Virus record (IMG/VR): IMGVR_UViG_3300049184_000035
Coordinates: 1 to 30,521 of that record
DNA length: 30,521 bases
Origin: a virus
Strand: one strand, 5' to 3'
Shown here: in pieces, positions 1-30,521 of the stretch
Layout of the letters: the number at the start of each line of letters is the position of its first letter
How positions within the stretch are numbered: the stretch's first letter is position 1
Made by a program: the position numbers and the translations under genes
The notes under the pieces: generated by a model
Told to the model about the DNA's origin: nothing
Seen by the model: the letters and a program-made list of their open reading frames with translations, nothing else
The model's database searches: none

Positions 1-240
1 CAGCTTCACTTTCACAAGCCGTTCAACACGTTCCTCGAATTTGCGCAGATCCGACTTGAGGATTTCTTCCGCTTCAACGTCATTGATCCGCATCCCGGCC
101 TTGACGTAGGGAATGCCAGCCGCGCTCGTATGGCCGTGACCTATGGTGAGCACATTCGCAACATCGCGGTAAGCGACCAATTCAAGCCCCTCCCACTGCT
201 TGATGAGGCGAACGCCTTCCGAGTTTGTCTTTCTTCCCAT
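1..240 (-). CDS. Phage lysozyme (GH24 endolysin), N-terminal 80 residues, truncated by window edge
   Basis: This is the N-terminal part of a T4-type lysozyme that cleaves peptidoglycan at the end of infection to release progeny. The visible reading frame has the signature EGLELVAYRD followed by TIGHGHT. Glu17, Asp26 and Thr32 have the same spacing (9 and 6 residues) as the T4 lysozyme catalytic triad. There is no signal or anchor sequence, so a holin elsewhere would be needed. The start ATG at 240 follows a GGAG ribosome site 7 bases upstream. The gene continues beyond base 1. Its neighbour on the opposite strand is an HNH-like gene, and beyond that lies a second, decayed copy of an endolysin start. 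The present 5' end may therefore be a replacement (see findings). The family call is firm; the C-terminus is unseen. Confidence 0.9.
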   Translation of the reverse strand, partial: MGRKTNSEGVRLIKQWEGLELVAYRDVANVLTIGHGHTSAAGIPYVKAGMRINDVEAEEILKSDLRKFEERVERLVKVKL

Positions 241-294
241 GCTAATTCTCCATAACTGTATTGCTACCCCGACCACGTCATGGTATGAGTAAGC

Positions 295-960
295 ATGACA
301 AAAAATCCAAGACTTGCTGATTTGAAAGGGCTGAAATTCAGCCGCTGGACTGTTTTAAGCCAGAGCGGAAATACGCCCGGTGGCGCTGCTCTGTGGCTGT
401 GCGCCTGCGACTGCGGTGTAGAACGAAGCGTGATGGGGGCCGACCTCCGAAGAGGAAAGTCGGTGTCTTGCGGGTGTGCGAGGACCGAACGGATTGCATC
501 TCTCAACAAGAGCCACGGATCGACAGGTACACGGCTTTACCAGACATGGAAAAACATGCGCGGGCGCTGCAACAATCCGAAAAGACCAGGATACAAAGAC
601 TATGGCGGGCGCGGGATTCGCGTCTGCCAGGAATGGGATGATTTTACATCGTTCAGAGACTGGGCGCTTGCGTCTGGCTACGCTAGCGATCTGACAATTG
701 AACGGGAGGATGTAAATGGCAACTACGAGCCGAATAACTGCACATGGGCTAATTCTGCGGTTCAGAGTGCCAATAGGCGGTTTGTGAGCAAGGCTGATGA
801 TGGCGAACTTTGGTTTCACAAGGCTCGCGCCAACGGCATTAGCACAGCGGCATATAGGACTCGGCTATATGAAGGATGGCCTATCGAAGAGGCCGCGACA
901 CACCCCATGCACTTACGTCGGGTTGAGCGCAAACGCGATGGCAAAGGGAAGTTCGTCTAG
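295..960 (+). CDS. Putative HNH-like homing endonuclease with zinc ribbon and C-terminal DNA-binding repeat
   Basis: The 221-residue protein belongs to a family common in phages, usually annotated as hypothetical or HNH-like. In order it has: an N-terminal segment with a Cys38-x-Cys40 ... Cys59-x-Cys61 zinc ribbon; a central block (about 78-124) with W-x2-M-x2-RC and YGGRGI; the block LTIEREDVNGNYEPNNC at 133-149; and a C-terminal repeat (about 175-204) ending YEGWPIEEA, like the DNA-binding modules of free-standing endonucleases. It is the only plus-strand gene in the first 26 kb. It lies between an intact endolysin start and a fragment of another endolysin start, as expected for an inserted mobile gene. 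The ribosome site is weak (GAG 8 bases upstream). Nuclease activity is inferred, since a canonical HNH triad is not obvious. Confidence 0.7.
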   Translation: MTKNPRLADLKGLKFSRWTVLSQSGNTPGGAALWLCACDCGVERSVMGADLRRGKSVSCGCARTERIASLNKSHGSTGTRLYQTWKNMRGRCNNPKRPGYKDYGGRGIRVCQEWDDFTSFRDWALASGYASDLTIEREDVNGNYEPNNCTWANSAVQSANRRFVSKADDGELWFHKARANGISTAAYRTRLYEGWPIEEAATHPMHLRRVERKRDGKGKFV

Positions 961-1002
961 CTTGATATGCGAAAGCCCCGCCGCGTTGATACGTCGTGTC
1001 AT
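961..1002 (-). pseudogene. Remnant of a second endolysin gene start (14 codons)
   Basis: On the minus strand an ATG at 1002 is preceded by a good ribosome site (AAAGGA, about 8 bases away) and encodes MTRRINAAGLSHIK. This resembles the start of GH24 endolysins and matches the first 14 residues of the intact endolysin at 240 (MGRKTNSEGVRLIK), with M, R, N, G, I and K conserved. The similarity stops exactly at base 961, next to the last base of the HNH-like stop codon. The frame then runs 15 meaningless codons to a stop at 913. I read it as the displaced 5' end of the original endolysin, left when the HNH-like gene inserted. The match is short, so chance cannot be excluded, but start codon, ribosome site, motif and position all agree. 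Confidence 0.55.
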
Positions 1003-1030
1003 TTGGGTTGTCCTTTTAGATTTGGGCAAT

Positions 1031-1057
1031 GAAAAAGGCCCCCGAGATGGGAGCCTT
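1031..1057 (-). terminator. Rho-independent terminator
   Basis: Read on the minus strand, AAGGCTCCC pairs with GGGGGCCTT across a 5-base loop (8 of 9 pairs, one mismatch). A TTTTT tract follows at once. It lies just after the methyltransferase gene and just before the endolysin fragment, so it would end transcripts from the tail-fibre side before the lysis gene. Confidence 0.75.
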
Positions 1058-1089
1058 GAAATACGCTGCGAATGCTGTCTTGCGCCGAA

Positions 1090-1728
1090 CTACCGCCGCG
1101 CGTGCTTGTCGATAAAGATGCAGGAGAAGTCGAGCCGCGAGACGAAAGAATAATCGCGGGAAGTCATGAGCCCATAGATCGGACTGGATAGAACGCTTAC
1201 CACATCTGGATAGCCGAGCGTTTCGGTGATGATCATCTTCGGCCGGTGCTTTTCGGCCATGCTGCGGATGATCCGATAATCGAGCCCTTCAACGTCGATG
1301 CTCATCAGGTCAATGGGCTGCTTGGCGTGGGTTTCGATGATATCGTTGATCGTTCGACATTCGATTGTCTTGCGCTCGACAACCACCTGACCACGGTCAA
1401 CGTGGGTTTTCACATCCTCGTCGCTCAGGAAGCCGTTCAAGCCGGGATCGGTGAAGATCGTGAACAGCAGTTGCCCCGGCTCATCCGAGACGCCTGCTTC
1501 GATATTAGTATCTTCCGGCCGGTGGACCATGAATTCGTTCATGGCGCCAGGCATGGCGTCCACGTTCAGGCCTCTCCACCCCTTCCGGTAAAAATAGGCG
1601 GTATTTGATAGATTGAACGGATGATGTGCCCCGATATCGAGATAGTACCCGTTCTCTACCCCCAAAGTGTCGATGAGGATCTTATTGGCGACAATATCTT
1701 CGCCCTCCCACGAAAAACATGGCTGCAA
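1090..1728 (-). CDS. FkbM-family SAM-dependent methyltransferase
   Basis: This is a Rossmann-fold O-methyltransferase-like protein of about 212 residues. The SAM-binding motif I region reads YYLDIGAHHPFNLSNT, followed by GWRGLNVDA, and the later LMSIDVEGLDYRII holds the acidic loop typical of FkbM proteins. Members commonly methylate sugars of polyketides, polysaccharides or Nod factors; the substrate here is unknown. I place the start at a TTG at 1728, because AATAGGAG lies 8 bases upstream. A longer frame from a TTG at 1782 exists but has no ribosome site. The gene follows the tail-fibre genes and a 91-aa gene, and ends at a terminator. It is not a usual virion gene. It may be accessory cargo, for example one that modifies surface polysaccharide. 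Confidence 0.85.
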   Translation of the reverse strand: MQPCFSWEGEDIVANKILIDTLGVENGYYLDIGAHHPFNLSNTAYFYRKGWRGLNVDAMPGAMNEFMVHRPEDTNIEAGVSDEPGQLLFTIFTDPGLNGFLSDEDVKTHVDRGQVVVERKTIECRTINDIIETHAKQPIDLMSIDVEGLDYRIIRSMAEKHRPKMIITETLGYPDVVSVLSSPIYGLMTSRDYSFVSRLDFSCIFIDKHARR

Positions 1729-1797
1729 CGTGTACGCTCCTATTGGGTTGCAAGATGCAACGACACATCGCACACGTCGCAATCAAACGTCAATTGA

Positions 1798-2073
1798 TTA
1801 TGAAGCGTTCAGCACCGCGTCCACGAACTCGACCACATCTCGGCTAGCAACCGTGAACCGAGCGCCCTTGACCCGCTCTGCGACATAGGCATATTCGGTA
1901 TCCTCGAATGCCACGTCATCGCCGGCCGCCTCGATCTTGTCCATCGCCTTGATGGCCGTCCGCACCTGATCGATGGTAAAGCCTTCATCCTTGGCATTCG
2001 TCTGGCTCAAAAGCGCCCCTAGAATAGCCTTGTATTCCTGGCTTTTCGCAGGGGCGAATTTTACAGTCTTCAT
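1798..2073 (-). CDS. Hypothetical 91-aa protein
   Basis: I do not recognise this small protein. It is acidic in the middle and largely helical in composition (SQEYKAILGAL, VRTAIKAMDKIEAA), ending VVEFVDAVLNAS. No cysteine pair, membrane segment or catalytic motif is visible. It begins 16 bases after the tail-fibre stop, with GGAGAACGAG just upstream of the ATG. It is probably co-transcribed with the tail fibres and the methyltransferase. Confidence 0.7.
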   Translation of the reverse strand: MKTVKFAPAKSQEYKAILGALLSQTNAKDEGFTIDQVRTAIKAMDKIEAAGDDVAFEDTEYAYVAERVKGARFTVASRDVVEFVDAVLNAS

Positions 2074-2089
2074 CTCGTTCTCCGAAAGG

Positions 2090-3628
2090 TTAAGATAGCG
2101 TGACGCTTCCAGAGCGGACCGTTCCGTCGCTGCCCTTGGCCTTGAACGTCAATTGCGTGTTGCTGGTGAGCTGGAATGTTACCTGCCCATTGTTGGCAGG
2201 CGTAACGCTCGACCCCGGGGAGAGAGTCACGTTTCCAGCAAACACGGCTGAGTTGTCATTGATGCCTAGGAAGATTGCCGACGCCGCAAGGAAGTAGTTG
2301 TAGACGGCGAAATCATTGCCGGAATTTTTGATCAATCCCCATCGGCCTGTACCGGAGTCGCGGAAATCGATCGCGACCTGTTGCGAAGCTCCGCCACCCG
2401 CGTCAAGCGCAATAGACAGCGATTGGTTCGCCCGGTTTCGGATGGGCAGCACCGTTGGGGCGCTGGAATCGCCCCGAATGAAATCCTCGGAAAGCGTCCC
2501 TAGTCCCGCAAGGTTGATGATGTTGGCGTGGTCGCCGTCGACTTTCAGGACGTTGGTGGAACTCGACTTGTCGTAGATCGCCGCCGTCTGGAAGGCGTTA
2601 ACGCTATCAACGCCGCCGCCAGGGTCTTTGTAAAAGGTAATGCCCTGATCAAAGCAACGCGATAGCGCGATACCATTTTGATACCAAGCCGATCCTGTTG
2701 TATCGGTGGCGTAGAGCATAATGGCTGTGGTAATGCGACCAATGCTGCCCTGCATCGTTATTTCGAGCGCATTCTTTCTATTGCCGCCGCCGTAAGGATC
2801 AGTGACTGTCGCGGCATGGTCTGCGTATGTGTTGATTTCCAAGCCGCAGAGGAATCCATCAGCGAACCCGCCGCCCGTAGAAAGGCCGACGAGCAGGTTC
2901 ATCCCGTAGAGAGCTGTACGGCTATTGCCATTGATAACGGCGATCGTCGCGCCGACTGCATGGCCGCCGCCTGGCGTAGCGGTCGGGTTGTCGCCAATCC
3001 AGATTTGCAGGCCCGCGTTTTCGCCAGTCGGCTCGAAATCACCAGGAGCCGGGTTATTCCAGATGAACAGTGGCCCACGCTCTCCATTCTCGTAAAGGGA
3101 TATCTGGCTGTCCCACAGAGCGTCCGCGACATGCGCCCCTCTGATAATTGTCGGGCGCACCTGTGCGAGTTCAAGAGTCTGGACGGCATTCACTATCCGT
3201 GTGTCGTCACCGGCCGCGACCGTTCCGGCTGTAGTGCCAACATCCAGCGTTGCCGAGTCACCTAGTTCAAGAGTGGCTCTCTGGCCTGATGCATCCGCGT
3301 CGTCAACCAACGCGCGACCAGCCGCCGAGAAGTCGGCAAGCGCCCACGTCCCAGCGCCTGTAGCGTAAGGAACCTTGTTAGCCGCGCTGGTGAGCGCCGC
3401 AATGGCGGTGAGATCCGCATCATATGCCTGAACGTTCGAACCAATGCCAAGCCCGAGGTTCGTCCGCGCCGTTGCCACGTCCGCGAGATCGGACAGATTG
3501 GCGGCTTTGCTGGCCTTGATCTGCAACTGTGCAGGCGTGATGACCTTGCTGTTGATCAGCCCTGCCTCTGCCTCTGCGGTCGAGGCAACCGGGATCGTGA
3601 ATTCGTGAGTGTGATACGGCACGGCCAT
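2090..3628 (-). CDS. Tail fibre / receptor-binding protein (512 aa)
   Basis: This is probably a virion tail fibre. The N-terminus ([16 protein letters not shown], then [23 protein letters not shown]) is typical of phage fibre shafts, with the ARTNLGL repeat motif. The middle (about 150-390) is rich in Gly, Asn and Thr, as in beta-structured fibres. The C-terminus (about 465-512) is a short beta-rich segment, [26 protein letters not shown] ribosome site precedes the ATG. It sits beside a second fibre gene that has an S74 chaperone end, which this one lacks. No depolymerase motif could be recognised, though one may exist in the central region. Confidence 0.8.
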
Positions 3629-3699
3629 AGGTCGTCCTCTTCTTTATAGCAAATTGTCTCGGAGATTTCAGAGATTGCCTGAAGGCGTGCGATTGTCGC

Positions 3700-4659
3700 T
3701 CATGAAGCGCTCTCCATGAGCGCTAGCCTGGCTTCAAGGTTTTGCACCTTGGCAATCAAAAGAGGCACCAACTTGGAGTAATCGACCGACCACATGGCCT
3801 CCGGCGTTTCACCTTGAGAAACTGCCTGCGGCATGACGGAATACAGTTCTTGCGCCTTGACGCCGTAGGCTCTTGCTGTCCCCTCGGCATTCCACGCAAA
3901 ATCATAGACCGCAACCTGATCGACAAGGCTTGGGTCGATCGGCCGGAAGTCATGCTTCATTCTTTCGTCGGAGCTGGTGTTGAAGGCCGTTGAGACGGTG
4001 GTTACGGAAATGTTGCCAACGGCAGTCTTGCTCCGCCCGAATTGCATTAGTGCGCCATCACTGGTGTCCCGGTTGTAAAACCCGCTAGCAAGGCCGTCTC
4101 GGGAAACCCAGATAATCCCGTTCTTTTGGAAAGACAGCCCAGTCCCTGCGTCATTGATGGCTGTTTTAGTGACCGTCATCCCGTTGGACAGGAAGCCGTC
4201 TGCGTTGAACCGAAAATCCTCTCCGCCATCACCAATGGTTAGGGTTGACGCAAAGTTCAGGCTCGTGAGCGTTATCGTGGTAAACCCAGTATACGCTCCA
4301 CTGATCTGGGCACTTGGCACCGTTCCCGTAGAGAGATCGGAGGCAGACCCAGATGCAGCAATGGCGGCAAGCCCTAGAGCGGTACGGGCTGCGCTTGCCG
4401 TTACCCCCCCTGTGCCGCCGCTGGCGATCGCAAGGGCCGTCGAGAACGTCGGTGCAGTCGTGAAGGTGTTCGCCCCGGTGAAATCATTGTCGGCGTCGAG
4501 CTGCGGAACGTTCTCGTACCATGTCTTGATCTGCGCCATGACGGTGCGAATGGCGTTATTGATCGAAGACGGCGGGCAACCTTCAGCAATGTTATTGCCA
4601 CCAACGTCCGTGTTGTCGTTGGCGTCAGTATCCCAATCACCTACACTGTCTTTTGACAT
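3700..4659 (-). CDS. Tail fibre with C-terminal S74 intramolecular chaperone (319 aa)
   Basis: The protein has a short fibre-like N-terminus and shaft, with the motifs SGGTGG and ARTALGL at about 80-97. It ends in an intramolecular chaperone of the peptidase S74 family (about 226-319). The self-cleavage site is visible as SSDERMK: Ser230 and Lys235 have the Ser-Lys spacing of 5 seen in endosialidase-type chaperones. The C-terminal residues KVQNLEARLALMES should form the trimeric coiled coil. After trimer assembly the chaperone is expected to cut itself off. The start ATG at 4659 follows GGAAG and lies 9 bases after a 54-aa gene. Confidence 0.88.
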   Translation of the reverse strand: MSKDSVGDWDTDANDNTDVGGNNIAEGCPPSSINNAIRTVMAQIKTWYENVPQLDADNDFTGANTFTTAPTFSTALAIASGGTGGVTASAARTALGLAAIAASGSASDLSTGTVPSAQISGAYTGFTTITLTSLNFASTLTIGDGGEDFRFNADGFLSNGMTVTKTAINDAGTGLSFQKNGIIWVSRDGLASGFYNRDTSDGALMQFGRSKTAVGNISVTTVSTAFNTSSDERMKHDFRPIDPSLVDQVAVYDFAWNAEGTARAYGVKAQELYSVMPQAVSQGETPEAMWSVDYSKLVPLLIAKVQNLEARLALMESAS

Positions 4660-4668
4660 GGTTCTTCC

Positions 4669-4833
4669 TTACGGGGTTTCGAGATCCGTCACGCGAGCCT
4701 CAAGGTCGGCAATCGCCTCAGTCAATTCCTTGAGGATGGCCGCAAGCGGGGCGTGCACTTGTTGATTGTTGATGAAAATGACGACGCGGACGCTTTCAGA
4801 GTTCGCAATGTCGGAAATGGCCGGCATGTCCAT
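4669..4833 (-). CDS. Small 54-aa protein with C-terminal coiled coil, between hydrolase and fibre
   Basis: The ATG at 4833 shares one base with the TGA of the upstream murein-hydrolase gene (TGATG), which suggests translational coupling. The product begins MDMPAISDIANSESVRVVIF and ends with a heptad-like LKELTEAIADLEARVTDLE, a short coiled coil. Its function is unknown. Its position directly before the S74 fibre, and the similarity of its coiled coil to that fibre's C-terminal helix, fit a small structural or fibre-assembly role (inference). Confidence 0.65.
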   Translation of the reverse strand: MDMPAISDIANSESVRVVIFINNQQVHAPLAAILKELTEAIADLEARVTDLETP

Positions 4834-5582
4834 CAGACGGGCCTCCCGCGAAGGCTCTGGAGGAAGTTGCTCAGCGCGTTCGCCTGCTCTGGCGACGGTC
4901 CCATAACCTGAACTGGCGCGGCCTGTTGCTGTGGCTGTGCTGCCTGTGCTGCCAGCATGCCGAACACGTCGCCAAGCGATGACGATGACGAGGGCGTGGC
5001 GGAAGCCTGGACTCCGGCAGGGATCGCGCTGGAAGGTTGCGGTGAAGGTGCCGAAGCCATCATCGAGCCCATGACGGGCGCCGAATAAGCCTCCTGCCCT
5101 TTCGGACCGTCTGCCATGCCGGCGTAAGACTGGGATGGGGCCATATCGCCAAGCAGCGCCATAGCCTTCTCACGATGGCCGGCCATCTGGTTGTTGACCT
5201 TATCGGCAACTGTGCCAGGAGCCCCGCCCGCAGCAGCGTCCGATCGATCGTAACGCCCGACGCCGCCCGCGTTGATGGCGCTGTAAACGTCCATCAGCCC
5301 CATTCCCGGCTTTACGCCAGTGTCGCGCAGGTATTTGGCAACCGCGCCGTTCTCTCCAAGCTGGGAGCCGACAGGATTTTGCCAATCGACGCCGTATTTC
5401 TGAGCCTGCGGTTCACCGAACTGAATAAGCCCCCGATGCTGGCCCCATTTGGTTGTTGGACCGCTCTTTGCCGGGTCGAAAGTGCCGGCCGTCTCATAGG
5501 AAATGGCGGTAGCAAGATCGATTGGGCTGATCCCAAGGGCATTTGCCGTCGCGACGATGCCTTGCCGGATGTCTTGAGCCAT
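4833..5582 (-). CDS. Virion-associated lysozyme-like murein hydrolase (249 aa)
   Basis: The first about 110 residues resemble a lytic-transglycosylase/lysozyme-like domain. ISYETAGTFDPAKSGP carries the likely catalytic Glu30, followed by RGLIQFGE at 50-57 and a helical segment containing YSAINAGGVGRYDR. The second half is low-complexity, rich in Ser, Pro, Ala and Gln, and ends in the helix SPEQANALSNFLQSLRG. Such proteins are carried in the virion and open the peptidoglycan locally during DNA ejection, which fits its place next to the ejection proteins. It lies 81 bases after the preceding gene. Confidence 0.75.
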   Translation of the reverse strand: MAQDIRQGIVATANALGISPIDLATAISYETAGTFDPAKSGPTTKWGQHRGLIQFGEPQAQKYGVDWQNPVGSQLGENGAVAKYLRDTGVKPGMGLMDVYSAINAGGVGRYDRSDAAAGGAPGTVADKVNNQMAGHREKAMALLGDMAPSQSYAGMADGPKGQEAYSAPVMGSMMASAPSPQPSSAIPAGVQASATPSSSSSLGDVFGMLAAQAAQPQQQAAPVQVMGPSPEQANALSNFLQSLRGRPV

Positions 5583-5663
5583 TGATTACCCCACGGCAAA
5601 GAGGCGTGGATTGCGCCACACCTTGAAAAATCAGCGATGTTCAGGTTTAGTTAGCCGATGACG

Positions 5664-7535
5664 CTAAAGTTCATTCGGAAGAAGCATGCGTGGATTTTGG
5701 GTATCGCCATCCTGTGGCAGTTCCATCAACCCTGGGCCGTTTTCTGGGCCTGCTTTTACCTTCTGGGGTATCGAAAGTGGCGATACTAGGCTGTTGAACA
5801 GGCCCGGATTGCCTGCGTCGTTCGCAACAGCGAGAGCCAGAACCTTCGCACGGACACCGAGCATGTTGCTGTTTGCCGGCGTTGGTGCCACGGCGACCTT
5901 TTCATAAGCCTTCGCCCATTCGGCCAGCTTCTTCGCGGAAGTCGGCTTTGCCATGACGCTCGATAGAACCCGGCTTGATGCAACGCTGCTGATGAGTGTC
6001 GTCGGCTCAACCCACAGGCCAAGGGGAATAGCGCCGCCAATCAGGTTTTGCGCGGTCCCAGACGGGTTTGCAAACTGGTTGAGTTGCTTGAACCGGCGCG
6101 AGACTGTGGCGATATCCTCAAGCGAAGAAGCTAATTCCTTGTTGCCGTTGCCCTTGAACAACAGCGTCTTGCCATTGTCCGAGAGCTTGCCATAAGCCGT
6201 CAGGAAGCGATCCGGCGTGAAATTGCCGTCTGCATCGCGCCCCATCTTTGAAATGACCGCCGAGGAAATCTCGTTCCACGTTTCAGGGCTGACAGCCTTG
6301 CGAACGCGCATCAGCGATTGGATATTGGCGCGGGAATTCGAGCCGGCCATAGCCTGGATGCTGGAAAACAGCCCCTCGTCACTCTGCGGGCCAATGATCT
6401 TATCGAGGACCTTCTGCTCCGCAATCGTCTTGGCAGCGAAACTGTTGGCTTCCTCAAACGCAGCCAGGCCCTTATCGCCACCGGCAACCTTTGCCGCATT
6501 CTTCAGATCATCAGAGAGCGACCCGTAAAGCGCCTTCAGTTCGTCATTTGACGTTCCCTGCGGCGCCAACTGCGGGTTTTTAAGCATCGCACCAACATCG
6601 GTGCGCAAGCGCTTGATACCGTTATAGTTTAGACCTTCTGGGCGAGTTATTGCCTCTTTGACAATACCGATCGCTGGGCCTTCAGCCGGAAGTGCGGCGC
6701 CTTTTCGATCGTTAAGAACACGGGCTGCAAGGGCTCTGGTTTTGGCGAGAGGAACCGTGACATCCGGCTTAACAAGGTCATCCACCACGGCATATTTTTT
6801 GCTCACAAGGTCATCGAGGGTGCTTACAGAATAGTCTTTCACCCCTTGGCGGGCAAGAGCACCAGCCTTCGCGACATCACCGGAGCCAAAACCCTGCTGG
6901 ACCCGCGTTGCTGCATCGTCAAGCTGATTTATTGCCGTTTCCGAAGCCTTGCGCAGCGGCGTGCCGCCTATCGGGACATTCGTTAGGGCTTTTCCCATCT
7001 GCTGGACAGAAATACGATCAGAAGCAGCAGCGCGAGGAAGATCCACTCCAAGACGCTGAGCAGCCAAAGCCGCTTGCTGGCCCTCTCCGAGCGGAGCCGG
7101 CTGCGGCGGAACCTTGACAGCGGCTTTTGCGAGGCCGGAGGCGGGTGAGGCGGGGCTTGCCCAGCCGGCGAAGTTGAGACCTTCCTGAATAGCTTCCGGA
7201 GTAACACCTTCTGGCCCCATAACCTGCAGTTCGCCGCTCATGGCACGACCGGGAGCGGTTACAGCCTGTGCGCCGCTTTCGAAAAGGCCCTTGAGCAAGC
7301 CAGGGACGGCCATGCTGATTTCGCCGGTTGCCTTGTCCTTGCCGAACGGCAGGATTGTGGCACGCTCGAAACCCTGCTCGACGGGCGCCGGCTGTGCCGC
7401 CAGGCCGATCTTTGCATTAAAATCGGCTTCCGGCATGTCGCTGTAATATTTCTTGTGCAGCGCACCCGCCAAAGCCTCGTCGCTCATGTCCTGATACTGA
7501 GGGTATTTCTGACGGACTTCGGCAATGGTCGGCAT
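5664..7535 (-). CDS. Large ejection / internal virion protein (623 aa)
   Basis: The N-terminus contains AEVRQKYPQYQDMSDEALA and LHKKYYSDMP, a motif I associate with the large DNA-ejection proteins of podophages. The rest is a long helical protein without recognisable enzymatic motifs, containing many Ala, Lys and Leu residues and VRKAVSPETWNEISSAVISK near the middle. Its start abuts the stop of the 390-aa gene, so the two are co-translated. The expected role is release from the capsid to form part of the channel across the host envelope. The assignment rests on the N-terminal motif, size and position. Confidence 0.7.
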   Translation of the reverse strand: MPTIAEVRQKYPQYQDMSDEALAGALHKKYYSDMPEADFNAKIGLAAQPAPVEQGFERATILPFGKDKATGEISMAVPGLLKGLFESGAQAVTAPGRAMSGELQVMGPEGVTPEAIQEGLNFAGWASPASPASGLAKAAVKVPPQPAPLGEGQQAALAAQRLGVDLPRAAASDRISVQQMGKALTNVPIGGTPLRKASETAINQLDDAATRVQQGFGSGDVAKAGALARQGVKDYSVSTLDDLVSKKYAVVDDLVKPDVTVPLAKTRALAARVLNDRKGAALPAEGPAIGIVKEAITRPEGLNYNGIKRLRTDVGAMLKNPQLAPQGTSNDELKALYGSLSDDLKNAAKVAGGDKGLAAFEEANSFAAKTIAEQKVLDKIIGPQSDEGLFSSIQAMAGSNSRANIQSLMRVRKAVSPETWNEISSAVISKMGRDADGNFTPDRFLTAYGKLSDNGKTLLFKGNGNKELASSLEDIATVSRRFKQLNQFANPSGTAQNLIGGAIPLGLWVEPTTLISSVASSRVLSSVMAKPTSAKKLAEWAKAYEKVAVAPTPANSNMLGVRAKVLALAVANDAGNPGLFNSLVSPLSIPQKVKAGPENGPGLMELPQDGDTQNPRMLLPNEL

Positions 7536-8708
7536 TTATCGAATCCCCAGCGGGTCGGCGTTTTGGTCTGGCTGAGCGGCGATGCTCCCACCGCGACCAC
7601 GCATTGCCGCATCGCCAGCCGCCTTGATTTCGGCTTCGAGCTGATCAAGTTTTGTCTTCAGGCTTTCAGGGCCGTCTGCCAATGTCGGCATATAACGAGC
7701 CGTCTTTTCATCGATTTCAACCTGTGTCATGCCGGCGCCAGAGAGAAGGCGCGAAAGCACCTCAACCCCAGACTGGAATTTGCGCTGGATCTCTGCTGGT
7801 TTGCCATACCCAGCCCATGCCTGAGCGCGGTCAATTGGGCCGGTCGCTGCCTCAAGATTTTCGGGCTTGCGAAGGAAAGGAAGGTCATTTGAGAGGAAGT
7901 TTTCACCCATGCCGACACGCGCAGCCAATTCGCCAGGAACCTGCGTTGCTGGGCCACCGGGAATAGGCTTTACGCCCTTGCTTTGGTCATTAGGGTCAAG
8001 CCACTCGTAGCCAGAGGGCAGTTTGACGCCGGTGTTGATATCAATCTTGTTGCGGCCTGCCTCCTTCATTGTTATTTCATAGTCCATCCGAGTCCCTGTG
8101 AAGCCATCATCGACGGCCTGTTTATAGGCTTTCTCGGTCTCGCTGAGCTTCGCATTCGGATTGCGCAGGTTCTCAATTTCAAGCTGGGCTTTCTGAGCCT
8201 GCAAGCCCTGCATCGGGTCATTCATGTTCTTCAGGTAGTCGCCAAGCGCGGTAGGATTTGACGCGAGCATGCGAGCTGTTTGTTCATCCATTCCTTTGCC
8301 CTGCAGAAACTGCACGGTCTGGTTCTGGTCGGCGCGGCCACTTTTGCCCTTTGCGGCCTGAACGGCGCCTAGCGAAAGGCTCTGCTGTGGTGTCGAGCCG
8401 GCAGCCCAGCCAAGGAACATGTCTTGAAGGAATTGCTTGCGATCGGGGCTCAGCAGTCCACCAAGGCCGGCCGGCGCGTTCTGCTGGGCTTGCTGCACTG
8501 GTTGCGCTGCAGATGCCGTCTGCATCGGGTCAACGCGCTGAACGTCTTCTTCGCGCATGCCCTGCCACGGATCGACACCAGCGACGACAGGCGACGGCTG
8601 TGCGTCAGGGCGGCTCATGAGCATGTTCTGCACGCCTGCGCCGTCTGTCGGCTGCAAGAGCCGGTTCAAGGCGCCCGGGCCGAAGAGGTCCATGATATTG
8701 AATGCCAT
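7536..8708 (-). CDS. Ejection / internal virion protein (390 aa)
   Basis: No enzymatic domain is recognised. The N-terminus (MAFNIMDLFGPGALNRLLQP) is followed by a Gln/Ala/Pro-rich stretch and then long helical segments (about 130-215 and 280-375). It lies between the 248-aa protein and the 623-aa ejection protein, with 9 bases to the former and none to the latter. By synteny with other podoviruses this is the second of three ejection proteins (inference). Confidence 0.6.
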   Translation of the reverse strand: MAFNIMDLFGPGALNRLLQPTDGAGVQNMLMSRPDAQPSPVVAGVDPWQGMREEDVQRVDPMQTASAAQPVQQAQQNAPAGLGGLLSPDRKQFLQDMFLGWAAGSTPQQSLSLGAVQAAKGKSGRADQNQTVQFLQGKGMDEQTARMLASNPTALGDYLKNMNDPMQGLQAQKAQLEIENLRNPNAKLSETEKAYKQAVDDGFTGTRMDYEITMKEAGRNKIDINTGVKLPSGYEWLDPNDQSKGVKPIPGGPATQVPGELAARVGMGENFLSNDLPFLRKPENLEAATGPIDRAQAWAGYGKPAEIQRKFQSGVEVLSRLLSGAGMTQVEIDEKTARYMPTLADGPESLKTKLDQLEAEIKAAGDAAMRGRGGSIAAQPDQNADPLGIR

Positions 8709-8717
8709 GATCCTACC

Positions 8718-9464
8718 TCACTTCGCTACCATTGAGCCAATGCCGCCGAGCATGCTCAATGGATTGCTGCTGCCGCTCTGCGTCTGCGTATTCGTGCCGT
8801 AATTGCCGGCCGCACCGGATGCTGCCGACTGGAGAAGGCCAAGGCGTGTCCAATCCTTGTTATCCTTCGCCTGGAAGCGCTGAAGGGCTGCGTCAAGGTT
8901 CGCCTGCCTCGCTGCATCCTGAAGCTTGCCGGCGCCGATCTGGGCTTGATTGCCGGTCAATTGGTTCTGGAACAGGTTGGAGTTGGATTGGTCGATCATG
9001 TTGTTGGCCGTCAACATGTTCTGCGTGTCGCGATTGAACTGGTCGGACAGGGCAGACGATCGGATATTGCCAAGCCGGTTCGTCAGGACGCCCGTATTCG
9101 CGCCGGAGCCGAAGCGGCCGGAGCCTGAAAAGGCGCTCTGCACCTGATCGGAGGTCGAATCCAACTGACCTTGCAGAGCGGAGTTGAAATACGGGTTCCC
9201 GTCCTTGAGATATTGGCCCGATGCCATATCCCCGAGATTGGAAGCCGATGACGTTTGACCGGGAAGGCCAGCTACGGCGCTTTTTATGCCGCCAATGCCG
9301 CCCAACGTGGTCGAGCCCAGGCCGGCCGTGGTATCGCCGGTATAGACATTCCCGCCCTTGCCGGAATCGTAGATCTTCTGAGCTTCCGTTGCCGACTGCT
9401 CAAAGAGCGGTTGCGCCCATGCCGGGGGCTTGTTCTCAGTCTCGGTTTTCTGGCTGGTATCCAT
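8718..9464 (-). CDS. Ejection / internal virion protein (248 aa)
   Basis: The protein is rich in Gly, Ser, Asn and Gln. It starts MDTSQKTETENKPPAWAQPLF, has a glycine-rich zone at about 40-75, a helical Gln/Asn-rich core (about 100-205) and a hydrophobic C-terminus, PLSMLGGIGSMVAK. Similar proteins sit first in the ejection cassette of many rhizobial and related podophages. Its start codon shares a base with the stop of the GNAT-like gene. The function is assigned by position and composition only. Confidence 0.55.
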   Translation of the reverse strand: MDTSQKTETENKPPAWAQPLFEQSATEAQKIYDSGKGGNVYTGDTTAGLGSTTLGGIGGIKSAVAGLPGQTSSASNLGDMASGQYLKDGNPYFNSALQGQLDSTSDQVQSAFSGSGRFGSGANTGVLTNRLGNIRSSALSDQFNRDTQNMLTANNMIDQSNSNLFQNQLTGNQAQIGAGKLQDAARQANLDAALQRFQAKDNKDWTRLGLLQSAASGAAGNYGTNTQTQSGSSNPLSMLGGIGSMVAK

Positions 9465-9889
9465 CAGATATCTTTCCGATATGTTATGCGGTCAACGGAA
9501 TAGCCGAGTTTCGAAAGCGGGCGTTTCCAGCCCTGCCTGCCGATCGGGCAGACAGATTTCGCGCCCTGCTCTTTCGCCCATGTCTCAATGGTTTCAATAT
9601 GCTCGCAGAGGTCCACGCCGTCTTCACCGGCAGCACCGACGACAAGAACGGCCTTGTAGCTGGTCACCTCGATCGCCTTGAACATGGTGAGCACAATGCC
9701 TTTGAAAGCCCCGTCATCGAGCATGAGCCAGAGCTGCACGGCGCCTGACATCATATCTTGCGTCATGCTCTCCATCGTGCCGTCTTCGGGGAATTTCTCC
9801 CTGAGTTTCCTCATCGCCGCGGTGATTTGCGGGCCATACGGCATGATTTGATCGAGCGACCAGTCTTGGGTCAGGATAAGCTCTTTCAT
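9464..9889 (-). CDS. GNAT-fold acyltransferase-like protein (141 aa)
   Basis: The second half resembles a GNAT fold: the strand KAVLVVGAAG, the helix ETIETWAKEQGAK, then GRQGWKRPLSKLGYSVDRITYRKDI, a C-terminal arrangement common in GNAT-like phage proteins. The acetyl-CoA P-loop (Q/RxxGxG/A) is not clear, so catalytic activity is uncertain. Proteins of this kind often lie among podophage tail genes. It overlaps the nozzle stop by 4 bases and the next gene by 1 base, implying coupled translation. Confidence 0.6.
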   Translation of the reverse strand: MKELILTQDWSLDQIMPYGPQITAAMRKLREKFPEDGTMESMTQDMMSGAVQLWLMLDDGAFKGIVLTMFKAIEVTSYKAVLVVGAAGEDGVDLCEHIETIETWAKEQGAKSVCPIGRQGWKRPLSKLGYSVDRITYRKDI

Positions 9890-11349
9890 CGAGAGCCTGC
9901 CTCGCTCGTGTCAACGTCGATGCCGCTTAGACGGGTCCAATTCTCGCCTTCCGGTATTCTGATCTGCATGCGATGAAAGCGGGCTCGAGAACGCTTTCTG
10001 ACCTTGCCGGTATTGCCTGAGCGGGTTTGCTCAGCAAGCCATGTGACCGGCTCGAATTCACCGCGGCGCATCCGAAGGCCGATCGCCACCCACACATTGT
10101 CGCAATCAACAACCGGATAGCTCGACGTGGTGCGGGTGATCGTCCCATTCGTTGGCCCGACTTCCGGAGTGGTAACGGTCGCTTCCATGTTCTGGCCCGA
10201 GAACGAACCGAGGCGGAAACTCGTGTCGAATGCAGCCAGGAGAGGTGCCCCGCCCTGCCATTGCTTCGAATCCAGAGAGAATGGCAGCGCATCGAGAGAG
10301 GCGGAAATGTCGTCAAGCGCCTCCAGCGTATAGCCGTAGGTGATGAACGACGCGATACCGAGGGTATTGACCTCCAGCATCGTCCATTGGCCCAACTGCC
10401 AATCATAGACAATCATCCGGTCGAACGTGCCGGAGCCGGTATAATCGAGAGCCCAATAAACACGGGAATAGAAGGGATCGATCGCGCCCATGATTTCCGA
10501 GACAGACGAGGCCGCAAGGACGCTGAATATGGTCCTGTCAACCTTTTCAAAGCCAATCGGCGTCAAAGATGCATCGGCGTCGATCTGGAAGAAGCCGCCC
10601 GAGTCCGCGAAGAACGTCGCAGAGCCCCGCGTGGCGATCGATGTAGGCGAAAACGCCCCTCGCTTGTCGTGCACCTTCTGGAACGTGAAGATTTCCACCG
10701 AGCCGGGAACGAACGTAGCCCGGTAAATGGCGCTTTCCATGAAGATGATAGGGTTTGTCGTCTCGCTGGCGCCCTGGACCTTGCCGCCATCTGGAAAGTC
10801 CTGATAATCGCTGTTCTGGCTTCCCGGCGTCCAGAATTCGCAGTCATTGAGGCCAGACCATTGAACCCGGTTCGGCTGCGACTGGATACCGGACAAGGCG
10901 ACGAAATCGCCCCAGATATGCACCCGTGCTGCGGTGGGAGGAGATCCGCCGAGATCCCGAAAGATGACATCCGTCGTCACGTCATAGACCTGCGGAGCGT
11001 CATTGGCATTGACCGCGATGATGAATGGGCCGAATGCCTTGATGGACCAGCGCGAAAGGCGGTTGGCGTTATACCCGTCCGTCACCTGCGAAACCTCGTC
11101 CCATACCAGCGTCGTGCCGTTCAGGATGTAGAGATTGCTCGCTGTTCCGGCGAAAAACCGAATGGTGCCATCCATCGTCTTGACGCCAAGCCAGCCAAGC
11201 GGTTCTTCCGGCAATGCTGCTGTGATGGCGGCAAACTGCTTGAACGGGATATAGGCGCCGGCCGAGCAAATGACGTTCGACAGATCGGACGTGAACGCCG
11301 AGTTAACATCCGCGACATCGGGGCGATACTCAGCCAGAGGTATCAGCAT
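9886..11349 (-). CDS. Tail nozzle / hub protein, P22 gp10-like (487 aa)
   Basis: This is a large beta-rich protein with repeats consistent with a beta-propeller, such as DGTIRFFAGTASNLYIL, RSRARFHRMQIRI and SRVYWALDYTGSGTFDRMIVYDW. P22 gp10 and related nozzles close the tail tube below the head-tail adaptor. Here the gene directly follows the adaptor, as in P22-like phages. I start it at the ATG at 11349, which shares a base with the adaptor's TGA. An in-frame GTG at 11358 is possible but less natural. A 467-residue reading frame on the opposite strand is an antisense shadow. Confidence 0.75.
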   Translation of the reverse strand: MLIPLAEYRPDVADVNSAFTSDLSNVICSAGAYIPFKQFAAITAALPEEPLGWLGVKTMDGTIRFFAGTASNLYILNGTTLVWDEVSQVTDGYNANRLSRWSIKAFGPFIIAVNANDAPQVYDVTTDVIFRDLGGSPPTAARVHIWGDFVALSGIQSQPNRVQWSGLNDCEFWTPGSQNSDYQDFPDGGKVQGASETTNPIIFMESAIYRATFVPGSVEIFTFQKVHDKRGAFSPTSIATRGSATFFADSGGFFQIDADASLTPIGFEKVDRTIFSVLAASSVSEIMGAIDPFYSRVYWALDYTGSGTFDRMIVYDWQLGQWTMLEVNTLGIASFITYGYTLEALDDISASLDALPFSLDSKQWQGGAPLLAAFDTSFRLGSFSGQNMEATVTTPEVGPTNGTITRTTSSYPVVDCDNVWVAIGLRMRRGEFEPVTWLAEQTRSGNTGKVRKRSRARFHRMQIRIPEGENWTRLSGIDVDTSEAGSR

Positions 11350-12056
11350 CAGAAGCACGTTCCAATGATGACGCCACGGCCATTTCGGCGCGACGTTTCA
11401 GCCTTCAGGGCGTCGTATTGGTCCTTGTAGTCGTTCAGGGCTTCTGCGGCTGCCAAGGCGTCCTTTAGTGTATCCTTGTTGAGAATGTACTTAGCCCGTG
11501 CCTTCACCATGTCGTAGGCTTCGGTGAACCAGGCGTTGGTTTCGTTGATATCGGTCAGGAGCGCGAGCTTGTACGGGCCGAGCTGCAGCCGGATCGTGTA
11601 GACCGTGGCATTCGGGACCGGATAAAGCCGGATGCGCTGCCCGAAATAGGTAAATGCGTATGGTTCGCCGCTCGACGCCGTATTGTCGGAGAGCGTTTCC
11701 AGTTCTTCCGGCATGGCACGGCGCAGGATAGACCGCTGCCCGCTGGTATCCTCGCTGTAGACCGCAACGATGCGTTTCAGCGTCGGAATGTTGCTGTTGT
11801 CGTCGGCGTCGTACCATTCCTGACCATCGACAGTCGGGAAGGTGATGTCTCGCGTCTCGTTGAAATAGAAGACATCGCGCTCGCAATAGCGGATGGAGGC
11901 CGAAATCGCGTCTTTGATCTGGCTGGTATACTCGTCAACCGTATCATCGATATCGTCTGCGATCGCACCCATCATCGTTGCAAACGTCGGTTCGCTGGTG
12001 TCGATTTCGGGAGCTTCGGCAGAAATAGGCCCGCCTGTGATGACGCTAACTGGCAT
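11349..12056 (-). CDS. Head-to-tail adaptor, P22 gp4-like (235 aa)
   Basis: The composition and motifs fit the adaptor that docks on the portal ring. They include a long acidic N-terminal region with ADDIDDTVDEY, the core IRYCERDVFYFNETRDITFPT, GQEWYDADD, RIRLYPVPNATVYTIRLQ and a C-terminal helix, AYDMVKARAKYILNKD. The start is the ATG at 12056 with AAGGGGG 6 bases upstream; a TTG one codon earlier is unlikely. It overlaps the zinc-finger gene by 11 bases and is coupled to the nozzle by TGATG. Confidence 0.75.
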   Translation of the reverse strand: MPVSVITGGPISAEAPEIDTSEPTFATMMGAIADDIDDTVDEYTSQIKDAISASIRYCERDVFYFNETRDITFPTVDGQEWYDADDNSNIPTLKRIVAVYSEDTSGQRSILRRAMPEELETLSDNTASSGEPYAFTYFGQRIRLYPVPNATVYTIRLQLGPYKLALLTDINETNAWFTEAYDMVKARAKYILNKDTLKDALAAAEALNDYKDQYDALKAETSRRNGRGVIIGTCF

Positions 12057-12198
12057 CAATTACCCCCTTGCAATATTTGATGTGCAGATGAGAGCCCTTG
12101 CCGAGCTTCTTGCCGCATTTCGGACAGCCGTCTGAGATGACTGGAGCCGCTTTCTTCGGCGGCTCGAAGTCAATAAGTGTCCAAATCACGTCATCCAT
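12046..12198 (-). CDS. 50-aa zinc-finger protein
   Basis: A short open frame starts at an ATG (12198) that shares one base with the TGA of the upstream gene. The product contains CPKCGKKLGKGSHLHIKYC: Cys25, Cys28, His39 and Cys43 in a C-x2-C-x10-H-x3-C pattern, close to a classical single zinc finger. The rest is short and hydrophilic. Its place between head and adaptor genes is conserved in spirit with small late-operon genes, but no function is known. A structural zinc knuckle or a late regulator are both possible. Confidence 0.7.
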   Translation of the reverse strand: MDDVIWTLIDFEPPKKAAPVISDGCPKCGKKLGKGSHLHIKYCKGVIDAS

Positions 12199-12800
12199 CA
12201 GCTTGCAGCGTTGATCGCTGTGATGATTTCGTTGACCTTGGCAGAGAGCGAGGCAACGGAATTGACGGTATCCATGTTGCGGAGCTTGAGCAGCGCAATA
12301 CCGGCGCCGGCCGTGAAGACCGTTCCGCTTGCTGCTACTTCAAGCGAGATCGTGGAAGCAGCCGTGCCGACATTAGCCGCGGTGATCGCGGTTGCTGCGG
12401 TCTTCTTGCCGAGCGTGTCGGTATCGGCCAGGAGAAGCGTGAGAACGCCGCCCGTGACGTTGGTGGTGCCGATCTCAAGGTTCAACACCTGGCTTGCGCT
12501 CGCGCCCGTGCCGAGCGTCGTTGTGACGAACTCCAGCGAGAGAAGCTCGAAAGCATACCCTGGCGTGTAATTCGTGATCAGGTCGGCAGCAGCCGTGGTC
12601 ATCGCCGCCAGTTGCAGCGGAATGGCAACGGTCGTGACGCCGACAGTCGCCGCGAGAGTATCGCTCGCCGTGCCGGTCGTGCTGTCCGTCAATTCGGTGA
12701 TCGCCACTTCGGACGGGGTGAAGGGAATGCCATTGACGTACAGTTCCTTGGCAAGAACCCGCATGTTCTGATTTTCGGAATTGATCCCGGTGATAGCCAT
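12198..12800 (-). CDS. Probable head-associated / decoration protein (200 aa)
   Basis: This is a Thr/Ala/Val-rich, beta-structured protein with several similar segments (TTGTASDTLAATVGVTTVAI, GTAASTISLEVAASGTVFTA, GAGIALLKLRN). The beginning is MAITGINSENQNMRVLAKEL. Together with the gene upstream it fills the slot after the major capsid gene where capsid-decorating or capsid-stabilising proteins are found. The family is not recognised. A terminator-like hairpin lies just upstream of its ribosome site. Confidence 0.6.
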   Translation of the reverse strand: MAITGINSENQNMRVLAKELYVNGIPFTPSEVAITELTDSTTGTASDTLAATVGVTTVAIPLQLAAMTTAAADLITNYTPGYAFELLSLEFVTTTLGTGASASQVLNLEIGTTNVTGGVLTLLLADTDTLGKKTAATAITAANVGTAASTISLEVAASGTVFTAGAGIALLKLRNMDTVNSVASLSAKVNEIITAINAAS

Positions 12801-12824
12801 TGCGGCCTCCTGTTGCTGGGAAAG

Positions 12825-12852
12825 AAAAAGGGGCGAATATTAGCCCGCCCCT
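12825..12852 (-). terminator. Intrinsic terminator within the structural operon
   Basis: On the minus strand, AGGGGCG and CGCCCCT form a perfect 7-bp stem with a 10-base loop, followed by TTTTTCTTTCC. It lies between the two genes downstream of the capsid. It could reduce transcription of the adaptor and tail genes relative to capsid, or be read through. Confidence 0.7.
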
Positions 12853-12875
12853 AACTACTTGTTTTTACTGCGCAA

Positions 12876-13295
12876 TCACTGATCGTTATCGACTACGAAG
12901 GTGATGATCACATCGGCAACACCCGCCGAAGCGTTGTTGTTCTGCCCGTTGTAGATGCAAGTCACGGTCGTGTCGGCAGTCTGCTGGATATTGGTCGTAG
13001 CTGCGAGTTCATCGAGGGCGATGAAGCCGACAGCGGACAGATCAAGCAGAGTCGCGTATGCGTTCGGGTCGTCGGTCGAGGAACCGTCCTTGAACCCAAC
13101 ATCCAGCGTATCCGTGCCCGAATCGTTGAAGGCCGTGATGACGTGGACGCCCCCGCCGATGACGGAAGCACCAACCGGGATTTCCCCGAGGATGATTTCC
13201 GTGTTTTCGGTGGCGAAGGTGATGCGCTTGCGCAGGTAGTGAACCTGCTGCGTGTGAAGGAAGCGGGCAGTAGATGCCAGAGTGCCTGTAGCCAT
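12876..13295 (-). CDS. Small capsid-associated protein, candidate decoration protein (139 aa)
   Basis: This is a beta-rich protein starting MATGTLASTARFLHTQQVHY, with GEIPVGASVIGGGVHVITAFNDS and a C-terminal ADVIITFVVDNDQ. It lies 14 bases after the major capsid gene, with an AAGGAGGGTTTGAACC ribosome site. That position and the sandwich-like beta pattern suggest a decoration or cement protein, but the family is not recognised. It is the last gene before the terminator at 12825-12852, so it should be made together with capsid at high level. Confidence 0.65.
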   Translation of the reverse strand: MATGTLASTARFLHTQQVHYLRKRITFATENTEIILGEIPVGASVIGGGVHVITAFNDSGTDTLDVGFKDGSSTDDPNAYATLLDLSAVGFIALDELAATTNIQQTADTTVTCIYNGQNNNASAGVADVIITFVVDNDQ

Positions 13296-13309
13296 GGTTC
13301 AAACCCTCC

Positions 13310-14407
13310 TTAGTGGGCTGCCGCATAGGTCGAAACAACGATCGAACCGAAGTCCTCAGCGTTGTTGTCGAAGCGGGTTTTCTTCATGCCGAGAACAGTC
13401 TGGACGCCGACACCAAGCTCGCGCTGGTAGTCGAACAGTTCTTCGACGCGCTTGTATTTCTGCGGCGCCGTCTTCATACCGAAGGCGCATACAGCGGACT
13501 GGGCGCCGAGCAGGACAGCACGGCGAACCGTGGTGATCTGGGCGCTGGTGTCGGAACGAACGCCAGGCATGACGTGTTCTGCTTCACGCAGGATCACGTT
13601 GTTGTAGACGCCGAGCGAGCCGTCAAAGATCGGGTTGGACGAACCGCGACGTTCAGCGGCTTTCTGGATGTCAATCCATTGGCCGGTAGACGTGTTGGTG
13701 CGCATGTCCGTCACCTGGATCGGATGCAGGTACATGACGTAGTGCTTTTCGCCGTTGACCATGACGGGGCGGATTTTCGGGTTCGCCAGCTTGGCCTTCT
13801 CAACTGCCTTGTCGATCAGGTCGAGCGAGAACACGTCCGCAGAGGTCAGAGATTGGTCGTTCGCCTGAGCCCCAGCCCGCAGAATGCGGTTTGTCGAAGG
13901 CGTCAGGATCGAGTTGAAGCCCCAGTGCTTGGCCGTCAGGGTGACGGTTCGGCCTTCGAAGGCGACGGTCGGCGCGTTGTAGCCGCAGACCTGGAGGAAG
14001 AACATCATCGACAGGCGATCAGCGTACCAGTCAACCAGACCGGCATTGGCTTCTTCACGCAGCGAGAAAGGAACGCGCTGTGCGTCGATCGTCTGTTCGT
14101 TCTTCACGCGGACGGCATGTGCCAACTCGTTGATGTAGAGAGCGTCGGAGAACGTGGACAGGGCTTCTTCATTGCCCTCCTGCGTTTCGCCTTCGGTCAC
14201 GCCATCACCGATGAGCTGGGTGCGCAGGCCGAAAGTGACCTTATCGCCGGCAGCCTTCTGGGTCTCGTTCTTGAGTTGGATGATGGAATTGGACGAAGTG
14301 CCGATGAGCGGAGCGATAGCAGTTGCCTTGCTCGTTTCAACATCAAGCTTCTTCGACCACAGTTTGTTTGCCAAGGCATCGTTGATGCCAAAGGTTGTAA
14401 CGGACAT
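13310..14407 (-). CDS. Major capsid protein, N4-gp56 family (365 aa)
   Basis: This protein forms the icosahedral shell. Family features include the start region ANKLWSKKLDVET, KAAGDKVTFGLRTQLIGDGV followed by an acidic EGNEEALS, then LYINELAHAVRVKNEQT, LREEANAGLVDWYADRL, HYVMYLHPIQVTDMR and a C-terminal KKTRFDNNAEDFGSIVVSTYAAAH. The length is usual for the family. It has a strong ribosome site (CAGGAG, 6 bases from the ATG) and a 158-base untranslated leader after the scaffold gene. A 369-residue frame on the other strand is a shadow of this gene. Confidence 0.92.
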   Translation of the reverse strand: MSVTTFGINDALANKLWSKKLDVETSKATAIAPLIGTSSNSIIQLKNETQKAAGDKVTFGLRTQLIGDGVTEGETQEGNEEALSTFSDALYINELAHAVRVKNEQTIDAQRVPFSLREEANAGLVDWYADRLSMMFFLQVCGYNAPTVAFEGRTVTLTAKHWGFNSILTPSTNRILRAGAQANDQSLTSADVFSLDLIDKAVEKAKLANPKIRPVMVNGEKHYVMYLHPIQVTDMRTNTSTGQWIDIQKAAERRGSSNPIFDGSLGVYNNVILREAEHVMPGVRSDTSAQITTVRRAVLLGAQSAVCAFGMKTAPQKYKRVEELFDYQRELGVGVQTVLGMKKTRFDNNAEDFGSIVVSTYAAAH

Positions 14408-14497
14408 ATCCGTCTCCTGTGATGGATTGAATTTGGGGTTGGATCGAAGCGTTGACGCCGCTGTCTCGCGAAGCCGGACTGCTCACCGGCACAAGGG

Positions 14498-14513
14498 AGT
14501 GATAACGCTCACT
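14498..14513. promoter_or_regulatory. Inverted repeat in the capsid leader
   Basis: The 158 bases between scaffold and capsid hold no gene. They contain a perfect inverted repeat, AGTGA-TAACGC-TCACT, about 90 bases upstream of the capsid start. It could be a protein site or a short RNA hairpin in the capsid leader. The half-sites resemble the TGTGA-N6-TCACA layout of CRP/FNR-type regulators, but this may be chance. Confidence 0.35.
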
Positions 14514-14565
14514 GCCGAAGCGAAAGGGCTTATGAAGCCGCCCTGTGGCTTATTGCAAGATGGGT

Positions 14566-15510
14566 TTAACCGCCCATCATCTTGTCAAATCGACGCTGAT
14601 TTTCCGGCTTGGAATACCAACGGTCGAATTCTTCCCGCGACATGTCGGCAATGGACTGCGCATTGAGCGCATCGCCAGCCTGCTTGCCAGGGGACGCCGC
14701 GAGTGTGCGTGATGCGTTCTGCGCCGCGTCGATCTGCTCGATTTTCTCCGATGTCACCACAGGATCGGGCGCCTTGGGAGCGAAGCCGTAATCCTGTGAT
14801 ATCTGATAGACCATTTCAGCCGGCGAAACGCCCTGCTGCTTGGCCGCAAAGACGATGCCCTTCAGTTCGGCGTTGATCTGGGCCGTTCTGGCCTGCTGAT
14901 CGCGGAAGCGAGGATCGACCCGGCCCAACGCCACCAATTGCTTTTCGCGGGTGTCGGAGAGGAATTGCGCCGCGTCCTTGAAATCCGGCTTTTCGGCGGC
15001 GAAGGTCTGAACGGACGAATTCCACTCATTCCAGACCGCTTGTTCCTGCTCGGATTGCTGCCGCGATTGCGTTTCCTGCTGCTCGCGGCCGGCAATCTTG
15101 TCTTGCAGCTCTTTCAACTGCTCGCCCTGCCACTTGGCAAAGGCGAAAATGTCCTCTTCAGGGTTCGGCGGGGCTTTCACCTCTTCCTGTGGCGTCTGGC
15201 GTGCCGTCAGGATGGTGTTCCAGCGATCCTCAAGGATGGCGCTCTTGGTTGTCAGTTCTTCAAGCTTGACCTGAAGCTTCTTGCGTTCCTCGCGCTCTGC
15301 ATGGAGGGCCCCATGGGGAACGAATTTGTTCTTGTCCGGCTCTGCACCGGGTTCGACAACCGCTTCCGCGGCGATCTGTTCCGGATCTTGCTCGACAACC
15401 GGCGCCGGTTCTGGCGTGGCTGCCGGCTCGGCTATGATTTCCGTTTCGCCGCCTGATTCAAAATAGGCGGCTTCGGAGGCCGAAAGGCCACCTTGGTTCT
15501 CTTCGCTCAT
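14566..15510 (-). CDS. Scaffolding / head assembly protein (314 aa)
   Basis: This is a charged, mostly helical protein directly upstream of the capsid gene, as expected for a scaffold. It has an acidic N-terminus (about 1-60) with EPAPVVEQDPEQIAAEAVVE, a coiled-coil zone (about 70-160) with REERKKLQVKLEELTTK and REQQETQSRQQSEQEQ, and a C-terminus with SREEFDRWYSKPENQRRFDK that may bind coat protein. No protease motif was seen. The assignment rests on composition and synteny. Its leader holds two tandem hairpins. Confidence 0.75.
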   Translation of the reverse strand: MSEENQGGLSASEAAYFESGGETEIIAEPAATPEPAPVVEQDPEQIAAEAVVEPGAEPDKNKFVPHGALHAEREERKKLQVKLEELTTKSAILEDRWNTILTARQTPQEEVKAPPNPEEDIFAFAKWQGEQLKELQDKIAGREQQETQSRQQSEQEQAVWNEWNSSVQTFAAEKPDFKDAAQFLSDTREKQLVALGRVDPRFRDQQARTAQINAELKGIVFAAKQQGVSPAEMVYQISQDYGFAPKAPDPVVTSEKIEQIDAAQNASRTLAASPGKQAGDALNAQSIADMSREEFDRWYSKPENQRRFDKMMGG

Positions 15511-15547
15511 TTATTCACCTTATTGCCCGTTACGTTGGGCCATCGAA

Positions 15548-15589
15548 GCTAGATGCGCTCTAGCGGGCGAAGCCGTCCTGAATGGACGG
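15548..15589. repeat. Two tandem 17-base perfect hairpins upstream of scaffold gene
   Basis: Two perfect stem-loops lie 8 bases apart between the 58-aa gene and the scaffold gene. GCTAGA-TGCGC-TCTAGC is at 15548-15564 and CCGTCC-TGAAT-GGACGG at 15573-15589. Both have 6-bp stems and 5-base loops but unrelated stem sequences. Neither is followed by a T tract on either strand, so they are not ordinary terminators. They could be RNA processing or stability elements in the late messenger. Confidence 0.55.
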
Positions 15590-15593
15590 AATT

Positions 15594-15770
15594 TCAAAGA
15601 CCAATCGTGTTGACGGTCCAGACTCTCATTTGATGCTCAGTGATAGAGTCGGGGAACGGCGCTATGAACGCTACGGGTGCACGTTCCCATTCGTAGACCG
15701 GGCGGAATTTTCGCACCACAACTTCGCAGCCGTTCCGGTAGTGCATGAATGGTTCGATTTCGAATCTCAT
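15594..15770 (-). CDS. Hypothetical 58-aa protein after portal
   Basis: The ATG at 15770 overlaps the portal's TGA (ATGA), so translation is probably coupled. The product begins MRFEIEPFMHYRNGCEVVVR and ends VWTVNTIGL. It is a compact mixed sequence with several aromatic residues and no known motif. The coupling and a good reading frame make it likely real. It belongs to the head-gene cluster. Confidence 0.65.
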   Translation of the reverse strand: MRFEIEPFMHYRNGCEVVVRKFRPVYEWERAPVAFIAPFPDSITEHQMRVWTVNTIGL

Positions 15771-17794
15771 TTCGCCGCGCTCGTCTGCCGGGAATTGGCG
15801 TTCTGCCGCGAAACTCGGTTGGCTTCCTGCTGAACTGCTATACGGGCAAGATCCGCTTCAAGCTTGGCCTGATCCGTCATGGCGTCGATCTCGGCCGAGC
15901 GCTGCTTGATCATCAAGTCGATGCCCTTCATCTGAACTTCCATCTGGTTCTTGGTCTGGTCAGCCTGCAAATCGGCCTGCTTGCCAGCCATTTCCATCTC
16001 GAATTTCTGAGATTCCTGCTGCATAGCCATTTCTTCTGGCCCTGGCGGCTTTGGCTGTTTGGCCTGCTCGGCTGCCTTCTTCTGCAGGTTTTCGACCATC
16101 GAGGCCGGGAGCGGCGAATAGCGAAGCAGCTCAAGCACAACGTCAGGCGTGAGCATGTCCCTCACCATCGGCATCATCTGCATGATAATGCCCCAGGTCC
16201 GCTCTTTTTCGTTCGGACTGGTCGGCGCGTCATCAACGATGATATCGTATTGGCTGCTCGACACGTTATCGCGAGTGAGCGGCACATACTGTTTCTTATC
16301 ATCCCCGACGATGCGGATAAGCCGGCCATCGCTCAAATGGTTCTGGATCAGGAACAACATCGTCTTGCCCTGGCGCTTGCGATAGCGGCGAAGGCTGTTA
16401 AACAACGAGGCAAGCAGATTGAGAGACGACTGCTTGCGCTGAGCCTCCAATACGCCGGCCTGATCAACCTCGCGCGTGCCAAGGAATTCCGGCGACAGGC
16501 CCGTAACCTGCGAGATCGATTCCTTGCTCTCCTGAAACAGCGTGAAGAAACCGGCCGGGAATTGAGCCGTGGGCTTCGGGATGACCTTCGGGTTTTGCCC
16601 GAGTGCGCCGTTCTTCGCCCATGTGATTGCGTCTGTCTTCGCCCAGCTTTCCTCTGCCTGGCGATCGTCCTCAAACGCGCCACGCTCTGCCATAATGCCG
16701 CCCTTGGACTGGCTGTTGAGCAGGAACATGACCTGTGAGAAATACTTGTTGGCCCAGCGCTGCGGGTCCTTGGCAGGGCGAACGATGCCATAGAACGAGC
16801 GTTTGACCTTGTCGCGATAGCCTGTGATGCACTCCCAGCCGAACATGCCATTAGGGACAAGCGGCTGATCGGGCTCGGCAAGGACACGGCTGCCGATAAA
16901 GGCACGCTTCAGCACCTTCTTGTACTGCCGAACCGCCTTGAAGCCCTCAATGTTCGACTGGATGAGCTTGACTTGCTGTTCCGAGTATTCCCGAGGCTGT
17001 CCGGTGTTCAGATCAGGCCCGCGATAATATGGCACACGCTCAAGCCAGCGGCATTCAACGATCGTGCACATCTTACGCGGCGAATAGTCGGCAATGTCGT
17101 CCTGCGTGCCGGTGTATTTGTCCGCTTCGTCCTGGTCATGCGGCGACGAGGGATCATTGCCGATCGTCTTTGCCCATCCAGCATGCAGCATTTCCTTGGG
17201 AACGCCGGGGAACATCTGCTCAAGCTCGGAATAGGGCTTCTCATCGATATACCAGAGGCGCTGTGCATCCTCCAGATTGGGCTTGGAGGCGTTGCAGTCC
17301 CACGCCATTTTCAGCGTATCCATACGCTCGATCTTCGGCGCACCGTCCGGTTCTTCCTCGAAATCAAGGCGGGTATCCGTCCAACCCATGCCGCAAATCG
17401 TGGCGTCCTCGAAGGCGTCCGATTCCTCGTCTTCTGCTCCCGTCTGGTCACGGAACCATTCGCCGGCAGCCGTCAGTACCTCGTTGGCCGCAGAATCGCC
17501 CACCTCACGCGGGATATACTGCACCTCGCGACGGTTGTTGATCTCGGAGCCGACAACAGCGTTCACAAGCGGGCCGATGCGGTTGAAGGTCATCGCAGGG
17601 CGCTTCTGGTCGCGCAAAACCTGCAGGTCTTCCTCTGACCACTGGTTGCCGTTGTAGAACGCGAAATCCTCGCGGGCTTCCTTGCGCCACTCGGATACCT
17701 GCGGCATGTCCTCTTTGAACCAACCCTGCAGCTTCAGCGTCAGATCGTCCAGTTCTTGGCTGGCTGGTGCGGAGTCGTTGTATTCTTCAGCCAT
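15767..17794 (-). CDS. Portal protein, P22 gp1-like (675 aa)
   Basis: This is the dodecameric portal through which DNA is packaged and ejected. Typical features include: the start region FYNGNQWSEEDL then RPAMTFNRIGPLVNAVVGSEINNR; the acidic EEESDAFEDA and GMGWTD; the central FIGSRVLAEPDQPLVPNGMF and GIVRPAKDPQRWANKYFSQV; SQVTGLSPEFLG; then a long helical C-terminal barrel rich in Gln, Glu and Lys (about 560-675). I start it at the ATG at 17794 (MAEEYND), which has GGGG 5 bases upstream and lies 2 bases after the terminase stop. An in-frame ATG at 17812 lies inside the terminase gene. Confidence 0.9.
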   Translation of the reverse strand: MAEEYNDSAPASQELDDLTLKLQGWFKEDMPQVSEWRKEAREDFAFYNGNQWSEEDLQVLRDQKRPAMTFNRIGPLVNAVVGSEINNRREVQYIPREVGDSAANEVLTAAGEWFRDQTGAEDEESDAFEDATICGMGWTDTRLDFEEEPDGAPKIERMDTLKMAWDCNASKPNLEDAQRLWYIDEKPYSELEQMFPGVPKEMLHAGWAKTIGNDPSSPHDQDEADKYTGTQDDIADYSPRKMCTIVECRWLERVPYYRGPDLNTGQPREYSEQQVKLIQSNIEGFKAVRQYKKVLKRAFIGSRVLAEPDQPLVPNGMFGWECITGYRDKVKRSFYGIVRPAKDPQRWANKYFSQVMFLLNSQSKGGIMAERGAFEDDRQAEESWAKTDAITWAKNGALGQNPKVIPKPTAQFPAGFFTLFQESKESISQVTGLSPEFLGTREVDQAGVLEAQRKQSSLNLLASLFNSLRRYRKRQGKTMLFLIQNHLSDGRLIRIVGDDKKQYVPLTRDNVSSSQYDIIVDDAPTSPNEKERTWGIIMQMMPMVRDMLTPDVVLELLRYSPLPASMVENLQKKAAEQAKQPKPPGPEEMAMQQESQKFEMEMAGKQADLQADQTKNQMEVQMKGIDLMIKQRSAEIDAMTDQAKLEADLARIAVQQEANRVSRQNANSRQTSAAK

Positions 17795-17796
17795 AG

Positions 17797-19197
17797 CTAC
17801 CCCGACATCCAACTTGACGAAAGACCGCCAGAGCCACGGTATCGGCCCTTGATCTTCGGCTTCTGCTCAGCCTGTCTTTTCATCATCAGTGCGTACCTCG
17901 ATGCCGAGAGCACATCGTCTCGCTCTTTGACGATCAGGCCGTCTTTGCGGTGGTAAAGCCTGAATTCCTCAAGCCAGTAGATGCAGCTCCGAAACACCTT
18001 CCAGCGCCCCGTCTGCATTCTCAGCAACATGTCAGAGACGCCGGCCTCGACGCCGTTCGTTCCGTCGTCAAATGTCGCCCGTTCCGATGTCAGGTTGAGC
18101 CCAAGCTCTCGATACTGGACGGCCAACTGTTCGCCGCTCGTCTTGTCGTGCTGCAGACCATCATGCGGCCACGCCCAAGGGAGCCATGAGCCCCACGGTT
18201 TGAGTGCGGCCGAGTGGATAAGCGGTGTTGCCTCGCGCTGGCGATAATCCTTGGTGATGAAGACAATGTCGTTGTCTCGATCCCATGCGAGATTGACGCC
18301 GGCAGTCGGGTGATCCCATCCGAAGTCCAACCCGCCGATCTGCACCCAGCTTTCGGGGATATCGAAGGGATCAATAACGATGTTCTCTTCGAGAACCGGG
18401 AAGATCCGGCCGGAGCCCATCGACGGAACGCCCTTGGTTCGCGCTTCCCGCTCATGAGGCGGGTAACTGTCGATGATCTTCTGTCGTTCTTCTGCCGTGT
18501 AGTGTTCCGCGTCCTCGATCGTCATCGTGACGACTTCGCGGTCTGGCGACGGCTCCAGGATGTAACGAGCGACAACCGAACTCATGCCCTTGAGAGGCGT
18601 GAAGGTGACGGCAATCAGTCCCTTGGTTGCGTTTGTTCGTGTGATGCCTTCAAAATAGACATCTTCCGGTGGTTCTTCATCGAACCAGACGTAATCAACA
18701 GTATTGGCCTGCCATTTACCGCGGCCCTGCTCGTATGCCTTGAAGAGAAGTGTTGATGTTCCGCCCGACACATGCCGAACCGTGCAGCTATCGAGCGCAC
18801 CAGAGACGCCAGAGCGGCGCGTTGTGGCAACAATCGAGGCTTTCGGAATATAGCCAGTGCCCCATTCCTCTTCGCTCATAGGAGGGCCGATGAGAAGGCG
18901 CTGAACGCCGTCCCTAGTCAGCTCATACGATTCCGAGCCGGCCAGCATGATAACCGGCTTATGAAACCGTTTGCCTTTCCACCAATCCGGATAATTGCCG
19001 GTGAGATGCATTGCTGCTTCTGCGGCGCCGGCCAGCGTCTTGCCGAGCTGGTTGCCCGCCATGAACAAGCGTTCGCGGAAGCTGGCCCCGGCATCATGGA
19101 AAGCGATCTGCTTTGAATACGGCTTGTAGGCCGCGAGCAGGTTAGTGCGCCGTCTCCTGTCCAGTTCCGCCAACAGAACCGCCTGCTCCTTGAGCAT
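17797..19197 (-). CDS. terL: Terminase large subunit, P22 gp2-like
   Basis: This is the packaging motor ATPase and nuclease. Counting from the ATG at 19197 (466 aa), Walker A is GNQLGKT at about 48-54 and Walker B with the catalytic glutamate is VWFDEEPP around 170-177. The C-terminal nuclease begins IGGLDFGWDHP with Asp291, and later acidic positions include FDDG and DVLSASRYAL. An upstream in-frame ATG at 19266 would overlap the small subunit by 125 bases. The start at 19197 reduces that to 56, but neither has a clear ribosome site, so coupling is likely. It is followed directly by the portal. Confidence 0.92.
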   Translation of the reverse strand: MLKEQAVLLAELDRRRRTNLLAAYKPYSKQIAFHDAGASFRERLFMAGNQLGKTLAGAAEAAMHLTGNYPDWWKGKRFHKPVIMLAGSESYELTRDGVQRLLIGPPMSEEEWGTGYIPKASIVATTRRSGVSGALDSCTVRHVSGGTSTLLFKAYEQGRGKWQANTVDYVWFDEEPPEDVYFEGITRTNATKGLIAVTFTPLKGMSSVVARYILEPSPDREVVTMTIEDAEHYTAEERQKIIDSYPPHEREARTKGVPSMGSGRIFPVLEENIVIDPFDIPESWVQIGGLDFGWDHPTAGVNLAWDRDNDIVFITKDYRQREATPLIHSAALKPWGSWLPWAWPHDGLQHDKTSGEQLAVQYRELGLNLTSERATFDDGTNGVEAGVSDMLLRMQTGRWKVFRSCIYWLEEFRLYHRKDGLIVKERDDVLSASRYALMMKRQAEQKPKIKGRYRGSGGLSSSWMSG

Positions 19198-19534
19198 CGA
19201 GGAAAGGCCGGATTGCTGAATCAAGGGAACGGATGCGCTGAATAAGCTGGTCATCCGTGAGATCATCCATCTGGTTGATGTTGACGTTCAGATCCTTTGG
19301 CAGGATCGAGGCAATGACCTTCAGGTATTGGTCAGGCTTTTCGTCGCGAACCTTCACGATCGCCGCGGCGCCGTGTTTCTCGAAATCGTCATGCATGGCT
19401 TCGAGGAAAGCTTCCCCTAGCTTGTTGCGAGCGCCTTTTGGCCGGCCGGGATTGCCTGGCTTGAACTGGTGCTCGACGGGCGGCATTGGCTTGCCCGTAT
19501 CTCCCCCGTTATTTCGGGTCTCGTCGTCAGTCAT
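19142..19534 (-). CDS. terS: Probable small terminase subunit, DUF5681-like (130 aa)
   Basis: The protein contains FKPGNPGRPKGARNKLGEAFL (residues about 23-43), the basic motif of DUF5681-type phage proteins. It continues with the helical DDFEKHGAAAIVKVRDEKPDQYLKV and IASILPKDLNV, and has a Gly-rich tail. It lies directly upstream of and overlapping the large terminase, which supports a DNA-recognition subunit. I choose the ATG at 19534 because it overlaps the stop of the preceding 54-aa gene as ATGA. A longer frame from 19585 would cover that gene. Confidence 0.75.
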   Translation of the reverse strand: MTDDETRNNGGDTGKPMPPVEHQFKPGNPGRPKGARNKLGEAFLEAMHDDFEKHGAAAIVKVRDEKPDQYLKVIASILPKDLNVNINQMDDLTDDQLIQRIRSLDSAIRPFLDAQGAGGSVGGTGQETAH

Positions 19535-19695
19535 TGAACAATCCACACCACCAACTGGAAAGCTGCCATGGAAAGAACGGTACAAGCCAGCATGATTGCC
19601 AATGCGATGAAAGGCGATATGGCTACGACGAATCCGACCATGACGCGGTCAAATGGGCTTTCGCACCCTATTGCATCGCAGAAGCGCCGGAACAT
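19531..19695 (-). CDS. 54-aa membrane protein upstream of terminase
   Basis: This short frame starts at an ATG at 19695, 2 bases after the preceding gene, and ends as ATGA into the small terminase. The product has a hydrophilic N-terminus (MFRRFCDAIGCESPFDR). About 36 hydrophobic residues follow (VMVGFVVAISPFIALAIML, then AAFQLVVWIV), enough for one long or two short membrane spans. It could be a small holin-like or membrane-anchored protein; no family is recognised. Confidence 0.65.
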   Translation of the reverse strand: MFRRFCDAIGCESPFDRVMVGFVVAISPFIALAIMLACTVLSMAAFQLVVWIVQ

Positions 19696-19697
19696 GA

Positions 19698-20024
19698 TCA
19701 GACCGTGACCGCTGATATTTCGAGGCCGGGACCGATTGCGATCTCGATCCAGCTACCCATTGGAACGTAATAGGCGTTTGTTGCCGCTGCTGTTCCGGAC
19801 ACCCTGACGTAATGGTCAGAGTCCACCGAGCAGCAACGGGCGACGAGAGTGCCTTGCTGTTGCGCTGTGGCGGTGGTTGCCGCAGCGAGAGTGGTCGTGC
19901 TTGCCGCCGTTCCAGATGTGGTGAGAGCCGCAGCAATGACCGGAGCCCCATCATAGATAACTTGGGATGCGCCAGCGCCCGCGATAAGGCGAGCCCTGCA
20001 AACAGAGACGTGCATTGTTGCCAT
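19698..20024 (-). CDS. Small probable virion protein (108 aa)
   Basis: This is a Thr/Ala/Val-rich beta-type protein. It has MHVSVCRARLIAGAGASQVIYD at the start, a low-complexity TTSGTAASTTTLAAATTATA in the middle and YYVPMGSWIEIAIGPGLEIS near the end. The composition is like that of the decoration candidates downstream of the capsid gene. AGGAG precedes the ATG by 7 bases. The function is unknown. Confidence 0.65.
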   Translation of the reverse strand: MATMHVSVCRARLIAGAGASQVIYDGAPVIAAALTTSGTAASTTTLAAATTATAQQQGTLVARCCSVDSDHYVRVSGTAAATNAYYVPMGSWIEIAIGPGLEISAVTV

Positions 20025-20039
20025 CGTCTGGCTCCTATT

Positions 20040-20249
20040 TCACTTAACCGCGTGCAGCGGGAGGCTGGGATTGTCGTAGCTTGCCGATAGCCAGCGGAGA
20101 CGACGGGCCATTTCTGGCTGTGAATGCTTGGACCTGTAGCTTTCGGAGCAGGCGGCATCGAAACCACACAGAGGCTTGTCGCTCGCGTATCTGGTCTCTT
20201 GAGCAATCTGGTTATCGAGGATGTCGCGCTGCCACTGCTCTAGCGCCAT
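20040..20249 (-). CDS. Hypothetical 69-aa protein, first gene of the late cluster
   Basis: The product starts MALEQWQRDILDNQIAQETR and contains CGFDAACSESYRSKH and RRLRWLSASYD. It has no recognised domain. TTAGGA lies 7 bases before the ATG. A weak terminator hairpin lies just upstream, which makes this a plausible first gene of a new transcription unit leading into the terminase and head genes. Confidence 0.6.
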   Translation of the reverse strand: MALEQWQRDILDNQIAQETRYASDKPLCGFDAACSESYRSKHSQPEMARRLRWLSASYDNPSLPLHAVK

Positions 20250-20266
20250 CGTGATTTCCTAACGCG

Positions 20267-20285
20267 AAAAGGCCCCGTAAGGGCT
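20267..20285 (-). terminator. Weak terminator-like hairpin
   Basis: On the minus strand, GCCC-TTACG-GGGC is followed by CTTTTCG, with a further A-T/G-C extension around a bulge. The stem is short. It may separate the early/middle genes from the late cluster, or be a read-through site. Confidence 0.35.
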
Positions 20286-20301
20286 GTTTCAATCTGATTG
20301 T

Positions 20302-20314
20302 GGAATATTATTCC
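20302..20314. promoter_or_regulatory. 13-bp palindrome GGAATATTATTCC
   Basis: This perfect 6-1-6 palindrome lies in the 115-base gap between the 72-aa gene and the first late gene, about 53 bases upstream of the late cluster's first start. It is suited to a dimeric regulator controlling late expression. No protein can be assigned. Confidence 0.35.
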
Positions 20315-20364
20315 GGCTGTCCGGGTACATGCCCGAGGAATTTGATACTTCTCGGAATGGCGTT

Positions 20365-20583
20365 CTACGAATTCGCGATAATCTCGGTCTTCGTTGCGTT
20401 AATGCCCGAAGCAGCAGCAACAACCTTGGTAATCAGCCAGTTAAATTGCTCCGGAGTCTCGATGTAATCGTTGAGCCAGAGCGATACATCGCCCTTACCT
20501 GTCACGGAAATCGTGCAAACGGTGACATCGTCCATTGGCTCGCCAGGATCGCGGCGGGAGTTGAGGTCTACGATGTTGCTCAT
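20365..20583 (-). CDS. Hypothetical 72-aa protein
   Basis: The product reads MSNIVDLNSRRDPGEPMDDV, then VCTISVTGKGDVSLWLNDYI and a helical end. It has a strand-rich core and no catalytic motif. GAGGTAGAG lies just before the ATG. It stands alone between two non-coding gaps that carry repeats and a palindrome, and is probably the end of the early/middle transcript. Confidence 0.65.
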   Translation of the reverse strand: MSNIVDLNSRRDPGEPMDDVTVCTISVTGKGDVSLWLNDYIETPEQFNWLITKVVAAASGINATKTEIIANS

Positions 20584-20609
20584 CTCTACCTCATTGAAGC
20601 GTGAAATTA

Positions 20610-20688
20610 TTTGCGCGCGCCTCTAAGTAAATGATACAAAAGACGTTTCTGCCGACCATGGCAAAAAATATGGCATTTTGCGCGCGCC
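20610..20688. repeat. 12-bp direct repeat TTTGCGCGCGCC flanking a 55-bp AT-richer spacer
   Basis: The 12-mer TTTGCGCGCGCC occurs at 20610-20621 and again at 20677-20688, 67 bases apart. Both copies lie in the non-coding gap upstream of the 72-aa gene. The spacer is AT-rich and contains a small duplication of ATGGCA. The pair could be regulatory sites or the footprint of a deletion or insertion. Confidence 0.55.
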
Positions 20689-20690
20689 GG

Positions 20691-20865
20691 CTACTGAACC
20701 GTGAAATACGCGGTTTCCATCTCGTCTTCATCGATATCGAGCAGTTCAACGCCTGCCGCCTGCGCCTGGCACTCGATTATGCTTTCGAGTATGGAGAGTA
20801 GCTTGAGAATGCCGTGCTCTGCTTCAATATGCTCTGCAGTCGCGGATTAGGTCGGCTTCGGTCAA
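20691..20865 (-). pseudogene. Small gene with a +1 frameshift (about 57 aa if corrected)
   Basis: On the minus strand a TTG at 20865, five bases after a strong GGAGG, starts TEADLIRDC but stops at a TGA at 20824-20826. One base over, a frame without any ATG-type start reads AEHIEAEHGILKLLSILESI and then ECQAQAAGVELLDIDEDE, ending at 20691. Removing the T opposite base 20838 would join them as IRDAEHIEAEHG, a sensible continuous protein. This is a broken gene, a programmed +1 frameshift or a sequence error. The product is a small acidic helical protein of unknown role. Confidence 0.5.
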
Positions 20866-20946
20866 TGGAACCTCCGGATGATGAGAAATGCCGTCTCTCC
20901 GGCTGTCACGAATTGACCGTACGTTGCGGGCTGGTGGTCTTCCCTT

Positions 20947-20971
20947 GACCCAAGCACGGACTCGAACCGTG
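20947..20971 (-). other. tRNA T-arm-like segment (tRNA 3' fragment?)
   Basis: Read on the minus strand, CACGG-TTCGAGT-CCGTG is a perfect 5-bp T-stem with a consensus 7-base T-loop, followed by CTTGGGT, which could be a 3' acceptor strand. I could not find a matching 5' acceptor (ACCCAAG-like), D-arm or anticodon arm upstream, so it is not a complete tRNA. Such fragments occur at phage attachment sites or as decayed tRNAs. It lies in a 137-base gap with nothing else recognised. Confidence 0.4.
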
Positions 20972-21002
20972 GGCTTCCGGCTGCTCGTTGCCTTTCGGCT
21001 GA

Positions 21003-21176
21003 TTAGAGCCCGCGATTGAGGTCGTACGGGCGGTATCCCTGCCTATGCCATTCGTTGATGATGATCTGGCTGCGAAACGCGGCTTCTTGAGGTGTGAGAC
21101 CGCGAGGGCGCTTTAACGGGCGCGTGGCAAACCACACAACACCGAACATCAAGAGAGACCCAATAATAGCTTCCAT
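21003..21176 (-). CDS. 57-aa single-pass membrane protein
   Basis: The product starts with a hydrophobic anchor (MEAIIGSLLMFGVVWFAT), followed by a basic stop-transfer RPLKRPRG and a cytosolic tail, TPQEAAFRSQIIINEWHRQG. The ATG at 21176 is preceded by GAGAGAAG. A longer frame from a TTG at 21224 overlaps the upstream gene and is less likely. The function is unknown. Confidence 0.6.
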   Translation of the reverse strand: MEAIIGSLLMFGVVWFATRPLKRPRGLTPQEAAFRSQIIINEWHRQGYRPYDLNRGL

Positions 21177-21216
21177 GATGCTTCTCTCGGAGACGGTTCG
21201 CCAGACGAAAGTCTGA

Positions 21217-21840
21217 TCATGCAATTACGGTAGCCTGTCGGTTATGATTTGGCAAGAGGCCACTATCGATCAAAGCGTTCAAGCCCCTCTTAAGCCACAA
21301 TAATTGCTGTGGAGGCATAGTGCGCAGATGTTCGTAACTCATAACCGTTACGTTATTGATGGTCTGGCGCACCTGTGGGCCATCGACACACTGGAGAAGC
21401 ACGCCTTGCAGCCTCATCATGAGATTGCTGGCGTTGCGGGCCCGATCGGCAAGCGCGGACGAAACTTCCCCGTCATGGCCCTTGATGGAAAAGAGCGATT
21501 GAGCGCGGGCGCTGGGGAACGGAATACCGGTGAGGCTGTGGTAGCGAGAGATGGCTAGAGCATATTCATTGCCGATTTCAAGCTGTTCATCGCTGATCTT
21601 TCCATCCAAGCGCAAGACGCCGAGGACATAGCCGGCGCGGGCGTCCCTTGCCATGGCGTCCGGCACGTTGTCGTTCCATCCGTTCATACGCTTCCTCGCG
21701 GTGATGACACAGCTAAGCGTTTCCCTTTGCGTCTCGCTCGGCTTGATCTTCCCGCCCGGGTACCGCTCTACGTCCTGCTTGGGTGGCCGGCCGCGCTGTG
21801 AGTTCCGTTTTGTCTGTGGTTTGCCAAGCTTACCAGCCAT
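21217..21840 (-). CDS. Hypothetical 207-aa protein with AT-hook-like N-terminus
   Basis: The basic N-terminus contains QRGRPPKQDVERYPGGKIKP, where RGRP is the AT-hook core for minor-groove DNA binding. A helical body follows, with RDARAGYVLGVLRLDGKISD, RYHSLTGIPFP and a C-terminal MPPQQLLWLKRGLNALIDSGLLP. I do not recognise the family. The mid-operon position after the DnaA-domain gene suggests a DNA-related or regulatory protein (inference). GAGGAAAC lies before the ATG. Confidence 0.7.
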   Translation of the reverse strand: MAGKLGKPQTKRNSQRGRPPKQDVERYPGGKIKPSETQRETLSCVITARKRMNGWNDNVPDAMARDARAGYVLGVLRLDGKISDEQLEIGNEYALAISRYHSLTGIPFPSARAQSLFSIKGHDGEVSSALADRARNASNLMMRLQGVLLQCVDGPQVRQTINNVTVMSYEHLRTMPPQQLLWLKRGLNALIDSGLLPNHNRQATVIA

Positions 21841-21873
21841 GTTGTTTCCTCGTGTTGAGCCGCCGTAGTCGAT

Positions 21874-22077
21874 TTATTCCGCCGCACCCATAATCTGAAT
21901 AATCTCGGCCGCGCGGGCGTAATAAGCTTTCCGCATACGTTCACCGTGTTCGTCATCGCCAAGGGCGCCTTCCTCAAGCATTTCCGCAAGGTAGCAAGTG
22001 ATAGCAACACGGAGTGTCATTGCCTGAGCGCTCGTCAGATCGACCCCGTTGATGGCGATTTTCGCTTCGTCGCTCAT
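21874..22077 (-). CDS. Hypothetical 67-aa protein
   Basis: This is a small helical acidic protein: MSDEAKIAINGVDLTSAQAM, then RVAITCYLAEMLEE and RMRKAYYARAAEIIQIMG. The phrase INGVDLTSAQAMTLRVAI is of a kind I associate with rhizobial phages. It starts one base after the stop of the DnaA-domain gene, and GGAGAG within that gene's end serves as ribosome site. Confidence 0.7.
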   Translation of the reverse strand: MSDEAKIAINGVDLTSAQAMTLRVAITCYLAEMLEEGALGDDEHGERMRKAYYARAAEIIQIMGAAE

Positions 22078-22078
22078 T

Positions 22079-22678
22079 TTACTCTCCGCTCTGTTGTTTG
22101 GCTTTGCGCTTGTAATTGTCCGTTCGCTCCTTCTTGCGCTCTACTCTCACAATGCTCGCGCCATCCCCCATTTCTGCTTTGATCTTGGCAACAGCCCAGA
22201 GAACCACCGTGTGATCACGTCCAAAGAACCTGCCAACAGCCGGGTATGAGAAGTCAGGGCGCTGCTTCATTATTTCGTACATGGCTCGGTGACGAGGGAT
22301 GACGAACATCAGATTCCTGCGCGGGCCTTTCAAATCATCCAGCGTAACGCCTGGGAAATCCTTCAAGACCTCCATAGCGATTTGCTTCATAGTTGGCCGC
22401 GGCATAGGCTGATCATCGATCTCGAAAACGATCTCAGACCTATACGGGCAGTATTCCGCCGTTGGGTTGACTGTGAAGGAAGCACCCATGGTGAAGGTCT
22501 CGCGGAGCCGAGCTTGATGGGCGCGATAGAGAACCATGTGATAGGACGCATCGACAGGCTTACGGGATTCGATGACTGTGAGGACCGGCGCCGGAACCTT
22601 CGGCTTCCCCCACAGTCTGGCTTGTCTTGCCTTGTGGGCTTCGTTCTGGCGGAAAAGTTCTACGCTGTGAATTGTCAT
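22079..22678 (-). CDS. DnaA domain IV-like DNA-binding protein (199 aa)
   Basis: The C-terminal part (about 96-168) matches the DNA-binding domain IV of the bacterial initiator DnaA. It has LDDLKGPRRNLMFVIPRHRA, then YPAVGRFFGRDHTVVLWAVA, with the signature GRDHTVV at 153-159 that contacts DnaA boxes. There is no AAA+ ATPase domain, and the N-terminal ~90 residues are unlike DnaA. It could bind DnaA boxes in the phage or host origin, either to start phage replication or to block or redirect host initiation. The ATG at 22678 overlaps the upstream stop as ATGA. The tail is very basic. Confidence 0.8.
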   Translation of the reverse strand: MTIHSVELFRQNEAHKARQARLWGKPKVPAPVLTVIESRKPVDASYHMVLYRAHQARLRETFTMGASFTVNPTAEYCPYRSEIVFEIDDQPMPRPTMKQIAMEVLKDFPGVTLDDLKGPRRNLMFVIPRHRAMYEIMKQRPDFSYPAVGRFFGRDHTVVLWAVAKIKAEMGDGASIVRVERKKERTDNYKRKAKQQSGE

Positions 22679-23073
22679 GCTCTCAAAACTCCCTGCTGGC
22701 GAAGCCGTGCGACCATCTGCCGGCGACGTTCCATTTCTTCTGCGCTGACGACTTCCGGAATAGGCTCGGGAGGTGCGTTGCCGTAGTTGGCCGATAGCCG
22801 CGGCGTCGGGTGGTTCTGATCGGTGAACCGGCTTTCCTTCTTCGCCCAATCGCATTCGAACGAAATCCAAGCGCGTGTCAGATGGATCTCTGCCGCCTTC
22901 TCAGGGTCGCCAAACGCCTTGTATTCACGCACCAGGGCCTTTGCCACGCGAGCCGTCAGATGCGCTTTCTTGCGTCGTCTGTGCTTCACAACGTCAATGG
23001 CCAGGTCTTCTGGGAGAACTTCACGAAGAAGATCGAAGCCAGATTTTTCATCCGAATCCATTTTAATGCTCAT
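22675..23073 (-). CDS. Hypothetical 132-aa protein; N-terminal domain shared with the HNH gene upstream
   Basis: From the ATG at 23073 (ATGA overlap with the HNH gene) the product has a helical N-terminal domain at about 12-70, including LLREVLPEDLAIDVVKHR, GDPEKAAEIHLTRAW and a basic RRRKKAH. A Pro-rich linker and a C-terminal helix, EEMERRRQMVARLRQQG, follow. The N-terminal domain aligns by eye with the first ~60 residues of the HNH protein just upstream (DELAKDIIRYR / EDLAIDVVKHR; SPDPRLAAWEYLHRA / GDPEKAAEIHLTRA). The role is unknown, probably DNA replication or regulation by its neighbours. Confidence 0.75.
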   Translation of the reverse strand: MSIKMDSDEKSGFDLLREVLPEDLAIDVVKHRRRKKAHLTARVAKALVREYKAFGDPEKAAEIHLTRAWISFECDWAKKESRFTDQNHPTPRLSANYGNAPPEPIPEVVSAEEMERRRQMVARLRQQGVLRA

Positions 23074-23756
23074 GCCGCATCTCCTAGAAAATGCCCGCGG
23101 TGCTCCGCTACCGCTCGTTGGTATGCGGCGGATGCGTCTTCTTTCTCGGTAAAGCGTCCTAAACTTTTGGTCTTCCCCCCTACGCGGATAGACGCGAACC
23201 ACTTGTGCTTACGATTGTCCCAGGTAACCCCTGTGAATCCGCTCTTGTTGTTCGGATGCTGAGGCAGGTTCCAATTGTTTTCCTGTAGAGAGCACCCCCG
23301 CAAGTTTGCTAGGCGGTTATTCAATCTGTCGCGGTCAATGTGATCGGTAGCTTCAGGCCAAACACCAAACTCATAGAACCAAGCAAGTCTGTGAAGAAGA
23401 ACACTGTGCCCAGCAAGAGAGGTCGACAGGTAGCCGTGACTACCCAATGTCCCAAGCACCCTACCGGCCGGGGAATTTTGTCTGGATAACCGCGCCGTGA
23501 ATATCCCCGTCTCAGGATCGTAATGAACACATGCCTTCACATATTCCACTGTTAGGGATTTCGAATTAGCTGCGCGGTGCAGATATTCCCAAGCTGCAAG
23601 GCGAGGGTCAGGAGACTGCATCAATAACCGAAGGGTTATTTTGGCTCGATACACATCAAACGATTTTACTCGTCCAAGACTGTTCCTATACCGAATGATG
23701 TCTTTCGCCAGCTCATCGCCAAGGATTGGGGAAAGGACTTCCATTATCTCGTTCAT
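23070..23756 (-). CDS. HNH homing endonuclease with AP2 domain, fused to a partial copy of the neighbouring gene's N-terminus
   Basis: The protein (228 aa) has three parts. Residues 1-62 are a helical domain resembling the start of the next gene's product. Residues about 66-165 form an HNH nuclease: HYDPETGIFTARL, LHRLAWFYEFGVWP, then TDHIDRDRLNNRLANLRGCS, with His122, Asp138-His139 and Asn147-Asn148. Residues about 172-222 form an AP2 DNA-binding domain: SGFTGVTWDNRKHKW, SIRVGGKTKSLGRF, EDASAAYQRAVAEH. HNH-AP2 proteins are free-standing homing endonucleases. It overlaps both neighbours by 4 bases (ATGA), so it has been built into the operon without breaking translation. Confidence 0.9.
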   Translation of the reverse strand: MNEIMEVLSPILGDELAKDIIRYRNSLGRVKSFDVYRAKITLRLLMQSPDPRLAAWEYLHRAANSKSLTVEYVKACVHYDPETGIFTARLSRQNSPAGRVLGTLGSHGYLSTSLAGHSVLLHRLAWFYEFGVWPEATDHIDRDRLNNRLANLRGCSLQENNWNLPQHPNNKSGFTGVTWDNRKHKWFASIRVGGKTKSLGRFTEKEDASAAYQRAVAEHRGHFLGDAA

Positions 23757-24115
23757 GCTGCCAAATTCTCCTCATGGTTTTGGACAATCACGACGCACGG
23801 CGCCGGGAGACCTTCCCCCCATGTCATAACCAACCGCTCGCAAAGGTGATCGTCCTTGACTACGCCGTGCATGACGAGAAAATCGGACACGGCCTTTTCA
23901 TAATTCCCTAGATCGCGCTGGCGCTTGTCAGGGCGCTGGAGGCATATCGACAGGCTGTAGGCGCCAAGCCCTTGACGGTGGCTACCCTTGACCGCTGTAG
24001 AGGCTTCCTTGATCCAATCGACATACTGCGCCGTCTTGTGCCGGCCGCGCTTGTTGCCGCCGTTGGCATAGGCGCTGTTCACGGACGGGGGGAACGGGAG
24101 GTGCAGCTTGATCAC
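23753..24115 (-). CDS. rusA: RusA-family Holliday junction resolvase (120 aa)
   Basis: RusA-type enzymes resolve four-way junctions during phage recombination and packaging. Visible motifs are LPFPPSVNSAY at the start, RPDKRQRDLGNYEKAVSD (61-78) and HGVVKDDHL (83-91), where the conserved aspartates lie (Asp68, Asp88/89). Where E. coli RusA has a second Asp two residues after the first (RDLDN), this protein has Gly70. This may be a family variant or may affect catalysis. The start codon is GTG, overlapping the methyltransferase stop (GTGA). Confidence 0.88.
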   Translation of the reverse strand: MIKLHLPFPPSVNSAYANGGNKRGRHKTAQYVDWIKEASTAVKGSHRQGLGAYSLSICLQRPDKRQRDLGNYEKAVSDFLVMHGVVKDDHLCERLVMTWGEGLPAPCVVIVQNHEENLAA

Positions 24116-24894
24116 AGCAGCGCCTCCTGCTTAGGTTGTTCACGCTTGGGAGCGGAAACGAACATGTCAGGCTGCTGGTAGGCCTTGCGGATGCGCTCGC
24201 AGGCAGCGTTGAAATAAGGCTCGTGCATCTCTATACCGACGAACCGGCGGCCGGCCTTCACGCATGCAACGCCTGTCGTTCCGCTACCCATGAAAGGGTC
24301 AAGGATGGTTTCCGCGTCGGGAACGTGGGTCAGGCACCATTCCATGACGCCGAGCGGCTTTTGGGTCGGGTGGAAGCGCTCCTCTTGGCCCTTGCGGATC
24401 ATGCCGTTCCAGCGCCAGTTGATCCGGCGAACGGCTTTCTTCAGATTGGTCCACGCGAGTTCACAGTCGGCGAAGTCTCCGGTATTTTCCTTATCCCAGA
24501 CGAGCCAGCATGGCGTCGGTCCGAGGGTAAAATAGTTGCCACCGAAGATAATCTGGTGCTTAGAAATCTTGCAGATGAGGTCTATCGATTCTTGCGGCGC
24601 TGGCGCCTTGTCCCAGTCGAAATCACCGTAGTCTCGGGCAGGGGCCGCGTTCTCGCGGGAAGCGACCTTCTTGGAATTTTCATTGATGCCGTATGGCGGG
24701 TCCGTCACAACCGCACCGACCCCCTCGAGGGCTGGCATGATTTCCATGCAATCGCCTAGATAGAGTTCGCACTGTCCGATCACTTCGACCCGTTTAGCCG
24801 CAGGGCAACGCTCCTGCAGAAGCCGCGCACGATTGGCAGCGATGGCAACGTTGTAGCTTTCAAAGCTGTCTTTCTGCGCGTCGTATTCGGTCAT
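24112..24894 (-). CDS. DNA N6-adenine methyltransferase, beta-type (260 aa)
   Basis: The order of motifs is catalytic DPPYG (65-69) first and SAM-binding DPFMGSGTT (199-207) last, with FHPTQKP between. This is the layout of beta-class amino-methyltransferases such as CcrM-like enzymes. ELYLGDCMEIMPAL before DPPYG and VWDKENTGDFADCE are typical of phage orphan methylases. It would methylate phage DNA to resist restriction or to mark it; the recognition sequence is unknown. The start is the ATG at 24894 with AAGGAG 9 bases upstream. An upstream frame to 24963 lies in another gene. Confidence 0.88.
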   Translation of the reverse strand: MTEYDAQKDSFESYNVAIAANRARLLQERCPAAKRVEVIGQCELYLGDCMEIMPALEGVGAVVTDPPYGINENSKKVASRENAAPARDYGDFDWDKAPAPQESIDLICKISKHQIIFGGNYFTLGPTPCWLVWDKENTGDFADCELAWTNLKKAVRRINWRWNGMIRKGQEERFHPTQKPLGVMEWCLTHVPDAETILDPFMGSGTTGVACVKAGRRFVGIEMHEPYFNAACERIRKAYQQPDMFVSAPKREQPKQEALL

Positions 24895-24896
24895 GC

Positions 24897-25190
24897 TTAA
24901 AAGCTCCTTGGGGGCACAAACAGGCACAGTGCGCGGCCATCCTCGCTGCCGGCGATCGTGCAAAGATGAAACTTCCCGTCAGGACTGTCCTTGATCCGCT
25001 TGTCCAGGTACGGGATGGTCTCCCCATTTCCGGCGATGTATCCGGTCGGTGTCTCGCGTACCGATGCGTCAGGGACTTCCCGGCAATCCTGATTGGAGCA
25101 ACAGCTAAAAGGATATGCCCAGCCAGATTTCGCGTCGTGCGCGAGTGCATTTGTCGACAGTAAGACCGTGAGGAGGAGATAGCGGGTCAT
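24897..25190 (-). CDS. Secreted cysteine-rich small protein (97 aa)
   Basis: A signal peptide is visible (TRYLLLTVLLSTNALA, likely cleaved near residue 17). A mature part with five cysteines (30, 31, 36, 77, 89) follows, with GWAYPFSCCSNQDCREVP, SPDGKFHLCT and LCLFVPPRSF. Similar periplasmic proteins are, to my knowledge, common in rhizobial genomes. Inside a phage early operon it is unexpected and may be a cargo gene. The ATG overlaps the preceding stop as ATGA. Confidence 0.8.
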   Translation of the reverse strand: MTRYLLLTVLLSTNALAHDAKSGWAYPFSCCSNQDCREVPDASVRETPTGYIAGNGETIPYLDKRIKDSPDGKFHLCTIAGSEDGRALCLFVPPRSF

Positions 25191-25786
25191 GCTGCGGCCT
25201 GTTCGTCAGCGGCCGGCGCCCCGAATTCGAGCAAGGCGATCCATTCGGCTTTCTGAATGTTCGCCAACTTCAGCAGGTCGATGATTTCGTATGTATCCAC
25301 ACGCATGTCACGCCGCTCGCGAAGACCGCGAACACGGCGGCGCGTCCATCCGTCGCCAATCTCGGAAAGGCGATGGAAGCAAATCTCTAGCGCCTCGGCT
25401 ATGCTGACGGATCGGTCAAACTGCTCGAAAGCGCGCTCAAGAATATACCCGGCGAGGATCATGTCCCGCTCACGACGGGTTGAGATCAGCTTTGTCTCCC
25501 AAGCCTGTTTCTTCGCGCCATAAAGCTCACCAGAAGGAGTTGCGCAGTTTGCAATGAATGTCTGGATCTCTTCGGAGAATGCGAACCACTCCCCTTCGAC
25601 GCGATACTGTTTAAACATCGCCAGGATATTTCGCTCAACGTGGACACCACCGTCGATCGTTGCTAGCAGCCTGACTGGGCCAACATACCGAGCGATGTCA
25701 CAAAGACGCCGCTCGATACTCTGGGCATGCCCGATTTTGACCTGCGCTCGATCCGTCTCTTTGACTGCGAAATATACCTTCATCAT
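25187..25786 (-). CDS. GIY-YIG-like (T5orf172/Mug113-type) nuclease-domain protein (199 aa)
   Basis: Residues about 3-80 match the T5orf172-type GIY-YIG fold: KVYFAVKE, VKIGHAQSIERRL, ERNILAMFKQYRVEGEWF. The aromatic Tyr5, Arg26/Arg27 and Glu51 match the expected catalytic positions. A C-terminal helical region (about 95-199) with RRRVRGLRERRDMRVD resembles a small DNA-binding segment. A second protein with the same domain is encoded at 27730-28089. The role is unknown; nicking of DNA is plausible. It follows the previous gene without a gap. Confidence 0.7.
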   Translation of the reverse strand: MMKVYFAVKETDRAQVKIGHAQSIERRLCDIARYVGPVRLLATIDGGVHVERNILAMFKQYRVEGEWFAFSEEIQTFIANCATPSGELYGAKKQAWETKLISTRRERDMILAGYILERAFEQFDRSVSIAEALEICFHRLSEIGDGWTRRRVRGLRERRDMRVDTYEIIDLLKLANIQKAEWIALLEFGAPAADEQAAA

Positions 25787-26221
25787 TCACGCTTTCTTCG
25801 ATTGAGTTTCAGTCGTAGCCATTCCCAAAGTCGCCGGAGCAGGCTCTTTGTTAGACGTTTCATTGTTTCCTCTTGTCCCTAGACGTTCGTCTCGGTAGCG
25901 GTCAGCCGCTGCCTCGTTAACCTGGCATACTTGGTCGTAGTACAGCTTCAGACGACGGTAATATTCGCCTGCAACATCCTTCATGCCCCTCGTCTTGTAT
26001 TGGAGGCGGTAGAGATAGCTTTCCGGAACTCCGCTGTTCTCGGAGAGACGATGGCGGACCAGATATTCCTTGTCGCCACGGCCCTTGAATTCAAGGTCCA
26101 TAAGCTTGCCAGTCCAACCAATTGCTTCTTCTAACGCGATGCTACTCATCTCTGCCTCGGAGCGTTTCTTTCCAAATCCGGAGCCGTTTTTGTCCGGTCG
26201 TGAACCATAATTGCCGTACAT
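25787..26221 (-). CDS. Hypothetical 144-aa protein
   Basis: The most likely start is the ATG at 26221 (MYGNYGSRPDKNG), with AAGGA 8 bases upstream. An ATG at 26149 (MSSIALEEAIGW) is the alternative. The core (IALEEAIGWTGKLMDLEF, then LVRHRLSENSGVPESYLYRL and YYRRLKLYYDQVCQ) is helical and may include a helix-turn-helix-like stretch around SENSGVPESYLYRLQYK. The C-terminus is low-complexity and polar. A larger frame reaching 26428 would run through the divergent plus-strand gene. Confidence 0.65.
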   Translation of the reverse strand: MYGNYGSRPDKNGSGFGKKRSEAEMSSIALEEAIGWTGKLMDLEFKGRGDKEYLVRHRLSENSGVPESYLYRLQYKTRGMKDVAGEYYRRLKLYYDQVCQVNEAAADRYRDERLGTRGNNETSNKEPAPATLGMATTETQSKKA

Positions 26222-26267
26222 TCCTGCGTCCTTATGAGAGATTGAACTCGTACCAAGGAGTTCAGAA

Positions 26268-26492
26268 ATGCCCACAAGAACTACTTTTCTTACCGAGGGA
26301 GACGACGCGGACGGTCTTGCAGGACCTGGAAACGTCATCTCCTTCATTCGCCCCGAGTTGGGCCCGCTTAGTATTGGCGACTTAGCCGCAGTGATAGTCA
26401 GCGATGCCGCCGTAAGATTGCGCGGCAATTTTCAACTGCCGAGGATAGTGGCTCTGGCGATCCGGGAGGATGAAGACCGCCAGAGCCGTTGA
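26268..26492 (+). CDS. Small plus-strand gene (74 aa) within the early region
   Basis: AAGGAG lies 7 bases before the ATG, a strong ribosome site. The product begins MPTRTTFLTEGDDADGLAGP and continues NVISFIRPELGPLSIGDLAAVI and AAVRLRGNFQL, ending REDEDRQSR. It is divergent from the 144-aa gene and stands alone on this strand. The end of the gene forms one arm of a perfect 10-bp inverted repeat. The function is unknown. Confidence 0.5.
   Translation: MPTRTTFLTEGDDADGLAGPGNVISFIRPELGPLSIGDLAAVIVSDAAVRLRGNFQLPRIVALAIREDEDRQSR
26450..26487. repeat. Perfect 10-bp inverted repeat at the end of the plus-strand gene
   Basis: GGCTCTGGCG (26450-26459) and CGCCAGAGCC (26478-26487) are exact reverse complements around an 18-base loop. 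The structure covers the last codons of the 74-aa gene. Shortly after it comes a second palindrome, GGAGCGCTCC at 26494-26503. No T tract follows on the plus strand, so factor-independent termination is doubtful, although a 3'-end stabilising hairpin is possible. Confidence 0.55.
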
Positions 26493-26541
26493 AGGAGCGC
26501 TCCCTTGGGAGGGGTAAGCAAAGCGCTGCACCTCAATCGAA

Positions 26542-26754
26542 TTATTGGCCGTCGTAGAGACGGATGGCGTCGATCAGAACGTGATCAGGCATAGCGGCCA
26601 TTGCCTCTTCCGCTTGCTCGTCGTGCCGCCGCTTGATCTCGTTAGCGATGATCAGGCAGGCGCCGATGAGGAGTAAAACGCCGACAACCAACAGGGCGAA
26701 TAGAGACGCGCCCGTGACCAGAACGGCAGACCAATCGATGTCAATCATTTCCAT
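26542..26754 (-). CDS. 70-aa single-pass membrane protein
   Basis: One strong membrane segment lies at about residues 9-38 (SAVLVTGASLFALLVVGVLL). A basic KRRHDEQ and a C-terminal acidic/helical tail, MPDHVLIDAIRLYDG, follow. The ATG at 26754 lies inside the end of the upstream gene; a second ATG at 26748 is equally possible. It belongs to a run of small membrane-protein genes. Confidence 0.65.
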   Translation of the reverse strand: MEMIDIDWSAVLVTGASLFALLVVGVLLLIGACLIIANEIKRRHDEQAEEAMAAMPDHVLIDAIRLYDGQ

Positions 26755-26920
26755 CTCCGTTCGTGGCTATCCTCGTGGCTGCTGCGGAATCGAGAGCGGG
26801 GCGTGGAACCGCCGCACGAATTCTCGTCCCGCTCTCAACTAATGCCTGTACGAGGTAGTCAAATACCTCATCATCATCGAGTGCGTTCATGGCGGCTTTG
26901 ATGTCTACGGCCATGGTCAT
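26741..26920 (-). CDS. 59-aa hypothetical protein
   Basis: GGAGG lies 7 bases before the ATG at 26920, which overlaps the preceding stop as ATGA. The product has an acidic helical start (MTMAVDIKAAMNALDDDEVF, then YLVQALVESGTRIRAAV) and a polar tail. No domain is recognised. A longer frame to 26968 overlaps the neighbour and lacks a ribosome site. Confidence 0.65.
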   Translation of the reverse strand: MTMAVDIKAAMNALDDDEVFDYLVQALVESGTRIRAAVPRPALDSAAATRIATNGDGND

Positions 26921-27081
26921 TTCGCCACCTCCAACGAATGGTAGGCGAGCAGAGTGGCACCAGACCAATAGATGCTCGTGAGCATCTGCTCAGGGTCCAG
27001 CCCGAAGCCGATTGAATATTTTATGGTCTCGTAGAGGAGAGCGCCGATGATGAAACTGATGAAGAACAATTTCTTGCTCAT
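26917..27081 (-). CDS. 54-aa membrane protein
   Basis: The product begins MSKKLFFISFIIGALLYETI, a short membrane segment with a positive N-terminus. It continues YSIGFGLDPEQMLTSIYWSG and ATLLAYHSLEVAK. GAGGTGACACC precedes the ATG. Both ends overlap their neighbours as ATGA, and the gene is too coupled and well placed to be chance. Function unknown. Confidence 0.65.
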   Translation of the reverse strand: MSKKLFFISFIIGALLYETIKYSIGFGLDPEQMLTSIYWSGATLLAYHSLEVAK

Positions 27082-27242
27082 GGTGTCACCTCTTGAACTC
27101 GATAGGCCTTGCCTTCGTGATCGAAGTACCCGGCTTTGATCCGGCCGTTCATCACGTCATTGCTGGCGTTAATCGTCAGTAAGCCAGCGACGACAAGCCC
27201 TAGGGCGAAAGCAAGAGCGCCCATGCAGAAATCGCCGGCCAT
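27078..27242 (-). CDS. 54-aa membrane protein
   Basis: A hydrophobic N-terminal segment (MGALAFALGLVVAGLLTI) is followed by NASNDVMNGRIKAGYFDHEG and KAYRVQEVTP. Short proteins with one anchor and a GYFDHEGKAYRV-like tail are, as far as I know, common in rhizobial phages. It is coupled to both neighbours (TGATG at the start, ATGA at the end). Confidence 0.65.
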   Translation of the reverse strand: MAGDFCMGALAFALGLVVAGLLTINASNDVMNGRIKAGYFDHEGKAYRVQEVTP

Positions 27243-27373
27243 CAGTTTGCCTTACCGCCGCGGATGAGAACCAGGACCGGCTTTTTGATCGAGAGATCTT
27301 TCATCATCTCGTCTGCGAGAAGCGACCAGAACCAGAGAGCGTGGAATAGGATGTATGCGGGATGCATAGGCAT
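27242..27373 (-). CDS. 43-aa small protein with hydrophobic segment
   Basis: CGGAGGG lies 7 bases before the ATG. The product begins MPMHPAYILFHALWFWSLLA, a short hydrophobic aromatic segment that may insert in the membrane. It ends DEMMKDLSIKKPVLVLIRGG followed by KAN. It is coupled to the next gene by TGATG. Its function is unknown. Confidence 0.55.
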   Translation of the reverse strand: MPMHPAYILFHALWFWSLLADEMMKDLSIKKPVLVLIRGGKAN

Positions 27374-27388
27374 GGTCTGTCCCTCCGG

Positions 27389-27445
27389 TTACGGTTTGGC
27401 TATCTCGGATTTGAACTCTGCTTTGCTGGAAACAATGCGGGGCAT
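27389..27445 (-). CDS. 18-aa mini-gene
   Basis: A strong GGAGG lies 7 bases before an ATG that opens an 18-codon frame (MPRIVSSKAEFKSEIAKP), ending 16 bases before the next gene's start. The near-consensus ribosome site argues that the peptide or its translation matters, for instance as a leader peptide. So short a frame cannot be proven from sequence alone. Confidence 0.4.
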   Translation of the reverse strand: MPRIVSSKAEFKSEIAKP

Positions 27446-27475
27446 GCTGAAACCTCCGAAGGTAAAGGGTTAAAA

Positions 27476-27727
27476 ATGCGCTCTGTCGGAAAGGCCAAAA
27501 ACATTGACGGCGAATGGGTCTTCTTGTTCGACAACGGAGCGCCAGCGCTGTGGACCGACCTCGTCTCCGAGTTGAAAGAGGTCGGCGGTATCGTTCGAAT
27601 GAGCTTCGCCGCTATCTCGACCAATGGGGACGGCGTGCAGAAGGCTAGTGTCGTGGCTAGGCTTCGGATGCCAAAGGATGTGGCGTGGGCGTTGTGCCGC
27701 AGTCTTCACGAGATGCAGGGGGAGTGA
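27476..27727 (+). CDS. 83-aa plus-strand hypothetical protein
   Basis: The likely start is the ATG at 27476, with AAAGGG 6 bases upstream. A longer frame from 27362 overlaps the divergent mini-gene. The product has VGKAKNIDGEWVFLFDNGAP, VGGIVRMSFAAISTNGDGVQ and MPKDVAWALCRSLHEMQGE, a compact alpha/beta pattern with no known family. It is convergent with the GIY-YIG-like gene at 27730, whose stop lies 2 bases away. Confidence 0.55.
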   Translation: MRSVGKAKNIDGEWVFLFDNGAPALWTDLVSELKEVGGIVRMSFAAISTNGDGVQKASVVARLRMPKDVAWALCRSLHEMQGE

Positions 27728-27729
27728 GG

Positions 27730-28089
27730 TCATGCCGCTACCTCAAGCCGTCCGCTACGCTCAACAACATGCCGTCTGAGAGGGAATGCGGTGGCGCTCG
27801 CGTCGAATATCGTTGCGCTGTACCCAGCCGCAGGCTTCCAATTTTCGAATGCCTTCGCGATCCAGTCCTTCACGGCACCATCATTCCGAAACCATTCGCC
27901 ATGAACGCGATACGCGCGGAACTTTTTATGAAGAGAGCGCTCCTTGACGTGGTCCCCTTTCACATAACCCAGCATCGTGAGGATGACTGGGCTATGCGTC
28001 TGCATGGTACTCAGCCGCAGCTCTGGCGCAAAAGATCGGCCTATCTTGACGAGGCCGGCGCCTTCAATGGCGTAAATGCGCTGCATCAT
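27730..28089 (-). CDS. GIY-YIG-like (T5orf172/Mug113-type) protein (119 aa)
   Basis: The sequence has RIYAIEGAGLVKIGRSFAPE, a conserved Arg in LRLSTM, then VKERSLHKKFRAYRVHGEWF and a helical VKDWIAKAF. It is the same fold as the N-terminal half of the protein at 25187-25786, sharing VKIG, a Glu, and YRV-x-GEWF. The C-terminal ~35 residues have no clear domain. It is coupled to the Cro-like gene by ATGA and is therefore one of the first leftward genes after infection. Confidence 0.7.
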   Translation of the reverse strand: MMQRIYAIEGAGLVKIGRSFAPELRLSTMQTHSPVILTMLGYVKGDHVKERSLHKKFRAYRVHGEWFRNDGAVKDWIAKAFENWKPAAGYSATIFDASATAFPLRRHVVERSGRLEVAA

Positions 28090-28301
28090 AGCGACACCGC
28101 TTTCACGGGCTTTTCGAGGATGAAGTCATTCGGCTTCACTGCCCCCTTGGTCAGCTCCGCAATCTTCCTCATCTGGTCAGGGCGCGGGACACGCTCGCCG
28201 TATATCCATTTCCGAATTCCGGAAGCAGATAGGCCACCCATGTCAAAAGCGAACTGCTCTGGGCTGATGTTCTTATCGGTGAGGTACTGTGCGAGTTTCA
28301 T
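28086..28301 (-). CDS. Cro-like helix-turn-helix regulator (71 aa)
   Basis: This small helix-turn-helix protein starts MKLAQYLTDKNISPEQFAFD and contains GGLSASGIRKWIYGERVPRP, the recognition-helix region, and DQMRKIAELTKGAVKPNDF. Size, gene order and divergence from an XRE-family regulator are those of Cro. The proposed promoter (TTGCAA, 17 bases, TAAGAC) ends 6 bases before the ATG, with no ribosome site in between, so the messenger is probably leaderless. Operator copies lie inside and upstream of this promoter. Confidence 0.8.
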   Translation of the reverse strand: MKLAQYLTDKNISPEQFAFDMGGLSASGIRKWIYGERVPRPDQMRKIAELTKGAVKPNDFILEKPVKAVSL

Positions 28302-28312
28302 TCTTCTGTCTT

Positions 28313-28325
28313 ACCCAATCTGGGG
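28313..28325. promoter_or_regulatory. Operator O1 of the switch (ACCCAATCTGGGG)
   Basis: This is a near-palindrome of the CCCCA-N3-TGGGG family. It lies within the 17-base spacer between TTGCAA (28331-28336) and TAAGAC (28308-28313) of the leftward Cro-like promoter. Binding here would block RNA polymerase. It is one of five sites (others at 28337, 29655, 29681 and 29704). Confidence 0.75.
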
Positions 28326-28336
28326 AACATTTGCAA

Positions 28337-28349
28337 CCCCAAAATGGGG
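28337..28349. promoter_or_regulatory. Operator O2 of the switch (CCCCAAAATGGGG)
   Basis: This site has perfect 5-bp arms around AAA. Its centre is 24 bases from that of O1, a little over two helical turns. It lies just downstream, on the plus strand, of the shared TTGCAA, in the spacer of a possible weak rightward repressor promoter (ACAGAA as -10). The same 13-mer occurs exactly at 29681-29693. Confidence 0.8.
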
Positions 28350-28387
28350 CGCGACAGAAAATGTTTGAAGTGGGCATTTTACCCGAC

Positions 28388-28690
28388 ATGGGAAACAAAC
28401 TGAAATTGCTACGAAAAGCCAAAGACTGGACACACGAGCAGGCTGCAGAAGCCATGGGCATGTCGCGGAGCGGGTTCATAAAGCTTGAGCGCGGAGAGCG
28501 CCGGCTGACGCTGGACTACATCGGTAGAGCTGCAAAAGCCTTCGATGTCAGACCGGCCGATGTGATCGATGGAGATCTGGACGACGATCTAAACGAGCTT
28601 TTAGACCTGTGGGCGAAGATGGGAGAGGATGAGCGCGACCAGCTTCTGAGAAACGCCAGAATCTTCGCCGGTCGCGCTCCACAAGCCTAG
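28388..28690 (+). CDS. XRE-family repressor, CI-like (100 aa)
   Basis: The helix-turn-helix domain covers residues about 3-58: LKLLRKAKDWTHEQAAEAMG, MSRSGFIKLERGERRLTLDY, FDVRPADVI. A short acidic dimerisation-like tail follows (DLNELLDLWAKMGEDERDQL). There is no LexA/CI-type autoprotease domain, so induction must work differently from lambda. I prefer the ATG at 28388. The ATG at 28361 lies almost on the proposed promoter, and neither has a clear ribosome site. A degenerate operator (ACCCGACATGGGA, 28381-28393) overlaps the start, which may serve autoregulation. Confidence 0.8.
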   Translation: MGNKLKLLRKAKDWTHEQAAEAMGMSRSGFIKLERGERRLTLDYIGRAAKAFDVRPADVIDGDLDDDLNELLDLWAKMGEDERDQLLRNARIFAGRAPQA

Positions 28691-28887
28691 AGCCGCGCGA
28701 TAATTGCGCAGGTCGTTTTGTGGTTTACCTCAACACTCCAGTTTCCCCCATGCCGCGCTTTCATGGCCGCCCCTAACTGGTCAGCGTAGAACTGACAGAT
28801 ATCCTGGCTGGCTTCGGCGGGTTTTGGGAGAGTGATGGCGACTGCGACTGGAACAATGGATTTCAGGAATGTACGCCTATCTCGCAT
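28687..28887 (-). CDS. 66-aa secreted protein with Tat-like signal
   Basis: The N-terminus MRDRRTFLKSIVPVAVAITL fits a twin-arginine signal (RRxFLK) with a hydrophobic stretch. A likely cleavage site follows after PAEA, then a short mature part, SQDICQFYADQLGAAMKARH, with one further cysteine. GGGGAG lies 7 bases before the ATG. It is convergent with the repressor (4-base overlap of stop codons) and might be made in the lysogen. The function is unknown; a cargo or exclusion role is speculative. Confidence 0.65.
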   Translation of the reverse strand: MRDRRTFLKSIVPVAVAITLPKPAEASQDICQFYADQLGAAMKARHGGNWSVEVNHKTTCAIIARL

Positions 28888-29339
28888 GGCAATCTCCCCG
28901 TCATTAGGAATTTCTTCTTATCTAGAACATTTGGCGAACAATGGCAATCTCCCGTCGTAGTGGTATGCCCTTCAAAAAGTGTCTCAGACCGCACATTTTT
29001 TCTCGCAACTCCTTGGTGCCACAACCTGGCTTGCTGAAAATAACGGCAAACCCTAGGCTGAAAATAGCTAGTTCTGCCATGTGTGCATGACAGCACCTGT
29101 CACAAATGAGAACGTGATTAATCGTTTTTTGGACACCCGATGCGTTTTGCGACACTTTTGTGACTAATTGAAGGAGTTGTGCGACGGGGGATTGAGTGGC
29201 CTTTTTTCGCTATCCGATCCCTTGTATCAACTAACTCTTATCTCAAGAGCAGAACCTAATAGTAATATAATCCCTTTCCGTATTTCAGCTTTCCGTATTT
29301 CGTCTGCCAACCATGTCATAGGTGGGTATGACAATAGTG
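28888..29339. other. Non-coding, AT-rich, repeat-dense region; candidate origin or control region
   Basis: No convincing gene lies in these 452 bases. They contain TGACAG-CAC-CTGTCA (29088-29102, perfect arms) and GTCACAAA with its inverse TTTTGTGAC about 55 bases apart. There is also an AT-rich stretch with AGTAATATAA around 29261, two tandem 13-mers (29274-29301), and GTCATA inverted and repeated around 29315-29344. The region lies between the two operator clusters, downstream of the winged-helix gene. Frames found here lack ribosome sites or read through the repeats. Confidence 0.5.
29274..29301. repeat. Tandem 13-bp repeat CTTTCCGTATTTC, iteron-like
   Basis: The 13-mer occurs at 29274-29286 and 29289-29301, separated by AG, giving a 15-base period. 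It directly follows an AT-rich stretch. Repeated binding sites next to an AT-rich segment and a winged-helix gene resemble a small origin with iterons, but only two copies are present. Confidence 0.55.
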
Positions 29340-29344
29340 TCATA
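29315..29344. repeat. GTCATA repeats, inverted and direct
   Basis: GTCATA-GGTGGG-TATGAC (29315-29332) is a perfect inverted repeat, and GTCATAGG occurs again at 29339, exactly 24 bases after the first. The last copy overlaps the stop codon of the winged-helix gene. It may be a regulator or initiator site. Confidence 0.5.
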
Positions 29345-29651
29345 GGTCGAGGCTGTAGACCGACGATCGCCCAGCCTGACGCCGCACCCGCACCCATCCC
29401 TCATCTTCGAGTTCCTTGAGCGCCCGAGCGACTTGCCGGGTGGATACATCCATGTCCCTCGCGATCGATTTCATCGCCGGATATGTGAACGGCCTTTTGG
29501 CGCTCATCCGTAGCGCGATGTAGACGCCAGTCAATTTCCCATTCCGGCTGACGAACGAGTTGCTGACGAGTTTACGCATCCAAGCGTCTCGCCGCCGCAA
29601 CCATCGTCCGACCTCATTCCCAATCTGCTGTTCCATTCCTCTTGCATACAC
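29340..29651 (-). CDS. Winged-helix DNA-binding protein, possible replication initiator or regulator (103 aa)
   Basis: The protein has a winged helix-turn-helix at about residues 45-103: RPFTYPAMKSIARDMDVSTR, QVARALKELEDEGWVRVRRQ, GRSSVYSLDL. The first 40 residues are basic (GRWLRRRDAWMRKLVSN). The layout resembles both replication-initiator N-domains of temperate phages and MarR/GntR-like regulators. The start is the ATG at 29651, or the ATG at 29636. An operator copy lies 4 bases upstream of 29651, so the gene is probably controlled by the repressor. Confidence 0.75.
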   Translation of the reverse strand: MYARGMEQQIGNEVGRWLRRRDAWMRKLVSNSFVSRNGKLTGVYIALRMSAKRPFTYPAMKSIARDMDVSTRQVARALKELEDEGWVRVRRQAGRSSVYSLDL

Positions 29652-29654
29652 CTA

Positions 29655-29667
29655 CCCCAATTTGGGA
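29655..29667. promoter_or_regulatory. Operator O3 (CCCCAATTTGGGA)
   Basis: This is a member of the CCCCA-N3-TGGGG family with one outer mismatch. It lies immediately upstream of the winged-helix gene start, where it would cover the transcription start region of the leftward promoter. Confidence 0.7.
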
Positions 29668-29680
29668 TCAATAAGAATTT

Positions 29681-29693
29681 CCCCAAAATGGGG
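29681..29693. promoter_or_regulatory. Operator O4 (CCCCAAAATGGGG)
   Basis: This 13-mer is identical to O2 and centred 26 bases from O3 and 23 from O5. On the minus strand it falls in the spacer between TGTAAA and TCTTAT, a possible leftward promoter for the winged-helix gene. On the plus strand it lies just before the TTTACA of the rightward promoter. Confidence 0.8.
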
Positions 29694-29721
29694 TTTACAT
29701 CTGCCCCAGACTGGGTAATAT
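29694..29721 (+). promoter_or_regulatory. Rightward early promoter with operator O5 in its spacer
   Basis: TTTACA (29694-29699), a 16-base spacer and TAATAT (29716-29721) form a good sigma-70-like promoter for the plus-strand gene cluster. The spacer contains operator O5 (CCCCAGACTGGGT, 29704-29716), which overlaps the first base of the -10 box. Transcription would start near 29728. The first well-supported gene begins at 29936, leaving a leader of about 200 bases (29722-29935) in which I see only a poor 18-codon frame at 29763. Confidence 0.65.
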
Positions 29722-29935
29722 AGCAATCACTGGCCGACACCGAATGACCGCCCCACGGGGTAATGCGAAACGGGATGCGGCTGGCAATCAAGCCTTCAGC
29801 AACGGAGGTCGCCATGTAGCAGGACTGATCGGGAGACATAGCATTCGGGACCGATCCTCGAACACACCGGATGCACAAGCAGACCAAGAAGCCTCACCCG
29901 CCAATCTGGTCAGTCAGCAACCAACGGAGACGACG

Positions 29936-30055
29936 ATGACCGCAACAATCAACGGCAAGACATTCAAGGCGAAAGAGACAAACGGGAAATTCTTCTACTG
30001 GTCGCCTCGCGCTCTCCGTTGGCTTCCGATCAAAGCCGCAGAGGTTTCGATGTGA
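29936..30055 (+). CDS. 39-aa small protein, early rightward operon
   Basis: CGGAGA lies 7 bases before the ATG. The product reads TATINGKTFKAKETNGKFFY, then WSPRALRWLPIKAAEVSM, a basic, aromatic, beta-hairpin-like peptide. A longer in-frame start at 29744 has no ribosome site, and its extra 64 residues look non-coding. It is coupled to the next gene by TGATG. Function unknown. Confidence 0.55.
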   Translation: MTATINGKTFKAKETNGKFFYWSPRALRWLPIKAAEVSM

Positions 30056-30291
30056 TGGGAAACAATGTGGAAACTCGTGTGGCCGGTTGGTTCGATTGCA
30101 AGGGAGGGCCTTGGTATCCTGGCCTCTCACACGGCGGTTATGTCGCATACCGGATTTGGCAGCAGTTCGACGGCCTTCGTTGGTTCCAACGCCACGAATG
30201 GAAGCGCTCTGACGGCACTCTCGAAATAGAAAAATGGATAGCTGGCGTCTCGGGGTTTCTGCCCAGTTCCCAGCAGTCCGCCGATGCCTGA
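30055..30291 (+). CDS. 78-aa hypothetical protein, early rightward operon
   Basis: The ATG at 30055 shares one base with the preceding TGA. The product contains RVAGWFDCKGGPWYPGLSHG, YRIWQQFDGLRWFQRHEWK and EIEKWIAGVSG, with many Trp and other aromatic residues. No family is recognised. It might be a small anti-host factor, given the early position, but that is a guess. Confidence 0.65.
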   Translation: MGNNVETRVAGWFDCKGGPWYPGLSHGGYVAYRIWQQFDGLRWFQRHEWKRSDGTLEIEKWIAGVSGFLPSSQQSADA

Positions 30292-30343
30292 CGCGCTCGG
30301 CAAACTCTAAAACTAACACTCAAGGCAACAACAGGAGACGACA

Positions 30344-30505
30344 ATGGCAGAGACGAAGAAAAAGGGGAAAGCGGTGACCGTGACCCTCAAGTTGAACAAG
30401 GACGGTTCGATGTCGATGCGTTCGACCGGAGGTTACGATCTCCGAAGGCTGGCCCCATCACTCCCACAGATTGACGCCTCCATGAGGGAAGACGAACCCG
30501 ATTGA
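30344..30505 (+). CDS. 53-aa basic hypothetical protein, early rightward operon
   Basis: CAGGAGACGACA precedes the ATG, a strong ribosome site. The product starts with a lysine cluster (MAETKKKGKAVTVTLKLNKD), followed by SMRSTGGYDLRRLAPSLPQI and an acidic end. It may bind nucleic acid through the N-terminus. The operon continues past the window edge. Confidence 0.65.
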   Translation: MAETKKKGKAVTVTLKLNKDGSMSMRSTGGYDLRRLAPSLPQIDASMREDEPD

Positions 30506-30521
30506 TCATCTTCGGCATGGT

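Follow-up and report, generated by a model that had tools for sequence, protein, structure and literature searches.

Free-standing homing endonucleases of phages are transferred together with co-conversion of flanking sequence (PMC2988022). In fungal mitochondria, mobile open reading frames (ORFs) that bring in a foreign gene end have been described in Allomyces and Glomus for atp6, cox2, nad3 and atp9, and in Glomus atp6 the native end is 91% identical to close relatives in comparison to 64% for the inserted end (PMC3630166). For the locus described here, in which an HNH endonuclease gene lies between a stranded lysozyme start and a complete lysozyme gene, the nearest precedents in bacterial viruses are HNH genes linked to marker exclusion (PMC12724721) and the boundary sequences in mosaic genomes (PMC3029335). 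The former belong to lactococcal Skunavirus phages, where HNH endonucleases recur at particular insertion sites and, in some cases, have marker exclusion activity against a rival phage (PMC12724721).

The stretch of DNA that was analysed, hereafter the window, is a virus record of 30,521 bp. A second record from the same phage population, IMGVR_UViG_3300049021_000038 (42,977 bp), was found to be a circular permutation of the window sequence, with joined parts that were 100% and 99.996% identical. As the two records are near-identical throughout, they were counted as one observation. The locus is identical in both, and the complete lysozyme of 227 amino acids is visible in the second record. 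The contig ends of this record meet at window positions 8047-8076, where the window has 28 additional bases, which suggests that the phage genome is about 43 kb and circular or permuted. The gene content includes a P22-type portal, a terminase and a coat protein. A second HNH gene (phrog_99), unrelated to the first and with the domains HNH_3 and AP2, was observed on the minus strand at 23070-23756. Just upstream of the lysozyme locus lies a gene for an FkbM-family methyltransferase (1090-1782, minus strand), which among the viral contigs was seen in the same phage population only.

The HNH endonuclease gene is located on the plus strand at 295-960, encodes 221 amino acids and ends with the stop codon TAG at 958-960. 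It is free-standing, i.e. a separate ORF outside any intron or intein, beside the complete lysozyme. The protein matched the PHROG family phrog_374 (HNH endonuclease) with an E value of 2.8e-62, and by this match the HNH identity, given as HNH-like in the original prediction, was borne out despite no match in Pfam or NCBIfam. The AlphaFold model of the protein had a mean pLDDT of 88 and was matched by many phage HNH proteins in a viral structure library. A sequence search of the PDB gave nothing useful and Foldseek gave nothing significant for the model against the PDB; PacI surfaced with a second aligner only, as the best structural match (Z 6.3, 2.5 Å, 73 residues, within residues 75-161). 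With this modest score, though to a nuclease of the class that was expected, the predicted fold points to a PacI-like nuclease core. In the window protein, the motif IEREDVNGNYEPNNCTW contains R137, D139, Y144 and N148. In an alignment of 32 HNH sequences R137 and N148 were invariant, and H74 was found in at least 90%. The D-to-E change at position 136 was rejected as a sign of lost HNH function, as the relatives at loci L250, L175 and L177 also have E there. Base composition was uninformative about a foreign origin of the gene (54.4% vs 56.4% GC, with 20% of windows as low).

Directly next to the HNH gene, on the minus strand at 961-1002, lies the stranded 5' end of a former lysozyme gene. 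Read from 1002 to 961 the sequence is ATGACACGACGTATCAACGCGGCGGGGCTTTCGCATATCAAG, translated MTRRINAAGLSHIK (ATG plus 13 codons), and its last base abuts the HNH stop codon. The open frame from this start would yield only MTRRINAAGLSHIKLDELPFAIAFALNPT, ending after 29 amino acids. The stranded start matched intact GH24 lysozyme starts at 38-40 of 42 nt (39/42 in L006, 38/42 in L003). Over these 42 nt it was about 90-95% identical to the uninterrupted lysozyme starts of about 30 Hyphomicrobiales phage or prophage lineages, from Rhizobium, Ochrobactrum/Brucella and Ensifer/Sinorhizobium, in which the same 14 codons run straight into QWEG at codon 15. Both an endolysin-type start on the minus strand ending at 961 by the HNH stop and relatives that join this sequence directly to codon 15 had been put forward in the original prediction, and both were found. 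The ribosome-site region of the former start is still recognisable (1003-1017, minus strand), with AAAAGGAC upstream of the ATG. The homology to L003 reaches window position 1017, i.e. through this region (84.5% over 960-1017). By these matches, the stranded 14 codons were confirmed as the start of a GH24 lysozyme. A terminator-like hairpin (1035-1057, minus strand) was observed immediately upstream of the stranded start.

The present lysozyme (GH24, PF00959) is encoded on the minus strand, starts at 240 with MGRKTNSEGVRLIK and extends beyond the window, to 227 amino acids in all (complete in L002). The gap between the divergent HNH and lysozyme starts (241-294) holds its ribosome site, ATGGAGAATTAGC ATG. 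Expression of the lysozyme must come from a promoter near 241-294 or else run through the hairpin, the stranded start and the HNH gene on the opposite strand. The closest uninterrupted lysozyme, L003, matched the present one at 96% (amino acids) and 86% (DNA) over codons 43-145, but at 50% and 56% over codons 1-30, where it was among the most distant of 33 lysozymes compared. A breakpoint scan against L003 placed the best single break near codon 34, with an identity of 0.53 before and 0.86 after the break (p 2e-4 by 5,000 codon permutations). As the body of the gene is 96% L003-like, the stranded start is also L003-like and the break lies near codon 34, the recipient lysozyme was most likely L003-like and the stranded start its own former start.

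The region at 1-137 (minus strand, codons ~35-80) would then be a recipient-type lysozyme body (85% nt identity to L003 over 8-137; PF00959), and the region at 138-240 (minus strand) the imported lysozyme 5' end, codons 1 to ~34 (MGRKTNSEGVRLIKQWEGLELVAYRDVANVLTIG). With the left junction at 960/961 and the right junction taken from the breakpoint scan, the putative imported segment covers 138-960 (about 823 bp) and contains the HNH gene, its flank and about 34 donor lysozyme codons. Codons 15-34 of the recipient lysozyme are gone from the window. Insertion after codon 14 together with a replacement 5' end, as originally proposed, therefore stood in both parts, while the replaced length was corrected from 14 codons to about 34 by the breakpoint.

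The closest HNH relative found, at locus L250, was 57% identical over the full length with both ends included, so that the HNH gene of the window is not truncated, also at its C-terminal end. In L250 the HNH gene lies divergent against the Pfam-confirmed lysozyme of another phage, in the same position as in the window, and the sequence after its stop codon held no stranded start. L250 is, as judged from its sequence, a donor-type arrangement of an HNH and lysozyme pair. A 13-nt flank, CGTCATGGTATGA (276-288 in the window, plus strand), is common to both loci and sits 19 or 20 nt before the HNH start; a common string of this length was found in the 60-nt upstream regions in 0 of 2,000 shuffles. 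The HNH proteins of the window and L250 are 57% alike and the lysozymes 40%, in line with movement of the nuclease gene from one lysozyme locus to another. Incoming DNA with an opposite-strand nuclease and a new 5' end, which was the core of the original prediction, agreed with the remnant being closer to relatives, with the break at codon 34 and with this donor-type pair. Import of the HNH gene together with a donor lysozyme 5' end is well supported.

Among 150 loci with HNH relatives, a lysozyme start directly against the HNH start was found in two (L250 and the window's own phage). By this adjacency, two distant phages link the HNH subfamily to lysozyme starts. HNH relatives in some other phages sit among DNA-metabolism genes, and no HNH relative in the Hyphomicrobiales genomes had a detectable lysozyme of this type within about 1.5 kb. 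L401 has a lysozyme 49% identical to the one in L250, and no HNH gene precedes it. No donor similar at the DNA level was found in viral contigs, in about 400 Hyphomicrobiales genomes or in annotated phages when these were searched with the lysozyme 5' end, the HNH protein and HNH profiles, nor was an empty and occupied pair from near-identical phages found. The arrangement of the window was a single occurrence, with its two records being one phage.

In comparison to known systems, the window is like the seg and mob free-standing homing endonucleases of T-even phages (PMC2988022) in having an intronless nuclease gene by a conserved phage gene, apparently moved with its flank, here about 34 foreign lysozyme codons beside the HNH gene. 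Recurrence of the HNH gene beside a lysozyme in other phages amounted to one further case, L250, with the other relatives elsewhere. In T4, however, both flanks are homologous between donor and recipient, whereas in the window one side appears to have been joined without homology and a stranded start was left. The nuclease genes of T4 group I introns also interrupt phage genes (PMC2988022), but the window is without an intron and the gene is restored by a new 5' end and not by splicing.

With the fungal mitochondrial mobile ORFs the window shares an endonuclease ORF, a divergent replacement end and a displaced native end that is kept (PMC3630166). The displaced end is also closer to relatives, with 38/42 nt for the stranded start and 0.56 nt identity for the present codons 1-30 (both against L003). 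In contrast to the fungal ORFs, the replacement affects the 5' end instead of the 3' end, the nuclease gene runs antisense and not on the same strand, and the nuclease is HNH and not LAGLIDADG or GIY-YIG. A self-mobile element of the fungal kind, the likeness drawn in the original prediction, is at most a candidate reading. By analogy, the locus resembles the fungal mobile ORFs in outcome, as their mirror image, and membership is not claimed. The Skunavirus phages likewise carry HNH genes (PMC12724721), but these are I-HmuI-like, whereas the HNH protein of the window is phrog_374 with a PacI-like predicted core and its gene is found at the lysozyme. As in phage mosaicism through illegitimate or boundary-sequence recombination (PMC3029335), the junctions lie near gene boundaries and gene function is kept; unlike in those mosaics, the junction recurs in one conserved 5' block before several endolysin families.

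The layout of the window was also found with another gene in place of the nuclease. L120 and L126 both have a lysozyme start of 9 codons, then an antisense gene whose stop codon lies directly against this start, and then a complete lysozyme. The antisense protein belongs to phrog_17682, with function unassigned, and no nuclease profile matched it. L036 and L131 represent the uninterrupted state, with upstream DNA the same as in L120 and L126; in L029 and L118 the antisense gene and the lysozyme stand together behind different upstream DNA, which is the donor state. This architecture indicates that a nuclease is not needed and that ordinary recombination can produce the layout. Relatives having both starts and no HNH gene, which the original prediction had named as evidence against itself, came down to L120 and L126; as these carry a different gene between the two starts, the insertion reading was not refuted. 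Upstream of this arrangement (L120 4532-5001, and L126), an apparent diverged second copy of the antisense gene was observed.

From 2.9 million viral contigs, a pattern search with an 18-nt core of the lysozyme 5' block picked out just 44, three of them chance matches and the others carrying the block. Over all loci, intact lysozymes made up 50 of the 64 distinct block copies. The block was stranded before GH19-like endolysins of phrog_181 (L195, L245 and L240, and also L227, about 450 bp further on), before a phrog_90 endolysin (L234) and before an amidase endolysin (L221), and in L225 it was joined in frame to another protein. Among the stranded copies, L240 has lost the start codon and L209 is frame-shifted, which makes a conserved leader peptide unlikely as a general reading. 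With related copies counted once, there were eight truncated copies, of which seven break off in codons 8-16 and the remaining one, L242, near codon 55. The core search is blind to copies shorter than 8 codons and sees longer ones; if ends were even over codons 8-145, seven of eight ends in codons 8-16 would have a probability of about 4e-8 by chance (hand arithmetic). The junction of the window at codon 14 belongs to this recurrent pattern. On the sequences compared, endolysins have repeatedly been replaced at this stranded 5' block.

Altered lysozyme copies were also observed. In Ensifer/Sinorhizobium prophages, decayed additional lysozyme copies lie 3-4 kb upstream of the intact lysozyme (L032/L123 at 1160 and L033 at 1799). 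Among L025 (5001), L024 (5001) and L132 (3917), the lysozyme genes showed a stop at codon 16, a disrupted frame with a repeated segment, and an internal duplication.

The 5' block is conserved at the DNA level. In lysozyme pairs with less than 75% protein identity, codons for the same amino acid were identical in 85% inside the block vs 39-49% elsewhere, and the synonymous-site conservation spans codons 2-14. Among 25 non-redundant genes, codon 7 was GCG in 25/25, codon 10 CTT in 25/25 and codon 3 CGA in 24/25, where codons 3-8 contributed to the selection of the set and codons 9-13 did not. When about 31 lysozymes were picked by a body identity of at least 75% alone, all but two or three had the block. 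The AT-rich Bartonella branch is without the block, and adding Bartonella dilutes the signal to 53%. In L167 the body is about 59% identical in DNA and the block 98%; conservation of the block in DNA despite divergent genes was observed also in L006, L095, L098, L107 and others. An RNA hairpin was rejected as the cause, with folding not clearly above that of shuffles. A host gene was likewise rejected, as the block was present in only 8 of 395 Rhizobiaceae genomes, nearly all in lysozyme or endolysin contexts, with one match in a different gene. No match to the block was found in annotated phage genomes. In mycobacteriophage cluster K, the start-associated sequence recurs many times per genome, as a 13-bp repeat ahead of gene starts (PMC3203893); the block does not fit this pattern, being part of the coding start and mostly present as a single copy in a contig. 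Its conservation may come from a recombination boundary maintained by exchange, or from a regulatory DNA or RNA element. A broader reading, which we consider rather unlikely, is that the ~30-42-nt block (CGACGCATCAACGCGGCGGGGCTTTCGC core) is a DNA element and a preferred exchange point for endolysins (GH24, GH19-like, amidase and others), and that the HNH gene of the window exploits this locus and brings a replacement start.

We propose that a lysozyme-linked free-standing HNH gene entered an older lysozyme together with a donor 5' end, and that the HNH protein made the break (intronless homing with co-conversion), with a probability of about 0.5. Read in the lysozyme direction, the locus would consist of old codons 1-14, the antisense HNH gene, a gap with a new ribosome site, about 34 donor codons and the recipient body. 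A break would have opened in the recipient lysozyme somewhere from codon 14 to codon ~34, in the region of the conserved catalytic stretch QWEG...GYGHT. On the body side, homologous recombination with the donor lysozyme would have been followed by leftward copying of the donor 5' end and then of the neighbouring HNH gene, and the other end would have been joined to the remaining 14 codons with no evident homology, as an illegitimate end. The product would have been kept by selection because the lysozyme stayed complete. The old start, the HNH gene in full length, the breakpoint near codon 34 and a donor-type pair in another phage are seen in the sequences themselves; the step that we infer is the break by the HNH protein itself, rather than the HNH gene being a passenger.

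The same import with the nuclease as a passenger is a serious contender, to which we give somewhat less than an even chance. Ordinary mosaicism would then have moved a donor cassette of a gene X plus lysozyme, X happening to be HNH; on the right, homology within the lysozyme would have guided the crossover, and on the left the cassette would have been joined within the conserved 5' block. The identical layout with the non-nuclease phrog_17682 in L120/L126, with its uninterrupted (L036/L131) and donor-type (L029/L118) counterparts, agrees well with such a course, as do the starts stranded before phrog_181, phrog_90 and amidase endolysins with no nuclease involved. A passenger, however, would not be expected to be so tightly paired with lysozyme starts as this HNH subfamily is in two phages that are distant from each other. 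This linkage favours homing, whereas the nuclease-free twins favour a passenger.

Import itself would be dispensed with if only the HNH gene had inserted after codon 14, with the lysozyme downstream of it later evolving a new start in place. The two starts can indeed be aligned, at 24/42 nt (vs 38/42 for the stranded start and L003), but codons 1-34 are abruptly unlike the L003 lineage while the remainder is 86% identical, and the present 14 codons form a full homologous N terminus with a ribosome site, of which insertion after codon 14 leaves neither; we regard this course as very improbable. In an intron, the 14 codons would be exon 1 and splicing would restore MTRRINAAGLSHIK-QWEG, and exact joining would restore the lysozyme reading frame. 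A group I or II intron was nevertheless disfavoured to the point of being hardly credible, as no Rfam intron family matched on either strand up to E 5, the HNH gene is antisense with its stop abutting the putative 5' splice site so that no intron 5' sequence is left, and the present lysozyme has its own start and lacks no part. Just as far-fetched is a chance likeness of a short ORF to a lysozyme start, which was refuted by the blastn E values of the stranded start against many lysozyme starts (about 1e-10 to 1e-14 over 42-57 nt) and by the rarity of the 18-nt core.

The locus shows how the genes of cell-wall-dissolving enzymes get swapped, with the nuclease as the driver being a possibility. 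Even if the nuclease is a passenger, the stranded starts are an unusually clear record of whole-endolysin exchange, with 8-16 old codons left. If the nuclease drives the transfer, the locus would be a bacterial-virus counterpart of the fungal gene-end elements, acting at the 5' end of an essential lysis gene.
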